This document shows positions 1-64,000 of a DNA stretch of 64,000 nucleotides, in pieces. A program made the translations under genes and the position numbers. Within the stretch, counting starts at the first letter, position 1. Every line of letters begins with the position of its first letter. The notes under the pieces were generated by a model. That model worked only from the letters and a program-made list of their open reading frames with translations, did no database searches and was not told the origin of the DNA. The stretch comes from Alphaproteobacteria bacterium (lineage in GTDB: Bacteria; Pseudomonadota; Alphaproteobacteria; Micavibrionales; Micavibrionaceae): contig JAUHWR010000001.1 in NCBI GenBank assembly GCA_030427385.1, forward strand, positions 806,001 through 870,000, in the 5' to 3' direction.

Positions 1-12
1 TTCTACTTCCAT
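1..12 (-). CDS. atpE: ATP synthase subunit c, start only (partial)
   Basis: Only the first four codons (MEVE) lie in the window; the gene runs off the left edge on the minus strand. A strong AGGAG ribosome binding site sits eight bases upstream of the ATG. The identity is inferred from position, because subunit c follows subunit a in alphaproteobacterial F0 operons. Confidence 0.6.
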
Positions 13-74
13 GTTTAATTCTCCTTTTTCTTTCTATTTAAGTTTTTCGATTAGTGGTTAATTTTTAGATCAAG

Positions 75-821
75 TTAATGATGTAACTCTAGGGTATCTT
101 TAAGATAAATGCATGTCAGAAGGGCGAATACGTATGCCTGAATTAACGCGATAAATGCCTCAAACCCGATCATTAATACATTAAAGGCCATTGGGAAAAT
201 TGAGCCGATTACGCCGCCAATTCCTGCGCCAACCATCATAATACTAAAGCCTGCAATCACTTTTAACATTAAGTGTCCGACCATCATATTGATGAATAAA
301 CGCAAAGCAAGTGTTACAGGACGACTAATGAATGAAATGATTTCAATCGGTATAATTAACGGTGTAATCCACCATGGCGTTCCCGCCGGGCAGAATAAAG
401 AAAAGAAAGCAAGCTTATGACGCATTAAACCCAATGCAATAACGATGCTGAAAATTAGTAATGACAAGGCGCCGGTAACGGCAACGTGACTGGTGTAAGT
501 AAATGAAAATGGCAATAAACCAAGTACATTACCCATTAATACGATGACAAAAACTGTAAATACAAAGCTGAAAAACTCTTGTCCTTTGGGGCCTAGATTT
601 GTGCGAATCATGCCTGCGACGAAGTTATAAAACATTTCGCCAAAGATTTGAACGCGATCGGGCACCAAACCTTTTTTATTTGCAGCAGCAAGGAAAAAGC
701 CGAGGGAGGAAACTACGGCAACAGCCATCCAGAAAGAAGAATTTGTAAAAGAGAGGTCTACACCTCCAACTTCCAATGGGATCCAGGGCTCAATAACAAA
801 TTGATGAAGTGGGTCAGCCAC
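75..821 (-). CDS. atpB: F0F1 ATP synthase subunit a
   Basis: Subunit a of the membrane F0 sector forms the proton half-channels facing the c-ring. The protein has 248 residues, normal for the family, and is mostly hydrophobic helices. The essential arginine is R174 in the motif LALRLFINM, and the late-helix motif GFEAFIALIQAYVF (from about residue 219) is also present. It lies 74 bases downstream of atpI and just upstream of the atpE start, giving the order I-a-c. Identification is secure. Confidence 0.97.
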   Translation of the reverse strand: MADPLHQFVIEPWIPLEVGGVDLSFTNSSFWMAVAVVSSLGFFLAAANKKGLVPDRVQIFGEMFYNFVAGMIRTNLGPKGQEFFSFVFTVFVIVLMGNVLGLLPFSFTYTSHVAVTGALSLLIFSIVIALGLMRHKLAFFSLFCPAGTPWWITPLIIPIEIISFISRPVTLALRLFINMMVGHLMLKVIAGFSIMMVGAGIGGVIGSIFPMAFNVLMIGFEAFIALIQAYVFALLTCIYLKDTLELHH

Positions 822-895
822 GTTTAACTCTCGTCTTATTAAATTTGCCCATGTTTAGCGTCTTTTATTGTTTTTTGCAATGCCGAATGTCAAAT

Positions 896-1174
896 TTAGC
901 GGATTTTTTTTGTCATTTTTAATAGCTTATAAAAAAACGTGACCATCCCCAGAACCAACATGAATAAAAGTAGAGCAGGGGATGTTTCTAACCAGACGTC
1001 TAAAAAATAACCTATGACGCCGCTAGCCAACATAATTCCGATCATTTCTGTTAGTATCTGCATCCCCTTATTCATGCTTTCGGCATTATTTGAGGGCGCG
1101 GCAGAGGTAGGATTTAGCTTCTCCTGCGCGGCATCAATTTTTTGCTGTAATTTTTTTAGTTTTTCTTTATCCAT
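896..1174 (-). CDS. atpI: AtpI-like F0F1 ATP synthase assembly protein
   Basis: A 92-residue protein with a charged, lysine-rich N-terminus and two predicted membrane helices (about residues 39-58 and 65-85). AtpI helps c-ring assembly and possibly magnesium supply. The hydrophobic pattern with GVIGYFLD and a basic C-terminal tail matches the family. It starts two bases after the smc stop codon, so it is probably translated from the same message, linking ATP synthase genes to smc. Position immediately before atpB supports the call. Confidence 0.85.
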   Translation of the reverse strand: MDKEKLKKLQQKIDAAQEKLNPTSAAPSNNAESMNKGMQILTEMIGIMLASGVIGYFLDVWLETSPALLLFMLVLGMVTFFYKLLKMTKKIR

Positions 1175-1176
1175 AG

Positions 1177-4100
1177 CTATGCGGCCTCTTCCAAGAATCC
1201 AAAACTTTGTTGCATATCCAGTGAAACGAGTTGTGAAACACCTTTTTCTGCCATGGTCACGCCATAGATTCTATGCATTCGCGCCATCGTAAGGCGATGG
1301 TGGCTGACAACCAAAAAGCGTGTTTTTGTGGTCTCGGCTATTTCTTCGAGCAAATCGCAAACTTTATCTACATTGGCGTCATCAAGCGGCGCGTCTATTT
1401 CATCCAAGACACATATTGGCGCAGGATTCGTCAGGAACATGGCAAATATTAGGGCAATGGAAGCCATGGTTTGTTCCCCCCCTGACATGAGGGATAATGC
1501 TTGGAGTGCTTTTCCTGGCGGCTGTGCGAAAATTTCAAGACCTGCATCCAAAGGATCATCCGAATCAACCAATGATAAATGCGCTTGTCCGCCCATAAAT
1601 AGACGTTTAAACAAATTCTGAAAATGGGCATTTACATGCTCAAAAGCGCTATTAAGTCGCGCGCGCGCTTCAAGGTTTAATTTTTTGATAGCGCCGCGTA
1701 ATTCATCAACGGCAGCAATTAAATCATTTTTTTCATGAAGCAAACCGCCTAGATCTTTTTCTAAATCATCGGCTTCCTGTTCCGCCTGAAGATTTACAGG
1801 CCCTATCGCCTCGCGTTCTCGTAATAATGCCTGACGCTCTTCACGTTTTAAATCTAATGTGTCTTCGCAAAAATCGTCTATGTCTTTTAGGCCATCTAAT
1901 AATCGAAGTGGTTCAGTTTCAAAACGCTCTTCAATCCTGCTCACGATTGTTTTCTGAGTTTGATGTGCAGATTCATATAATGCTTGTACACGAGCTCTAT
2001 TTTCTCTGGAATCACCTAGCAGCGATTCGGCCTGTTTTAGGGCGCGTGATGTTTCCTGTGATTCAGCTTCTTTTCCGCTTAATTGATCGCTAATTAACAG
2101 CCTTTCCGCCTCTAATTCGCTAATCTTTGAAAGGTAAGCATCTTTGCTATCTTCATTGTCTACAGGTTTTTTATTTAACTCTTGCAGGCGCTCGCTGTTT
2201 GATTTTAGACGCTTTGTCTGTGCGTTTAGATGTTCTTCGCCTCGAATAATCCGGTTTTGCAATGTGACACGCTCATCCGCCAAAGCATGTTCACGTGCTT
2301 TACGGCTGTTTTGCTGCGCCTGAATACGTTCCATAGCGCTGATATTATTTTGATGATCTAGGCGTGCATTATCCAAATCCTGTTTCAAGGTCAGCACGTC
2401 ATTTTCTGTATTTTGATCTTTAATATCTTGAATTGAACTTAGTAAGGCTTCCTGTTCATTTAATGTGGCCACTATTTGTGTTTTATCCGCCTCAAGCTCG
2501 ACCAGCGTATTTTTTACGCTTTCAATCTCTTTAACCCAATTTTCCTGACGAATTTTATCTGCCGAAATCTGTTTATCTAATTCCTGCCTTTTTTGCTCTA
2601 AGGCATTTTTCTCTTTTATCTGCTCATCTCTTTTTATTTCAATCTCATTACTATGTTGTTCAAGCTTAGAGAGATTTTGCGCGGCGGTGATTATTTCACC
2701 CTCAATTTTGGGATAATCTTTTTCTAATTTTAAATATAGGTTTTTTTGTTTTAAGAAATTTGCTTGTTTATCCTGCGCCTCTGCTTTCATGCAAAAGCCG
2801 TCCCAGCGCCAATAATGTCCTTCTTTTGAAACAAGGCTTTGCCCTTGAGATAGCTCTTTAAGTAAAGCAGGTCCATCGGCGCTATTTTCGACATAGCCTA
2901 TTTGTGAGAGGGCTAAATCAAGCGCTTTGGGTGCATCTATGTATTTCTTAAGAGAAGGAATTCCCTTAGGAAGATCGGTTATTTTTCTCTCACATAATGA
3001 CCAATATGTCATGTCAGATTCATCAAGTGATGCTTGTAAAGTATCACCCAACGCACGTGATAGGGCGGCTTCAAAGCCATTCTCTGCTTTAACATTAGTA
3101 AGAACAGCATTTTGTCCGTCCTCAGAAAATGTATCAATAAAACCCTTTAGTGTATTGATTTCACTTTCTAATTTTGATTTTTGAATAGAAGCTTCTTGAT
3201 GTGCTGCTCGCGCTTCAGAAATCTTAGTTTGTTGGGTATTCATAGCTTCTTTATTTGAAACTAAGGCTTCTTCCAAATGCAGCAATTGTTTTTGAATATC
3301 TTCAAATTCTTTTTGTGAGGCATCAATATCTTTAAAGCTATTTTGTTGCTCCTGCAGTGAGTTTTGACGCTCTTTTTGTTGGTCAATTTTCTGTGTAAGA
3401 CGTTCTAAACGAGATTGCGAATCCGAAATTTGACGTTGAAGCGATTTTTGACGTTCCACGCGCGCGGCGTGATCTGTCATCGCCGTGTTATATTTCTCTT
3501 CCAAAGATTTGACGTTAATCTCGCTTTTTTTTAATTTATCTTTGCGCGTCGTCAAAACACCTTCATTTTGCTGGTTTTCAGATTGAATTTTTGCTTGTTC
3601 ATCAATGGTGCGTGTCAAAGATGATTTATAATCAGTTAGCTCTTTTGTACTATGCGCTATATCATTTCTTAATTGCTCATCTTGCTTCGTGGCATCTTGC
3701 AAAGCCGCCGCCCGTTGAGCTTCAAGATTTTCGATCCTTTGTAAATCAAGTCGGTATTTTTGAACATGCGCAGATATTTTTGCTTCATTCTCTCTTAATT
3801 TAGGCAAATCCTGTACTTGTGTCAGATACGTCTTATTTAATTGCGTAACGGCCGACATTTGCTCTGCGACGATATTCTCGTAAACATCAAATTCTTTGCG
3901 ATATTGGGTTAATAGCTCCTCACCTGATTTCCATTCAAGGTAGGCGATTAAACGGTCAATGTCTCGAATGTCATGACTGAGTTTTTTATATTTTGCGGCC
4001 TGACGGCTTTGTCTTTTTAACGCAGATAGACGTGATTCCATGCTTCCCGTTGTATCTTCAATCCGCGTCAAATTTGTCTCGGCCTGTTTTAAACGCATTT

Positions 4101-4644
4101 CTGCTTCATGTCTTCTTGCGTAGAGGCCTGTAATGCCGGCGGATTCTTCTAAAATCATGCGGCGCTGCAGTGGTTTTGCATTGATAATACTGGCAACTTT
4201 TCCCTGAGATACGAGGGCCGGAGAGTTTGCACCGCTAAGCGTATCTGCAAATAACATCTGCACATCTTTTGCCCGCGCCGGACGACCATTAATCCGATAA
4301 GCAGATCCTTGATCTTTTACAATTTTACGGCTGATTTCAATGTCATCTAAATGGTTATAAGGGCTAGGCGCGCTTTTAGCAGCATTATCAAGCGTGAGCA
4401 CTACTTCTGCAAAATTGCGGGCCGGGCGCTTTTCTGTACCGGCGAAGATAACATCTTCCATGCCGCCGCCGCGCATTTTCTTTGCAGAGCTTTCCCCCAT
4501 TGTCCAGCGTAATGCTTCAACCAGATTAGATTTACCGCATCCATTGGGGCCAACAATGCCGGTTAAGCCCACGCCGATTTCAAGATCGGTTTTCTCTATA
4601 AAGGATTTAAATCCATTGAGGCGTAACGATTTGAAATGAAGCAT
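1177..4644 (-). CDS. smc: Chromosome segregation ATPase SMC
   Basis: SMC dimers compact and segregate chromosomal DNA in the cytoplasm. The 1155-residue chain has the full architecture. An N-terminal ABC half-domain carries Walker A GPNGCGKS at residues 32-39. Long Glu/Gln/Lys-rich coiled coils flank a hinge at roughly residues 500-620. The C-terminal head has signature LSLMSGGEQ and Walker B VLDEIDAP. It begins nine bases after the DsbA-like gene and is followed two bases later by atpI, so this looks like one transcription unit. ScpA/ScpB partners are not in the window. Confidence 0.97.
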   Translation of the reverse strand: MLHFKSLRLNGFKSFIEKTDLEIGVGLTGIVGPNGCGKSNLVEALRWTMGESSAKKMRGGGMEDVIFAGTEKRPARNFAEVVLTLDNAAKSAPSPYNHLDDIEISRKIVKDQGSAYRINGRPARAKDVQMLFADTLSGANSPALVSQGKVASIINAKPLQRRMILEESAGITGLYARRHEAEMRLKQAETNLTRIEDTTGSMESRLSALKRQSRQAAKYKKLSHDIRDIDRLIAYLEWKSGEELLTQYRKEFDVYENIVAEQMSAVTQLNKTYLTQVQDLPKLRENEAKISAHVQKYRLDLQRIENLEAQRAAALQDATKQDEQLRNDIAHSTKELTDYKSSLTRTIDEQAKIQSENQQNEGVLTTRKDKLKKSEINVKSLEEKYNTAMTDHAARVERQKSLQRQISDSQSRLERLTQKIDQQKERQNSLQEQQNSFKDIDASQKEFEDIQKQLLHLEEALVSNKEAMNTQQTKISEARAAHQEASIQKSKLESEINTLKGFIDTFSEDGQNAVLTNVKAENGFEAALSRALGDTLQASLDESDMTYWSLCERKITDLPKGIPSLKKYIDAPKALDLALSQIGYVENSADGPALLKELSQGQSLVSKEGHYWRWDGFCMKAEAQDKQANFLKQKNLYLKLEKDYPKIEGEIITAAQNLSKLEQHSNEIEIKRDEQIKEKNALEQKRQELDKQISADKIRQENWVKEIESVKNTLVELEADKTQIVATLNEQEALLSSIQDIKDQNTENDVLTLKQDLDNARLDHQNNISAMERIQAQQNSRKAREHALADERVTLQNRIIRGEEHLNAQTKRLKSNSERLQELNKKPVDNEDSKDAYLSKISELEAERLLISDQLSGKEAESQETSRALKQAESLLGDSRENRARVQALYESAHQTQKTIVSRIEERFETEPLRLLDGLKDIDDFCEDTLDLKREERQALLREREAIGPVNLQAEQEADDLEKDLGGLLHEKNDLIAAVDELRGAIKKLNLEARARLNSAFEHVNAHFQNLFKRLFMGGQAHLSLVDSDDPLDAGLEIFAQPPGKALQALSLMSGGEQTMASIALIFAMFLTNPAPICVLDEIDAPLDDANVDKVCDLLEEIAETTKTRFLVVSHHRLTMARMHRIYGVTMAEKGVSQLVSLDMQQSFGFLEEAA

Positions 4645-4653
4645 TCATATCCC

Positions 4654-5487
4654 TTACTCTTCAATCACATCGGGATCAGAGGTAGAGGATGAGGATAGAT
4701 CCATAACAGAATTAAGGTCAGCTATAAATTCATTATATGATTTTGCACCTTCTATAATCTTAGCGCCATTATTGACAACGAAAGAGGGCGTTGAATTTAC
4801 ATTCCATTTAGCTTGTGAATCTTCCATGCGTGCAATGATGGCTTCCTCAAGATCGGTATCTGCGATACATGCTTCAATTTCATCAGAAGATAAGCCCGCT
4901 AGTTGTGCATTTTGTTTTAAATTCGCCGCATAATCACCTTTATTCCAATTCGATTGAGTCGTGAATAAAAGTTGTAGGAAGTTAAAATATTGATCTTCAG
5001 GCAGACAATGCGCAAGCATTGCGCCACGTAAAGCCGGGAGATTTAGAGGAAAATCAACCATTATTAGACGAACTTTACCTGTCTCAATAAAGTTCTTTTT
5101 AAAATCAGGGTAAACTTCTGTATGGAATGTGCCGCAATGCCCACATGACAAAGAGCTGAACTCAATAATTGTCATTGGCGCATTCACATCGCCAATGCTT
5201 TTTTCTGTAAGAAGGCTGTCACTTTCAACAGGAGTATCTGCTTCGATATCATTAGCCTCACTAGCTTGCTCTTCATCTTCGACCATTGACGACTCTGACT
5301 CTTCAGAGACAACTTCAATATTTTCATTAAGCTCATCTGTTTCAGAAACCACCTGACTCTCCGCGGATGTAGAGTCTATTACAACTAACGTTTTATTATT
5401 TGATGGCTTAAGAGTGAAGAAGAGCAATCCCGCTCCAAATACGCCAAGAATTGCCAGAAAAATAATTGTTCGGTTAAGTGATTTCAT
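4654..5487 (-). CDS. DsbA-family thiol-disulfide protein, membrane anchored
   Basis: A 277-residue protein with one N-terminal membrane anchor (about residues 8-24) and a long acidic Glu/Ser-rich linker (about 40-92). A thioredoxin-fold domain follows, with redox motif C115-G-H-C118 and a later cis-proline motif STPSF. By family it oxidises or isomerises disulfides in the periplasm. It lies directly upstream of smc, an arrangement I recall from other alphaproteobacteria. The acidic spacer is unusually long and may hold the domain away from the membrane. The exact Dsb subclass cannot be assigned. Confidence 0.88.
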   Translation of the reverse strand: MKSLNRTIIFLAILGVFGAGLLFFTLKPSNNKTLVVIDSTSAESQVVSETDELNENIEVVSEESESSMVEDEEQASEANDIEADTPVESDSLLTEKSIGDVNAPMTIIEFSSLSCGHCGTFHTEVYPDFKKNFIETGKVRLIMVDFPLNLPALRGAMLAHCLPEDQYFNFLQLLFTTQSNWNKGDYAANLKQNAQLAGLSSDEIEACIADTDLEEAIIARMEDSQAKWNVNSTPSFVVNNGAKIIEGAKSYNEFIADLNSVMDLSSSSTSDPDVIEE

Positions 5488-5537
5488 AGTTAAGTAGCTT
5501 TTTTTAAATTAAGAATTTTGTTTAAGTTATTATCGTA

Positions 5538-5726
5538 TTATTCTTCAATAATAATTTCTTCCTCTGATGCATCACTGTTTTCTTCAACAATGACCTCTTC
5601 AACAGGTTCAGTTTGTATTAAAATAATTTTTTTATAGTTATATGGGCTTTGAGGAAAGAAAAATAAACCTGCGCCAAGAACTGCCAAAACAGCAAATAAA
5701 ACAACGACTTTTGAAAATGGACCCAT
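5538..5726 (-). CDS. Small membrane protein resembling the anchor of the adjacent DsbA-like protein
   Basis: A 62-residue protein with an N-terminal membrane segment (about 6-25) and an acidic tail of mostly Glu, Val and Ile. Its first half aligns with the N-terminus of the neighbouring thioredoxin: both have a GAGLFFF/GAGLLFF core and then a short Asn/Lys-rich stretch before the acidic region. It looks like a partial paralogue that keeps the anchor but lacks the thioredoxin domain. Function is unknown. It is probably the first gene of the operon leading into smc. Confidence 0.6.
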   Translation of the reverse strand: MGPFSKVVVLFAVLAVLGAGLFFFPQSPYNYKKIILIQTEPVEEVIVEENSDASEEEIIIEE

Positions 5727-5830
5727 AAAAAATACTCCTGTAAAATGTTTGTTGGAAAAAGATATCCTTAATTTCGCGCGAATTCCAGTATTAATATAAT
5801 TTAATGCCTCTTTTATCTGTGGATGAATAT

Positions 5831-6457
5831 TTATTTTTCTCCTAAAAGAAAAATATGTACGGTATTTCCCTGTGTACTATTTGAAAATGCCTGCACATCT
5901 AAATCTATTAATGAAACGCCATTTTTCAACATGTACTCTCTTATTTTCTGCGCACGATCCATCGCTACTTTTTGATCTTTATCTGAGAATGATTTGACTT
6001 GGACTTTTCCTCGGTAGAATCCTTTTTTCATATCTTGCATAGATGTCTTTAATACATCCATATGGGCAGGTTCCAAATTTTGCTGGTAATGATTTTGAAA
6101 AATTAAACTAACGTAAGGGATCTTTGGATTATAATTAACCGTAACGGGGGGCAGGGGCGTTTCTTGTTGATGTTGTTTTTTTATAAATTCTTTTGGCAGA
6201 GGCGCGGCAGATAAAATAACTTCTTTTTTAATAGCTCCTGCCGGAACGGCCGGCATTTTCGGACCCGCGCTGCCTTCTAATTGTACGGCCTTTTTCTTTT
6301 TTTCTTCAACCGGAATATATGTATCAGCTTTACTACGTTCTTCCGCTTTATTAAATTTTAGAAGTCCGGACAGGTTGAAGCCTCGATTTTCTTCAGCAAA
6401 GCTAAAATTACCGAATAATAAGATAACAGCAAGCGTGAGCAATGAAAGATGTTTCAT
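5831..6457 (-). CDS. Exported protein with OmpA-like C-terminus
   Basis: A 208-residue protein with a cleavable signal peptide (about residues 1-21, ending SFAEE). A Lys/Pro-rich middle follows, then a C-terminal stretch of about 90 residues. The end resembles the last part of an OmpA/MotB peptidoglycan-binding fold (a DRAQKIREYMLKNGV helix followed by a strand), but the classical Asp and Arg contacts are not obvious. Location is probably periplasmic. It precedes no recognisable partner and the role is unknown. Confidence 0.6.
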   Translation of the reverse strand: MKHLSLLTLAVILLFGNFSFAEENRGFNLSGLLKFNKAEERSKADTYIPVEEKKKKAVQLEGSAGPKMPAVPAGAIKKEVILSAAPLPKEFIKKQHQQETPLPPVTVNYNPKIPYVSLIFQNHYQQNLEPAHMDVLKTSMQDMKKGFYRGKVQVKSFSDKDQKVAMDRAQKIREYMLKNGVSLIDLDVQAFSNSTQGNTVHIFLLGEK

Positions 6458-6475
6458 AATCGCTATACTACAAAA

Positions 6476-7276
6476 TTATTGAGGAATTTTCATTAAGAAA
6501 TCGCGGATACCATTATTGCCACAAATTATATTGCCATCAAACACGGGGTGCTTTCCACGATTAATGGATTCAACAAACCCGCCCGCTTCTTTAACCAAGA
6601 TATAGCCCGCGGCGACATCCCAAGCGTTCACATTACGCTCCCAATATCCATCGAATCGTCCGGCGGCAACATATGCCATATCTAATGCGGCGGATCCAAA
6701 ACGACGAAAGCCGGACGTCATTTGAAAAACAGGAACAACTTCTTTTTGAAATAAGGGAATATCTTTTAAACCAGAAAACGGAGTTCCACCGGCAATTAAG
6801 CATGTATTGATTTCTGTACGGGATGAAACACGCATTCTCTTACGTTTTGAAAAAGCACCGGTTCCTTTTTCTGCTGTGAACCACTCATCTTTAACTGGAT
6901 CAGCAACTACACCTGCTATAATTTCGCTTTTGCCATTTTTGCGTTCTTCCAAAGCAATGGATATACACCAATGCGGCACACCGTGAAGAAAGTTTGTTGT
7001 TCCATCAAGCGGGTCAATAATCCAACGATATTCATAGTCTTCTGCCCCTTTATTACCGCCTTCTTCCATCATGAAAGCATAATCAGGACGATCACGTAAA
7101 AGGTTTTCATGAATGATTTCTTCAGCGCGTTTATCGGCAGCAGATACAAAATCAGCAGGGCCCTTACGGGATACTTGAAGTTGTTCAACTTCGCCAAAGT
7201 CACGGATAAGAGAGCGCGCTGCTTTTTCTGCTGCGCGCATCATGACGGTCATGATTGGTGATTGAAGTGCAGCCAT
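6476..7276 (-). CDS. suhB: Inositol monophosphatase family protein
   Basis: A Mg-dependent phosphatase of 266 residues. Metal-site motifs are visible: an EEGG motif, WIIDPLDGTTNFLHG, and the C-terminal NAWDVAAGYILVKEAGG. Substrate could be inositol phosphate or another sugar phosphate; the suhB name follows the usual bacterial convention. Its ATG overlaps the stop of the upstream efp gene (TAATG), which suggests translational coupling. EF-P next to an IMPase-family gene is a known alphaproteobacterial pairing. Confidence 0.92.
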   Translation of the reverse strand: MAALQSPIMTVMMRAAEKAARSLIRDFGEVEQLQVSRKGPADFVSAADKRAEEIIHENLLRDRPDYAFMMEEGGNKGAEDYEYRWIIDPLDGTTNFLHGVPHWCISIALEERKNGKSEIIAGVVADPVKDEWFTAEKGTGAFSKRKRMRVSSRTEINTCLIAGGTPFSGLKDIPLFQKEVVPVFQMTSGFRRFGSAALDMAYVAAGRFDGYWERNVNAWDVAAGYILVKEAGGFVESINRGKHPVFDGNIICGNNGIRDFLMKIPQ

Positions 7277-7842
7277 TAGTCTTTTGCCCGTTCTACATAA
7301 GTTGCATCTTCTGTACGTACGACAATGCGAGTGCCTTGCTCAACAAAGGGAGGCACCATAACCTTGACACCATTATCAAGAATAGCTGGTTTATAAGACG
7401 TTGTAGCCGTTTGTCCTTTTACAACAGGCTCAGCCTCGACAATTTCACAAATAACAGTATCGGGAAGGCGAACTCCTAAAGGGACACCTTCATGTGATTC
7501 AACTTCTACTGTCATACCATCTTGTAAAAATGCAGCCGAAATTCCGATGACGTCTTCATCAATTTTGAATTGTTCAAAAGATTCCGTATTCATGAAATGA
7601 AGACCATCTTCATCTTTATAAAGGAACTGGCAATCATTTTGCTCAAGACGTACACGCTCGACAGTCTCTTGTGTGCGAAAAGTTACATTGTCTTTGTTAC
7701 CGCTTTTAATGTCTTTCATTTCCACCTTGATTACGGCAGCGCCCTTACCGGGGGTCAAAATCTCAATTTTAGTTACAACCATTAATTTGGAGTTGTAGTC
7801 CATAACATTGCCAGGACGTAGTGTATTTGCATTAACTTTCAT
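7276..7842 (-). CDS. efp: Elongation factor P
   Basis: EF-P relieves ribosome stalling at polyproline. The 188-residue product starting MKVNANTLRPG has the KOW-like N-domain and the tip loop TPGKGAA. The lysine at residue 33 is the position normally modified. I chose the start at 7842 because it matches the family N-terminus; an upstream in-frame ATG at 7920 would add 26 residues lying inside the DUF721 gene. The true start overlaps the upstream DUF721 gene by 11 bases, and the stop overlaps suhB. Confidence 0.95.
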   Translation of the reverse strand: MKVNANTLRPGNVMDYNSKLMVVTKIEILTPGKGAAVIKVEMKDIKSGNKDNVTFRTQETVERVRLEQNDCQFLYKDEDGLHFMNTESFEQFKIDEDVIGISAAFLQDGMTVEVESHEGVPLGVRLPDTVICEIVEAEPVVKGQTATTSYKPAILDNGVKVMVPPFVEQGTRIVVRTEDATYVERAKD

Positions 7843-8344
7843 GATGGGACGTTTCTTCCTTATGTTTGACAGATTGATACAGGCTTTGGCTAAAATGTTC
7901 AAGCGTTTCTCGCAAATCATGATCTGTAATTTGCTTCATCATATTTTCGATTTCATTTACATTAGCATATGAAATTTTTTCTGGATTTTGTGCAGAGGAT
8001 ATTTTTTGAAGGGAATGATTTTGGGTGATTTTTAAATCATTCACGAGGCGCTCTCCAAAAAGTGTCTCAATGCGGCCCAAAATTCGTTCCTTCTGGTATG
8101 ATAAGGGCAGGGCGCTAGCACTATTCGTGATAATACAAAGCGTTGTTTCTATTCGATATTCTTTATGCCCTTTTTTTAATTTGATAGGGCGTGTTTTTAA
8201 AGCAATAGGCATAGCTTTTTCAGCATATTCTTCACCAATAATTTGTGTCCAATATGAATAAATACGCCCTAATTTTATATATTTTCTCTGGAAAACAGGC
8301 TTAGAGAGAGAAATAATACTTTTCGATAGCGGTCTAAATGACAT
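7832..8344 (-). CDS. DUF721 domain protein
   Basis: A 170-residue protein with the DUF721 pattern: an N-terminal helix, then a basic region with YWTQIIGEEYAEKAMPI and a strand/helix block ending in FGERLVNDLKI. Relatives are small, widespread bacterial proteins, often beside mutY in alphaproteobacteria, possibly nucleic-acid binding (inference from family reports). I prefer the ATG at 8344 (MSFRPLSK) over 8371, because the latter would overlap the divergent mutY start. Only nine bases separate the two divergent starts. Confidence 0.78.
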   Translation of the reverse strand: MSFRPLSKSIISLSKPVFQRKYIKLGRIYSYWTQIIGEEYAEKAMPIALKTRPIKLKKGHKEYRIETTLCIITNSASALPLSYQKERILGRIETLFGERLVNDLKITQNHSLQKISSAQNPEKISYANVNEIENMMKQITDHDLRETLEHFSQSLYQSVKHKEETSHHES

Positions 8345-8353
8345 ATCTAGACT

Positions 8354-9439
8354 ATGGCGATTGTTTCCCAAAATCTCAAGAAGAATGATAACGACTTAGA
8401 CGTAGATGCGTTTCGTTCGGCCATGCTTGATTGGTATAAATCAAATGCGCGTGAGTTGCCATGGCGCGTCCATTTTGGAGAGCGCCCAGACCCTTATCAT
8501 GAATGGCTGTCAGAGATTATGCTTCAGCAAACGGTAGTAAAGGCAGCGATAGGTTATTTTAATAAATTTATAAATCTATGGCCGACAATACATGATCTTG
8601 CCGACGCTCACCCTGATGATATTACTAAGGAATGGGCTGGTTTAGGTTATTATGCGCGCGCTAGGAATCTGCATAAATGTGCCCAAATCATTTCAAGAGA
8701 ATATAATGGAGTTTTCCCGAATAATGAAAAAGACCTAATGTTATTACCGGGTATTGGTCCTTATACGTCCGCGGCAATAAGATCGATAGCTTTTCAAAAA
8801 CCTTCAGTCGTTATGGATGGCAACATAGAGCGTATTATGTGTCGTGTTTTTGCACATAAGCTGCCCTTAAAAGATAGTAAGAGGCAATTATATGAATTTG
8901 CTTCTTATTTAAGTCAAGATCGTACAGATTATCCGGGTGAATATGCACAAAGTCTTATGGATCTGGGGGCAAGTGTATGCATATCGTCTACCCCTAAATG
9001 TATGCGTTGCCCCATTCAACAATTTTGTCAGGCGTATAAAAGCGGCATTCAAAATGACATTCCAGTGAAAAAAAATAGAGTGCCAAAGCCTGAAAGGTTT
9101 GGGGTGCTCTATTTTATTGAGAATGATAAAGGACAAATTTTATTTGAACGTCGATCAGATAAGGGGTTATTAGCAAATATGGTGGGTGTCCCCGGAACAA
9201 ATTGGACCGATGATGCTGAAGAAAGTTTGACAGAAACCTTTATTCCTGACTTTGATATAAGCCATACTTTCACTCATTTTCGTCTAAAATTAAAAGGCGT
9301 TCGTTTATTAGAAAAAAAACAAAATGATACAAATAAAAAGTTATTTTGGTATGACCCGAATGAGTATGTTAAGCTAGGGTTACCAACAGTTTTTTTAAAA
9401 GCAGTAAAGCAATATTTGAAAGTAGTGAAAACCAGATGA
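8354..9439 (+). CDS. mutY: A/G-specific adenine DNA glycosylase
   Basis: MutY removes adenine mispaired with 8-oxoguanine. The 361-residue protein has catalytic E54 (LSEIMLQQT), a helix-hairpin-helix LLPGIGPYTSAAI at 130-142, and catalytic D155 in VVMDGNI. Four iron-sulfur cysteines are C209, C216, C219 and C225 (spacing C-x6-C-x2-C-x5-C). The C-terminal part is a NUDIX-like domain for 8-oxoG recognition. It is divergent from the DUF721 gene and overlaps the next gene by four bases. Confidence 0.97.
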   Translation: MAIVSQNLKKNDNDLDVDAFRSAMLDWYKSNARELPWRVHFGERPDPYHEWLSEIMLQQTVVKAAIGYFNKFINLWPTIHDLADAHPDDITKEWAGLGYYARARNLHKCAQIISREYNGVFPNNEKDLMLLPGIGPYTSAAIRSIAFQKPSVVMDGNIERIMCRVFAHKLPLKDSKRQLYEFASYLSQDRTDYPGEYAQSLMDLGASVCISSTPKCMRCPIQQFCQAYKSGIQNDIPVKKNRVPKPERFGVLYFIENDKGQILFERRSDKGLLANMVGVPGTNWTDDAEESLTETFIPDFDISHTFTHFRLKLKGVRLLEKKQNDTNKKLFWYDPNEYVKLGLPTVFLKAVKQYLKVVKTR

Positions 9440-10419
9440 TAATGAAGCATATTTTAAAATTTATTTTTCTCGGAGCACTTATCTTGTCCCCCCTTCAGTC
9501 AATTGCACAAGATTTGGATCAAAATGAATCAATTCAATCCGAGGTTACTGATTTCCTAGGAGAGGACTTAAATAAAAATGAAAATACGACTAAAATAATT
9601 TTAGATTCTGCATATAAAAATGTTTTTAATAATAAAATGTATTACCTCGCAAACTTTAGTAACATGTCTAAGTTATTTTGGTACTACGATTTCCCCAGCC
9701 TAGATAATGATGATGATATTGATGCTTTTTTTCAAATAAATGAATGTGAACTATATGAAAAATATCATAATAATGAATTTGAATGGTTACCTATCCGGGA
9801 AACCATGCGTGAATATCTAAGAGCAAATAGAAAGAATTTTTCTAGAAACCTTTATTTTGATATGCCCATTGTTGTTGGGGATTATAATATTGAGAAAAAA
9901 AGCTTTCCTGTACTAGATAGAAGTTTTAATGGGGCAGAGAGAAATTTTTACCCTCACCCGACTACGATGGGATGGGAGGATAACTTTTGTGGCTACACTA
10001 AGTCTATACTTTCAATTGATAATTCTTACCCAAGAGATGCTTTATTTAAATTTATACGCCCACTATCAATTCAAAATATCAAAATTGAGGAAGGTGTCGC
10101 TCGTGATCTTGTAGAGCAATGGGGCAGTCGCTATACACCTCATAGATATTTATATGTAAGATTATATATTACTGTTACCAAGTTTTTAGAACGAGAAGAA
10201 ATTAGAAATAATAAATTGGTACCTGTTTATATTTCTTATATTGATGGATATGAAATATTTAGGGAGGTCTCAATGGAAAATCTTCTTTATAAAAAAATAT
10301 ATAAGACCAAAGCTCCATCGTCTTCTTCTGTAAAAAGCAATGATCGTTCGGAGGCTGAAACAAGTAGCAATCAAGACGAGCTTCCTAAATCTAAAGAGGA
10401 ACTTATTGAGAAATTTTGA
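9436..10419 (+). CDS. Exported protein of unknown function
   Basis: A 327-residue, very AT-rich gene whose ATG overlaps the mutY stop (ATGA); a second ATG at 9442 could also be used. Residues 1-24 form a signal peptide ending SIAQD. The mature part is rich in Asn, Tyr, Asp and charged residues, has a few cysteines, and ends in a Ser/Glu/Lys-rich tail that is probably disordered. I recognise no domain. Its base composition is lower in GC than mutY, which hints at a lineage-specific gene. Confidence 0.7.
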   Translation: MIMKHILKFIFLGALILSPLQSIAQDLDQNESIQSEVTDFLGEDLNKNENTTKIILDSAYKNVFNNKMYYLANFSNMSKLFWYYDFPSLDNDDDIDAFFQINECELYEKYHNNEFEWLPIRETMREYLRANRKNFSRNLYFDMPIVVGDYNIEKKSFPVLDRSFNGAERNFYPHPTTMGWEDNFCGYTKSILSIDNSYPRDALFKFIRPLSIQNIKIEEGVARDLVEQWGSRYTPHRYLYVRLYITVTKFLEREEIRNNKLVPVYISYIDGYEIFREVSMENLLYKKIYKTKAPSSSSVKSNDRSEAETSSNQDELPKSKEELIEKF

Positions 10420-10426
10420 GTGTTAC

Positions 10427-11548
<1,122 letters not shown>

Positions 11549-11563
11549 TTAGATTTAACTGCC

Positions 11564-11597
11564 GAATCACTAAAGATAATTAGCGACTCCTTGTCAA
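11564..11597 (-). promoter_or_regulatory. ccrM promoter with GANTC sites
   Basis: On the minus strand a perfect -35 TTGACA (11592-11597) is followed after 17 bases by a weak -10 TTTAGT (11569-11574). One GANTC site lies in the spacer (11585-11589) and another directly after the -10 (11564-11568). Two more sit just upstream, at 11606-11610 and 11617-11621, and a fifth (11527-11531) lies in codons 2-4 of ccrM. Methylation control of this promoter by CcrM itself is the obvious inference and is known in Caulobacter. Confidence 0.65.
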
Positions 11598-11600
11598 GTT

Positions 11601-11621
11601 AAAAAGACTCTTATTAGAGTC
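11601..11621 (-). terminator. rnhB intrinsic terminator
   Basis: On the minus strand, immediately after the rnhB stop, GACTCT and AGAGTC form a six-pair stem with a four-base loop, followed by TTTTT. Both arms contain a GANTC site, so terminator and methylation sites coincide. Confidence 0.55.
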
Positions 11622-11622
11622 A

Positions 11623-12261
11623 CTAAGCAGCAAGTGCTTGTTTAATGGGAGAAAAAGAAGTTCTGTGATGGGGTGAAACACCTGATTTTTCTATAGCTAA
11701 CAAGTGTTTCTTTGATCCGTAGCCTGAATTAGTATTCCATCCATAGCATGGAAATTTATGGTGAAGCTCTAACATAATTTTATCGCGGGACACTTTTGCT
11801 AAAATTGATGCTGCAGCAATTTCTAAATGTTTACTATCACCTTTAATTACGGTTTCTAAGGAGCAGGGCAGCCTTTTGGGGCTTTGATTACCATCAATTA
11901 ACGCATGGAATTTTTGCGACGCAGCATTTCTAATCATATTAAAGTATGATCGTTCCATGGCCATTAAGCTTGCCTGAAGAATATTAATTTTATCAATCTC
12001 CTCCACACTCGAGAATGCAATGCCTGTCAGGCTATATTTTTGAATGAGTGGAAATAATTGTTCTCTTTTTTTGGCGGTAAGTTTTTTACTGTCTGTAACA
12101 CTGCCCCAAAAATCCATATTTTTGTTTTCTAAGGGGATATGTACGCATGCGGCCGCAACAGGCCCGGCCAGGGGGCCGCGCCCAGCCTCATCTATACCGC
12201 ATATATAAAGATCATCCCTCAAGGCTTTTTCCGGCAATTTCATAAACATTTGGGGAGACAT
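11623..12261 (-). CDS. rnhB: Ribonuclease HII
   Basis: RNase HII cleaves RNA in RNA-DNA hybrids and single ribonucleotides in DNA. The 212-residue protein has the acidic motif GIDEAGRGPLAGPV near the N-terminus, a TDSKKLT motif and the later DGNQ and SILAKVSRD motifs. The start is uncertain: ATGs at 12261, 12249 and 12243 all lie inside the 3' end of pepN, and none has a clear Shine-Dalgarno sequence. Overlap with pepN implies co-transcription; a terminator after the stop separates it from ccrM. Confidence 0.94.
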   Translation of the reverse strand: MSPQMFMKLPEKALRDDLYICGIDEAGRGPLAGPVAAACVHIPLENKNMDFWGSVTDSKKLTAKKREQLFPLIQKYSLTGIAFSSVEEIDKINILQASLMAMERSYFNMIRNAASQKFHALIDGNQSPKRLPCSLETVIKGDSKHLEIAAASILAKVSRDKIMLELHHKFPCYGWNTNSGYGSKKHLLAIEKSGVSPHHRTSFSPIKQALAA

Positions 12262-14821
12262 TTTTCATGTTAACAATTTCCTCTAACACCGTTTTCATTT
12301 TATTTTGACGGTCATAGGAATAACGTCTCCATTCGCGCATAGGATTTAACAAGCGCGCTGCAATTTGAGGGTTAATTTCATTTAATTCAAAAATAGCGTT
12401 TTTAAGAAAATCATATCCTCGCCCATCCTGACTATGGAATTGTACCGGATTATTCATGGCAAAAGCACCATATAGGCTGCGAACACGATTTGGATTTTTG
12501 ATATTAAACGAAGGATGATTTTTTAGCTCATTTAGAATATCAAAAATATTATCCTGAACTGTCATCACCTGCGCGGAGAACCATTTATCAATCACAAGCG
12601 GGAAGTCTTTAAAGCGCTCATAAAAACTGCTCAAAGCGTCTGTACGTTCTTGTGACCCTGTCATAGCGATTAACCCATTAAGAGCGGCCATACGGTCTGT
12701 CATATTGTCTGCGTTATTATAAGCAGTGTGACATCTTAAAATATCATCAGGCATGCGTCTGTTTGATAATAATAAAAGCGCTGTATTTTTTAAGGCACGT
12801 TGCCCCATTGCCTGCGGAGAAATTGAAAAAGCACCTTTACTTTGATTGCTATCAATTAATTCCTCTAATAAATGCCCATGCCGGTCACGCAGAGTATTAA
12901 TCATGCTTTCACGCGCATTATATATTTCATCTGGATTTATCGTTTTTTGTGCGCTGGCAATGCGCTGTACGTCTGGAATTGAAATGGCACGCGCCATAAG
13001 CGCTTTATCAGCATCCTTGTTTAGCCCACGTTTCAAAAGCGCGCCATAGGCATCAACGTAATCTTCCGGAACAGCAATATCATCTATTATCATCTGATCT
13101 ATGACTTGCAGTGCCAGCTTTTGTCCAGCTTCCCATCTATTGAACCCATCTGGATCATGAACCATTAAGAAGCGTAGATGATCTCTTGTTAAATCATCAT
13201 GAAGTATGACGGGCGCAGAAAAATTACGCAGCAAAGAGGGGACAGGCTCATCGGGAATATTATTGAATGTAAATGTTTGTTGAGGTTCCTTTAAATGTAA
13301 GACTTCCTCATGAATATCTGTCCCCTCTGGTGAAAGCAGTCCTATTTTTATAGGTATATGCATAGCTTTTTTATGTTTTTGCCCCGGTGTTTCTGGGATT
13401 TCTTGTCTCAAAGAGAGCGTGTACGTCTCATGCTCAGCATCATAATGCCCCTGCGCGGTTATTTTTGGTGTACCTGCTTGAGAATACCAAAGCTTAAACT
13501 GGGACAGATCAACCCCGCTGGCATCTTCCATGGCTTTTACAAAGTCATCGCAAGTTACGGCTTGCCCATCATGACGATCAAAATAAAGATCTGTTCCTTT
13601 GCGAAAGTTTTTTGCGCCAAGCAAGGTATGGATCATGCGAATGACCTCTGCGCCTTTTTCATAGACGGTCATTGTATAAAAATTATCAATCTCAATATAA
13701 TTATCCGGGCGAATTGGGTGGGCAAGGGGGCCGGCATCTTCCGAAAATTGCATTTTGCGCAACATAGAAACATCATCAATTCTTTGTACGCCTCTGGAAT
13801 TTAAATCGGCTGAAAATTCTTGATCGCGAAAAACGGTTAGCCCTTCTTTTAAAGAAAGCTGAAACCAATCACGGCATGTGACGCGATTACCCGTCCAATT
13901 ATGAAAGTATTCATGACCGATCACGCTTTCCACACGCATAAAATCACTATCTGTCGCTGTATCAAAATGTGCCAATGTCAGCGCCGTATTGAAAATATTC
14001 AATGATGTATTCTCCATCGCGCCCATATTAAAATCACTAACCGCAACGACATTAAACAAACTATATTGATATTCGCGCCCATAGGTATCCTCATCCCATT
14101 TCATTGATTTTTGAATGGATACCATTGCATGATCAATCTGATGCTCATCCCCCTTACGAACGTAAATATATAAATCTACGTTTTTGCCTGACATTGTCGT
14201 AAACGTATCATGTAAGTGAACTAAGTTTCCGGCAACCAATGCAAATAAATAACAGGGCTTTGGTGTATTATCTTCAAATGTGACAAAATGTTGTCCATTC
14301 CCTAATTTGCCTTTTTCAACGGGCTCCCCGTTAGATAAAAGTATAGGATATTTTTCCTGATCTCCTTCAATACGTACAGTAAAAGTCGCCAAAACATCTG
14401 GACGATCCTGATAATACGTGATTCTACGAAAACCTTCTGCCTCACATTGGGTGCAAAACGTCCCATTTGAGGTATAAAGCCCCTCTAGCCTTGTATTTGC
14501 GGCTGGGTTAATTTCAGTGACAATCTCTAAACTGAACTTATCCCCAGGGTTATTCAAAGTTATACCATCCTTACTCATGGTGTAATCCACAGAGTTATCC
14601 AGAGGTACGCCGTCTTTTTTGAATGATACTAATTTTAAATCATCACCATTTAAGAAAAGGCTATCTGACTTGGATAAAGGATTTTTATAATATGAGGTCG
14701 TTGTCGTAACATGTGTACGCTCCTCTGATAACAAAAATGTCATCGTGACTTGATCAACAAGATAGGGAGGGGGGGCGTAATCTATAAGGTATTTAGTTTG
14801 GGGCGGGGAATCTGTTCTCAT
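12212..14821 (-). CDS. pepN: Aminopeptidase N (M1 zinc metallopeptidase)
   Basis: An 869-residue cytosolic aminopeptidase trimming N-terminal residues from peptides. It has the exopeptidase motif GAMEN at 267-271 and the zinc site HEYFH at 303-307 with the third ligand E326. The long C-terminal alpha-solenoid and ending are typical of bacterial PepN. The length matches E. coli PepN. The gene precedes rnhB with overlap, and proB lies 19 bases upstream on the same strand, so proB-pepN-rnhB may share a transcript. Confidence 0.96.
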   Translation of the reverse strand: MRTDSPPQTKYLIDYAPPPYLVDQVTMTFLLSEERTHVTTTTSYYKNPLSKSDSLFLNGDDLKLVSFKKDGVPLDNSVDYTMSKDGITLNNPGDKFSLEIVTEINPAANTRLEGLYTSNGTFCTQCEAEGFRRITYYQDRPDVLATFTVRIEGDQEKYPILLSNGEPVEKGKLGNGQHFVTFEDNTPKPCYLFALVAGNLVHLHDTFTTMSGKNVDLYIYVRKGDEHQIDHAMVSIQKSMKWDEDTYGREYQYSLFNVVAVSDFNMGAMENTSLNIFNTALTLAHFDTATDSDFMRVESVIGHEYFHNWTGNRVTCRDWFQLSLKEGLTVFRDQEFSADLNSRGVQRIDDVSMLRKMQFSEDAGPLAHPIRPDNYIEIDNFYTMTVYEKGAEVIRMIHTLLGAKNFRKGTDLYFDRHDGQAVTCDDFVKAMEDASGVDLSQFKLWYSQAGTPKITAQGHYDAEHETYTLSLRQEIPETPGQKHKKAMHIPIKIGLLSPEGTDIHEEVLHLKEPQQTFTFNNIPDEPVPSLLRNFSAPVILHDDLTRDHLRFLMVHDPDGFNRWEAGQKLALQVIDQMIIDDIAVPEDYVDAYGALLKRGLNKDADKALMARAISIPDVQRIASAQKTINPDEIYNARESMINTLRDRHGHLLEELIDSNQSKGAFSISPQAMGQRALKNTALLLLSNRRMPDDILRCHTAYNNADNMTDRMAALNGLIAMTGSQERTDALSSFYERFKDFPLVIDKWFSAQVMTVQDNIFDILNELKNHPSFNIKNPNRVRSLYGAFAMNNPVQFHSQDGRGYDFLKNAIFELNEINPQIAARLLNPMREWRRYSYDRQNKMKTVLEEIVNMKNVSPNVYEIAGKSLEG

Positions 14822-14840
14822 ATAAACAGATTACACGTTT

Positions 14841-17020
<2,180 letters not shown>

Positions 17021-17037
17021 TTATATCTTGGTTATAA

Positions 17038-17319
17038 TTATTCAGCCGCCTGAGGAATACTCTCATTCGCCGGAACAACATTTACAATAGAGCGATCATT
17101 ACGACCACGTGTAAACTTCACTGCACCGTCAATCAAAGAGAAGATGGTGTGATCTTTACCAAGACCAACGCCTTTTCCTGGATGCCATTTGGTACCACGT
17201 TGACGAATAATAATATTTCCGGCAAGAACTTCTTCACCACCAAATTTTTTCACGCCCAGACGTTTACTCTCTGAATCGCGCCCGTTTCTGGTACTACCGC
17301 CTGCTTTTTTATGTGCCAT
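17038..17319 (-). CDS. rpmA: 50S ribosomal protein L27
   Basis: Large-subunit protein of 93 residues near the peptidyl-transferase centre. The N-terminus [17 protein letters not shown] is diagnostic, followed by the GTKWHPG motif typical of L27. There is no cleavable N-terminal extension. It lies 35 bases after rplU and before a strong terminator. Confidence 0.98.
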
Positions 17320-17354
17320 GATTAAATACTCCGTATAAACTAATTATAATTAAA

Positions 17355-17669
17355 TTAAGCTGCTTTAATATCTGTAATCTGGATTACAGTAAGCTCTTGC
17401 TTATGACCTTTTTTACGACGGTAATTTTGACGACGCTTTTTCTTAAAGATCACAACTTTTTCACCGCGTGTTTGCTTCACGATCGTGGCATTGATTGATG
17501 CTCCCTTTACGGAAGGCTCGCCAGTTGTAGCTTTTTTACCGTCGAACAAGAATAAGACTTCATCCAACGTCACTGCGCTGCCTTCATCACCTTCCAGCTT
17601 TTCAACTGTAATTTTATCGTCTTTAGCAACTTTGTATTGCTTGCCGCCTGTTTTTAGGACTGCGAACAT
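17355..17669 (-). CDS. rplU: 50S ribosomal protein L21
   Basis: Large-subunit protein of 104 residues starting [14 protein letters not shown], the classical L21 N-terminus. The basic stretch [15 protein letters not shown] binds 23S rRNA. An in-frame ATG four codons upstream (17681) exists, but the family start at 17669 is preferred; the bases before it, GGAGAGACCT, give a reasonable ribosome binding site. First gene of rplU-rpmA. Confidence 0.97.
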
Positions 17670-17779
17670 AGGTCTCTCCATATATAAATCGAAATGTGTT
17701 ATAATCTTATAATGCCCACTGTGTCAAGCTTATTTAACCAAATTTTCTAAGCTTTTACACAGTTTTTTAGTTCTACGCT

Positions 17780-19066
17780 TTAGGCCGCGGCGTCTTTCTT
17801 ATCTTTTTTCTTTTTTGAATGTACAACCTTTGGTGGCTTTGATGGATTATCAACGTTTTCTGCCGTTATGATAACCTTTTCTGCATCTTCCATGTCGGGA
17901 ATATCATACATAGTATCCATCAGTAAGGTTTCAAGAATAGATCGCAAACCACGTGCGCCTGTCTTACGGGCGATTGCTTTCTTTGCAATGGCAGTAAGCG
18001 CATCTTTCTTAAATTCCAGCTCTACGCCTTCCATTTCGAATAATTTGGCATATTGCTTCGTAAGGGCGTTCTTCGGCTCGGTCAAAATTGTAATCAGAGC
18101 GTCTTCATCAAGATTTTCCAAAGTGGCAATTAATGGTAAGCGACCAACAAATTCAGGAATAAGTCCGAATTTCAGCAGATCTTCCGGTTCCAAATTAACC
18201 AGAAGTTCACCGACATCGCGTTCATCTTTAGATTGAACATCTGCGCCAAAGCCAATTGTTGTGCCACGTCCTTTATTTGCCAAAATCTTTTCGATTCCGG
18301 CAAATGCACCGCCGCATATAAATAGCATGTTAGAGGTATCAACCTGTAAGAATTCCTGCTGTGGGTGCTTACGACCACCTTGCGGGGGAACAGATGCAAC
18401 TGTTCCTTCCATTAATTTCAATAATGCTTGCTGTACGCCTTCACCTGATACATCACGGGTAATTGATGGGTTATCTGATTTACGGGAAATTTTGTCAATC
18501 TCGTCAATATAGACAATCCCTTTTTGGGCGCGCTCAACATTATAATCGGATGCTTGCAGAAGTTTCAGAACAATATTCTCAACATCTTCGCCAACATAAC
18601 CGGCTTCGGTTAACGTTGTGGCATCGGCCATTGTAAACGGCACATCAATAATTTTAGCAAGTGTTTGCGCCAGAAGAGTCTTCCCGCAACCAGTCGGCCC
18701 AACCAAAAGAATATTTGATTTTGAAATCTCGATATCTGCGCCTGAACCGGATCCACCCGCTTCCAAACGTTTATAATGGTTATGAACCGCAACCGCCATA
18801 ATACGTTTTGCACGTGTTTGGCCGATCACATAATCATCCAATACGGCCTTGATTTCAGACGGGGTAGGAATGCCGTCTTCTTCGCTGCGTACGAGTTGGG
18901 TTTTATCCTCTTCACGAATGATATCAACGCACAGCTCAACGCATTCATTACAAATGAAAACGTTAGGCCCGGCAATCAGCTTTTTAACTTCATGCTGGCT
19001 TTTACCGCAAAAGGAGCAGTAAAGCGTATTTTTGTTATCTTCGGTATTATCGTCGTTTTTGCTCAT
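17780..19066 (-). CDS. clpX: ATP-dependent Clp protease ATP-binding subunit ClpX
   Basis: Hexameric AAA+ unfoldase that feeds substrates to ClpP. The N-terminal zinc-binding domain has the cysteine pairs YCSFCGK and ICNECVELC. Walker A is GPTGCGKT, Walker B YIDEIDKI, with sensor regions and a C-terminal AAA small domain. I chose the start at 19066 (MSKNDDNT), 428 residues; an upstream in-frame ATG at 19102 would add 12 residues. clpP is not adjacent: the upstream neighbour is divergent, so clpX seems to have its own promoter here. Confidence 0.96.
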
Positions 19067-19210
19067 AAATATCTTTCGGTTTGTAGAATCACCTAAGTTC
19101 ACTTTGCCAAGCTGCGGAGGCTACTTCAAGCATTATTATAATTATATAGTCTTTGTGTTGCGATTCTACCATCCTTGTCCTACATTACAGAAAAGAAATA
19201 AGAGGTATGT

Positions 19211-19417
19211 ATGAATCTTACAAAACTATTTAAAAAACATGTTCTTGGTATTGAAGCCAATGAACCTATAAATTTATCACATTTATTGCTAGGCGGCGCA
19301 CGATTACATGGCCTAGGCGATGCGATGGATGCAGATAAGCCTGAAAAAGGTACGCCTGTTACTGCTCCAAAACCTAAAGAGGATCACACAAATTCTTCTT
19401 TGATTATTGCTATTTGA
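19211..19417 (+). CDS. Small protein of unknown function upstream of sufE
   Basis: A 68-residue protein with a basic N-terminus (MNLTKLFKKHVLG), a short Leu/Gly/Ala segment, a Pro/Lys-rich stretch and a hydrophobic end. AGAGG lies six bases upstream of the ATG. It stops two bases before the sufE ATG, so the two are probably co-expressed. No domain recognised. Confidence 0.55.
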   Translation: MNLTKLFKKHVLGIEANEPINLSHLLLGGARLHGLGDAMDADKPEKGTPVTAPKPKEDHTNSSLIIAI

Positions 19418-19419
19418 TA

Positions 19420-19821
19420 ATGCTTCCTCATATTCAATCTTTAAGTGATGATTTTGCATTATTTGATAATTGGGAGGATCGTTATTCTTACCTAATAGAT
19501 TTGGGCAAGAATATTCCGTCAATGCCTGATGAGCTCAAAACAGATGCGAGCATTGTTACAGGCTGCACAAGCCGTGTATGGATGATAACAACCGTGAATG
19601 AAGACGGATGCTTACTATTGCAAGCGGATAGTGACGCACATATTGTACGCGGTTTAATTGGTGTTTTAATGAAAATATATAATCACCAGCCTGTACGTTT
19701 AATCAAAGACATTGATATTAAACAGGCTTTTTCTGAAATAGGTTTAGAAAGCCACCTATCGCCCAATCGCAGAAATGGTTTTTTTAGTATGGTTGAGCGG
19801 TTACAACTAATTGCTAAATAA
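19420..19821 (+). CDS. sufE: SufE-like cysteine desulfurase sulfur acceptor
   Basis: SufE accepts persulfide sulfur from SufS and passes it to iron-sulfur cluster assembly. The 133-residue protein carries the active cysteine in the motif IVTGCTSRVWM and the typical helix/sheet pattern. Start at the ATG 19420 (MLPHIQSL), two bases after the upstream stop. Other suf genes are not in the window. Confidence 0.93.
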   Translation: MLPHIQSLSDDFALFDNWEDRYSYLIDLGKNIPSMPDELKTDASIVTGCTSRVWMITTVNEDGCLLLQADSDAHIVRGLIGVLMKIYNHQPVRLIKDIDIKQAFSEIGLESHLSPNRRNGFFSMVERLQLIAK

Positions 19822-19833
19822 CAAAAAATAAAT

Positions 19834-20412
19834 CTATTTGGTTTTTGATTGGTGCTTTGGAGTAACGCTTCTTAAAATATCTGCAAACAATTTATCGCCG
19901 TCCGGCCCTTTTTCCAAGCTCATTTCACCGTCAACTGTTAGTAAAGATCCCTTGGATAGCCACACTTGTGTTACAAATATTTTTGTGGCAAAGCCCGCCG
20001 TTTTTAAACCGCTGGTGCTAATAATCTTTAAATCATTTTCTTCTTCTTGGTAACTGATTGGTGGTGGTTCCGATAAATTTGAATCCTGAACCATTTGATA
20101 AAGAATATATTCAAGATTTTCGCGAGTATATGTTTTGTAAAGCTCTGGCGTGACCAATGTGCAGCTCATCTCTACATTGATTGTTTTATCCATTTCATCG
20201 CGATGTGTATATTGAGCCAATTCATAGCAAGGCTGCGTTGCATCGGATGGACATCGTTGGGTAAAATGAGGCTCGGTAGGGAATGTAGCTGAGAAATCAC
20301 ATCCTTCAGGGGCGTAAGTATAAGCGCCCTGAGCAAAGGCCGAAGAATAAGACGCTAAGCAAAACAGAGTGAAAATGAATTTAAAGCAGAACTTACTTAT
20401 TAATCTCTCCAT
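19834..20412 (-). CDS. Exported protein of unknown function
   Basis: Starting at MERLISKF (20412) gives 192 residues with a signal peptide of about 28 residues ending SSAFAQ. The mature domain has several cysteines (CDFSATFP, CPSDATQPCYE and one CTLV), suggesting disulfides in the periplasm. Its start overlaps the 3' end of hisS by 13 bases, implying co-transcription. The overall pattern vaguely recalls the exported protein at 44012-44626, without clear homology. I do not recognise a family. Confidence 0.7.
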   Translation of the reverse strand: MERLISKFCFKFIFTLFCLASYSSAFAQGAYTYAPEGCDFSATFPTEPHFTQRCPSDATQPCYELAQYTHRDEMDKTINVEMSCTLVTPELYKTYTRENLEYILYQMVQDSNLSEPPPISYQEEENDLKIISTSGLKTAGFATKIFVTQVWLSKGSLLTVDGEMSLEKGPDGDKLFADILRSVTPKHQSKTK

Positions 20413-21755
20413 AAACTTGCCTCTGCTTTTTTCTGTTCGCCGGTGACCAAATTTTTTATCTCTCCTAAATCTGGGAACCATACATAGGTTATGCCTTTTT
20501 TTTCTGCATAGCTAATTTGTTTGCCAATTTTTTGCGGAGCATGAAATGTTTCAACTTTATAACCACGTTCACGGAGAGTACGTGCCGTATTCATGGCATT
20601 TTCTCTTTGATCTTCCGCAGGCAGGGCTACAAGAATTTGAGTAGGGCACTTCGCCTTTGGTTTTATATAATTATGATGGCGCAAAACATCAAAAAGTCGT
20701 GTAAAGCCGATTGAAATACCAACGCCGGGTAAGTGTTTGTTTATGTATGATCCTGCCAAATCATCATAACGCCCGCCGGAACAAACAGAAGAAGTAAATT
20801 CAGGAATATCCAACAGATTGGTTTCATATACTGTACCGGTATAATAATCTAAACCGCGAACAATGGATAGATCTCCCTTAACGGCGTGTTCGGGAAGGTG
20901 GGAGAGTTGATCCAACACAAAAGCAAGTTCGGTTAAGCCTTCAATCGCTTTGGTGGCATCTTTAATGCCATTATCTGCGAATCCTTCAATAAAATTATGA
21001 ATCTCAGATGATGAAGAGAACTTTTTCTCTAATAATCCCAGTATGACTTTAATTATTATTTTTTTATCAATGGGCGTATATTTTTGATCTACATACTCAT
21101 CGATTTGTTTATCCAGCGTTTCTAAAAACTCGTCTTCAGAAATTTTGTCTTTTTTGTCTATTAAATGGAATAGGTTAATTTGATTGTCTTGTTCTATGCC
21201 ATATTTCTCAAAGAAACCGGCAAATATTTTTTTGTTAGAAATTTTAATTTGTATGCGGCCAATATCAAGCCCGTTTAGGACTTCATGAATAATTGCCGGT
21301 ATTTCTGCATCAAAGTGCAGGGGGAGGTTGTCAACATTAATAACATCAATATCACACTGCAAAAATTCACGCATACGTCCCAATTGGGGGCGTTCACCAC
21401 GCCATACTTTTTGCATTTGATATCGTTTGAAAGGAAAAGTTAGCTCATTAAAATGTTGTGCTGTATATCTGGCAAAAGGAACCGTTTGGTCAAAATGTAG
21501 CCCCAGACGAGAATCCTTAGTATCTTTCTCATCCGCTTGTAATCGCGTTAGCGTATAAATTTCTTTATCCGTCTCACCCTTTGCAAGCAGGACATCTAAC
21601 TCCTCAACACACGGTGTTTCAATGGAAGTAAATCCATACGATTCAAAAACCATACGAATATGATCTAACCATTTTTGCTCAACCAATCGCTCCTCGGGAA
21701 GCCACTCTGGAAATCCGCTAATGGGCTTAGGCTTATAAATCTGTTTTTTGCTCAT
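20400..21755 (-). CDS. hisS: Histidyl-tRNA synthetase
   Basis: Class II synthetase of 451 residues charging tRNA-His. Motif 2 region with QMQKVWRGERPQLGRMREF, the histidine-binding motif IVRGLDYYTGTVYE, the GGRYDDL loop and motif 3 (GVGISIGFTRLF) are all visible. A C-terminal anticodon-binding domain covers about the last 95 residues. It is longer than the E. coli enzyme, with an insertion in the middle third. Transcribed with the downstream exported-protein gene. Confidence 0.96.
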   Translation of the reverse strand: MSKKQIYKPKPISGFPEWLPEERLVEQKWLDHIRMVFESYGFTSIETPCVEELDVLLAKGETDKEIYTLTRLQADEKDTKDSRLGLHFDQTVPFARYTAQHFNELTFPFKRYQMQKVWRGERPQLGRMREFLQCDIDVINVDNLPLHFDAEIPAIIHEVLNGLDIGRIQIKISNKKIFAGFFEKYGIEQDNQINLFHLIDKKDKISEDEFLETLDKQIDEYVDQKYTPIDKKIIIKVILGLLEKKFSSSSEIHNFIEGFADNGIKDATKAIEGLTELAFVLDQLSHLPEHAVKGDLSIVRGLDYYTGTVYETNLLDIPEFTSSVCSGGRYDDLAGSYINKHLPGVGISIGFTRLFDVLRHHNYIKPKAKCPTQILVALPAEDQRENAMNTARTLRERGYKVETFHAPQKIGKQISYAEKKGITYVWFPDLGEIKNLVTGEQKKAEASLWRD

Positions 21756-21794
21756 AGTTTTGTTTTAACGAGGAGAAAACAACGTGTCGAGATT

Positions 21795-22295
21795 TTATTC
21801 AGGAAGTTGCCAGTTATCACGTACAAAATGACATGTATAACCAGTGGGATGTTTTTCCAAATAAGCCTGATGTTCTGGCTCTGCTTCATAAAAAGTGCCG
21901 GCTGAGGTGACTTCAGTCACAATTTTGCCCGGTAAAAAATCGGCCTCATCAATCTGCTTTATCAAAGACAGAGCCACATCTTTTTGATGTTGATCCTGAT
22001 AAAATATCGCAGAACGATACTGGCTTCCTATGTCATGACCTTGTTGATTTAGGGACGTGGGGTTATGCATTTTAAAAAAGAAAATTAATACGTCACGAAA
22101 GTTAGTACGTGTTTCATCATACGTAATCTCAATGGCCTCTGCATGCCCTGTATTTCCTGTGCAAATATCCTTATAAGTTGGGTTGGGTGTGTGCCCCCCG
22201 GTATATCCAACACGGACACTGACGACGCCAGGCTGTTTACGGAATAAATCTTCCATACCCCAAAAACATCCGCCGGCTAATATAGCTATCTCCAT
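21795..22295 (-). CDS. msrA: Peptide methionine-S-sulfoxide reductase
   Basis: Repairs oxidised methionine (S epimer). The 166-residue protein has the catalytic cysteine in GGCFWGMED near the N-terminus, with the family motifs [17 protein letters not shown] and GSQYRSAIF. No signal peptide, so cytosolic. It is a normal-length stand-alone MsrA without a fused MsrB. Confidence 0.97.
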
Positions 22296-22346
22296 TGATA
22301 TGAAGTGGGGGGTAAAAGTTATAACGTCAAGTCGTTGAAAAAAATA

Positions 22347-22538
22347 TTATGCTACTTTTGTAAAAGGAAACGGAATAATGTTCATTTCTGCCGCAGATGG
22401 GGCTTGGTTTTGAAAAGCGTCAGTTTGCATCTGCGCTTGATCCGCGATTATCTCTAATTCTGCCTGAGAGCGTGTATTTCCTTGATGTTCCATGGGTGGA
22501 TTTTTGACTACGTTTGCAAAATGATTATACATGCTCAT
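22347..22538 (-). CDS. Small protein of unknown function
   Basis: A 63-residue protein starting MSMYNHFANVV, with a GAGGA ribosome binding site seven bases before the ATG. Rich in Gln, Ala, Pro and Met, with no membrane segment. The good ribosome site supports translation. It lies between msrA and the permease gene on the same strand. Function unknown. Confidence 0.5.
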   Translation of the reverse strand: MSMYNHFANVVKNPPMEHQGNTRSQAELEIIADQAQMQTDAFQNQAPSAAEMNIIPFPFTKVA

Positions 22539-22603
22539 GTTAGTCCTCTTTTTTATTAGGCTGCCTAAGTACATCATTGACAATCATATGTCAAATATAA
22601 GGG

Positions 22604-23851
22604 CTAACGCATACTAACATTTGTTTCGATAGGCATAACGGGCCCTTTGATTTTAATCGATTTCATCCAATAAATACTATAGATCGTCATCATAAAGGAA
22701 ATGGCAATCATGAAATAAATAAAGTAATCAGTGCTATGGTACAAAATAAAAATCATCCCCGGTATACATATTAAACGTACGATACCTAAAATCATTTCAC
22801 GCGCCATTAAAGAGGCAACTGTTCGACTTTTATACCAGGCAGAGCTTAAGCCGGATGAGAACAATTGATTACCGACTGACCAGATATACATAGCGGGTAG
22901 GGCAAAGGTTGTTGTGAATACAAAAGGCAGCCACCCAATTAACGTAACCCCAGATCCCATTAACATTTCACGTCTTTGTCCGTGATTAATCAATGATCCG
23001 CAAATGGGGGTAAAAATCACTTTGATCATAACCATTAAACCGGCCCAAATACCAACAGCTGACGCACCTATGCCGGATAAACTTAAGAAGATAAACCATA
23101 AACTTCCGCCGCCAACTTGTAAGATACCCTCGAATATACTGCCCAATGAGCGGTATTTACAACGTCTAAACGCCTCCCATAGCGTCTCATTTAATGCTCC
23201 ACTGGCAATAAGGAAGTCGCGCAGCGTCATTTTATTGGCATGAATAATCAACATAACTGTGCCGATGGTCATGCCCGTAAACCCAAAGACCAGCGCGTAA
23301 AATCCGGCATCAAATGCTTGAATAAAGCCGCCTGCCAGTGTCCCTATCGCCATACCAACTGTTAGCCCCGTCCCAGCAAGGGCGACTTCATTTCCGACAT
23401 TTTCATCAGAAATTGAAATGGCAAAAAAGACGTGATATAGCGCCCAGAAGGGGGCATTAATCAACATAAAAATAATGCCAAGTTCAATTGCCCCTAAATG
23501 GTAAGGCCAAAATAGGCAAAAGACCATTGCACATGATAACATTGCCGTAATGAATGGATAAATTACCTTCCCTCCAAACTTTGTAATCATCCAAAAAATT
23601 AAGCAAATTAGGAAACTGACACCTGCATTTTTGATGAGCAGATAATAAATCATCTGCATAATGTCCATTTTCATTAAATCAATGACAATAAACAAATCCA
23701 GGAATGCACCGGAGAATGAGAAGATTACTGAGGTAAAATAAAGATAAGCCCTTTGAACATCTTTGCACGGTAATATAAACGCATTATAGAAAAAGCGTTT
23801 TAGTTCTGAAAGGGCACCGAGCGGTTGTCTTTTGAGGGCATTAAATGGCAT
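22604..23851 (-). CDS. Major-facilitator-type permease
   Basis: A 415-residue integral membrane protein with about 11-12 hydrophobic helices. Glycine-rich helices such as GTGLTVGMAIGTLAGGF and charged cytoplasmic loops are typical of MFS transporters. Substrate unknown. It begins three bases after the cobT stop, on the same strand, so it may belong to the cobS-cobT transcript. Confidence 0.75.
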   Translation of the reverse strand: MPFNALKRQPLGALSELKRFFYNAFILPCKDVQRAYLYFTSVIFSFSGAFLDLFIVIDLMKMDIMQMIYYLLIKNAGVSFLICLIFWMITKFGGKVIYPFITAMLSCAMVFCLFWPYHLGAIELGIIFMLINAPFWALYHVFFAISISDENVGNEVALAGTGLTVGMAIGTLAGGFIQAFDAGFYALVFGFTGMTIGTVMLIIHANKMTLRDFLIASGALNETLWEAFRRCKYRSLGSIFEGILQVGGGSLWFIFLSLSGIGASAVGIWAGLMVMIKVIFTPICGSLINHGQRREMLMGSGVTLIGWLPFVFTTTFALPAMYIWSVGNQLFSSGLSSAWYKSRTVASLMAREMILGIVRLICIPGMIFILYHSTDYFIYFMIAISFMMTIYSIYWMKSIKIKGPVMPIETNVSMR

Positions 23852-23854
23852 GAC

Positions 23855-25714
23855 TTACGTCGTAAACAGTTTTTCCAAATTGTCAATGAGAGCTTTTGCT
23901 AAACCGTCGGCATCCGTAATTTTTATCGAGTTTTTATAGTAGCGTGTCACGTCATGTCCAATTCCAATGGCAGATAATTCAATATCCGGGCGATTTTCTA
24001 TCTTTTCAATCACATCACGCAAATCACGTTCCAAAATATTCGACGGATTTGCAGATAGAGTAGAATCATCAACCGGTGCACCATCAGATATAACAATTAA
24101 AATTTTTCGCTCCTCTGATCTTTTACTCAAGCGGTTATGTGCCCAAGCCAGCGCTTCCCCATCTATATTTTCTTTCAAAATACCTTCTTTCAGCATCAGC
24201 CCTAAATTCTTTTGTGCTTTACGCCATGGTTCATCCGCATTTTTGTAAATAATGTGTCGTAAATCATTAAGCCGTCCGGGGTGAGTTGGGCGATTATGTT
24301 TGACCCATAATTCGCGTGAAGCGCCGCCTTTCCAATTACGGGTTGTAAACCCCAAAATTTCAACACGTACGCCGCAACGCTCCAGCGTACGTGCGATCAC
24401 ATCAGTGGAAATGGCGGCCGTTGTAATGGGTCTGCCTCGCATTGACCCGGAATTATCGATTAGCATCGTTACAATTGTGTCACGAAACGGGGCTGTCTTT
24501 TCCTGCTTATAGCTTAAGGGAATATTCGGATTGGCAATGATGCGCGTTAGTCGTGAGGTATCAAGCATGCCTTCTTCTTGATCAAAATCCCAAGAGCGAT
24601 TTTGTTTAGCAAGTAATTTGCGCTGTAATTTGTGAGCCAGTCTGGTAATGGTTGCTTGTAAGCTTGTTAATTGACCATCCAGTTTTTTCCGCAGTTTAGT
24701 TAGCTCCTCACGATCGGCTAAATCAGAGGCCTGTACAATTTCATCATATTCTTTTGTAAAAGTTTTATACGTACTATTTTTATCACGTAAAGGGTCATGC
24801 GGCGTACCTGAATGTGAAGCGGATTCTCCGGATGGCATGTCGCTATCGCCGTTTCCCGCATTTGCATTATCATCTTCAAAAAAATCCCAAGGTTGTTGCT
24901 CGCTTGAGCTATCTTGCTCTTCACCTAATCCATCTCCTTCGGCTTCTTTTAAACCGTTATCGCTACTTTGCTGTGATTCTCCCTGTGCTTTCGTGTCCTT
25001 ATCGTCATGATCATCTGACATATTGGCACTTTGTTCATCTTCCTCCTCGGAGTGATTTTGACCATGTGAGTTTTGCCCTTTAGTTTGACCAAAAATCAAA
25101 TGTTCCGCAATCATCTTGGCTTGCTTGGAAAATAAGGCTTGATCGGATAGGGCGGTTTGAAGCGTGGAAAGTCCCGTATCACCTAAATTTTCTTTTAACC
25201 ATCCGTTCCAAACCTCCTGTACGTTATTCGTCGATTCAGGTAAATCGCGACCTCCAAGCTGGGCCTTGGCCATGATATGTAACGCATCCCCCGCATCAAT
25301 ATCATTACGATCTTTCGCAGAATGATAGCCCATACTCTTGCATTTTTCATCGAGTAGCAGGTTCAAATTATGATGTACGCCTGTCATTTTTTGCTCGCCT
25401 AAAACCTCGCATCGCACTTGCTCTAATGCATCGTACAATGTGCGCGCCTCAAAATTTTGAGGTGCATTCATATGGTGCAATTTAGGGTCATGATATTTTA
25501 AACGCAGCGCCTTCATATCCGCTGCGCCGCGCAGCAGGTGTTTATCGCGTACGTCTCTGATCTCTAAATTGGGAAGCTCTGCTTCTTTTTTGTTATATTT
25601 TTTGAGAGAGGATGAGGATAAGCTGCCATCAAAACTCACATGAACATCTTTGCCTGCAACAGATCGTAGTGTAGCCGTTGTAATATCTTGGAATTTTCCT
25701 TTATCCGCCGGCAT
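23855..25714 (-). CDS. cobT: Aerobic cobaltochelatase subunit CobT
   Basis: CobT with CobS and CobN inserts cobalt in aerobic cobalamin synthesis. The 619-residue protein has an N-terminal domain, a long acidic Asp/Glu/Ser/Asn-rich middle (about 215-310), and a C-terminal von Willebrand A domain. The latter has the metal-site motif [10 protein letters not shown] and a later ISDGAPVDD. It sits two bases after cobS. No cobN is visible here, and CobS/CobT occur in many alphaproteobacteria without a full cobalamin pathway, so the function may be broader. Confidence 0.95.
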
Positions 25715-25716
25715 CC

Positions 25717-26715
25717 TTACACCAATTCAATATCAAAACATCTTTGATAATATTCACTGATCAGCTCATGCTCACTTTCGTCACACTTATTCATAAAAGT
25801 CAGGCGGAATGCTAATTCGCGATCATGAAAAATCTGAATGTTTTCAAGCCATGTGATGACCGTACGCGGGCTCATTACGGTTGATATATCTCCGTTAATG
25901 AAACCTGCACGTGTTAAATCGGCCAAAGATACCATATTTGATATGGCTTTCTTGCCTTCAGGATTATCCAGCTCAGGAAATTTATTCAGCATGATACGTG
26001 CTTCTTCATCATGATCCAGATAATTAAGCTGCGTTACAATGTTCCAGCGGTCCATTTGCCCCTGATTAAGCTGATGTGTCCCATGATAAAGGCCGGTTGA
26101 ATCGCCCAGACCAATCGTGTTCGCAGTGGCAAACATGCGAAATGCGGGGTGGGGGCGAATGATACGATTTTGATCCAATAAGGTAAGCTTCCCATCTTCT
26201 TCCAAAACGCGCTGGATAACAAACATGACATCGGGGCGACCGGCATCATATTCATCGAATACCAACGCGCAGGGATTTTGCAATGCCCATGGCAATAAGC
26301 CTTCCCGAAATTCCGTAATTTGTTTGCCTTCCTTTAAGGAAATCATGTCTTTGCCAATTAAATCCATGCGGCTGACATGGCTATCAAGATTGATGCGTAC
26401 GCATGGCCAATTCAGGCGCGCGGCAACCTGTTCGATATGTGATGACTTGCCCGTCCCGTGATATCCTTGAATTAGGACACGTCGATTAAATGTAAATCCC
26501 GCTAAAATTGCAAGTGTTGTATCATGGTCAAAACGATATGTATTATCAATATCGGGAACGTTTGGTGTATGATCTTTAAAGCCCGGAACGTCCCAATCAA
26601 TATCAAGACCAAATGTTTCTTTAACATTATATTTTTTATCGGGAATGGATGTGTACCTGCCTTCTTTGGGGTGAAGGGCGGTGATATCAAATGACATGGA
26701 GGAATCTGTGCTCAT
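25717..26715 (-). CDS. cobS: Aerobic cobaltochelatase subunit CobS
   Basis: A 332-residue AAA+ ATPase that pairs with CobT in a chelatase chaperone ring. Walker A is GYHGTGKSS, Walker B lies in [14 protein letters not shown], and sensor [12 protein letters not shown] follows. The N-terminal region has the family start before the ATPase core. First gene of the cobS-cobT pair. The upstream J-domain gene is on the same strand, 44 bases away. Confidence 0.96.
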
Positions 26716-26759
26716 AAGCGTTTATAACCTATTATGGACACATGATGAAAGTCGGAATT

Positions 26760-27374
26760 TTAACTTCGCTTCAATTCTTGCAACCGCTCATATTTTTCAT
26801 AGGCAATTTTTAAAATCGTATAAGCCATATTGATTTCTTTTAACCGCTCCTCGGCCTCTTTATTTCCGGGATTAAAATCCGGGTGAAATTGCTTAGCGAG
26901 CTCCTTATATTTCTTCTTTATTAAAGCAAGAGATAGAGGCGGCATCAGCCCCATAATTTGCATAGCATTACTTTCAGGCGTATCTTCTTGAACGATGCCT
27001 TCGTAAGTTTTTTTGTAACGCTCGCTTCGCGGTTTCTCTTCATTATATCTATACGTTTGCTCTGCCTTGCGATAAAGCTCTTCAGTATATTCCGCACCGG
27101 CTCCCTGTTTCCAAGTGGGGCGATGTCCGTATATGTTTTGACGTAGATGCGATTGAATTTCTTCTTCACTCATATCCTCAAAGAAATTCCAGGCTTTATT
27201 ATATTCGGAGGCGTGCTCCTGACATAAATTATAATATTCCTTTAGCTCGCGGTCTTTCGGCGCGCGAAAATCGCCAACCATATCGCATCCCGGCATATCA
27301 CACGTGGCTTGTTTAATTTGAGGTTTGTTATCCTCAAACTCTGGTGATTTCGGCTTTAGCTGTATTTTTGGCAT
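26760..27374 (-). CDS. J-domain (DnaJ-like) protein next to cobS
   Basis: A 204-residue protein with a C-terminal J domain containing the HPD motif (KQFHPDFNP) at about 165-175. The N-terminal half is a different domain with paired cysteines (CDMPGCDM and a later C), possibly metal binding. Such proteins accompany cobS and bolA in many alphaproteobacteria and presumably recruit DnaK. The start is divergent from bolA, 53 bases away. Confidence 0.88.
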   Translation of the reverse strand: MPKIQLKPKSPEFEDNKPQIKQATCDMPGCDMVGDFRAPKDRELKEYYNLCQEHASEYNKAWNFFEDMSEEEIQSHLRQNIYGHRPTWKQGAGAEYTEELYRKAEQTYRYNEEKPRSERYKKTYEGIVQEDTPESNAMQIMGLMPPLSLALIKKKYKELAKQFHPDFNPGNKEAEERLKEINMAYTILKIAYEKYERLQELKRS

Positions 27375-27427
27375 GTCTTATAATAGTATTGAATTTCAGG
27401 TATTAAAAACAAGCTTTTTTGGAAATT

Positions 27428-27694
27428 ATGACGAAAGTAAATTTAAAACAGGATCTAATGGAGGCGCGCATACGGACGGCGCTAACCCCCGAATTTTTGC
27501 TTATCGAGAATCAAAGCGCGAGCCATAAGGGACATTCCGGTGATGATGGTTCGGGTGAAAGTCATTATCGTATAACTATAAATTGTTCTAAGCTCACTGG
27601 AAAATCAAGGCTGGCACAACATAGGCACGTCTTTGATGTCCTCGGAAAAGATATTGTGCAAAAGACACATTCCATATCTATTAATATAAAATAG
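27428..27694 (+). CDS. BolA family protein
   Basis: An 88-residue protein of the BolA fold, a class that pairs with monothiol glutaredoxins in iron-sulfur handling or acts as a morphology regulator. Visible are an N-terminal helix, a variable loop with SASHKGHSG, and the nucleic-acid-facing motif RLAQHRHVFDVLG. I chose the start MTKVNLKQ at 27428. It is divergent from the J-domain gene. Confidence 0.9.
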   Translation: MTKVNLKQDLMEARIRTALTPEFLLIENQSASHKGHSGDDGSGESHYRITINCSKLTGKSRLAQHRHVFDVLGKDIVQKTHSISINIK

Positions 27695-27769
27695 GGGCTT
27701 GCAACCTTAGGTGGTGTCACGTAACATTCATACACTTAAGTATATGTTTTGGGTAAGGTTGAGTAAAAT

Positions 27770-28156
27770 ATGCAGACAATTAGAAAATTTAAATCTATAG
27801 AACCTACAGATTTGGAAAAAAATATGGAGCTGCCCGCTCCGAAAGGCTCCCTAATAAGCCGCAATATAACTATTTTAAATAAACGCACATCGATACGGCT
27901 TGAACCTGAAATGTGGATTGCTTTGCGCGACATTACAAAACGGGAAGAATGCAAAATAGGTGAGCTTTGCTCTTTGATTTATCTTAGAAAGAATAAGAAT
28001 ACGTCTTTAACGTCAGCTATACGCGTTTTTATCATGCTATATTTCCGCGCAGCGACAACGGAAAATGGTCACATAAGGGCAGGGCATGGCGATTTTAAAA
28101 CTATGAAACGACGCGCCCGTTTAGATGATGTGGAATTATTACTTAAGCGCGAGTAA
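27770..28156 (+). CDS. Ribbon-helix-helix domain protein
   Basis: A 128-residue protein. Residues about 43-100 match the large ribbon-helix-helix domain found in alphaproteobacteria: strand TSIRLEPEMWIALRDI, then helices with CKIGELCSLIY and SLTSAIRVFIMLYF. Likely a DNA-binding regulator; targets unknown. A 44-residue leader of unclear role precedes the domain. It converges on accA with only four bases between the stops. Confidence 0.82.
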   Translation: MQTIRKFKSIEPTDLEKNMELPAPKGSLISRNITILNKRTSIRLEPEMWIALRDITKREECKIGELCSLIYLRKNKNTSLTSAIRVFIMLYFRAATTENGHIRAGHGDFKTMKRRARLDDVELLLKRE

Positions 28157-28160
28157 AAAT

Positions 28161-29099
28161 TTATCGCGTAATTTGTAAATATTTCTGACGACGCTCTTTT
28201 TTTAACGTATCCGCATCTTTTTGCATTAATTCTGCAAGATGCTTTGAAAGTGATTCTCTAACATTTTGAAAGATTGCGGGATGATTACGTTGTGCGCCGC
28301 CCACTGGCTCGGCAATAATATCATCAATAATTCCCAGCTCTTTTAAATCTCTCGCGGTAATCTTTAATGCTTTTGCTGCTTCTCCTGCAAACTCTCCACT
28401 GCGCCACAGGATAGAGGCACATCCTTCCGGCGATATCACCGAATAGATGGCATGTTGCAACATTAATACGCGATCAGCTGTGGCAACGGCAATGGCACCA
28501 CCGGATCCGCCTTCACCAATAATGGTGCTTATAAAAGGCACTTCAGCTCGTAAGCATGATTCAATTGATTTTGCAATTGCCTCACTTTGTCCACGCTCCT
28601 CTGCTCCTACTCCAGGATAGGCACCGGACGTATCCACAAATGTAAGTATCGGCAACTTAAATTGACTTGCCATTTTCATTAATCTTTGCGCTTTACGGTA
28701 CCCTTCCGGGCGAGCCATACCGAAATTATGCTTTATACGTGTTTCTGTATCGGATCCTTTTTCTTGACCTAATATCACGCAAGCCTGTCCTTCAAAACGC
28801 CCAATACCCGATACCATGGCATCATCCTGAGCAAATAAACGATCACCAGCAAGCGGGGTGAAGTCTGTGATTAATGCTTTAATATAATCATAACAATGCG
28901 GACGTTCCGGATGGCGCGCCACTTGTACTTTTTGCTGGGGCGTCATCTTAGTATAGATTTGCTCCAAAAGCTTATCAGCTTTGACGCGCATCTGCATAAC
29001 TTCCGAATCAATATTGATATCCTCAGTTTTTTCAACTTTGGAAAGCTCTGCAATTTTTTGTTCTAGTTCCAGAACAGGTTTTTCAAAATCTAATGCCAT
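28161..29099 (-). CDS. accA: Acetyl-CoA carboxylase carboxyltransferase subunit alpha
   Basis: Fatty-acid synthesis: transfers the carboxyl group from biotin to acetyl-CoA together with AccD. The 312-residue protein has the crotonase-like carboxyltransferase core (VDTSGAYPGVGAEERGQSE, IGEGGSGGAIA, ISPEGCASILW). Normal family length. It follows xerD with an intrinsic terminator between them. Confidence 0.97.
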   Translation of the reverse strand: MALDFEKPVLELEQKIAELSKVEKTEDINIDSEVMQMRVKADKLLEQIYTKMTPQQKVQVARHPERPHCYDYIKALITDFTPLAGDRLFAQDDAMVSGIGRFEGQACVILGQEKGSDTETRIKHNFGMARPEGYRKAQRLMKMASQFKLPILTFVDTSGAYPGVGAEERGQSEAIAKSIESCLRAEVPFISTIIGEGGSGGAIAVATADRVLMLQHAIYSVISPEGCASILWRSGEFAGEAAKALKITARDLKELGIIDDIIAEPVGGAQRNHPAIFQNVRESLSKHLAELMQKDADTLKKERRQKYLQITR

Positions 29100-29114
29100 G
29101 GAATGCCTTATAAC

Positions 29115-29147
29115 AAAAAAGACAGACGCTCACAATAAACGCCTGCC
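29115..29147 (-). terminator. xerD intrinsic terminator
   Basis: Minus-strand stem GGCAGGCG/CGTCTGTC (eight pairs including two G-U) with an 11-base loop, followed by TTTTTT. It ends the xerD transcript before accA. Confidence 0.75.
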
Positions 29148-29169
29148 TTTATTTAAATATATTTTGAAT

Positions 29170-30159
29170 TTACTTGGACTCTTTTTTATTCATCGGATGT
29201 TTTTCCTCAACAGTTTGTTTAAGGTTTTCATCAATGATTTGTGTGTAAATTTGTGTCGTGGCTATGTCTGCATGCCCTAACATTTTTTGAACTGAACGAA
29301 GGTCTGCCCCGTTACTTAATAGATGTGTTGCAAAAGCATGACGTAAAATATGCGGGCTTACGCGATCCGCGTCAATTTTTGCCGCATGTGCCAAATCTTT
29401 CAAAAGTTGTGCAAAACGCTGGCGTGTTAAATGGCCGCTATCTGATGTGCGTGATGGAAACAACCATTTTTCTTGTTTGCTTTGTTCATCAGGCCCAATA
29501 AAAGATGGACGCGCCGCAAGATATTTTGAAATCGCAGATTGCGCGCTGTCTGTAAGGGGAACAATACGATCACGTCCGCCTTTACCAGCCACCATCAAGA
29601 ATTGATTATCTTCAGAAATAGCAGACATTGGTAAGCCAACAAGCTCAGAAACACGAAGGCCGGCCGCATAGAGCATTTCAATAAGGCAGACTAGGCGTAG
29701 GCTATCTGCGGCATTATCGGCACCGGCGGTTTCAATTAATTTAGATACCTCTGATTCGCTTAGTGTTTTTGGTAAAGTACGTGTTTGTTTCGGACTATCA
29801 ATCGTGGTCGTCGGATCATCTTCACGAATATTTTCGGACACGATGAAACGATAATATTGTCTTAAAGCAGATAGGCGGCGTGCAACTGTGCGCACGGCAA
29901 TCGTCCCTTTATTTTGACCTTTCGTGTGCGATTTTTCACTTAGATCTTTAAGGTAAGCCTTAATATCTGCTGTATTTGCTTTATGAACGTCTGAATTACG
30001 ATTTTTACGAAGATAAAGGCTAACGTCTGCTAGATCTCGCCAATAAGCGTGACGCGTATTCAATGCAGCGCCTCTTTCAGAGGTCAGCATATCGAGAAAT
30101 GCGTCGACGGACGGATGTAAATCCGGCTTTGGTAACGCTGGGCGGCCTGGTCGTGCCAT
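29170..30159 (-). CDS. xerD: Site-specific tyrosine recombinase XerD
   Basis: XerC/XerD resolve chromosome dimers at dif during division. The 329-residue protein has an N-terminal SAM-like DNA-binding domain and a catalytic domain with Arg in GLRVSELVGL, HILRHAFATHLL and the LGHADIATTQIYTQI motif with the nucleophile Tyr. A Lys-rich tail follows. XerD rather than XerC is chosen from the position near accA and aroK. It is not associated with the mobile element at 48-56 kb. Confidence 0.9.
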   Translation of the reverse strand: MARPGRPALPKPDLHPSVDAFLDMLTSERGAALNTRHAYWRDLADVSLYLRKNRNSDVHKANTADIKAYLKDLSEKSHTKGQNKGTIAVRTVARRLSALRQYYRFIVSENIREDDPTTTIDSPKQTRTLPKTLSESEVSKLIETAGADNAADSLRLVCLIEMLYAAGLRVSELVGLPMSAISEDNQFLMVAGKGGRDRIVPLTDSAQSAISKYLAARPSFIGPDEQSKQEKWLFPSRTSDSGHLTRQRFAQLLKDLAHAAKIDADRVSPHILRHAFATHLLSNGADLRSVQKMLGHADIATTQIYTQIIDENLKQTVEEKHPMNKKESK

Positions 30160-30331
30160 AGTAAGTACTCCTATATTTAGTTGCTTTAGTTGTAGTTTTT
30201 AAATTTTTTTATTAGTGTTTTCTGCCCCCACATATTAAAGAAGCATACTAAATTTTACCTTTATTTCATGACATAATGGGGCGGTGAAGTCAATATAAAT
30301 TACCATAATTTGTTAATAATTGGTGCGTATC

Positions 30332-30460
30332 CTATTCAATATTCACTTTTTTTGTGACAGTTTCTTGTGCAACGGGAATATCAGTAGTAGCAATATATGC
30401 AAACCCGCCGACCGTGGCGGCTATAATTAAAAGAAATAACAGACGTAATATTAAAGACAT
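30332..30460 (-). CDS. Small single-span membrane protein, divergent from aroK
   Basis: An ATG at 30460 opens a 42-residue frame ending TAG at 30332: MSLILRLLFLLII, one hydrophobic helix ending in GGFAYIA, then a short polar tail ending KKVNIE. I recall a similar tiny protein in other alphaproteobacteria, divergent from aroK, with one helix and a Pro/Glu-containing tail. The conserved position and helix pattern, not homology I could compute, support it as real. It starts 27 bases from aroK. Confidence 0.6.
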   Translation of the reverse strand: MSLILRLLFLLIIAATVGGFAYIATTDIPVAQETVTKKVNIE

Positions 30461-30487
30461 TCATTAAATCTATTAAAAGTTATCGCA

Positions 30488-31039
30488 ATGCACAAGACAG
30501 AAAATGAAATTTATCTAAAAAAGAATTTAACTTTGGTGGGAATGCCTGGCTGTGGCAAATCTACAATTGGGCAAATATGTGCAGAAATGTGCGGGCTAGA
30601 GTTCTATGATTCTGATGAGATCATTGAAAATGAGCAAGGTTGTAAAATCAGCGCTATTTTTTCAGAAAAAGGCGAAACCTATTTTAGAAAACTAGAATCA
30701 GATGCAATCATAGGTAAATTAAATCAGCAGAATAAACAATTTATATTATCCACTGGCGGCGGCGCAATGATGACGCCTGATTTATGTAAGTATATGCTTG
30801 AAAATAGTGATGTCATATTTCTCAACGCCTCAATAGAAACCTTGTGGCAACATATAAAGGAAGAGCATCAAAGCCGTCCTTTATTAACCAATGACGGCGC
30901 CCCCAAGGATAAATTAAAGGCTCTTTTGGATAAAAGATTATCCACATACCTCTTGGCGCATCTGACAATTACATGCGACGATAAAACGCCGGAGCAGATT
31001 GCCCAAATTATAGCAAAAAGGCTTATAACCAATGAATAA
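30488..31039 (+). CDS. aroK: Shikimate kinase
   Basis: Phosphorylates shikimate in chorismate synthesis. The 183-residue protein has the P-loop GMPGCGKST at 18-26, the DSDEIIE acidic motif, the GGGAMM motif and a lid with SRPLL. The stop overlaps the start of aroB by eight bases, the standard aroK-aroB pair. Confidence 0.96.
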   Translation: MHKTENEIYLKKNLTLVGMPGCGKSTIGQICAEMCGLEFYDSDEIIENEQGCKISAIFSEKGETYFRKLESDAIIGKLNQQNKQFILSTGGGAMMTPDLCKYMLENSDVIFLNASIETLWQHIKEEHQSRPLLTNDGAPKDKLKALLDKRLSTYLLAHLTITCDDKTPEQIAQIIAKRLITNE

Positions 31040-32126
31040 CTTCTCATCTATATCCGTTAAATTACCGAATAATCCTTATGAAATTCATATAGGGCAGGGG
31101 GCGTTGAACAATTTTAAAACATTTATTCCGCCGGAATATAAATCTCACAGGCAATTTTTTATCTGTGATTCCCATACAGAAATTTATGCGCGAAAAATTG
31201 CTGGGGATTCGCCTCTCTTTGTAGTTCACCCCGGTGAAGCGGCAAAATCTTTTACTGTCTATCAAAGTGTTATGTCATTTTTATTAGACCATAAAATAAA
31301 TAGGAACAGCCTGGTTATCGCTGTAGGAGGCGGAGTCGTCGGCGATTTAGCGGGATTTGCCGCCGCATCAGCCTTACGCGGTGTTCCGTATATACAAATT
31401 CCGACGAGCTTATTGGCAATGGTAGATAGCTCTGTTGGGGGTAAAACCGGCATCAATGCCCCTCAGGGTAAAAACCTAATAGGGGCTTTTCATCAGCCAT
31501 GCGCCGTTATCTGTGATATTGACGTGTTACGCACCTTACCTGAGCGCGAAATGAAGGCGGGTTATGCGGAGATTCTAAAATATGGCTTACTCGGAGATGC
31601 TGAATTTTTTGAATGGCTTGATGAGAATGCGGCCTCTATTTTAACGTTAGATCCTAAAATAACATCATATGCCATACAACGTTCATGTGAAATGAAGGCA
31701 GAAATTGTGATTACGGACGAAAAAGAAACATTAGGGCAGCGAGCCTTATTAAATTTGGGACATACATTCGCGCATGCCTTTGAGGCCGTCATGAAATATG
31801 ACGGTAGGCTTTTACATGGTGAAGCTGTCGCTGTCGGAATGATCTGCGCCATGGAATTGTCTGCAAAATTAGGGCTTATGAATCCACAGAATATTGAGCG
31901 TGTAGTACAACATATGGGACGCTTGGGCCTTAAGAAATCAATTTCTGATATCGGCCTAGGGCAGAGCATTACCGCCGATAATCTTCTTGAAATTATGCGC
32001 GGAGACAAAAAAGCATCTTCAGGTCAAATTCGTTTTATTTTGATGAAAGACATAGGCAAAGCCTATATGGATAATGAAGTAAATGAAGATGACGTTATTG
32101 CCCTCTTATCAAATATGATGGGATAG
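31032..32126 (+). CDS. aroB: 3-dehydroquinate synthase
   Basis: Second step of the shikimate pathway, NAD- and metal-dependent. The 364-residue protein has the NAD-binding motif AVGGGVVGDLAGFAA, the motif IPTSLLAMVDSSVGGKTGIN and metal ligands in NLGHTFAHAFEA and LLHGEAVAVGM. Length is normal. Overlaps aroK. Confidence 0.97.
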   Translation: MNNFSSISVKLPNNPYEIHIGQGALNNFKTFIPPEYKSHRQFFICDSHTEIYARKIAGDSPLFVVHPGEAAKSFTVYQSVMSFLLDHKINRNSLVIAVGGGVVGDLAGFAAASALRGVPYIQIPTSLLAMVDSSVGGKTGINAPQGKNLIGAFHQPCAVICDIDVLRTLPEREMKAGYAEILKYGLLGDAEFFEWLDENAASILTLDPKITSYAIQRSCEMKAEIVITDEKETLGQRALLNLGHTFAHAFEAVMKYDGRLLHGEAVAVGMICAMELSAKLGLMNPQNIERVVQHMGRLGLKKSISDIGLGQSITADNLLEIMRGDKKASSGQIRFILMKDIGKAYMDNEVNEDDVIALLSNMMG

Positions 32127-32172
32127 AAAAATAACACTTCGCATCTTTGCAACTTCGCTGTAAAAACATGCT

Positions 32173-33435
32173 ATGGAACTACTTATACCCGTATTGATTA
32201 TTTTGCTATTATTAGCGCTCTCTGCATTCTTTTCAGGTTCTGAAACGGCATTGACTGCCGCATCTGCAATTCGTATGCAAAACCGAGAAAAAGAAGGGGA
32301 TAAGCGCGCAGCATTAGTAAACCGCATTCGCGATAAAAAAGATCGTATGATTGGGGCGCTATTGCTTGGTAATAACATGGTTAATATTTTGGCATCCGCG
32401 CTTGCTACGTCGGTTCTAATTAAGCTTTTTGGTGAAGCAGGCGTTGTATATGCAACATTGGTTATGACCATGTTGGTTTTAATCTTTGCCGAGGTTCTGC
32501 CGAAAACCTATGCGTTGCATAATGCCAACAGTATGAGTGTGCGCATTGCGCCATTATTAAATCCTGTTATTACCATTCTTGCCCCTATAGTTGATGTTGT
32601 GACATGGATCGTACGTCAGGTTTTACGCTGTTTTGGGGTTGATATTTCAATGGTACATCAAGGCTCGCACATGGAATTACTTCGCGGCGTCATTGATATG
32701 CATGACGGTGAGGAAAAAGAAGTCGTCGAGCAGCGTGCCATGTTACGCTCTATTCTTGATCTGGCGGATGTTGAAATTTCCGAAATCATGACCCACAGAA
32801 AAAATGTGGAAATGATTGATTCTAAAAAACCGATTGAAAAAATTGTTGAAGACATCTTGAACAGCTCTTACACAAGGCTCCCTCTCTATTCTGAAAATCA
32901 GGAAAACATCATTGGGGTTATTCACGTTAAACATTTACTTCGTGAAATGCATAAACATAAAGGGGATATCAGCCAAATTAACATTATTGAATTGGCGACT
33001 GATCCATGGTTCATTCCCGATACAACAGCACTCTATGACCAACTTCAGGCATTCAGAGAGCGCAAAGAGCATTTTGCGATGATTGTTGATGAATATGGTG
33101 ATTTGCAAGGTATCGTAACTCTTGAAGATATTCTCGAAGAAATTGTCGGTGAAATTGATGATGAACACGATGTCCCCGTTGCAGGTGTGCGACGCCTTCC
33201 TGATAATAGTTATTTAGTTGATGGCACTGTCACCATTCGTGATCTTAACCGCGCCTATGATTGGGATTTGCCCGATGATGATTATTCCACTTTGGCGGGA
33301 TTAATTCTGCACGAATCAAAGGCGGTTCCAAAAGCGGGGCAAGCCTTTACATTTCATGATTTTCGTTTCGATGTCGCCAGACGATTACGTAACCAAATTA
33401 CGTTAATCCGCGTGCGTCCGCCAAATGAAGATTAG
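32173..33435 (+). CDS. CNNM/CorC-type membrane protein with CBS domains
   Basis: A 420-residue protein with an N-terminal DUF21 (CNNM) transmembrane domain, about residues 1-185. A CBS pair follows (about 205-330, with MIVDEYGDLQGIVTLEDILEE-type motif), then a C-terminal CorC/HlyC domain (about 340-420). Family members are linked to Mg or Co efflux and metal homeostasis. The aroB-to-CNNM gap is 46 bases and the same strand suggests co-transcription. The exact ion is not determined by sequence. Confidence 0.9.
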   Translation: MELLIPVLIILLLLALSAFFSGSETALTAASAIRMQNREKEGDKRAALVNRIRDKKDRMIGALLLGNNMVNILASALATSVLIKLFGEAGVVYATLVMTMLVLIFAEVLPKTYALHNANSMSVRIAPLLNPVITILAPIVDVVTWIVRQVLRCFGVDISMVHQGSHMELLRGVIDMHDGEEKEVVEQRAMLRSILDLADVEISEIMTHRKNVEMIDSKKPIEKIVEDILNSSYTRLPLYSENQENIIGVIHVKHLLREMHKHKGDISQINIIELATDPWFIPDTTALYDQLQAFRERKEHFAMIVDEYGDLQGIVTLEDILEEIVGEIDDEHDVPVAGVRRLPDNSYLVDGTVTIRDLNRAYDWDLPDDDYSTLAGLILHESKAVPKAGQAFTFHDFRFDVARRLRNQITLIRVRPPNED

Positions 33436-33486
33436 AAAAAAATAGTTGTTTAAACTGTATGAAGCCTTATATATACTGCGGATTAA

Positions 33487-34392
33487 ATGAACGTATATAA
33501 TTCTCCTTATGATGTTAAAAACAGCTACTCGACTTTAAAAGAGCCGTTGAATGCATCCGTTGTGTCATCAATTGTCGGGCATCTGATTGTTTTATTCCTC
33601 ATAATATTTGGCATTCCCTTTGTGGCGCATAATCCGGAAGTTATTTTTGAACCTATTCCTGTCGAAGTCATAAGCAGCGCCGATTTAAATAAATCAAAGC
33701 CTCCCCAAGAGCCCCCTGCAGAGGTGGAGCCGCCGCCAATGAAAAAGCAAGCCCCGACTTTAATCGAGCCGGAGCCTGTTATTGAAGAAGTAGTACCTGA
33801 AAAACGTGATGTTTTACTTGAGCCGGCGCCTCCGCCGCCGCCAATTGAAACGCCGGATTCGGAGGTTGAAAAAGATATTGAACCAGAAAAGCCGATTATT
33901 CTTCCGACAAGAAAGCCAACGCCGCCGAAAAAAGCCGTTGAAAAGCCAAAGGAAGAAGTTAAGCCCAAAAAAGATTTGAGCGCTATTCTTAAAAATCTTG
34001 CTGAAACCGAGCCGGCTAAACCGGTTACGACCTCTGAGACCGCTGCGGAAAATTCTCCGCAAAAGGGAATTGCCGCAGGACAATTAAGCTTCAGCGAGAT
34101 GGATGCTGTTCGGGCACAAATTTCCGGTTGTTGGAACTTTCCGGCCGGTGCGAAGTATGCAGAGAACTTAGTAGTAGAATTGCAATTGGTTATGAATACA
34201 GACAGAACAGTACGTAACGCAAAAGTGTCGAATATGGGCAAATATAACAGTGATCCTGCCTATCGAGCTGCGGCGGATGCTGCGATGCGCGCCGTTCGTA
34301 ATCCACGTTGTGATCCTTTGAATCTTCCGCCGGCAAAATATAGCGAATGGAAAACAATTACGCTAAACTTTGACCCCAGAGGTATGCTATAG
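33487..34392 (+). CDS. tolA: TolA/TonB-like cell envelope protein
   Basis: A 301-residue protein with one N-terminal membrane helix (about 26-46), a long Pro/Glu/Lys-rich periplasmic spacer (about 60-200) and a C-terminal TolA/TonB-like domain. The [11 protein letters not shown] motif and the conserved pattern through [16 protein letters not shown] identify it as TolA-like. It transmits inner-membrane energy to the Tol-Pal system. tolB follows after 29 bases. tolQ and tolR are not upstream; a CNNM gene is there instead. Confidence 0.85.
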
Positions 34393-34421
34393 TTCAATTC
34401 AATTTTCAAATGGGTGTTTTT

Positions 34422-35729
34422 ATGAAACAGTTTTTAGCCTTCTTTCTATGTTTAATTGCCGCAATTCCCGCGCAAGCGGAATTGCGTATTGATATTACAA
34501 CACCAAATGTCCAGCCAATGCCGATTGCTGTATCTTCTTTTTATGGGGAAGATGCTGCCCGTCAGAAAATCGGAAGGGACATCGCCGGGGTTGTTACATC
34601 AAACTTAAATAGTACAGGTTTGTTTAAACCGCTTGATCCGCAAGCTTTTATTCAGGATATACGCTCCATAAGTGTATCCGGCCCTCGCTTTCCTGAATGG
34701 CGCGCAATTAATGCACAGGCTTTGGTTTCCGGGACAACTACCCGTACGGCCGATGGACAAACCCGCGTTGAATTCCGCCTTTATGATGTATTCTCGCAGC
34801 GCCAGCTATTAGGTATGGCATATACTACAAATGAGGATAATTGGCGTCGTATTGCCCATATCATTTCTGATGAAATTTACAAACGGATTACTGGTGAAAG
34901 TGGATACTTTGACAGCCGCGTTGTATATGTATCGGAAAGTGGGTCTGCTACGAAACGTGTAAAACGTTTGGCAATCATGGATCAGGACGGACAAAATCAT
35001 AAATATTTGACTGATGGTTCTTATCTGGTTCTGACACCGCGTTTCTCACCAAATCAGCAAATGATTACCTATTTGTCTTATTATAATAAACGTCCACGTG
35101 TTTATTTATATGATATCAATACAGGTAAGCAAGACGTTCTGGGCAACTTTCCCGGAATGACATTCGCGCCGCGTTTCTCTCCCGATGGTACCAAAGTTGC
35201 CATGAGTTATTCCGAAAATGGCAATAGTGATGTTTACGTTATGGATATCCGCTCTAAACAACCACGCCGCCTAACCACCAATCCGGGAATTGATACGGCG
35301 CCAAGTTTTGCTCCGGATGGGTCAAAAATTGCTTTTGAATCTGACCGTAGTGGTTCTCAGGAGCTTTATACAATGAATGCAGATGGTAGTAACGCCACAC
35401 GTATTTCTTTTGGTGAAGGTCGCTATGGTAATCCGGTCTGGTCGCCGCGTGGTGATTTGATTGCTTTTACAAAAATGTTGAAAGGTCAATTCTATATTGG
35501 TGTTATGCGTCCCGATGGATCCGGTGAGCGTTTAATCACTAAAGCTTACCATGTTGAGGGGCCCAGTTGGTCGCCAAACGGGCGTGTCTTGATTTATTTC
35601 AAGGAAACACCGGGAGCAAGCGGCCGCAATGCACGTCTTTATACAATTGATTTGACGGGCTTTAATGAACGTAAATTAAATACACCACAAGATGCGTCGG
35701 ACCCCGCATGGAGTCCGCTTAACGAGTAA
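34422..35729 (+). CDS. tolB: Tol-Pal system protein TolB
   Basis: Periplasmic beta-propeller that binds Pal and supports outer-membrane invagination during division. From the ATG at 34422 (MKQFLAFF, with GGGTG just upstream) the product has 435 residues and a signal peptide ending AQAEL. The N-terminal domain (about 22-150) and six-blade propeller with repeated (S/A)PxFSPDG-like motifs ([25 protein letters not shown]) are clear. The usual pal gene does not follow; a strong terminator does. Confidence 0.96.
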
Positions 35730-35752
35730 TTGTTAATTATCTTTCAAATGCA

Positions 35753-35782
35753 AAATCCCGCTTTTATCGCGGGATTTTTTTT
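35753..35782 (+). terminator. tolB intrinsic terminator
   Basis: Stem AAATCCCGC/GCGGGATTT with a loop of seven bases, followed by a T-run. It lies 24 bases after the tolB stop and before convergent rppH, so it should close the tolA-tolB message. Confidence 0.9.
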
Positions 35783-35806
35783 ATTAAGGGCAAAAATGCA
35801 GTGGCA

Positions 35807-36283
35807 TTATTTTGAATGTTTTTGAAAGGCTTGAATAACCTCTCTATAAACCTCTAACTTAAAAGGAACAATAAATTTTGGAACATCAGAAAGCCGCACC
35901 CATTTCCATTGACTGAATTCAGGATGGGCATCACCGTCCAAAACAATGTCATTGTCTGTTCCGGTAAACAGCATGGCAACCCAATATTGTTCCTGCCCGC
36001 GGAAATTACCGCCCCATAATGTAGTTTGTAATTCCGGTGGCAAATCATAACATACTGTATGATCCATTATTTCAATGAGTTTTGCCTGTTGCGTGCCTAT
36101 TTCTTCGCTTAATTCACGAAACGCAGCGCTCTGGATATCTTCGCCATCATCTATTCCACCTTGTGGCATTTGCCAAGCGCCGGGTGTATCAATACGTTCA
36201 CCAACAAAAACTTGTCCGTCTTTATTAAATAGGGCAATGCCAACACAGGCACGATAGGGCTTATTCTTTAAATCATCTTCCAT
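35807..36283 (-). CDS. rppH: RNA pyrophosphohydrolase (Nudix)
   Basis: A 158-residue Nudix hydrolase of the RppH/NudH type that converts 5'-triphosphate mRNA ends or dinucleoside polyphosphates. The Nudix box G-x5-E-x7-RELSEEIGT is intact (GGIDDGEDIQSAAFRELSEE). The family-specific PYRACVGIALFN start and WQMPQGGI motif support RppH. It ends the envelope gene block. Confidence 0.93.
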   Translation of the reverse strand: MEDDLKNKPYRACVGIALFNKDGQVFVGERIDTPGAWQMPQGGIDDGEDIQSAAFRELSEEIGTQQAKLIEIMDHTVCYDLPPELQTTLWGGNFRGQEQYWVAMLFTGTDNDIVLDGDAHPEFSQWKWVRLSDVPKFIVPFKLEVYREVIQAFQKHSK

Positions 36284-36318
36284 CTAAGGTATATAGGTAA
36301 AAAATGTATAAAAAGCAA

Positions 36319-37521
36319 TTATTTAGCATCTGCCGATAGGGGCGATAAAACATATCCTTTTTCTGGAAGCGTCCCGATCCATTTATTTAAAGATATAATA
36401 TCATCCGGATGAGGGTTATGAAGGAGGCTAATATCCTCTTTAGATGTAAGCATCTTGTTGAAATTAGCTTCCACCATTGAAAATGGTAGATCATTTACAG
36501 AGGCAATACGTCTAATTTCGCCATCATTAGTTTTTGCAATTAATTCGAGGACTTTGTGCGGCTCTTTTGAAACATAAGAAAATCCAATGCCTCTTTGATA
36601 CATATCTGTAAATAATTGTTCCATACGTGCGCTAGAGACCGATACCGTCGTATTATCAAGATCACGAACCAGAATTCCCGTAAAACCGGGCACTATTCCT
36701 AATACGCGTTTATAAATAGAGGTGTTTTTATTTGCTGAAAAATCTGCCCTTAGGGTAAGCGGGCCCGTATCAACATCCGAGTTCGTCGTTTCAAAAGGCA
36801 AATCCATCCATACTTCGTGACCACTTTGTTTAAATATAGCCATTAATTGATCGGGATGCGGGGCATAGGGTGAGATTAAAATAGAAATGTCTTGTGGTAA
36901 TGTTGAAGCAATATTTTTGGCAATTTCATCGGTATAAGTCAAAGGACCTAAGATTAACTGCATTTTTCTTTGCCCTGATGGTTGGATAAAATTTCTTTTA
37001 TACGCATTGAATGGGGTTAAGTTTTCTCTGATATTTGGCTTTGGGATAAGCCCGAATTGACTCTGCTCTACCAAGTTTTCATCATATAGCATCGACATAT
37101 CAATGCTGTTATGTGCTGCCTTAATTACATGATCATCATCATGATGAGCGGAAGTCTCATGTGAAGATTTCTCCTGATGATGATCTTGAGAGTCATCATG
37201 AGTAACTTCATGATGGTCATTGCCATTATGCTCGGTTGATGGCTGTTCATGTGTGCCTTTAGCTATCTCATCATGATGTGTTTCATCTTTTGCGTCATGA
37301 TGAGTAGCTTCCGAGCTTGCATGCGGATCTTGTAATTTGCCCGTAACGGTCAAAGGAATACTAATACGCGGCAGTGATGTAATTATATTCTCTTTATAAT
37401 CCGCCCCGCGCAAAAAAGAAGCGCCACAAAATAAGATAATTAAAGCGATACTAAAGAAAGCACCTCTTATAAAAGACGCGGAAAAAGAGTTCGAGGCAGA
37501 AGATGAACCGCCGGCCGCCAC
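36319..37521 (-). CDS. Divergent polysaccharide deacetylase-like protein, with His-rich linker
   Basis: A 400-residue protein with one N-terminal membrane helix (about 17-37) and a C-terminal divergent polysaccharide deacetylase domain (about 185-400). Between them is a striking His/Asp/Glu-rich segment (about 65-145) with dozens of histidines. The fold resembles NodB deacetylases, but these family members usually lack a complete catalytic set, so an envelope or regulatory role is likely. The start overlaps the end of ctpA by one base. Metal binding by the linker is inferred. Confidence 0.85.
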   Translation of the reverse strand: MAAGGSSSASNSFSASFIRGAFFSIALIILFCGASFLRGADYKENIITSLPRISIPLTVTGKLQDPHASSEATHHDAKDETHHDEIAKGTHEQPSTEHNGNDHHEVTHDDSQDHHQEKSSHETSAHHDDDHVIKAAHNSIDMSMLYDENLVEQSQFGLIPKPNIRENLTPFNAYKRNFIQPSGQRKMQLILGPLTYTDEIAKNIASTLPQDISILISPYAPHPDQLMAIFKQSGHEVWMDLPFETTNSDVDTGPLTLRADFSANKNTSIYKRVLGIVPGFTGILVRDLDNTTVSVSSARMEQLFTDMYQRGIGFSYVSKEPHKVLELIAKTNDGEIRRIASVNDLPFSMVEANFNKMLTSKEDISLLHNPHPDDIISLNKWIGTLPEKGYVLSPLSADAK

Positions 37522-39011
37522 TATTTATTTCCTCCTTGCACTTTCTTTTTTCCCACCGTTTCTTTTCCGTCATTGGTTTCATTATCATTTGCCGCGTCAT
37601 GTTGCGTTTCTTTTGAGCTTAACATAACTTTACCATTATACATTGATAATCCTCTAATCATGTCAACGGCACGATCAAGCTGATAATCTTTCTGTAGCAA
37701 TTCGGTATTTTCTAATTCTTTTTTCTCGGCTTCACTTAATTCTTTTTCATCTTTATTTTTTCTCTTGTTAACAGAAGAAGCACTTTCATCTTCATCCTTC
37801 AGCCCATCATCCAAAGCGCCTTTTAAATTTGCTTCACGTGTACGGCGATATTCCAAAGTTTCAACTTTTGAAATTTCAACGTTGATATCTGGTTCAATAC
37901 CTTTTGCCTGAATAGAACTTCCTGAGGGGGTGTAATATCGCGCTGTTGTTAATCTCATCGCGCTATTTCCATTTAAAGGGATGACCGTTTGAACCGACCC
38001 CTTACCAAACGTTTGCGTTCCCATGATGATGGCGCGGCGATGATCCTGTAAAGCACCCGCCACAATTTCAGAGGAGGAAGCTGAACCACCATTAACTAAA
38101 ACAACGATAGGGTAATCCTCTAAAATGTCACCGGAATGGGCATTATCCCTTTTGCTATCTATCTTATGACGTCCGCGCGTTGAAACGATCTCTCCTTTAT
38201 CAAGAAATAAATCGGACACACCAATGGCTTGGTCTAACAAACCACCTGGATTATTCCGTAAATCAATGACAAAACCGGCAAGTCGGTTACCCAATCTTTT
38301 TTTTATTTCATTAACAGCGTTTTCGGCATCATCAGTTGTATTCCGGTTGAACGTTGTAATTCGCAAATAGCCCACACTGTCTTTGAAGACATTATCTTTC
38401 ACGGGACGGATACGGATGATATCACGCACAATTGGTACATATAGCGGTTCGGTTTCACCTTCACGTGCGATCGTCAACTCAATTTCACTTCCCGGTTCAC
38501 CGCGCATAATTTCCACAGCATCCTTTAGAGATAGTCCCAAAACAGATGTTCCATCCAGATGGGAAATTAAATCACCGGCTTTAATTCCTGCCGTAAAGGC
38601 AGGCGTATCATCAATGGGGGAGACAACCTTCACAAAACCGTCCTCCATGGTAACTTCCATTCCAAGCCCGCCAAATTGACCGTTGGTTTTCTCTCTCATA
38701 TCTTCAAAATCATCGGCATTTAAATAGGCGGAGTGGGGGTCCAGGCTGGATAACATGCCATTAATGGCATATTCAATGAGCTGCTTATCACTGACTTCAT
38801 CTACATATTGCGCTCTAACGCGTTCAAATACATTTCCGAACAAATTCAATTGATCATAAGTGTTCTCTTCAGATGATTGCTCTTTTTTTGCTTCTGGTCC
38901 ACTTCCTGCCATCCTTTGTTCTTGTGCCATACTACAGGCGGGAAGCAGATTAATGCTGGTGAACAGAAGAAAAAGGAAAATTGTGCGGTTCATATTAAAA
39001 AAATCTCTCAA
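37521..39011 (-). CDS. S41-family C-terminal processing peptidase
   Basis: A 496-residue carboxy-terminal processing protease with signal peptide and lipoprotein-like LLPACS (about residues 21-26). An N-terminal helical part is followed by a PDZ domain (about 100-180) and the S41 core with nucleophile Ser in GGSASSSEIVAGAL and the general-base Lys in GTQTFGKGSVQ. A charged Lys/Glu/Asp-rich tail follows. CtpA-type enzymes trim periplasmic proteins such as penicillin-binding protein partners. Lies between envC and the deacetylase-like gene. Confidence 0.94.
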   Translation of the reverse strand: MRDFFNMNRTIFLFLLFTSINLLPACSMAQEQRMAGSGPEAKKEQSSEENTYDQLNLFGNVFERVRAQYVDEVSDKQLIEYAINGMLSSLDPHSAYLNADDFEDMREKTNGQFGGLGMEVTMEDGFVKVVSPIDDTPAFTAGIKAGDLISHLDGTSVLGLSLKDAVEIMRGEPGSEIELTIAREGETEPLYVPIVRDIIRIRPVKDNVFKDSVGYLRITTFNRNTTDDAENAVNEIKKRLGNRLAGFVIDLRNNPGGLLDQAIGVSDLFLDKGEIVSTRGRHKIDSKRDNAHSGDILEDYPIVVLVNGGSASSSEIVAGALQDHRRAIIMGTQTFGKGSVQTVIPLNGNSAMRLTTARYYTPSGSSIQAKGIEPDINVEISKVETLEYRRTREANLKGALDDGLKDEDESASSVNKRKNKDEKELSEAEKKELENTELLQKDYQLDRAVDMIRGLSMYNGKVMLSSKETQHDAANDNETNDGKETVGKKKVQGGNK

Positions 39012-39027
39012 AAGTTAGTTAGGTTAG

Positions 39028-40194
39028 TTAGCTTAGGCCTTTAATTTTTTTCGATGGATTAATCGGATTACCTTTATATCTCAATTCGTAATATAAAAGT
39101 AGCCCCTCCGTGTTATTTTGCATCGTCATTTTGCCGATTGGCGCTCCGCTTTTTACAGATTGACCGACCGCAACATCTAAACGCTCCATACCGCTAATTA
39201 AACTATGCCAGCCACCTTGATGTTCAATGATAATAATTTTTCCATGCCTTTTGAATGGCCCTGCAAAGCGAATAACGCCTTCTATCGGGGCTGTCACCAA
39301 AGCATTGGGGCGTGTCTTGATTTTAACGCCTTGGGTTTTTGCGCCATAAATATCATCCACACCATATCCTGTATGAATGCTGCCGGAGACAGGCCATGTA
39401 TGATTGGAGGTGCTTCTATTTTCTGGCGGCGGCGGTCTTTGAACAACTTCAATTCTGATTTTTGCAATTAAATCTTTTAATGATTTAGCCTCGCGAGATA
39501 ATTTATCGGCGCGGTTTTTGGCATCTTTAAAATCGCTCTGGGTTAATTTTATGGCATCCTGCCTTGCGGCGATCATGTTTTCAATTTCCGTTTGTTGTGA
39601 TTGTAATTGCGCCAGACTTGTTTCCCGCTGTTTTTTTTGTACGTCCATTTGTTGTTGAAGATTGGCCAGCTCCTGATACTGGTTGGATAAAAATGTCATT
39701 CTTTTTTTAATTTGCGGGGCTGTGCGCTCCAATATCATGGCCGTTTGCACGGTCTTTAAGGGCGCGGCTGTTTGTAAAAAAAGAGTTTCACTCGGTATGC
39801 GTTTTAAGCGAATGGCCGCCATCAAGCTGTTTGAAAGTACATGCCTGTTTTGAAACAGCATCTCTTTCAGTTCGCTTTGTTTGAGCAGATTTTCAGTAAT
39901 GGACACCTCAATGTCAGACAAATCTTTTTCAATTTTTTGAATATTAGCGGCAACCGGCACAATGTTTTTTTCCAAGCCTGCCAGTTTTTTTTGCTCGGCT
40001 TTTTTTTGCTGATCTAATTCTTTTAAACGCTTTGTTTGCTTTTCAATATCAAGCTGAATCCCTTTAAACGCATTCTCTTTTGATGCCAATTCAGATGGTG
40101 ACACCAACTGCGCATGGGAATTTTGTGCGATAAGAACGGGTATCATCACACAAATTACAAAAAGAATAACAATCGGGGTTAGACGCAATATCAT
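39028..40194 (-). CDS. EnvC-like murein hydrolase activator (degenerate LytM)
   Basis: A 388-residue exported protein with a signal peptide, two coiled coils (about 38-260) and a C-terminal M23/LytM domain. The domain is degenerate: the usual HxxxD metal motif reads TQGVK and the second His motif is altered in HQGGWHSLISG. It is therefore probably an activator of amidases rather than an enzyme, like EnvC. The FtsEX-linked role is inferred. It starts divergently from fliL. Confidence 0.9.
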   Translation of the reverse strand: MILRLTPIVILFVICVMIPVLIAQNSHAQLVSPSELASKENAFKGIQLDIEKQTKRLKELDQQKKAEQKKLAGLEKNIVPVAANIQKIEKDLSDIEVSITENLLKQSELKEMLFQNRHVLSNSLMAAIRLKRIPSETLFLQTAAPLKTVQTAMILERTAPQIKKRMTFLSNQYQELANLQQQMDVQKKQRETSLAQLQSQQTEIENMIAARQDAIKLTQSDFKDAKNRADKLSREAKSLKDLIAKIRIEVVQRPPPPENRSTSNHTWPVSGSIHTGYGVDDIYGAKTQGVKIKTRPNALVTAPIEGVIRFAGPFKRHGKIIIIEHQGGWHSLISGMERLDVAVGQSVKSGAPIGKMTMQNNTEGLLLYYELRYKGNPINPSKKIKGLS

Positions 40195-40255
40195 AGTTCG
40201 GTTATATTTATATTTCTAAACTATCAAATAAAGTCTCTTTTAAAAAGGTTCAAAC

Positions 40256-40897
40256 ATGGCAGATGATGAAGATGATGCAAAAGTAAACGCTTCTTTGGAT
40301 GAAGACGGCGCTGCAGAGGGTAGTCTGGATGATGATGAAGGAAAAAAAGGCTCTAAAAAGCTGATTTTTCTTATTGCGATTCCATTATTGCTATTGGGCG
40401 TGGGCGGTGCTGCTTATTTTATGGGGCTTCTCGATCCTTATTTATCTTCTGCCGAATCTAGCGAGGAAGCAGGTGAACATGGAGAGGATGCGGGCGGTCA
40501 TGGTGAAGAAGCTGCCTCCGGCGATCATGGCGCGGAAGCATCATCAGGCGGTCACGGCGAAGATGCAGGTGGCCATGGCGGCGCAGGGCCGTATTTTCTG
40601 GTCATACCAAATCAACGCGTTAATTTGAATTCCGAAGGCGGCCCTCCAACATTCTTACAACTTAGTGTACAATTAGAGCTGAAGTCAGGCTCTGATAAAG
40701 CTAAGGTAGAGGCGGTTATGCCGCGCGTCATCGATCAATTTCAAACATACTTACGGGAGCTTCGCGTTCGTGATTTAAAAGGTTCCGCCGGAATATATCG
40801 CCTGCAAGCCGAATTGCTCAACCGCGTTAATGCCGCTGCTGCTCCCATTGAAGTGCAGGACGTCCTATTTCAGGAAATTCTAATACAAGAAAATTGA
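40256..40897 (+). CDS. fliL: Flagellar basal-body-associated protein FliL
   Basis: A 213-residue single-span inner-membrane protein that assists stator function. A charged acidic N-terminus of about 33 residues is followed by the membrane helix (about 36-56). A His/Gly/Glu-rich spacer (about 68-115, with repeated GHGE-type motifs) precedes a FliL domain from about 120. Followed by fliM. The His-rich spacer is unusual for FliL and may bind metal or act as a flexible linker. Confidence 0.93.
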   Translation: MADDEDDAKVNASLDEDGAAEGSLDDDEGKKGSKKLIFLIAIPLLLLGVGGAAYFMGLLDPYLSSAESSEEAGEHGEDAGGHGEEAASGDHGAEASSGGHGEDAGGHGGAGPYFLVIPNQRVNLNSEGGPPTFLQLSVQLELKSGSDKAKVEAVMPRVIDQFQTYLRELRVRDLKGSAGIYRLQAELLNRVNAAAAPIEVQDVLFQEILIQEN

Positions 40898-40962
40898 TGG
40901 TTTTTATGTTATAATAATAATCAGGCTAATGATGGCCTGATTTTTGCTTAATAAGTTTAAGA

Positions 40963-42069
40963 ATGAGCGATACAGAAACAAAAGATACGCTGACCGACGA
41001 AGAACAGGCCATGAAAGAGGACTGGGGGAATGGCGGCGACGATTCTTCAGAAAATAGCGATGCTGATGCTTTCCTTGCCGAAATGGAAGAGGAAACCAAT
41101 ACGCGCATTCTGAATCAGGAGGAAATTGATAGCCTCCTCGGATTTGATGATGATGGTGGATTAGGCGAAGAAACATCCGGCGTTATGGCGTTAATCAATT
41201 CCGCCATGGTCAATTATGAGCGTTTGCCGATGCTCGATATTGTTTTTGACCGTTTGGTACGCCTAATGTCAACATCTCTTCGTAACTTAACATCTGATAA
41301 CGTTGAGGTTTCATTGGATCAAATCTCAACTGTGCGGTTTGGGGATTATTTGAATTCCATCCCGTTGCCTGCGATGTTGACGGTGTTTAAAGCCGAAGAA
41401 TGGGACAATAACGGCCTTTTGGTGACCGACAGCGCCTTGATTTACTCAATTGTTGATGTCCTTCTTGGGGGCAGGAAAGGCACACCTTCCGTACGTATAG
41501 AGGGGCGTCCCTATACAACGATTGAAAGTAAACTTGTTGAAAAAATGGTCAATGTGACCCTTGGCGATCTATCCTCTGCGTTCGATCCGTTATCTCCCGT
41601 CAGCTTTGGTCTTGACCGTATAGAAACAAATCCGCGTTTTGCGACGATTACCCAAAGTGGTAATGCCTGTGTGCTGGCGCGATTGCGTGTGGATATGGGG
41701 GAACGCGGCGGACGGGTTGAAATCCTAATTCCTTACGCGACCCTTGAACCCATTCGTGAGCTTCTTTTGCAAATGTTTATGGGGGAAAAGTTCGGGCGCG
41801 ATTCCATCTGGGAAGATCACTTAACCAAAGAACTTTATAAAACCAGTGTCCATCTTCAGGCGATTTTGGGCGAAAAGCCTGTGCCGCTTGGTGACCTGTT
41901 AAATTGGAAGGTGGGTAAAACAATTGTTTTCCCAACGCGCACAAATGACGAGTTGGAAGTGCGATGCGGCGATTTTCCTATGTTCCGTGGCCCAGTTGGA
42001 CAAAAACAAGATAATTTAGCCCTACGTATTGAGCATTATATTCCACCTGAAAAAAATGACGATGATTAA
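40963..42069 (+). CDS. fliM: Flagellar motor switch protein FliM
   Basis: FliM of the C-ring binds phospho-CheY and sets rotation direction. The 368-residue protein has the CheY-binding-type motif NQEEIDSLLGF after an acidic N-terminal tail, the middle CheC-like domain (about 90-260) and a C-terminal FliN-like domain (about 280-360, with VGKTIVFPTR). It is longer than E. coli FliM by about 30 residues because of the N-terminal tail. Located between fliL and the DUF6468 gene. Confidence 0.96.
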   Translation: MSDTETKDTLTDEEQAMKEDWGNGGDDSSENSDADAFLAEMEEETNTRILNQEEIDSLLGFDDDGGLGEETSGVMALINSAMVNYERLPMLDIVFDRLVRLMSTSLRNLTSDNVEVSLDQISTVRFGDYLNSIPLPAMLTVFKAEEWDNNGLLVTDSALIYSIVDVLLGGRKGTPSVRIEGRPYTTIESKLVEKMVNVTLGDLSSAFDPLSPVSFGLDRIETNPRFATITQSGNACVLARLRVDMGERGGRVEILIPYATLEPIRELLLQMFMGEKFGRDSIWEDHLTKELYKTSVHLQAILGEKPVPLGDLLNWKVGKTIVFPTRTNDELEVRCGDFPMFRGPVGQKQDNLALRIEHYIPPEKNDDD

Positions 42070-42072
42070 TCT

Positions 42073-42660
42073 ATGGAAATGACACTACTATCCGTTGCTT
42101 TAAATGTTGTCCTGATGATTCTTTTGGGGGCAATGATTTATTATGCCCGCCGTTTGTCCGAGAGCATTCTAATTTTCCGCAATAGCCGTCAGGAAATGAA
42201 GGCACTAATTAAAGACTTATCTAAAAATGTCGATAAAGCAGAAGCCGCCATAAAATCTATGCGCCGGGAAACAGATACTAGCGCCGATGATCTTCATTTC
42301 ATGATTACAAAAGCTAAAGCGCTCTCTGAGGAGCTTCAATTTATTCAAGAAACGGGTGACCGCCTCGCAACACGGATAGAAAAGGCGGCCTCTGCAACGG
42401 AGGGGCATCGCGCAAAAATAGACAGCCAAGATGAGCAGCCGATCAAAGCGCAAAAAAATAAAGCTAGCCAATCTTCAAATAAAAGCCCGCCGCGCCCCAT
42501 GTTTAATATCATTGATCGTGAACGCGAAGATATAGGAGGGCCTCATGATATCCCCGAATTTTTAACAGAGGATACCGATATTCCCGATAATTTGAAATCA
42601 CAAGCGGAGCGCGATTTGGCTATGGCGCTACAACGTCAAAAAAATAATAAAAAAGGATAA
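42073..42660 (+). CDS. DUF6468-type flagellar protein
   Basis: A 195-residue protein with one N-terminal membrane helix (about 7-25), a coiled-coil stretch (about 45-115) and a charged, Pro-containing tail. In alphaproteobacteria a protein of this design follows fliL-fliM and was linked to flagellar positioning in Caulobacter (PflI), so a polar localisation role is inferred. Starts three bases after fliM stop, so it is co-translated. Confidence 0.78.
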   Translation: MEMTLLSVALNVVLMILLGAMIYYARRLSESILIFRNSRQEMKALIKDLSKNVDKAEAAIKSMRRETDTSADDLHFMITKAKALSEELQFIQETGDRLATRIEKAASATEGHRAKIDSQDEQPIKAQKNKASQSSNKSPPRPMFNIIDREREDIGGPHDIPEFLTEDTDIPDNLKSQAERDLAMALQRQKNNKKG

Positions 42661-42669
42661 TCCAGGACT

Positions 42670-43362
42670 ATGTTTTCATCTGCCAGAAAAATTCTCCCCG
42701 TCCTCATTATGGTTTCATTATTTTCATTTGTTAATCGTGGCATGGAAGTTTGGAGCGGTGTTAAAACTCTTTCAGGGCAGGCTTTTGCAGTTGAACCTGC
42801 CGCCAATGATATACCGCCGCCGGATCAATCAACAATGGATCAAAATCCTGCAATGGAACCAGAATCACTTGAGGTCGCCGATACGGAAGATAAGAATAAG
42901 AAAGTTAGCGAAGATGATGTCGATTTGGATGATTTTGGCGAAATATCACCCATAGAGGCAGAGCTAGCCAAAGATCTTGTGATGCAACGCAAACGTCTTG
43001 AGGCACGTGAAACAGAATTAATTCAAAAAGAGGCTTTATTACAGGCGGCGGGTCAAGAGCTTGATCGTAAATACCAAGAGATGGTCGCGCTGCGTAAAGA
43101 CATCGAAGATTTATTGGTGACACAATCCGAAGAGGAAGAAAAACGTATTAATAGTTTGGTTAAAATCTATGAAAATATGAAAGCAAAAGATGCCGCAGGA
43201 ATCTTTAATACGCTGGATTTAGATATTTTAGTAGAAGTTATCTCCAGAATGTCAGAGCGAAAAGTATCACCCATTCTAGCGGCAATGAGCCCCGAACGCG
43301 CCAGAACAGTGACAATTATGCTGGCAGAACAAAAAAGCCTGCCAGAATTACCATTACAGTAA
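42670..43362 (+). CDS. MotE-like periplasmic motility chaperone with MgtE-N domain
   Basis: A 230-residue protein with an N-terminal signal/anchor (about 1-40), a low-complexity acidic linker, a coiled coil (about 100-155) and a C-terminal MgtE N-like domain (about 160-225, including RMSERKVSPILAAMSPERARTVT). MotE proteins act as MotC chaperones in rhizobia; here it follows flagellar genes. Starts nine bases after the DUF6468 gene, completing the operon. Confidence 0.85.
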   Translation: MFSSARKILPVLIMVSLFSFVNRGMEVWSGVKTLSGQAFAVEPAANDIPPPDQSTMDQNPAMEPESLEVADTEDKNKKVSEDDVDLDDFGEISPIEAELAKDLVMQRKRLEARETELIQKEALLQAAGQELDRKYQEMVALRKDIEDLLVTQSEEEEKRINSLVKIYENMKAKDAAGIFNTLDLDILVEVISRMSERKVSPILAAMSPERARTVTIMLAEQKSLPELPLQ

Positions 43363-43391
43363 AGCGCAGCAGGCTATTTTAAATCAATTTT

Positions 43392-43643
43392 TTATTTGTT
43401 ATTCGCAAGAGCCAAACGCTCTGGAAAAACCGGCATTATCTCATCATAATTAGGATCAGTTACAAATTGTGTAAGCGTTTCCTGGAAAGCAAGCTCGAAC
43501 ACGCATCCGTCAAATTCTTTAGTTAAAGAATAAGGTGGTTGCGGCGCTTCAGAAATATCTTGTGCGCTGGCGGCATCCAATGACACTAATGGAGTCGTAG
43601 CCAAAACAGCAGAAGTCATAAGACTTGTTAACGTTTTTCTCAT
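43392..43643 (-). CDS. Small exported protein of unknown function
   Basis: An 83-residue protein with a signal peptide (about 1-27, ending ASAQD). The mature part has a single Cys, and Pro/Tyr/Phe-containing strands. No domain recognised. AGGAG lies about nine bases upstream of the ATG. A 7-bp AGCCTGC/GCAGGCT dyad (43337-43375) with a minus-strand T-run just beyond the stop could terminate its transcript, though with a long loop. Confidence 0.6.
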   Translation of the reverse strand: MRKTLTSLMTSAVLATTPLVSLDAASAQDISEAPQPPYSLTKEFDGCVFELAFQETLTQFVTDPNYDEIMPVFPERLALANNK

Positions 43644-43723
43644 AATTTACTCCTTATTTAGGTGTGTATATCAATATATACCCTTAATATTGCATCGTCA
43701 ATACGGCTTAAAAAGTAATATTA

Positions 43724-43939
43724 TTAGGATAAAAGCAAGTTTTGAGGTAGGGGCGATGGGGTATCAACCTTAGGAAAACATTGTTTGTCTCCGACAAATT
43801 GTCCAGGAAAAAAGAAGAACTGGCTAGCTGCAAAATCACTCGTTGATGGATTTTTAGCCGCAGCAAATGAGGCTGAAGCAGAGGATACACCTAAAAAAAG
43901 TGTTGTTAAAGCCGTTGCAAAGCTTTTGGAAATGTTCAT
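43724..43939 (-). CDS. Small exported protein of unknown function
   Basis: A 71-residue protein with a signal peptide (about 1-28, ending SFAAAK) and a short mature part with one Cys and several Phe and Pro. A ribosome binding site (AAGGG) lies seven bases before the ATG. It resembles 43392-43643 only in size and export. No homology recognised. Confidence 0.5.
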   Translation of the reverse strand: MNISKSFATALTTLFLGVSSASASFAAAKNPSTSDFAASQFFFFPGQFVGDKQCFPKVDTPSPLPQNLLLS

Positions 43940-44011
43940 AATTTTACCCTTTATTTATATTATTATTAATCTCACCATAATTAATCTTGTCAAGTTATGT
44001 CAAGAAAAATA

Positions 44012-44626
44012 TTATTCCTGACGTGCGTCTTTGTGGATAAAATCACGATATTTGCCATTCACATGTGTGCCATAAATAGTCGGGTAGTCAATAGAACCAA
44101 AGAATGTGGTGAATTGTTGTACCCAATCCGGATAGCCGGTTTGATTGGCGGTGCATTCGGCGATTAACCCAAAATCAAAGTAGTGAGAGGCAAAGCCGAT
44201 ACCTTGTCGAAAGGCATCCGTTTCTTCGGGATCTCCCATGTAATTAAAAAATGTATGAGAGGCAAAGCTTTTCCCCAAACCGGACTGATCCATTTCATGG
44301 GTCATATTTAAATCCCGATATTGCCCATTTAGATAGTCCGCCCAAAAGTTACGGCTATAGGCTACTTTTTGGATATCGCTCTCAAATTGGACAGGATACA
44401 TCTGGAATCTTTTATCTTCTCTATAACGAAGGCGGCATATTGGCATGGCATCGCTATCCGGAGCAATAACGGTTAAAATTGTGTCCGGTTGTTGGTTGTG
44501 AATAATTTTCCATGTATCCGGAAATGATGCTTTAACACCCGTATCTGAATCTTTCCAAATAAATACATCTGCCTGTGCTTGAATGCTAAAGATGGAAAGA
44601 CATAGAATTAAAAATAAAATTCTCAT
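44012..44626 (-). CDS. Exported protein of unknown function
   Basis: A 204-residue protein with a signal peptide of about 19 residues ending QAQAD. The mature domain, strand-rich with SFPDTWKI and two Cys near CRLRYRED and ECTAN, may fold like a compact beta sandwich. The topology faintly recalls the protein at 19834-20412 but not enough for a family claim. Followed by the convergent small genes; lysC starts divergently. Confidence 0.7.
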   Translation of the reverse strand: MRILFLILCLSIFSIQAQADVFIWKDSDTGVKASFPDTWKIIHNQQPDTILTVIAPDSDAMPICRLRYREDKRFQMYPVQFESDIQKVAYSRNFWADYLNGQYRDLNMTHEMDQSGLGKSFASHTFFNYMGDPEETDAFRQGIGFASHYFDFGLIAECTANQTGYPDWVQQFTTFFGSIDYPTIYGTHVNGKYRDFIHKDARQE

Positions 44627-44737
44627 AAGTAATAATATCCGTTAAATTATTTGTTCAATTATCATATCATGACGAGGTTGATTATAAAATGCAAAGATTT
44701 CTTGCGGGATCAAAGTAAACGTAGTTAAAGGGTGAGT

Positions 44738-45976
44738 ATGGCACGATTAGTTTTAAAGTTTGGTGGTACATCGGTTGCGGATATTGACCGCATAGAGCGC
44801 GCCGCAGATAAAGTTGCAAAAGAATATAACGCCGGGCATGAGCTTGCCGTTGTGGTATCCGCAATGTCGGGCGTTACAAATCAACTGGTCGCATATTGTA
44901 GTAGCGTAAGCACCATGTATGATGCCCGCGAATATGATACCGTAGTCAGTAGCGGCGAACAAATTACCGCGGGCTTAATGGCAATCGCCCTTCAAAAGAG
45001 AGGGATTCCCGCGCGCTCATGGATGGGCTGGCAAATACCGATTATATGCGATGATATACATGGGAAATCACGTATTATTGAGATTCCCACTGAGGAAATA
45101 GAGACGCGTTTTAAAGGCGATGAAGTATTAGTCCTCGCAGGATTTCAAGGTATTACGTCTAAAAACAGAATTGCCACATTGGGGCGCGGCGGCTCAGATA
45201 CATCTGCTGTGGCGCTGGCCGCTGCTTTAAAAGCAGAACGCTGCGATATTTATACTGATGTGAACGGTATATATACAACAGATCCACGCATTGTACCGGA
45301 TGCAAGACGTATTAAACAAATTAGCTATGAAGAAATGCTTGAACTCGCCTCGCTGGGGGCAAAAGTTTTACAAAATCGCTCCGTTGAAATGGCGATGAAA
45401 AATAATGTCTCTCTTCAGGTTTTATCGAGCTTTGAAGACAGCATCGGGAGCGAGCTACCCGGCACATTAGTTACAAAAGAGGAAAATATCATGGAAAAAC
45501 CCGTTGTCAGTGGCATAGCATTCAGCCAAAACGAAGCAAAAATTAGTATTATAGACATTCCTGATTCACCGGGGATTGCGGCAAAAATCTTTGAGCCCAT
45601 TTCAAAGGCAAATATTATCATTGATATGATTGTGCAAGATATCTCTGAAGATGGAAAAGTTACCAGTATCACATTTGTTGTGCCTCAAGATGACGCCGCC
45701 AAAGCAGGGAAAGTTTTGGGTGATTTGGACATTCTAAAAGATGCGGATATTCGTATTAAAGATGATGTGGCAAAGATTTCTGTTGTGGGAATTGGCATGC
45801 GTACTCATGCCGGAGTCGCAGAAAAAATGTTTAAAACGCTTGCCGAGAAAAATATCAATATTGATGTGATTGCCGCCTCTGAAATTAAGATTAGTGTTCT
45901 GATTTCTCAGGAATATACAGAACTTGCTGTACGGGCACTCCATAAAGCTTATCATCTGGAAGAGCCCGAAGCTTAA
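44738..45976 (+). CDS. lysC: Aspartate kinase
   Basis: Phosphorylates aspartate at the start of the Lys/Met/Thr pathway. Start MARLVLKFGG at 44738 fits the family; a GTG two codons earlier is less likely. The 412-residue protein has kinase motifs KFGGTSV, the catalytic region with TLGRGGSDTSAVALA, and two C-terminal ACT domains (about 270-410) for feedback control by lysine or threonine. Single-function enzyme, not fused to homoserine dehydrogenase. Confidence 0.96.
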   Translation: MARLVLKFGGTSVADIDRIERAADKVAKEYNAGHELAVVVSAMSGVTNQLVAYCSSVSTMYDAREYDTVVSSGEQITAGLMAIALQKRGIPARSWMGWQIPIICDDIHGKSRIIEIPTEEIETRFKGDEVLVLAGFQGITSKNRIATLGRGGSDTSAVALAAALKAERCDIYTDVNGIYTTDPRIVPDARRIKQISYEEMLELASLGAKVLQNRSVEMAMKNNVSLQVLSSFEDSIGSELPGTLVTKEENIMEKPVVSGIAFSQNEAKISIIDIPDSPGIAAKIFEPISKANIIIDMIVQDISEDGKVTSITFVVPQDDAAKAGKVLGDLDILKDADIRIKDDVAKISVVGIGMRTHAGVAEKMFKTLAEKNINIDVIAASEIKISVLISQEYTELAVRALHKAYHLEEPEA

Positions 45977-46044
45977 GCAGAGGTTTAAAAAGTCTGATTT
46001 TTTATGTAAGATATTTGTAACTAGATTCTTGCTTGGAAATTTCA

Positions 46045-46995
46045 TTGTCAGATAAAAAAAACAAAGCCCCGTTAAAGCCTGCCAATTCGTCAAAAACACC
46101 TGCAAAGGCCACGAAGGAAAAAACGACGACGGATTTAAGCGTGGGGGAAATTCTGCGTCGTGCCAGAGTGTCTGAAAAATTAAGTCTTGAAACTGTTGAG
46201 CAAAATATTCGCATTCGCGCCTCTATGCTACAGGCCATTGAAGATATGGATTTGGATAAATTGCCGGGCTGGATTTATACCGTTGGTTTTATCCGCAGCT
46301 ATTCTGATTATTTAAATTTGGATAGCGATAAGATGGTGGCATTATTAAAATCTCAATTGGGCGATAAGAAAAAACAAGAATTAAATTTCCCCGCCGCCGC
46401 ATCTGAAAGCGCATTGCCCGATCCATGGATTATCAGCATGGCCGGCGTTGGATTAATGGCCCTTGTGTTAATCATTTATATTTTCCAATTTTTGGTATTG
46501 CCACATAGGGGCGGTGATGAAGATATAAATACAATCCCGCCCGTTCCTATTATTGAAAAATATGCTGAAAATAAAGGGGCTATAGAAAACGAAGAACCAC
46601 AGGTCAATCCCGCTCCAGCGCAAGAGGTCGCCCAAGAAGATATTCAAGCCACCATTCCGCGCGATGAAAACGGCATCGCTCTTCCGGCGCAAAAACCAAA
46701 TATAGATGATACCGCCGCGGCAACATCCCAATCTTATAAAATCATCATTAATGTAATCGATGAGAGCTGGGTTGAAATAAGTGACAGTAACGGCGATGTC
46801 CTTGTCTCTCGTGTGCTTAAAAAAGGGGATCAATATTATGTGCCTGATGCGGTTACAGGGCTGACCATGACCACGGGTAATATTGCCGGTATTCAAATGA
46901 CGGTTAATGGTGAAGACCTAAATGTCATGGGAAAAACGGGAGAAATTCGCCGTGATATTCCTCTCGATCCAGACAGCTTGAAAGAGATGTTTTGA
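46045..46995 (+). CDS. RodZ-like cytoskeletal helix-turn-helix membrane protein
   Basis: The N-terminal helix-turn-helix (about residues 34-100, VGEILRRARVSEKLSLETVEQ) links to MreB, followed by one membrane helix (about 130-150), a Pro/Glu-rich spacer and a C-terminal DUF4115 domain (about 235-316). No ATG exists before the domain; translation must begin at a non-ATG codon. TTG at 46045 with GGAA six bases upstream is preferred over TTG at 46033. Controls rod shape by inference from family. Confidence 0.88.
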   Translation: MSDKKNKAPLKPANSSKTPAKATKEKTTTDLSVGEILRRARVSEKLSLETVEQNIRIRASMLQAIEDMDLDKLPGWIYTVGFIRSYSDYLNLDSDKMVALLKSQLGDKKKQELNFPAAASESALPDPWIISMAGVGLMALVLIIYIFQFLVLPHRGGDEDINTIPPVPIIEKYAENKGAIENEEPQVNPAPAQEVAQEDIQATIPRDENGIALPAQKPNIDDTAAATSQSYKIIINVIDESWVEISDSNGDVLVSRVLKKGDQYYVPDAVTGLTMTTGNIAGIQMTVNGEDLNVMGKTGEIRRDIPLDPDSLKEMF

Positions 46996-47088
46996 ATTAG
47001 CACTGATTGAGATCCCTCTCAATAATCAGGGCTCATGACACTTATTCTTGTTTATTAGCGCTATTTCTTTTATATAATGGGCGTTGCC

Positions 47089-48231
47089 ATGAAAAACAAT
47101 GATCACAATAGCTTGCGTCCTTGGCGCATGATTGAACGACGTAAATCCCGTCAGATTATGGTGGGGGATGTGCCTGTTGGCGGCGATGCACCAATTACGG
47201 TGCAATCCATGACCAATACTTTAACAACTGATATTCAGGCGACGATCAAGCAAATACGTGATCTTGAAATTGCCGGCGCTGATATTGTGCGCGTCTCCTG
47301 TCCTGATGAAGATAGCTCGGCGGCTTTAAAACATATTATTCCGGAAGTTACCGTCCCCATAGTTGCGGACATTCATTTTCATTACAAACGCGGCATAGAA
47401 GCGGCGCAGAACGGCGCGGCATGCCTGCGCATTAATCCCGGTAATATCGGCTCAGAGGATCGCGTGCGTGAGGTTATAAAAGCGGCCAAAGATTATAATT
47501 GTTCTATAAGAATTGGCGTAAATGCAGGATCTTTAGAGCGCGATCTTCTTGAAAAATACGGCGAGCCATGCCCGGATGCCATGCTGGAATCCGCGCTACG
47601 CCATATTCAAATTCTGGAAGATAACGACTTCTTTAATTTTAAAATTTCCTGCAAAGCGTCCGATGTCTTTATGGCGGTCGCCGCTTATCAGCTTCTGGCG
47701 GATGCCTGTGATTACCCGCTTCATCTTGGCATTACAGAGGCAGGGGGGCTGCGCGGCGGTACGGTTAAATCATCCATTGGCATCGGCAATATGCTCTGGA
47801 GCGGGATAGGGGACACAATCCGCGTCTCGCTATCTGCTGATCCCGTCGAAGAAATAAAAGTTGGCTTTGACATTTTAAAATCATTGGGCTTACGTCACCG
47901 CGGGGTGAATGTGATTTCCTGTCCTTCATGCGCGCGTCAACAATTTGACGTCATTAAAACCGTGGAAACTTTGGAGGCGCGCCTTGCCCATATTACAACC
48001 CCTATGACGCTCTCGATTATCGGATGCGTTGTCAATGGACCGGGAGAGGCGCTTATGACCGACATTGGTTTAACCGGAGGCGGCAACGGCGTACACCAAA
48101 TCTACCTCGGCGGCGATAAGTCGCACCGCCTGAATAGCGGAGACCAATCCGTGATTGATCACATAGTTGAATTGGTGGAAGACAAGGCAAAACAGCTCGA
48201 AGCTGAAAAAAATCAAAAAGAAGCCGCTTAA
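47089..48231 (+). CDS. ispG: 4-hydroxy-3-methylbut-2-en-1-yl diphosphate synthase
   Basis: Iron-sulfur enzyme of the MEP isoprenoid pathway. From MKNNDHNS the product has 380 residues; an in-frame ATG at 47077 adds four. Cluster-binding cysteines lie in [11 protein letters not shown] and [11 protein letters not shown]. The N-terminal TIM-barrel motif [11 protein letters not shown] and FHYKRG are conserved. Length fits the bacterial type without the plant insertion. tRNA-Ser follows. Confidence 0.97.
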
Positions 48232-48273
48232 TTCTTGATCTAATTTAGAATAACTGGTAACTCATACACAGAC

Positions 48274-48366
48274 GGATACGTGGCCGAGTGGCTGAAGGCG
48301 CTCCCCTGCTAAGGGAGTATGGTGTTTATAGCTCCATCGAGGGTTCGAATCCCTCCGTGTCCGCCA
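48274..48366 (+). tRNA. tRNA-Ser (anticodon GCT)
   Basis: Cloverleaf: acceptor GGATACG/CGTGTCC (seven pairs with one G-U), D arm with TGGCCGAGTGGCTGAAGGC, anticodon stem CTCCC/GGGAG with the loop CTGCTAA, long class II variable arm, and T arm GAGGG/CCCTC with TTCGAAT. CCA is encoded. The 3' end is repeated at 55888-55904, marking it as the integration site of the element that follows. Confidence 0.97.
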
Positions 48367-48369
48367 TTT
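48353..48369. repeat. attL: direct repeat of the tRNA-Ser 3' end
   Basis: CTCCGTGTCCGCCATTT, identical to 55888-55904. It covers the 3' strand of the T arm, acceptor, CCA and three bases beyond; weaker similarity extends about 11 more bases. Confidence 0.88.
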
Positions 48370-48409
48370 ACCATTGATTTCATTGGATAATTTACAATTA
48401 TTATTTTTA

Positions 48410-48431
48410 GCCCATCATATAGCCCATCAAT
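48410..48431. repeat. Candidate integrase arm site, left
   Basis: A 22-bp sequence with two GCCCATCA copies spaced 12 bases apart; identical to 55748-55769 at the right end. It lies 41 bases inside the left att core. A second explanation is a remnant of an integrase start: on the minus strand it reads ATG GGC TAT ATG ATG GGC TAA. Confidence 0.6.
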
Positions 48432-48515
48432 ATTTGTGAGCACTAGAAGTCTTAAGTTTTAATCGAATCTTTTTTTCAAAAAATATTTGAAAACTAATAG
48501 TGGTAGAAGAGTAAT

Positions 48516-49007
48516 TTATTTTAATAAAAACAATGGGTTCTCACACAATGAATTTCTCATAACTTTATCAAAACTAAACATCATATCTAAAATATATGTT
48601 GTTTTTGAAAGAGAACCTCTCATCTCCCCTTTAATATAACCATACAAAAAGCCTCTATCGGCAGGTTCAGTGATTTGTTTTTCCTCAATTAGTCTAAAAA
48701 TAATTTCATGCTGTAGTTCAACCCAATGATTTAAATATTGTTCGGCAATCTCCGTAGTTGCCTCTCCATATAAGTAATTATATTTTGGACATAAATATAT
48801 TAAACTTGTTACAATTAATTTCTTCTGTAAATGTTGATCTTCTTCATAAATACTATCAATAGCTTCTTGTGCAATATCAAGATTTTCAGATTCATCTTTT
48901 GTTCCGGCATGCACAGGTATTGCTAAGAGTAGTAACAAAATAAAAATACCAACTCCTAATTTGCAAGGTGTAAAAGCATTCTGGTCCTTAAAAAATTTTT
49001 TCCCCAT
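48516..49007 (-). CDS. Exported protein of unknown function (element cargo)
   Basis: A 163-residue protein with an N-terminal signal sequence (about residues 15-35, ending VHAGT) and an alpha-helical mature part with Glu/Gln/Tyr-rich stretches. Two cysteines are in CPKYNYLY and CENPLF. It begins inside the stop of the upstream lipoprotein (TAATG), so the two are coupled. No family recognised. Confidence 0.65.
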   Translation of the reverse strand: MGKKFFKDQNAFTPCKLGVGIFILLLLLAIPVHAGTKDESENLDIAQEAIDSIYEEDQHLQKKLIVTSLIYLCPKYNYLYGEATTEIAEQYLNHWVELQHEIIFRLIEEKQITEPADRGFLYGYIKGEMRGSLSKTTYILDMMFSFDKVMRNSLCENPLFLLK

Positions 49008-49492
49008 TACAGACTACCCCACGCGTTGTTAACTGCATTTTCAATGTCTGTAAAAATTGTTCCTGACATAGGAGGGCAATTTTCCGAGTAGCCAGAGTTG
49101 GAGTAATGAAGAACGGTTTCATTATTTTTAACATCCACAAGCTCAACATTTATATAATCAAATTTATACCCACCGCCAAAACACCTTGTCATAGAACTAT
49201 TTGGGGCATAGCCATCGACCAATAGCAAAAATCTTGCAGATGTTTCGCTGTAAACTTCTGTTTTATCAGGATCTATATCATTAATAATATTTCTTTGGCT
49301 GGGTATACGCTTAATCAAGAACCCTCTAGATCGTAATCGTTTTTCTATTTCATACACCCATGGCGCTCTATCTCCTGTAAAGGCAATAACTTTAGGAGAT
49401 GTGATTTTTTCAGTAATGAAAATTTCATTTGACTTTGTAGAAACGCAGCCTGTTAGCGCCAAAGCAAACAGCATAATTAAAAAAGTCCTCAT
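49007..49492 (-). CDS. Predicted lipoprotein of unknown function (element cargo)
   Basis: A 161-residue protein with a lipobox LALTGC at Cys16. The mature domain has strands and a Gly-rich motif with paired cysteines (TRCFGGGYK and ENCPPMSG). It resembles small outer-membrane lipoproteins but no domain is recognised. Coupled with the next exported protein, forming a two-gene unit at the left end of the element. Confidence 0.65.
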   Translation of the reverse strand: MRTFLIMLFALALTGCVSTKSNEIFITEKITSPKVIAFTGDRAPWVYEIEKRLRSRGFLIKRIPSQRNIINDIDPDKTEVYSETSARFLLLVDGYAPNSSMTRCFGGGYKFDYINVELVDVKNNETVLHYSNSGYSENCPPMSGTIFTDIENAVNNAWGSL

Positions 49493-49521
49493 TATTCATA
49501 CTCCTAATTATCTTACGAAAA

Positions 49522-49548
49522 CGGCTCCGAGATTTCTCTCTGGAGCCG
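49522..49548 (-). terminator. Candidate terminator upstream of the lipoprotein gene
   Basis: Minus-strand stem CGGCTCC/GGAGCCG (seven pairs, with inner AGA/TCT pairing) followed by TTTTC. It would end transcription from the element genes to the right before the lipoprotein pair. Confidence 0.5.
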
Positions 49549-49554
49549 GGGAGT

Positions 49555-49800
49555 TTAGAACCGTCTATCGAGCGGCGTGACATATTCACGCGAACGCTAT
49601 TGTATTTTGCCACCTCCCCAACAAAGTTGAGAAGGCATCGCTTTTAACGGTCAGATGCTTAGTGACCGCGATAGAGAGGTTCTAATGCCCCAAAACATCA
49701 CATGACGTTTCACAACTACATTACCTCTCATATTTGATTTTCGAAAGGGTAAATTTTGAGGGCCGTGATATAATATAAGAAGATGTTAGAGGGGTTCTAA
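49555..49800. repeat. Repeated GGTTCTAA motifs in a gene-free stretch
   Basis: The 384 bases from 49493 to 49876 hold no convincing gene. GGTTCTAA occurs three times: inverted at 49555-49562, direct at 49678-49685 and 49793-49800. The direct pair extends to 14 bases with one mismatch (TAGAGRGGTTCTAA). These may be operators or a packaging/replication site; nothing decides. Confidence 0.4.
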
Positions 49801-49876
49801 AAAGCATTGGAATACTAATTAACAAGTCGGAAGAAAAGCCGCACCTTCGTTACGCAGAATGGATAAACACTTAGAT

Positions 49877-50233
49877 TTAAACGTTAGATCCTAAAATTGT
49901 ACTTATCAGATTTATATCGCTATCAATTTGTATCTTCGCGTGTTTCCCGTCTACATCGTCTGTAACGCGCTCCATCATAAGAATATTACCATTCATAGCT
50001 TTTTTAATTTTTAGTGCCGCTACAGCCTCTCCAAGAGGCATTTTATGTATTTGAGTACAGCGTTCTTCAAACTCTTTTACAGTAAGTCGCATGAAACGTC
50101 GTAAAGCATTTCGAACTTCCCACGGGCGCGCACCATGAAGGCGCGCGATATTCGGATCATTGCCATTAGCTTTTCCAAAACGAGTTGCCTCACCGTATTT
50201 TTGAATATTGGGATTTCCTTTGTAATTTGGCAT
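49877..50233 (-). CDS. Possible small-terminase-like or DNA-binding protein
   Basis: A 118-residue protein with a Gly/Asn-rich start (KGNPNIQKYGE), then a helical block ending in IKKAMNGNILMMERVTDD and a short end. The last block resembles a short repeat in phage-type small terminase or DUF5681 proteins, in which a helix is followed by RVEGK; here VDGKHAK. The match is from memory and is not decisive. Its start faces the hairpin and repeats. It could instead be a satellite protein of unknown function. Confidence 0.5.
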   Translation of the reverse strand: MPNYKGNPNIQKYGEATRFGKANGNDPNIARLHGARPWEVRNALRRFMRLTVKEFEERCTQIHKMPLGEAVAALKIKKAMNGNILMMERVTDDVDGKHAKIQIDSDINLISTILGSNV

Positions 50234-50281
50234 TTGAACAACCGTAATATATTTTTATTCTATTGATATAATATAGTTCAC

Positions 50282-50335
50282 GTAACACTCGTTTCGCTAC
50301 AGCGCAATTTGGTAAGCGAGCTACACGAGTGTTAC
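50282..50335. repeat. Large inverted repeat (11-bp arms, internal second stem)
   Basis: GTAACACTCGT at 50282-50292 pairs perfectly with ACGAGTGTTAC at 50325-50335. An inner TTCGCT/AGCGAG adds a second, imperfect stem. It is located between the terminase-like gene and the repeat cluster. A role in origin, single-strand initiation or regulation is possible. No T-run, so not a standard terminator. Confidence 0.6.
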
Positions 50336-50383
50336 TATAATTATTCTATGCTTTTTCTATATATAATCTGGATATATATATGG

Positions 50384-50546
50384 CACCTAATTTATAGGGT
50401 ACTAAAGCAAATAATATAAAACCTTAACTGTTTGTAATATAAGTTAATATTATTTTTTCACCTCTAAATTTTAGGGTAGGTGTTTTTCTATAATCTCTTT
50501 TTACCCCTAATTTTTAGGGTAGCCCCCTCTATTTTTTAGGGGTGGG
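50384..50546. repeat. Palindromic AT-rich repeats (possible iterons)
   Basis: Four related units of about 18 bases are seen at 50384-50401, 50459-50482, 50503-50526 and 50524-50546. The common form is a CCTAAWTTTTAGGGT dyad; units two, three and four are imperfect palindromes such as ACCCCTAA..TTAGGGT. The spacing is irregular. They lie next to a winged-helix gene and could be iterons of an origin or operators. Confidence 0.55.
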
Positions 50547-50921
50547 TTTTCGTTTTTTATAGGATTTCCATTCGTTAGTCGGCGGTCTGCCATTACACGG
50601 TAAAAATGTAACCCGCCATTCTCTTGAAATTCCACGTAAATAGTTTGCATCTAATGAACGCTCTATAAACCCACGGTCAATTAATTCATTAAAAGCAGCA
50701 CTGGCCGTGTCTTCAACAACTCTAAGTAAAGAAGCTGCTTTTTGAACAGTCAATCCAATCCTGCCGTTTCTATTAGGAAATTCAATCCTTTGCAACTCAA
50801 GCAAAAGACATCGTGACTTGGCACTCAAAGACCGATAAGCTTCACTATCCATAATATCATGATACGCGGGTACAGATTTCCCTCTTTTATAATAATGCTC
50901 AATATTTTTATTACTTCCCAT
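50529..50921 (-). CDS. Winged-helix-like protein, possible replication initiator or regulator
   Basis: A 130-residue protein. It has a helix-rich N-terminal half with SLSAKSRCLLLELQRI and a winged-helix-like run through GLTVQKAASLLRVVEDTASAAFNELIDRGFIE, a recognisable helix-turn-helix plus wing. The C-terminus is basic (KKRKPTPKK). Such small proteins sit beside integrase and AlpA in alphaproteobacterial islands. Its stop overlaps the repeat cluster, and its start overlaps the upstream small gene by 11 bases. Rep-like function is inferred from context. Confidence 0.55.
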   Translation of the reverse strand: MGSNKNIEHYYKRGKSVPAYHDIMDSEAYRSLSAKSRCLLLELQRIEFPNRNGRIGLTVQKAASLLRVVEDTASAAFNELIDRGFIERSLDANYLRGISREWRVTFLPCNGRPPTNEWKSYKKRKPTPKK

Positions 50922-51159
50922 TTTTGACCATATCTTTTAGTTTTTTAATTGGGATTGAACATTTATCTTCTGATGAAAAGAAGATTCCATCTTTAGTTAC
51001 ACTGCATACAATCCATGCATATGTTTCGTTAGGTCGAGCTTTGAAAATTTTTACGCCATTGCGTCTATCGTCCTTAATCCGTTTTTCTGACCATGATATC
51101 AAATCAGTTAAAGAGCCACATACAGCATCATTTTTGTATTGTGCAAATAAAACAAACAT
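50911..51159 (-). CDS. Small protein of unknown function in the element
   Basis: An 82-residue protein from the ATG at 51159 (MFVLFAQYKND), 17 bases after the alpA-like stop. An upstream ATG at 51243 would overlap the AlpA-like gene by 68 bases. The N-terminal strand, a cysteine-containing middle and a Lys-rich end are visible; no family recognised. It overlaps the downstream winged-helix gene. Confidence 0.5.
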   Translation of the reverse strand: MFVLFAQYKNDAVCGSLTDLISWSEKRIKDDRRNGVKIFKARPNETYAWIVCSVTKDGIFFSSEDKCSIPIKKLKDMVKNGK

Positions 51160-51175
51160 AAATTTGCCTTTGGTT

Positions 51176-51424
51176 TCATTTATTTTTTGATAACGACGCG
51201 CGAAGTTCACCAACATTCCAAGCTGAAATACGCTGTTTTTCAAATTTGCGGGGGTGGGGAATAATACCTTTTTTCACCCAACGCCATATTGTGGCGCTAG
51301 AGCATCCAAATAAAGCCTCTACAACTGGTTGTCGAACATGGGCGCTATCGGGTAGGGAGTCAAAGCTGCTTAAATACGGCGATAAAACTGGAGTATTTTG
51401 AATAGTTGTAATATCTTCTGTCAT
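51176..51424 (-). CDS. AlpA-like helix-turn-helix regulator / excisionase
   Basis: An 82-residue protein with the MerR/AlpA-type DNA-binding motif: VEALFGCSSATIWRWVKKG followed by IIPHPRKFEKQRISAWNVGEL. AlpA proteins control excision and integrase expression in satellite elements. A good AAGGA ribosome binding site overlaps a palindrome. First gene of a four-gene minus-strand run. Confident for the fold and fair for the role. Confidence 0.85.
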   Translation of the reverse strand: MTEDITTIQNTPVLSPYLSSFDSLPDSAHVRQPVVEALFGCSSATIWRWVKKGIIPHPRKFEKQRISAWNVGELRASLSKNK

Positions 51425-51429
51425 GTTAT

Positions 51430-51453
51430 GTGTCCTTATAATTATTAAGACAC
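51430..51453. promoter_or_regulatory. Palindromic candidate operator before the AlpA-like gene
   Basis: A 24-bp near-perfect palindrome (10 of 12 pairs) starts five bases from the ATG and overlaps the ribosome binding site. GTGTC and GACAC arms flank an AT-rich core. Another dyad with GGGAC and GTCCC arms lies 30-55 bases further upstream (51483-51508). The 284-base gap to the divergent cargo gene probably holds both promoters. Confidence 0.5.
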
Positions 51454-51708
51454 TAATATTTCAGATAATTTTAGAAAAGTCGGGGACTCTAGGGTAATCC
51501 TGTGTCCCAAATAAATGTCTATCGTCAGAATAAAAAAGTATTAGATTTTTGATGAATATTCTACGCTATTATTCCTTTAAATTGACCGCTAAATGAGTTT
51601 GTCTAATATAAATCATAGAAAACTCAAGTCTTTATATTGTTATAAGTAAAAATTTAAATAATAAGATATGTTGTAGTATTATAAATTTCTAAAAACTGGA
51701 GCAATAAA

Positions 51709-52059
51709 ATGGCCTTTGAATATTCAGAAGATTTACCCAAAGTGGGGCGTACTGGTGAAGGTTATATAGATAGAGAACGAAATGCGCGCGTTTACTTTAC
51801 AGGAGGAGGAATGGAAAGCGCCGGTTATGTTTTGTTTTATGGAGATACACAAAGAAGAGTTGATTTTGGTGTTACCAAACCATATGAAGGTGGATTATAT
51901 AAAACTCCTTACATTTCAGTTTCAGGAAGGCATGGAATCCCTGAAGAAGATTTACCAGATATAAAAGAATTAATTAATGATGTTTACAAAATCATCATAA
52001 AAGAAGATCGAGCTCCTTATTGGTTTGAAGGAAACGAATATACTTTCAATAACATATAG
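51709..52059 (+). CDS. Small protein of unknown function (cargo partner)
   Basis: A 116-residue cytosolic protein with strand-rich segments (GEGYIDRERNARVYFTGGG, YVLFYGDTQRRVDFGV) and a helical end. GGAG lies eight bases upstream of the ATG. It stops five bases before the large cargo gene, so they are probably co-translated. Size and pairing would fit an immunity or accessory protein, but this is only inference. Confidence 0.6.
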   Translation: MAFEYSEDLPKVGRTGEGYIDRERNARVYFTGGGMESAGYVLFYGDTQRRVDFGVTKPYEGGLYKTPYISVSGRHGIPEEDLPDIKELINDVYKIIIKEDRAPYWFEGNEYTFNNI

Positions 52060-52064
52060 GTTGT

Positions 52065-53954
52065 ATGAAAATGTCAGACATTACTTACGAAGATGCAATT
52101 AATTTACTAAGAAACGATTCACAATCTTTATCCGTTCAAGACCTAAAAAATTTGGCTTTAGAAACATCGCCAATTCCAAAAATATTTGATACTGCAACTG
52201 GAAGTGAAATTAAACCTCAAGCTAATGCCTTTAACAGCGGGTATCTAAACTCAAAAATTTCTGCAGTGGATGGAGTACGGGATGTATCTAACTATGTTAA
52301 GTCTGTCGAAGATAACAGGCTAATTGCTAATATCAATGATACAGATGCGGGATTTCTAATTAACGGCCCTAATAGACGATTATATCAGGGGGCACTTGCG
52401 CAAAAAATTGCCGAAGAAATACCGGACTTAAATCCTGATCAGGTAAAAGCTGAAGTTGATAGAATTATTAATGATGAACTTTTCCCGGAGATTTCAGCAA
52501 GATACGCTGCCAGTGTGGAGGGGCCTGTTCTGATTATCGCGCCCGGTATAAACAAAGACGGTATCTTGGCGCAGCGTGAAATTCCCGAATTACTGAATAA
52601 TGAAAAAGTTACAACCATCAACGGTGTTGAGCGTTTGGAATGGCAGGCCAAATATCAAACAGCTTTTGATCAAGCAAAAGCACAAGGATTAGATAATGTC
52701 GCCGCGACAGACGCCGCCAAAATCAGCATTGCCGAAAGTATATCGGAACATTCTCGTACATATGGCTTACGCGGTCTTGATCTGGATATTGATCCCAAAG
52801 ATGGACGGCTGCTTGACATCGCAGCAGATGCTGATTTCTTACGCGACGTAAAAGGCGCACAACCTGTAATTATTAATAGTCCCGCCGGAGAACTGAAAAG
52901 CGCGTCATCTGTTATAGAAAGTTTTGATGATGTTAAGGCCAAACTTGATCTATCAAAAATAGATATTAAAGGTGGTCTGGCCGTTGATTTAGGAATTGCT
53001 ACTGTGATTGGAGCGGGGCTTATTGTAACAGGATCAACCCCTGCGGAAGCTTGGGACGTTGTAGAACCGGATAGCGTCAAAATTGTTGAGGAAGTCAGTG
53101 AAGGTGATTATGTTCAGGCGGCAGAAATAGCGTATGTAGCAACAGCAGGTGGTTTGGGATTCTGGGGCGGCGCGACGGCTGGTGCAACAATAGGTGCCGC
53201 CTTTGGAGGCGTAGGTGCAGTTCCGGGCTTTTTTATTGGGGCAGGAACGGGGCTTTTAGGCGGTACAGGCGCCGCAGTGGGTGCGCAACGCGTTTTGGAT
53301 CAGAGTTTACATGGTGAAGAGTATAAACCAGCTACCACAAATTGGAATAGCATAAGCGCGGAACAAGCTGAATTTAAGAGTGATCCTGAAATTAAAGGCT
53401 TACAAGAAACAGGCCATGACGCGGATAAGCAAGCTCGTTATCGCGGATTAAAACCTGCTGATGATCTCACTATAGTCAAAGGGAGCTTAGAGAATAACCC
53501 TGTAATTGCAGGTAATATAGCAGGCTATGCGCCCGCTGACATATCTAATGCACTAGGTATAAGCGGACCAGATCGCGATCTGAATATAACGCTAGATGAT
53601 CTAAAGCTTGAAGCAACCGAAGAGTATGCTCGTGTGGCGATCCCTTTAGACAATATGCGCAAAGGATTTCATGTTGATCCTATTGAAAAGCGCGACATGC
53701 TTGCTACGTTTCAAAACCCTGCTGTCGGTCAGAAAGTGATTGACCTTGCGGATAAACGATATCCGGATGAAATGAATGATCTGCGCATTGAAGCACAAGA
53801 GCGCAGTCGACAACTGGAATTTCAGAGACAATATGACCTTCAACAATCTATGCGCCCAAACACTGGAATACCCCTCGATACGCTCGATCCCATGCAACGC
53901 GCCATGCGCGGTCCGTCAATGGGAATGGGTGTGTCTGGAATAGCGGGAATGTAA
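52065..53954 (+). CDS. Large cargo protein with glycine-zipper segment
   Basis: A 629-residue protein, the largest in the element. The first half is helix-rich (about 1-300) with no signal peptide. A hydrophobic Gly/Ala-rich stretch (about residues 360-410, repeated GATxGAxxGG) is a glycine-zipper-like segment. The end is Gln/Arg/Met/Gly-rich. I recognise no family. It could be a membrane-inserting effector or toxin, or an adhesion or structural protein. Start at 52065, with another ATG two codons later. Confidence 0.55.
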   Translation: MKMSDITYEDAINLLRNDSQSLSVQDLKNLALETSPIPKIFDTATGSEIKPQANAFNSGYLNSKISAVDGVRDVSNYVKSVEDNRLIANINDTDAGFLINGPNRRLYQGALAQKIAEEIPDLNPDQVKAEVDRIINDELFPEISARYAASVEGPVLIIAPGINKDGILAQREIPELLNNEKVTTINGVERLEWQAKYQTAFDQAKAQGLDNVAATDAAKISIAESISEHSRTYGLRGLDLDIDPKDGRLLDIAADADFLRDVKGAQPVIINSPAGELKSASSVIESFDDVKAKLDLSKIDIKGGLAVDLGIATVIGAGLIVTGSTPAEAWDVVEPDSVKIVEEVSEGDYVQAAEIAYVATAGGLGFWGGATAGATIGAAFGGVGAVPGFFIGAGTGLLGGTGAAVGAQRVLDQSLHGEEYKPATTNWNSISAEQAEFKSDPEIKGLQETGHDADKQARYRGLKPADDLTIVKGSLENNPVIAGNIAGYAPADISNALGISGPDRDLNITLDDLKLEATEEYARVAIPLDNMRKGFHVDPIEKRDMLATFQNPAVGQKVIDLADKRYPDEMNDLRIEAQERSRQLEFQRQYDLQQSMRPNTGIPLDTLDPMQRAMRGPSMGMGVSGIAGM

Positions 53955-54008
53955 TAACTATTGAAACTAATACTAAAATTTCTCTAAAGTTTGGAGTTAG
54001 TGCCAACT

Positions 54009-54512
54009 CTAAAACAACCCTTTATTTAATCTTTGATAAATCTTTTTTACATTTTCCTCTGAAATTTTTTGATTCTGTACCTCATTATAGGCACGAGCTA
54101 CATAACTGTAGCATTTTTCGATATTAATGTTATTTGTTCCATCGTTATATAAATTGTGTATAGATTTTGCTAGTACGCGATCACGAACTATATTCAACGT
54201 CCCTTTTTTACTTACCAATCCGACTGCTTGGGGAATGCCTCCCTTACGATTTGTTGGTTTAGTCATATCTACATCTAAAATACGTTGTAGCATTTTTTTG
54301 ATTTGATGATGACATTCAAGAACTTGCTGTCCACCATGAAGGGCAATATTGCCGGAATTACAATATTCAAGATATTGCTCTATCAATTCGCGTGCGGCAT
54401 GTGTATCTCCAAAGCTTGCCGCACTATGCCCAGAAGCAATAGAGGTTTCGATATCCCATTGTTTTTTTATAAAAGCTTTTAATTCTTCAATAATGATATC
54501 TGAATTTTTCAT
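54009..54512 (-). CDS. Protein of unknown function next to integrase
   Basis: A 167-residue, helix-rich basic protein with short helical motifs (SIHNLYNDG, VARAYNEVQ). Its ATG overlaps the integrase stop by four bases, so the two are translationally coupled. It may help recombination or regulate the integrase, but nothing in the sequence confirms this. Confidence 0.6.
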   Translation of the reverse strand: MKNSDIIIEELKAFIKKQWDIETSIASGHSAASFGDTHAARELIEQYLEYCNSGNIALHGGQQVLECHHQIKKMLQRILDVDMTKPTNRKGGIPQAVGLVSKKGTLNIVRDRVLAKSIHNLYNDGTNNINIEKCYSYVARAYNEVQNQKISEENVKKIYQRLNKGLF

Positions 54513-55765
54513 GCTACATTCGATATAGGAATGATATTCTCCAAATCTGGTTTTGGTTGCGGATTACTTAAAAATTCTGTCCATGCATTCATCACCTGTT
54601 GCCTTTTTAAAAATAAATCTCCACGCGCATATGCTGCTTCTGTTTTATCTTTAAGTTTATGGGCTAATGCATGTTCAATAACCTCTCGCGGAAAAGCGGT
54701 AGTTTCACCTGCCCAATCTCTAAAAGTCGATCTAAAACCATGTACAGTGCAATCTTTCTCCATACGTCTTAAGATTTGTAAAAGAGCCATACTTGATAAT
54801 GGCGTACCATTTTTACTTGGAAAAATTAAATCGGTAGTGTTTAAACGGGGTTGTTTCTTTAAAATTCGTATGACTTTAGGGTGAAGAGGAACTCTATGCT
54901 CTTTTCCCCCTTTCATTCGATCCGCTGGTATTGTCCAAATTCCTTTTTCTAAGTCAAATTCAGACCATACTGCTTTTCTCGCTTCTCCAGAGCGGCAAGC
55001 TGTATAGATACATAATTCCAAGGCACGTATGCTGTTACCTTCACGCTTGGCTAATTCTGGAACAAACAACGCTATATCATCATAATCCATAGCTTTATGG
55101 TGTTTTACTTTTTTTACTTTTCCACGCGCCGGCAAAATTGTATCAAGATTGCCTTTCCATCGCGCAGGATTTTCACCAGTTCTCGCACCTCTTACTTTTG
55201 CCCAATCCAAAATAGCTTCAATACGACTTCTAACACGACTTGCAGTTTCTGTTCTCGTAATCCAAATAGGTTCTATAATTTTTAAAATATGATCGAGCGC
55301 AATATCCTTTGTGTTGAGGTTTCCAATAATAGGGTAAGCATGTTTTTCAAGTGATGAAGGCCATTGTTTTGCATGAGTTTCATTTTTCCATCCATGCTTA
55401 TGTTTAGAAATATACTGTTCTGCGGCTTCTCTAAACGTAATAAAGGACGCTTCCTCAACCTTTAAGGCTACCTGTGCCTTTTTACGTTCGTCTATCGGAT
55501 TTTTACCATTTCTAACTTCATAATGTTTATTAAGTGCCTCCTCTTTTGCTACTTGAAAAGGTGTGGCGGGGAAGGGCCCCAGCCCTATGTCGCGTCTTTT
55601 TCCGGCAATAGATATTCTCAAAATCCAGCTTCTTGAGCCAGACTTAGTAACTTTTAGTGCCAGTCCAGATACATGACCAACAAAATGTAATCCTGGTCTT
55701 TCTATTTTTGAAATAGCGAGTGGTTTTAAATTTTCTTTTTTCTGTCTGCCCATCATATAGCCCAT
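54509..55765 (-). CDS. Tyrosine integrase with DUF4102 N-terminal domain
   Basis: A phage/satellite integrase of about 418 residues. An N-terminal DUF4102 domain, a core-binding domain and the catalytic domain are visible. Catalytic residues are the first Arg in TACRSGEARKAV, HGFRSTFRDWA (H-x-x-R) and the later EHALAHK...AAYARGD with the nucleophile Tyr. Start at ATG 55765; ATGs at 55756 and 55753 also fit. The start region lies in the repeated arm-like sequence, and the attR core is about 120 bases upstream. Confidence 0.95.
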   Translation of the reverse strand: MGYMMGRQKKENLKPLAISKIERPGLHFVGHVSGLALKVTKSGSRSWILRISIAGKRRDIGLGPFPATPFQVAKEEALNKHYEVRNGKNPIDERKKAQVALKVEEASFITFREAAEQYISKHKHGWKNETHAKQWPSSLEKHAYPIIGNLNTKDIALDHILKIIEPIWITRTETASRVRSRIEAILDWAKVRGARTGENPARWKGNLDTILPARGKVKKVKHHKAMDYDDIALFVPELAKREGNSIRALELCIYTACRSGEARKAVWSEFDLEKGIWTIPADRMKGGKEHRVPLHPKVIRILKKQPRLNTTDLIFPSKNGTPLSSMALLQILRRMEKDCTVHGFRSTFRDWAGETTAFPREVIEHALAHKLKDKTEAAYARGDLFLKRQQVMNAWTEFLSNPQPKPDLENIIPISNVA

Positions 55766-55769
55766 CAAT
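55748..55769. repeat. Candidate integrase arm site, right
   Basis: Identical to the 22-bp sequence at 48410-48431, with two GCCCATCA copies. It overlaps the integrase start codons, so binding could autoregulate the gene. Confidence 0.6.
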
Positions 55770-55887
55770 TTTTATGAGATTTTATGATGCTATGTGATTC
55801 TTTGTGACGCAACTATTTTCTTCTATCTATTGAAAAATATAGACTTTTGATCTGTTATGAGTTTAAATGATTTTAATAGTTTGCGGA

Positions 55888-55904
55888 CTCCGTGTCCGCC
55901 ATTT
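55888..55904. repeat. attR: direct repeat of the tRNA-Ser 3' end
   Basis: CTCCGTGTCCGCCATTT, the same as 48353-48369, with no cloverleaf preceding it; it is a fragment left by integration. The 293 bases from 55769 to 56061 otherwise hold no gene. Confidence 0.88.
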
Positions 55905-56002
55905 TCTATTGATTTATTTTAATTTAGATAAGGGCGTTTTTTAAAATCTAGATGCACCTCTCCCTAGTTTAGAATTTTAGATTTTTTTTAATAATAAAAA
56001 AA

Positions 56003-56040
56003 ACTAAAAAAAAATGTCCTACTGATAAAAGCAGGACATT
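56003..56040 (-). terminator. Intrinsic terminator after the Cys-rich repeat gene
   Basis: Minus-strand stem AATGTCCT/AGGACATT with a 12-base loop, followed by nine Ts and another T-run. It lies 21 bases past the stop of 56062-56454. Confidence 0.85.
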
Positions 56041-56061
56041 TTATAAGCTATATTAGCTAAC

Positions 56062-56454
56062 TTAGTTCGTTGAACACTTGTATTTTCCCTTAGGTGTCTT
56101 TTCACAAGTATGACCTGATGATGCATTGTATGTAACATTGCAGTTGCTCTTTAGGTTATTCTTAGCAACATTGAGTGTTGTTCCCCATGCAGAGCAATTC
56201 TCACCTGTAGGGGGATCCTTATCATCGTCATCATTATTACCGCCCGAGCCATTTGTAGAACACATATATTTTCCTTTAGGTGTCTTTTCACAAGTATGGC
56301 CTGATGATGCATTGTATGTAACATTGCAGTTGCTCTTTAGGTTATTCTTAGCAACATTGAGTGTTGTTCCCCATGCAGAGCAATTCTCACCTGAAGGGGG
56401 ATCCTTATCATCGTCATCTCCACCTGCGATATTGTTAGTAAGTAATTTGCGCAT
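56062..56454 (-). CDS. Tandem Cys-rich repeat protein with possible GG leader
   Basis: Two copies of a module of about 46 residues (GENCSAWGTTLNVAKNNLKS, then three more cysteines) are joined by DDDDKDPP linkers. The ATG start gives MRKLLTNNIAGG before the first linker, which looks like the end of a double-glycine leader. The frame stays open 29 codons further upstream to a TAA at 56542-56544 (AIYAVTRKENLTADD), without a good start codon, so the 5' end may be truncated or non-ATG. Function unknown; a secreted or surface protein is inferred. Confidence 0.6.
   Translation of the reverse strand: MRKLLTNNIAGGDDDDKDPPSGENCSAWGTTLNVAKNNLKSNCNVTYNASSGHTCEKTPKGKYMCSTNGSGGNNDDDDKDPPTGENCSAWGTTLNVAKNNLKSNCNVTYNASSGHTCEKTPKGKYKCSTN
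56072..56418. repeat. Tandem duplication, 186-bp period
   Basis: Two copies of about 161 bases, 56072-56232 and 56258-56418, differ at about five positions. The 186-bp period equals 62 codons, so the frame is preserved. The near-identity suggests a recent duplication or homogenisation. Confidence 0.92.
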
Positions 56455-56636
56455 ATCATCTGCAGTTAAGTTCTCTTTTCGAGTTACTGCATAAATAGCA
56501 AGTGTAACATCACTTACTTTTACACGATCGGGTAGGCCAGCTTATTCGGATGGCCGTGTGTAATAAGTGTGACATATTTACTTGGGGAGGGGGGAAAAAT
56601 ATTATAGATAGTTATGATGGTAAATCATCATATTTA

Positions 56637-57644
56637 TTATTTCACATCAATATAAATTCTGAATTTTGGAGCGCTATCGGAGGCCAAAGTCCCCTGATTC
56701 TTCAATGTAACCGGCTTCTTAAAGGAAACATACACTATAGTTCCATTTGACTGTGGATCTTCTTGGGCACGATATGAGTCAATAAGATCACTGCTTCCGC
56801 CATAACTTTTTGTTTCTGATCCTGACCATGATGATGATGGTAACAAGATTGTTAAAATTTCGCCGGAACTATCAAGGTCAATGCTATATGGTGTTTTTTG
56901 CGTTGCATCAATAACCAAACGAACATAATCCGGATGCGCTCCAAACCTGAAATTATTAATAGTAACCTTACCATTTGTTGTAGCCGGCGGTGTAATTACC
57001 GTCGGCGGCTGAGGCGTTGTTAACTGAGGTGTTACCACTGGTGGGGAGGGGGGCGGCGTAGGAGGCGGCGGCGGCGAGGGAGCCTCTGCGATATCAATAT
57101 TTTCATTTGTAATCATATTTTGCTCTTGCACATCAGGCACAGGAGCATTTTCAATAGGATCATTATTTAAGTTAGCAAATTCAGGTGAGGCGGGCGGCAA
57201 TCCTACTTCATTATTTAATAAAGAAATTAATTGCTGCATATCTTTTTCAATTGCAACAAGACGAATAATCTCGGGCTTTACAGATTCGTATTCCCGTCTG
57301 AAATCCAAAACAACACTCTCTAAACGGTCGAATCGTTTATCTGTATCGCGTATATTTTGAGAAAAAAGCTGATCAACATTCACCCCTTTCAACCCCTTCA
57401 TACCAATCAGCTTATTACGCGGAGAATCATCCCCCGCACTCATCCCAGGGGGGAGCGTTAAGGCGTCTTCGCCCGCGCGCGAAACTGTGGTCTGCGAGCT
57501 TAACCCATTACCACCTGAGCCAAAGTCAGATTGAGTTTCACAGGATGTAAGAAGTAATAAATAAAAGCAGAAAAAGGGCGCAATTCTGCAAACTCGCCCT
57601 ATAGAAAAGTTTTTTAAATAAATATGGTTTTCAATAAATGCCAT
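56637..57644 (-). CDS. Lipoprotein with AMIN-like C-terminal domain
   Basis: A 335-residue protein with a lipobox (LLLTSC, Cys35), a coiled coil (about 90-145), a Pro-rich linker (about 185-220) and a C-terminal beta-rich domain resembling AMIN (NFRFGAHPDYVRLVIDATQKT). AMIN domains bind peptidoglycan and target periplasmic proteins or secretins. The role here may be anchoring of the nearby fimbrial system, but this is inference. Confidence 0.75.
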   Translation of the reverse strand: MAFIENHIYLKNFSIGRVCRIAPFFCFYLLLLTSCETQSDFGSGGNGLSSQTTVSRAGEDALTLPPGMSAGDDSPRNKLIGMKGLKGVNVDQLFSQNIRDTDKRFDRLESVVLDFRREYESVKPEIIRLVAIEKDMQQLISLLNNEVGLPPASPEFANLNNDPIENAPVPDVQEQNMITNENIDIAEAPSPPPPPTPPPSPPVVTPQLTTPQPPTVITPPATTNGKVTINNFRFGAHPDYVRLVIDATQKTPYSIDLDSSGEILTILLPSSSWSGSETKSYGGSSDLIDSYRAQEDPQSNGTIVYVSFKKPVTLKNQGTLASDSAPKFRIYIDVK

Positions 57645-57821
57645 ACACGTTCAAACAGAATTAACAGGCCATAGGAATACGACCATACATTGAGAGATAA
57701 AGACTCTTACCTCCTATAGCGTACCTAGCGCAGAGTATGCGGTCAAGATAAGTTGATAGTGACTCGGAAAGTTATTTATCTTATAGTTATCATATCAAAC
57801 AAACGTCTGTCTGGAAGTTAT

Positions 57822-58286
57822 ATGAAACATGTCTTTTTCAATCTATTTTTTTTAGTTTTTTGCCTTTTTACAAATAATCTATCCGCCCAAACCATCGCAA
57901 CAACTCAACCTTTAGATTTTGGCACATCTGTTATTACTAATAATGATGCCCCTAGACAAATAACGGTCCAAACGAATGGGGCATATTTTTCAGATCCTGA
58001 ATTTTCAATCGTAATACCTCCGGTTCCAGGGAATTATTTACTAACAGATGCTGGGGCGCCATTTACACTTATAACTACGGTAAATATTACAGTGGATCAG
58101 CAAATGATTGGCGCAGGACAAGACTTTGTAATTGATAATTTTGATATTTCGCATCCCGGCTCAACGAATGGCGCCGGCGAATTACCGATCATTATAGGCG
58201 CGCGTTTAACTACGACCGGGTCTGGGATCGCCTATACACCAAATGAAACATTCACCTCATCAATGACACTTGATGTAATTTACTAA
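57822..58286 (+). CDS. DUF4402-like fimbrial subunit
   Basis: From MKHVFFNLF (57822) the product has 154 residues, with a signal peptide ending SAQTI. The mature part is beta-rich with the motif LDFGTSVITNN and ends in a strand LDVIY, as in DUF4402 and CU-type pilin subunits. GGAAG lies nine bases before the start. The chaperone gene follows after 13 bases. It is smaller than the second subunit at 59233-59829 and may be a tip or minor subunit. Confidence 0.72.
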   Translation: MKHVFFNLFFLVFCLFTNNLSAQTIATTQPLDFGTSVITNNDAPRQITVQTNGAYFSDPEFSIVIPPVPGNYLLTDAGAPFTLITTVNITVDQQMIGAGQDFVIDNFDISHPGSTNGAGELPIIIGARLTTTGSGIAYTPNETFTSSMTLDVIY

Positions 58287-58299
58287 TCTAGGAGAAAAC

Positions 58300-59154
58300 A
58301 TGAAAATACAAACATCGATACAAACCATTACTGGCGCATTTATTTTTATGGCGTTTATGGTGGGATTAAATCTTCCGCTGAATGCCAGCCTACTTATTAC
58401 CCCGCTTCAGGTTGTGATGGAAAATCGAAATCGATCTTCGGAAATTGTGCTTATTAACCCAAGTCGGAATACAAATACCTATCGTTTGGAGTGGGTTCAA
58501 TTAGAACAACAGGAAGGAAAGGGCGGGTATTACGAAGTTTCTCCGGATGATGTGAATAAAAAAATGTATTTGCAAGATTTTGCTGTTTATACACCGCGCC
58601 AAGTTACATTAAAGCCAAATGAAAAACAGACAGTGAGAATCGGAATTCGACGCCCTGCAGAATTGGCGGACGGTGAATATAAATCACATTTGAAATTCAA
58701 AATTTTACCGGATTTAAGTATTCGCCCGAAAGTTGATGTTAAGCCCGATCCAAATGCAACAAAACTGGGCGCAAGCGTGCATGCATCTTATTCGATTCCA
58801 ATTATTTATCGCGCTGGTGAGTATGATATTAATGTTGATATTAAGAAACCTACTTTTACAACAAACCCTTCAAACTCAAGAATCGTTGTTAATCTTCCGG
58901 TAAACAGATCAGGAATACACGGTGCCGTGGGTCAAATTAATATCTACTTCACACCATCAGGAGGCTCTGAAACTTTAATTGCTCAAAACGGTAATGCGAA
59001 TTTGTTCCCTGAAATTACAAGTCGCACATTTAATATTATTTCAACAGTCACTAGCTTAGGATCAGGTTCAATCCGCGTTCAGTATCTAAAGGCGGAAGGA
59101 AAAGACGCAACGAAATACCCAGTATTAGATGAGAAGACTTTCCCAATTAATTAA
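58300..59154 (+). CDS. PapD-like periplasmic fimbrial chaperone
   Basis: A 284-residue protein with a signal peptide (about 1-29) and two immunoglobulin-like domains. The motif PRQVTLKPNEKQTVRIGIRRP is the family signature, with hydrophobic strands for subunit donor-strand complementation. AGGAG lies eight bases before the ATG. The length and context identify a chaperone for the adjacent subunits. Confidence 0.88.
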   Translation: MKIQTSIQTITGAFIFMAFMVGLNLPLNASLLITPLQVVMENRNRSSEIVLINPSRNTNTYRLEWVQLEQQEGKGGYYEVSPDDVNKKMYLQDFAVYTPRQVTLKPNEKQTVRIGIRRPAELADGEYKSHLKFKILPDLSIRPKVDVKPDPNATKLGASVHASYSIPIIYRAGEYDINVDIKKPTFTTNPSNSRIVVNLPVNRSGIHGAVGQINIYFTPSGGSETLIAQNGNANLFPEITSRTFNIISTVTSLGSGSIRVQYLKAEGKDATKYPVLDEKTFPIN

Positions 59155-59180
59155 GCGAGCACATAAAAATATAGATAAAT

Positions 59181-59208
59181 AAAAAGGGCGCTATTAGCGC
59201 CCTTTTTT
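59181..59208. terminator. Bidirectional terminator between chaperone and subunit genes
   Basis: GGGCGC/GCGCCC stem with a five-base loop, preceded by AAAAA and followed by TTTTTT. It serves the plus-strand chaperone gene and the convergent minus-strand subunit gene. Confidence 0.9.
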
Positions 59209-59232
59209 AAGAATTAGATAAATAACTTTCAA

Positions 59233-59829
59233 TTAGTATGCAAAATCAACCTGAATTGATGCATCTGTAAAAGGTGTCCCAGCAAGTGGTGTGTTCGGGA
59301 AAGTAATTGTTCCGCCGAAACCGATTGTTTCTGCAACACCAGCTGTTTGGATTTGAACAACAGTACCGTCATATGCTGCAGGAACCGCTGTATTTGCTGC
59401 GGGTGCAACAACAGAATCAGTATATGTCAACGCAGATAACGTAATGTTAGGGCTGGCAAAATCTGTAATTGCTCCTTGAAGCTGGACGTTCCCTGTAATA
59501 GGAGATGTCACATCAATTGTACCGCCGCCTGTTGATGGCGTTACATTCTGCAAGATGGTAGAAGCATCAACAACACCAGCAGGTGTAGGTGCAGTTGGAA
59601 CACCAGTATTTGGTTGTTGAACAAAACTTGGTGTATCACCACCAGCTACGTTAACGGCCCATGTTCCGAAGTCAATGTCATTACCTGCGGCTGCTGCAAG
59701 AGCAGGTGCTGTTGTAATGTTTCCTCCGATGGTCGCAGTCGCTTGAGCGTTCGCATGATTGACACCAAATCCTAGGGTCAAAGCCATGACGGTAGCTGTA
59801 GCTATCGTTTTTGTATTAAGCACTTTCAT
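59233..59829 (-). CDS. DUF4402-like fimbrial subunit (major candidate)
   Basis: A 198-residue exported protein with a signal peptide ending HANAQ. The Ala/Thr/Gly/Pro-rich, Cys-free, beta-rich mature domain has DFGTWAVNVAGGD and ends IQVDFAY. This matches DUF4402 subunits. AAGGAG lies nine bases before the ATG, a strong ribosome site. Low-complexity surface-protein composition fits a major pilin. It is transcribed opposite to the chaperone and usher. Confidence 0.8.
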   Translation of the reverse strand: MKVLNTKTIATATVMALTLGFGVNHANAQATATIGGNITTAPALAAAAGNDIDFGTWAVNVAGGDTPSFVQQPNTGVPTAPTPAGVVDASTILQNVTPSTGGGTIDVTSPITGNVQLQGAITDFASPNITLSALTYTDSVVAPAANTAVPAAYDGTVVQIQTAGVAETIGFGGTITFPNTPLAGTPFTDASIQVDFAY

Positions 59830-60088
59830 TAGGTTTCTCCTTAAAGTTAAGTTAAAGTGATAATTATTAGGCGGTCGAATAAAAAACCAAGTTAAGTGTA
59901 ATCTTAAATTACAACCAGATCAATAGTGATCCTATTTTGATAAAACCTTATAATCATTACCAAAACAACCTATAGCTCTATTATATTTAAAAATTAGTTA
60001 AAAAGTTATTTACATTGTGATTCTATTTTCTAGCGAAAGGTTAGGTTTTCTAAATTCTTTTTTGGAGATAGAATGAAATAATCATTAT

Positions 60089-60105
60089 TTGGCACAATCC
60101 TTGCT
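60089..60105 (+). promoter_or_regulatory. Sigma-54 promoter upstream of the usher-like gene
   Basis: TTGGCACAATCCTTGCT matches the RpoN consensus YTGGCAC-N5-TTGCW without a mismatch. GG (60091-60092) and GC (60103-60104) are 10 bases apart. It lies 44 bases before the ATG at 60149. The 319 bases from 59830 to 60148 hold no gene; upstream activator sites are not recognised. Sigma-54 control implies an enhancer-binding activator elsewhere. Confidence 0.8.
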
Positions 60106-60148
60106 GTTATCATGCCAAAAGTTATTCTCTATACGGTTCTTATTTCGA

Positions 60149-63100
60149 ATGAATTTTATGACGCAACGCAAAAGATATTACAGGCAAAGCATATGTTTTG
60201 TCTTTCTAATGCTGTTTTCTCTAATTTTTTCGACGAAATTATATGCTCAAAGCGAATCTCCGCCTCCCTCATTAATCAGTGAATTTTTGACCCGCATTGA
60301 AAAAGGCTTCAATGAAGCCGATGTTTTTATGGAAGAAACAGGGATTTTAGAGAAGCGGTTAGACTTACGTGGCCTACCGGACGGCGAAACCCTGATCTTT
60401 GATATTAGAATACCACCGCGATTGGAAGTGGAAGGGGTCGTGTTCGGAGAAATTTCAAATGAAACCGTATTAATCTCATTACGTGATTTTGTTAGCGTTT
60501 TACAATTTCCCATTAAATTTGATAGCGAAACAAATACTTTTTCAGGGTGGTTCCTTTTAGAAGGAAACACATTTCAGTTAAATTTGGACAATGAAATTTT
60601 ATATTCTGCGGGGCAAGAATATAAACGATCAAAAGATACCCATATAATTGAAGAGGATATTATGGTCCCCATTGGGGAAATAAAAGAGTGGTTTAACATG
60701 GGGGTCGAGGTGGACATTTCTGCCCAGAAGCTAATTTTAGATCCGGCCACGCCTTTTCCAGCGACACAACGATATAACAGGCGGAAAAAAGACTTTTCAA
60801 GTAGGGGCAATTCAAAACCGGAACTTCCTCTCATGGAAGACGATTATGATTTGTTTGAAGTACCCGTGGCAGATATCACCACCAGATCAAATTATAGGAA
60901 GAGAGAAAACGGTGATACCGAGTTCAATAATTTTGCCAATGTTCGTACAGCGGGTGAGTTTCTAAAAGGGAATCTCACAACAAATACCGCCATTAATGAT
61001 ACTGATGGTATTTTTAGCGCGCGTGTCACTTATCTCCAAGAATCTATTAAGCCCGAATTATTAGGCGGGTTAAAAGCGCGTCGTTTTGAAGTTGGTGACT
61101 TATCACCAACCAGAGTGCCCATTACCGGGAATTCCGGCCAAGAAACGGGGATTCGTATTACCAATGCAAACCCCCTTGTGAATCTAAGTTTGCCGTCCAC
61201 TCGTATTGAGGGATATTATTTTCCGAATTGGGATATTGAATTATATCGCGATAACTCACTCCTTTCTTTCCAAACGACTGATTCTGAAGGCTATTACGTA
61301 TTTGAAGATGTCCCGCTCTTTAGTGATAAAAACTTTTTCCGTGTTGTTGCCTATGGCCCGCAAGGGGAGATTCGCGAAGAAATACTCAATATACCCTATG
61401 ATCGTAATCAGGTTGCTGCCAATGGCGGTGTATATGACATTTCCGTTACTTTACAGGAGCGACAATTTTATAGCTTAAACGAATCTAGTGATGTTGATAA
61501 GAACTCCCCCCATGTCGTTGCGTTTTATGAAATACCTGTTTTAGATTCTAGCGCCCTTCGTCTTGGCGGGCGGTATCGTCAGGAGGAGGGGGAGAACAAA
61601 CTTTACGGCAGCGTAGGGCTATCAACATCCATTAATCAAACTCTGTTGAATGCTGATTTTGGTGCCGATGAACAGGGCGAGGCAAAAACCGAACTCTCCG
61701 CGACCAGAAACTTTGGACAGCACCGCACACGTGTTGATCTTGACTTGTCCACCGATAATTACAATCCGGGCGGGACATCAACCAACGTAAATGTTCTCTC
61801 CAATCGGTATAATATAGAGGGGCCTTTGGGTATTGGTGTAGGGATTAATCCACGTTATTCGGGTAATTTTCGTTATGATATGGATTCAAATAATAATGCA
61901 TCATCTACCGGTCAGGTAAATTTAAATACGCAATTTAACCGCTTATCTTTGAACCAAAGCTTTGATTATTTTGATAGTGATAAATCGGCCATCGGAACAG
62001 AATATGGCGGCACAACCGCGCTAACCGGATTCTATAAAAGCAGCTTGTTCCGCGCATTGGCAAGATATGATTTCAGTCCCGAAAGTGAATTAAGCTCTCT
62101 TTCCGCTTTTTGGAAATATCGTATAAATTCCGATTTTGATTCACAATTTCAAATTGATCACAGCTTTGATGATAATGAACTGACCAAATATTCAACACAA
62201 TTAAACTGGCGTTTGGATGAAGCTGTATTAACGCCGCGTGTCAGCTATGATTCGAGAGGCAATATAGAGGCGCTATTAAGCACCCGCTTTAGCGTAGCCC
62301 AAGAGCCTGTAAGTGGTGATTTCATCATGACCCGCGATAGTCTGACAGATTTTGGTAGCTTAAGTGCATTTGTTTACCTTGATAAGAACGGTAATTTTCA
62401 ATTTGATGAAGATGACGAGCCAATTGATCAGGCCAAAATTATTGCACCGCAAAATGGCGGCGGCGGGTTTACGGATAAAGATGGCGTCGCTTATTTAACG
62501 CGTTTCCGCCCCAGCTTGATTACAGATGTTTATCTTGATAATGCGAGTTTGGAAGACCCGTTCTGGATTTCAGCGAAAAAAGGACACTCAATTATGCCCC
62601 GCACAGGGAATCATTCTTATATGGAATTTCCTGTTCATATCTCCGGTGAGGTGGACGGGACAATTTATAAGAGAAATGCCGATCAAACATCGTCTCCTGC
62701 CCAGAATGTTTCCGTTGCCATTTTTAATATGCGCGGCGAAATGCATCAGCAAACGCTAACCAGCCCAGACGGCTTTTATCTTTTTTCACTTATCCCGCCG
62801 GGAAAATATTACTTGATGATAAATGATACAAGCATTTCCAAAGGCTATGGCCGGCCATTTCCTAAAATCATTGAAATTGGCTATGACGGAACCGTTCTTT
62901 ATTCACAGGATATTGTTTTAGAGGCCGGGCGTCCCGATGTGCCAATTAATATTAAAACAGTCAAAAGTAACGAGAATAATGCGGAACAAAAAATTACATT
63001 AAATTTGGGTGAGTTTAATTCACCGCTAATGTCCGCTTATACTTGGCACAAGCTTGTAAAAGATTTTAGCTATTATTTGGGCGGCGCACAGAGAATTAGT

Positions 63101-63244
63101 AATGAGAATGATCCTGTTTTAAGAGCATCTTTACCAGAAAATACGATGTCGGCAGGATATAATCGCTGTTCAGCACTTGTCAGAGGAGGCGCTTTCTGCG
63201 AAGTTGAAATAAATATTGCCGGAATTTCGGAGGAGCAAGACTAG
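60149..63244 (+). CDS. Usher-like outer-membrane protein with accessory domains
   Basis: From ATG 60149 (or 60158) the product is about 1031 residues with a signal peptide ending KLYAQ. The N-terminal domain (about 50-210) has a stalk-like repeat pattern (VLISLRDFVSVLQF and VPIGEIKEWFNM). Next come an usher-like plug/beta-barrel region (about 230-730, with short polar-hydrophobic strands), an SdrB-like module (FVYLDKNGNFQFDEDDEP) and a carboxypeptidase-regulatory-like module. The gene lies downstream of a sigma-54 promoter. Family is non-classical for fimbrial ushers; function as a secretion pore is inferred. Confidence 0.8.
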   Translation: MNFMTQRKRYYRQSICFVFLMLFSLIFSTKLYAQSESPPPSLISEFLTRIEKGFNEADVFMEETGILEKRLDLRGLPDGETLIFDIRIPPRLEVEGVVFGEISNETVLISLRDFVSVLQFPIKFDSETNTFSGWFLLEGNTFQLNLDNEILYSAGQEYKRSKDTHIIEEDIMVPIGEIKEWFNMGVEVDISAQKLILDPATPFPATQRYNRRKKDFSSRGNSKPELPLMEDDYDLFEVPVADITTRSNYRKRENGDTEFNNFANVRTAGEFLKGNLTTNTAINDTDGIFSARVTYLQESIKPELLGGLKARRFEVGDLSPTRVPITGNSGQETGIRITNANPLVNLSLPSTRIEGYYFPNWDIELYRDNSLLSFQTTDSEGYYVFEDVPLFSDKNFFRVVAYGPQGEIREEILNIPYDRNQVAANGGVYDISVTLQERQFYSLNESSDVDKNSPHVVAFYEIPVLDSSALRLGGRYRQEEGENKLYGSVGLSTSINQTLLNADFGADEQGEAKTELSATRNFGQHRTRVDLDLSTDNYNPGGTSTNVNVLSNRYNIEGPLGIGVGINPRYSGNFRYDMDSNNNASSTGQVNLNTQFNRLSLNQSFDYFDSDKSAIGTEYGGTTALTGFYKSSLFRALARYDFSPESELSSLSAFWKYRINSDFDSQFQIDHSFDDNELTKYSTQLNWRLDEAVLTPRVSYDSRGNIEALLSTRFSVAQEPVSGDFIMTRDSLTDFGSLSAFVYLDKNGNFQFDEDDEPIDQAKIIAPQNGGGGFTDKDGVAYLTRFRPSLITDVYLDNASLEDPFWISAKKGHSIMPRTGNHSYMEFPVHISGEVDGTIYKRNADQTSSPAQNVSVAIFNMRGEMHQQTLTSPDGFYLFSLIPPGKYYLMINDTSISKGYGRPFPKIIEIGYDGTVLYSQDIVLEAGRPDVPINIKTVKSNENNAEQKITLNLGEFNSPLMSAYTWHKLVKDFSYYLGGAQRISNENDPVLRASLPENTMSAGYNRCSALVRGGAFCEVEINIAGISEEQD

Positions 63245-63249
63245 ACATA

Positions 63250-64000
63250 ATGTACAATAATTATCTAACCTATACGGAAAACAAGTGGCAAGAGCTTTCC
63301 GAGTTAGCGCGCCAACAAACGTTGCTTTATGGATTTTATAATAAAAACTATCGTTTGGTTTATGAAACCAAAGGATTTTTGTTCCGTTTTCCCAAAAATG
63401 ATGAGAAGCAATTTGATCCTCGTCCCTTTTATGAAGTGGATGTTTATGAGGCCATCAAACCTTATGGATTTCCAACTCCAGCCTTATATCATGCCGCGCC
63501 GGATAGGTCATTTCAGGTTCATGAATATGTTGAAGGTGCCTTAGTTGATGAAATTTATCCGCCTGGGCAAAACCTTCCGGAAGATCATATTGATCAGATG
63601 ACGGCTTTTTATGCTCGTCTGGCTAATGCTGATATTGATATTTCAAAAATTATCGCGCCCGAATGGCCTCAAAAAGGCCCGCCTTTAACATTTTTTGAAA
63701 AGCTTTTGGAGCATGCATGGATAATTTATAGAAACCATCAGGAGACTCACAAAGATATCTATGATTTTTTAAAAATTCCGAGCGATCCTTTTTCTCATTT
63801 CCTGATCAGAGCCGGTTCTTTATCCCGCCGTCCATGGCGTTTAATTCACGCAAATATTCATCGTGGGAATATGATTGAAAAAGAAAACGGACAAATCATT
63901 ATAATTGACTGGGAACTCGCCCTATATGGCGACCTTCTTTACTGCATTGCGGCTTATCTACATAGAAGTCGTTTCGATGCAGATGAGAAAGAAAAAATTG
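63250..64000 (+). CDS. Aminoglycoside-phosphotransferase-fold protein (partial, runs off the right end)
   Basis: At least 250 residues from MYNNYLTYTE. The kinase-fold core has LIHANIHRGNMI, equivalent to the HxDxxxxN loop, and IIIDWELALYGD, equivalent to the DFG-like metal motif. The usual catalytic Asp in the first motif reads Asn (HAN rather than HGD or HAD). It may be a phosphotransferase for a choline, sugar or envelope substrate, or an inactive form. It starts five bases after the usher stop, and so probably belongs to the same transcript. Confidence 0.75.
   Translation, partial: MYNNYLTYTENKWQELSELARQQTLLYGFYNKNYRLVYETKGFLFRFPKNDEKQFDPRPFYEVDVYEAIKPYGFPTPALYHAAPDRSFQVHEYVEGALVDEIYPPGQNLPEDHIDQMTAFYARLANADIDISKIIAPEWPQKGPPLTFFEKLLEHAWIIYRNHQETHKDIYDFLKIPSDPFSHFLIRAGSLSRRPWRLIHANIHRGNMIEKENGQIIIIDWELALYGDLLYCIAAYLHRSRFDADEKEKI

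Follow-up and report, generated by a model that had tools for sequence, protein, structure and literature searches.

The RpoN (sigma-54) motif of Caulobacter is GGCNC-N4-CTTGC (PMC4287350), and the class III/IV flagellar promoters of this organism need sigma-54, IHF, and FlbD (PMC3096577). In a 2024 review of the regulation of type 1 and P pili, RpoN is not mentioned, and fimbriae and flagella are described as inversely regulated (PMC11316696). In Micavibrio aeruginosavorus, the flagellar genes are reported to be highly expressed during the attack phase and switched off during attachment; ushers are not mentioned in this genome paper (PMC3189940). No report of RpoN control of the usher family studied here was found in the full-text literature searched, nor did any paper there join DUF4402 with an usher, or an usher with RpoN, pili, and Bdellovibrio. 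Here, we describe a chaperone-usher locus of an alphaproteobacterium of the Micavibrionaceae in which sigma-54 control of the usher is well supported; the placement in the Micavibrionales/Micavibrionaceae is based on related contigs, which bear the labels Micavibrio or uncultured Alphaproteobacteria. The reading as a whole that we hold to be likely is that a functional sigma-54 promoter with a transcript start at about 60116 makes the usher and is activated by FlbD rather than NtrX, together with the late flagellar genes.

The window, i.e. the entire 64-kb stretch of DNA that was analyzed, carries a -24/-12 (sigma-54/RpoN) promoter element on the plus strand at positions 60089–60105 (TTGGCACAATCCTTGCT), assigned from the motif and its conservation within the genus. 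The sequence is a full match to YTGGCAC-N5-TTGCW at all 12 fixed positions and consists of TTGGCAC (60089–60095), the spacer AATCC (60096–60100), and TTGCT (60101–60105). Sigma-54 requires GG and GC to be 10 bases apart, and this is the distance from the GG at -24 to the GC at -12. The TTGGCAC-N5-TTGCT element with exact spacing that the first-pass annotation had described was thus confirmed in both letters and spacing. The exact pattern TGGCACN5TTGCW occurs only once in the window, at this position. Because matches with up to one mismatch were at chance level there (3 found versus 2.5 expected), the count within the window proves nothing, and it would suit a chance match, with the usher transcribed from an ordinary promoter. 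Such a match is difficult to reconcile with a genome of the same genus, where the motif was kept at the same place in 16 of 17 positions, whereas identity was 40% over the 65 nt before it and 44% over the 43 nt behind it. At the identity rate of the flanks, the probability of this conservation is ∼8.5e-6. Judged from the alignment, the motif appears as a conserved island between diverged flanks. Sigma-70-like matches for the usher promoter were not above chance, which also argues against an ordinary promoter.

The gene behind the element (60149–63244, plus strand), a divergent usher gene, encodes a protein that is 63% identical to the usher of the same-genus genome. No Pfam usher domain was found in the product, which carries Cu_amine_oxidN1-like and CarboxypepD_reg-like regions (Pfam). 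An AlphaFold model built from 26 homologues reached a pLDDT of 80.6, and its best solved match in Foldseek was FimD (3rfz, E = 6.7e-29), with PapC next. By this predicted structure the product has an outer-membrane usher fold with barrel and plug, so that the earlier label of an usher-like gene stood despite the missing Pfam domain. The stop-to-stop ORF of the first-pass annotation opens with TTG at 60089, on the promoter itself. Therefore, translation plausibly begins at ATG 60149 or ATG 60158, neither of which is preceded by a clear Shine-Dalgarno sequence. For the 60089–60105 promoter a transcript start at about 60116, some 12 nt past the GC, would be expected, which places the two ATG codons 33–42 nt downstream. 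Both the start codon and the transcript start are predictions. An APH/choline-kinase-like gene (63250–64000, plus strand, running off the window; Pfam APH, 1.5e-13) begins 5 nt past the usher and is possibly co-transcribed with it; the same gene order is seen in the same-genus genome.

The periplasmic chaperone gene (58300–59154, plus strand) was assigned from a structure model with a pLDDT of 87.2, for which Foldseek gave CsuC as the best match (6fq0, E = 1.9e-10), followed by PapD and other pilus chaperones. The model points to a PapD-like two-domain chaperone. The profile of this protein also matches Enterococcus faecium WxL-interacting proteins (E = 1.6e-4), which hints at a common fold. 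A DUF4402-type subunit gene (57813–58286, readable from 57753, plus strand) was recognized by its homologues, which adjoin the chaperone gene in relatives, and by Pfam DUF4402, with a score of 24.0 bits that is slightly below the cut-off of 25.2. Divergent from the usher lies a pilin-like subunit gene without Pfam match (59233–59829, minus strand), whose homologues occupy the corresponding position in many relatives. With the usher and the chaperone, these two genes complete a chaperone-usher set, and a fibre would be built by this pathway. A separate ORF of 130 aa (56062–56454, minus strand) consists of two near-identical cysteine-containing repeats, CSAWGTTLNVAKNNLKSNCNVTYNASSGHTCEKTPKGKY.

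A terminator-like hairpin (59181–59207, T-run scored on the minus strand) lies between the chaperone and pilin-like genes. Since the hairpin and the opposing gene separate the usher from the chaperone, the usher needs its own promoter. A search for a leader RNA with Rfam gave sub-threshold matches only, around the terminator. The intergenic region between pilin and usher genes contains a conserved block (59896–60023; 83% identity to the same-genus genome), which may serve the divergent pilin gene or the activator that acts on the usher promoter, or perhaps both. The CtrA-like sequence TTAA-N7-TTAA occurs in this intergenic region at 59987–60001, inside the block and kept in the same-genus genome, and at 59841–59855; CtrA is encoded in the genome (403.9 bits versus a cut-off of 350). 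As the block with its CtrA-like site could hold another promoter, RpoN might bind mainly as a regulator that, for example, blocks or times a promoter in 59896–60023 and is not the main source of usher transcripts. We consider this highly unlikely, given that the distance of the element to the start codon is promoter-like and that related ushers, in sequence surroundings unrelated to these, also have sites at the distance of a promoter. For the divergent pilin gene of the window, the best candidate sigma-54 site was rejected, as it matched only 9 of 12 positions and was not conserved.

In the complete 2.19-Mb genome, the exact sigma-54 pattern was found seven times, compared with no match for the reversed pattern. 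One RpoN is encoded, so the absence of an rpoN gene, which the first-pass annotation had named as speaking against its reading, does not apply. The six other exact sites precede flgK, flagellin, a flgN-like gene behind flgJ, and genes for a transglycosylase-like protein, a 195-aa protein of unknown function, and a DnaJ-like protein, with start codons 1–29 nt past the inferred transcript start; the flagellar names come from reading of the sequences and not from a family search. In several related genomes, exact sigma-54 sites are likewise found at apparent relatives of the transglycosylase-like gene. The one genome of the same genus has kept an exact site before flgK, the flgN-like gene, the gene of the 195-aa protein, and the usher. 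Because of the genes behind the other six exact sites, the RpoN site set of the genome is largely flagellar, and the usher is among its few apparently non-flagellar members.

Recurrence of the site was analyzed in the regions upstream of homologous ushers (125 non-redundant sequences, 78 kb), with expectations taken from Markov shuffles. Exact sense sites were present in 7 of the 125 regions (0.01 expected), with one antisense and no reversed match. They belong to the window, the same-genus relative, RYN_474 (L132), two Desulfobacteraceae (L138 and L141), G008, and G047. Sites with at least 11 of 12 positions numbered 11 of 125 (0.41 expected), the 11/12 cases being L122, L130, G012, and G062. 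In relatives with a callable start, the start codon was about 30–80 nt past the inferred transcript start. The test was designed after the first matches had been seen and the rows of kin are non-independent, but the margin is large. Compared with 7 sites per about 2,100 genes, the odds ratio is ∼18, a rough value because the gene count is estimated and rows are non-independent. The divergent pilin gene of one relative (L177/L235) carries a site; the exact antisense site, in G074, lies 39 nt (inferred start to ATG) before the divergent pilin-like gene.

The sites are scattered over the usher tree, in Micavibrionales and Desulfobacterota. On this tree, the distribution of the label "site before the usher" requires five changes or more, or seven with operon heads counted, and therefore repeated gains, losses, or transfer. 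A recognizable site is absent from most usher homologues, including the 20-member nearest sister clade, so the link between sigma-54 and usher is patchy. This patchiness is what a chance match would predict. The same promoter type, however, is met again ahead of related genes in distant bacteria, which makes chance unlikely as the source of the link, and with the strong enrichment before usher homologues added to the conserved island, a chance match is in our view very improbable. From these comparisons, sigma-54 control appears to be a recurrent feature of these ushers. The earlier remark that chaperone-usher genes are rarely linked to RpoN is corrected for this family, in which the present case is not a one-off, as the link recurs in more than one phylum. 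Based on the exact motif, the presence of rpoN, the same-genus conservation, and the recurrence, 60089–60105 is very probably a functional promoter.

A second usher subfamily (L228 4583, L229 3595, L233 4208, L234 4896) has a sigma-54 site between co-directional chaperone and usher genes, as if the usher alone had been placed under RpoN. The G008 usher of this subfamily (L229 3695–6667) may be broken, because its frame is split into two ORFs of 482 and 444 aa.

In the Gammaproteobacteria the usher is internal to an operon, and the sigma-54 sites are found at operon heads. At seven Pseudoalteromonas loci, the head gene encodes a lipoprotein, a SPOR protein in the single case tested, with sites of 10–12 of 12 positions located 25–28 nt ahead, and a FlgO-family gene with a 10/12 site follows the usher. 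In two other Gammaproteobacteria, the operon head is itself a FlgO-family gene, with an 11/12 site. At two loci flgT, with its own sigma-54 sites, is near the usher cluster. The flagellar association of the usher family is strongest in the Gammaproteobacteria, in part via lower-scoring sites. A flagellin gene of G035 (L084 4016–5637) with its own sigma-54 site lies ∼1.4 kb from the usher, and at the gammaproteobacterial loci L151 (9437–11427) and L139 (1373–3225) three FlgO-like lipoprotein genes each adjoin the usher operon, Pfam FlgO being detected in three of the six.

Sigma-54 holoenzyme needs an activator. The only strong sigma-54 activators in the genome are FlbD, which adjoins motA and whose best family, NF050807, was matched over the full length with 696 bits, below the curated cut-off of 750, and NtrX, with 617.6 bits versus a curated cut-off of 600. 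Of 11 relatives tested, 10 encode an FlbD-like protein of similar score; the same-genus genome, which is fragmented, yielded no full FlbD, perhaps owing to an assembly gap. As the sole other strong activator, and one above its cut-off, NtrX (of NtrY-NtrX) could drive a real sigma-54 promoter here, with the usher then responding to signals from nitrogen, redox state, or the envelope instead of flagellar assembly. We regard this as unlikely, because the genome's other exact sites are largely flagellar and FlgO-family genes occur in the site-bearing usher operons of Gammaproteobacteria. FlbD is thus preferred over NtrX because the sites of the genome are largely flagellar. The search for activator sites upstream of the promoter, suggested by the first-pass annotation, was performed and identified none; a gapped-dyad analysis of 38 promoters remained at background level with no enriched element. 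The IHF consensus WATCAAN4TTR had no match in 59800–60260, although degenerate sites may exist. The palindrome GATCAatagTGATC (59918–59931) was considered as an enhancer but rejected, because the same-genus genome has an altered right arm and no other copy in the genome falls on an exact sigma-54 site. In G012, an additional sigma-54 activator of the response-regulator type is encoded ∼4.5 kb past the usher (L228 12207–13737), and an exact sigma-54 site precedes the divergent neighboring genes; a third activator of similar kind is also present in G008, G047, and G062.

According to the FlbD reading, RpoN-RNA polymerase would form a closed complex at 60089–60105, and its opening would await a distantly bound AAA+ activator. 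This activator would hardly be other than FlbD or NtrX, with FlbD, the flagellar activator, the likelier one, so that the usher pore would be made together with the late flagellar genes. The transcript from about 60116 would encode the usher and perhaps also the kinase-like gene behind it, and the subunit and chaperone genes would use other promoters. The motif, its conservation, rpoN, the activators, and the recurrence are taken from sequence, and the usher and chaperone folds from predicted structure; from these we infer the transcript start, the identity of the activator, the timing, and the fibre itself. The first-pass annotation had placed surface assembly under an enhancer-activated programme, perhaps flagellar or cell cycle. 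The sigma-54 promoter, rpoN, the flagellar co-sites, FlbD and NtrX, and CtrA agree with such a programme; the flagellar or cell cycle link is the best current inference, and coupling of the usher to the flagellum is plausible. Among Micavibrio relatives, motile attack cells must attach to prey, and the usher is a concrete gene for attachment tests.

The locus shares the promoter type with the Caulobacter class III/IV flagellar promoters, and here too an FlbD-type activator, located beside motA, is present together with CtrA in an alphaproteobacterial host. In contrast to these promoters, the target is an usher and not a flagellar part, and no FlbD (ftr) or IHF site was identified. As in archaic chaperone-usher pili of the Csu type, the chaperone model is nearest to CsuC and the usher model has an usher fold. 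The usher differs from the Csu type by the lack of a Pfam usher domain and by its Cu_amine_oxidN1-like and CarboxypepD_reg-like regions, the subunits are DUF4402-type or unassigned, and the promoter is sigma-54 dependent by prediction. Among solved ushers, FimD and PapC of the enterobacterial type 1 and P pili come closest to the model, but co-regulation with flagella is proposed here. In the well-studied enterobacteria fimbriae are made when motility is off, and an usher family brought repeatedly under the enhancer-dependent flagellar sigma factor would mean a fibre of the motile cell. It is possible, if doubtful, that a widespread divergent chaperone-usher pathway of Micavibrionales, Gammaproteobacteria, and Desulfobacterota, generally expressed along with the flagellum by way of sigma-54 and in some versions carrying FlgO/SPOR lipoproteins, makes a structure that is linked to the assembly of the flagellum or of the motile cell, opposite to the enterobacterial switch between fimbria and flagellum.
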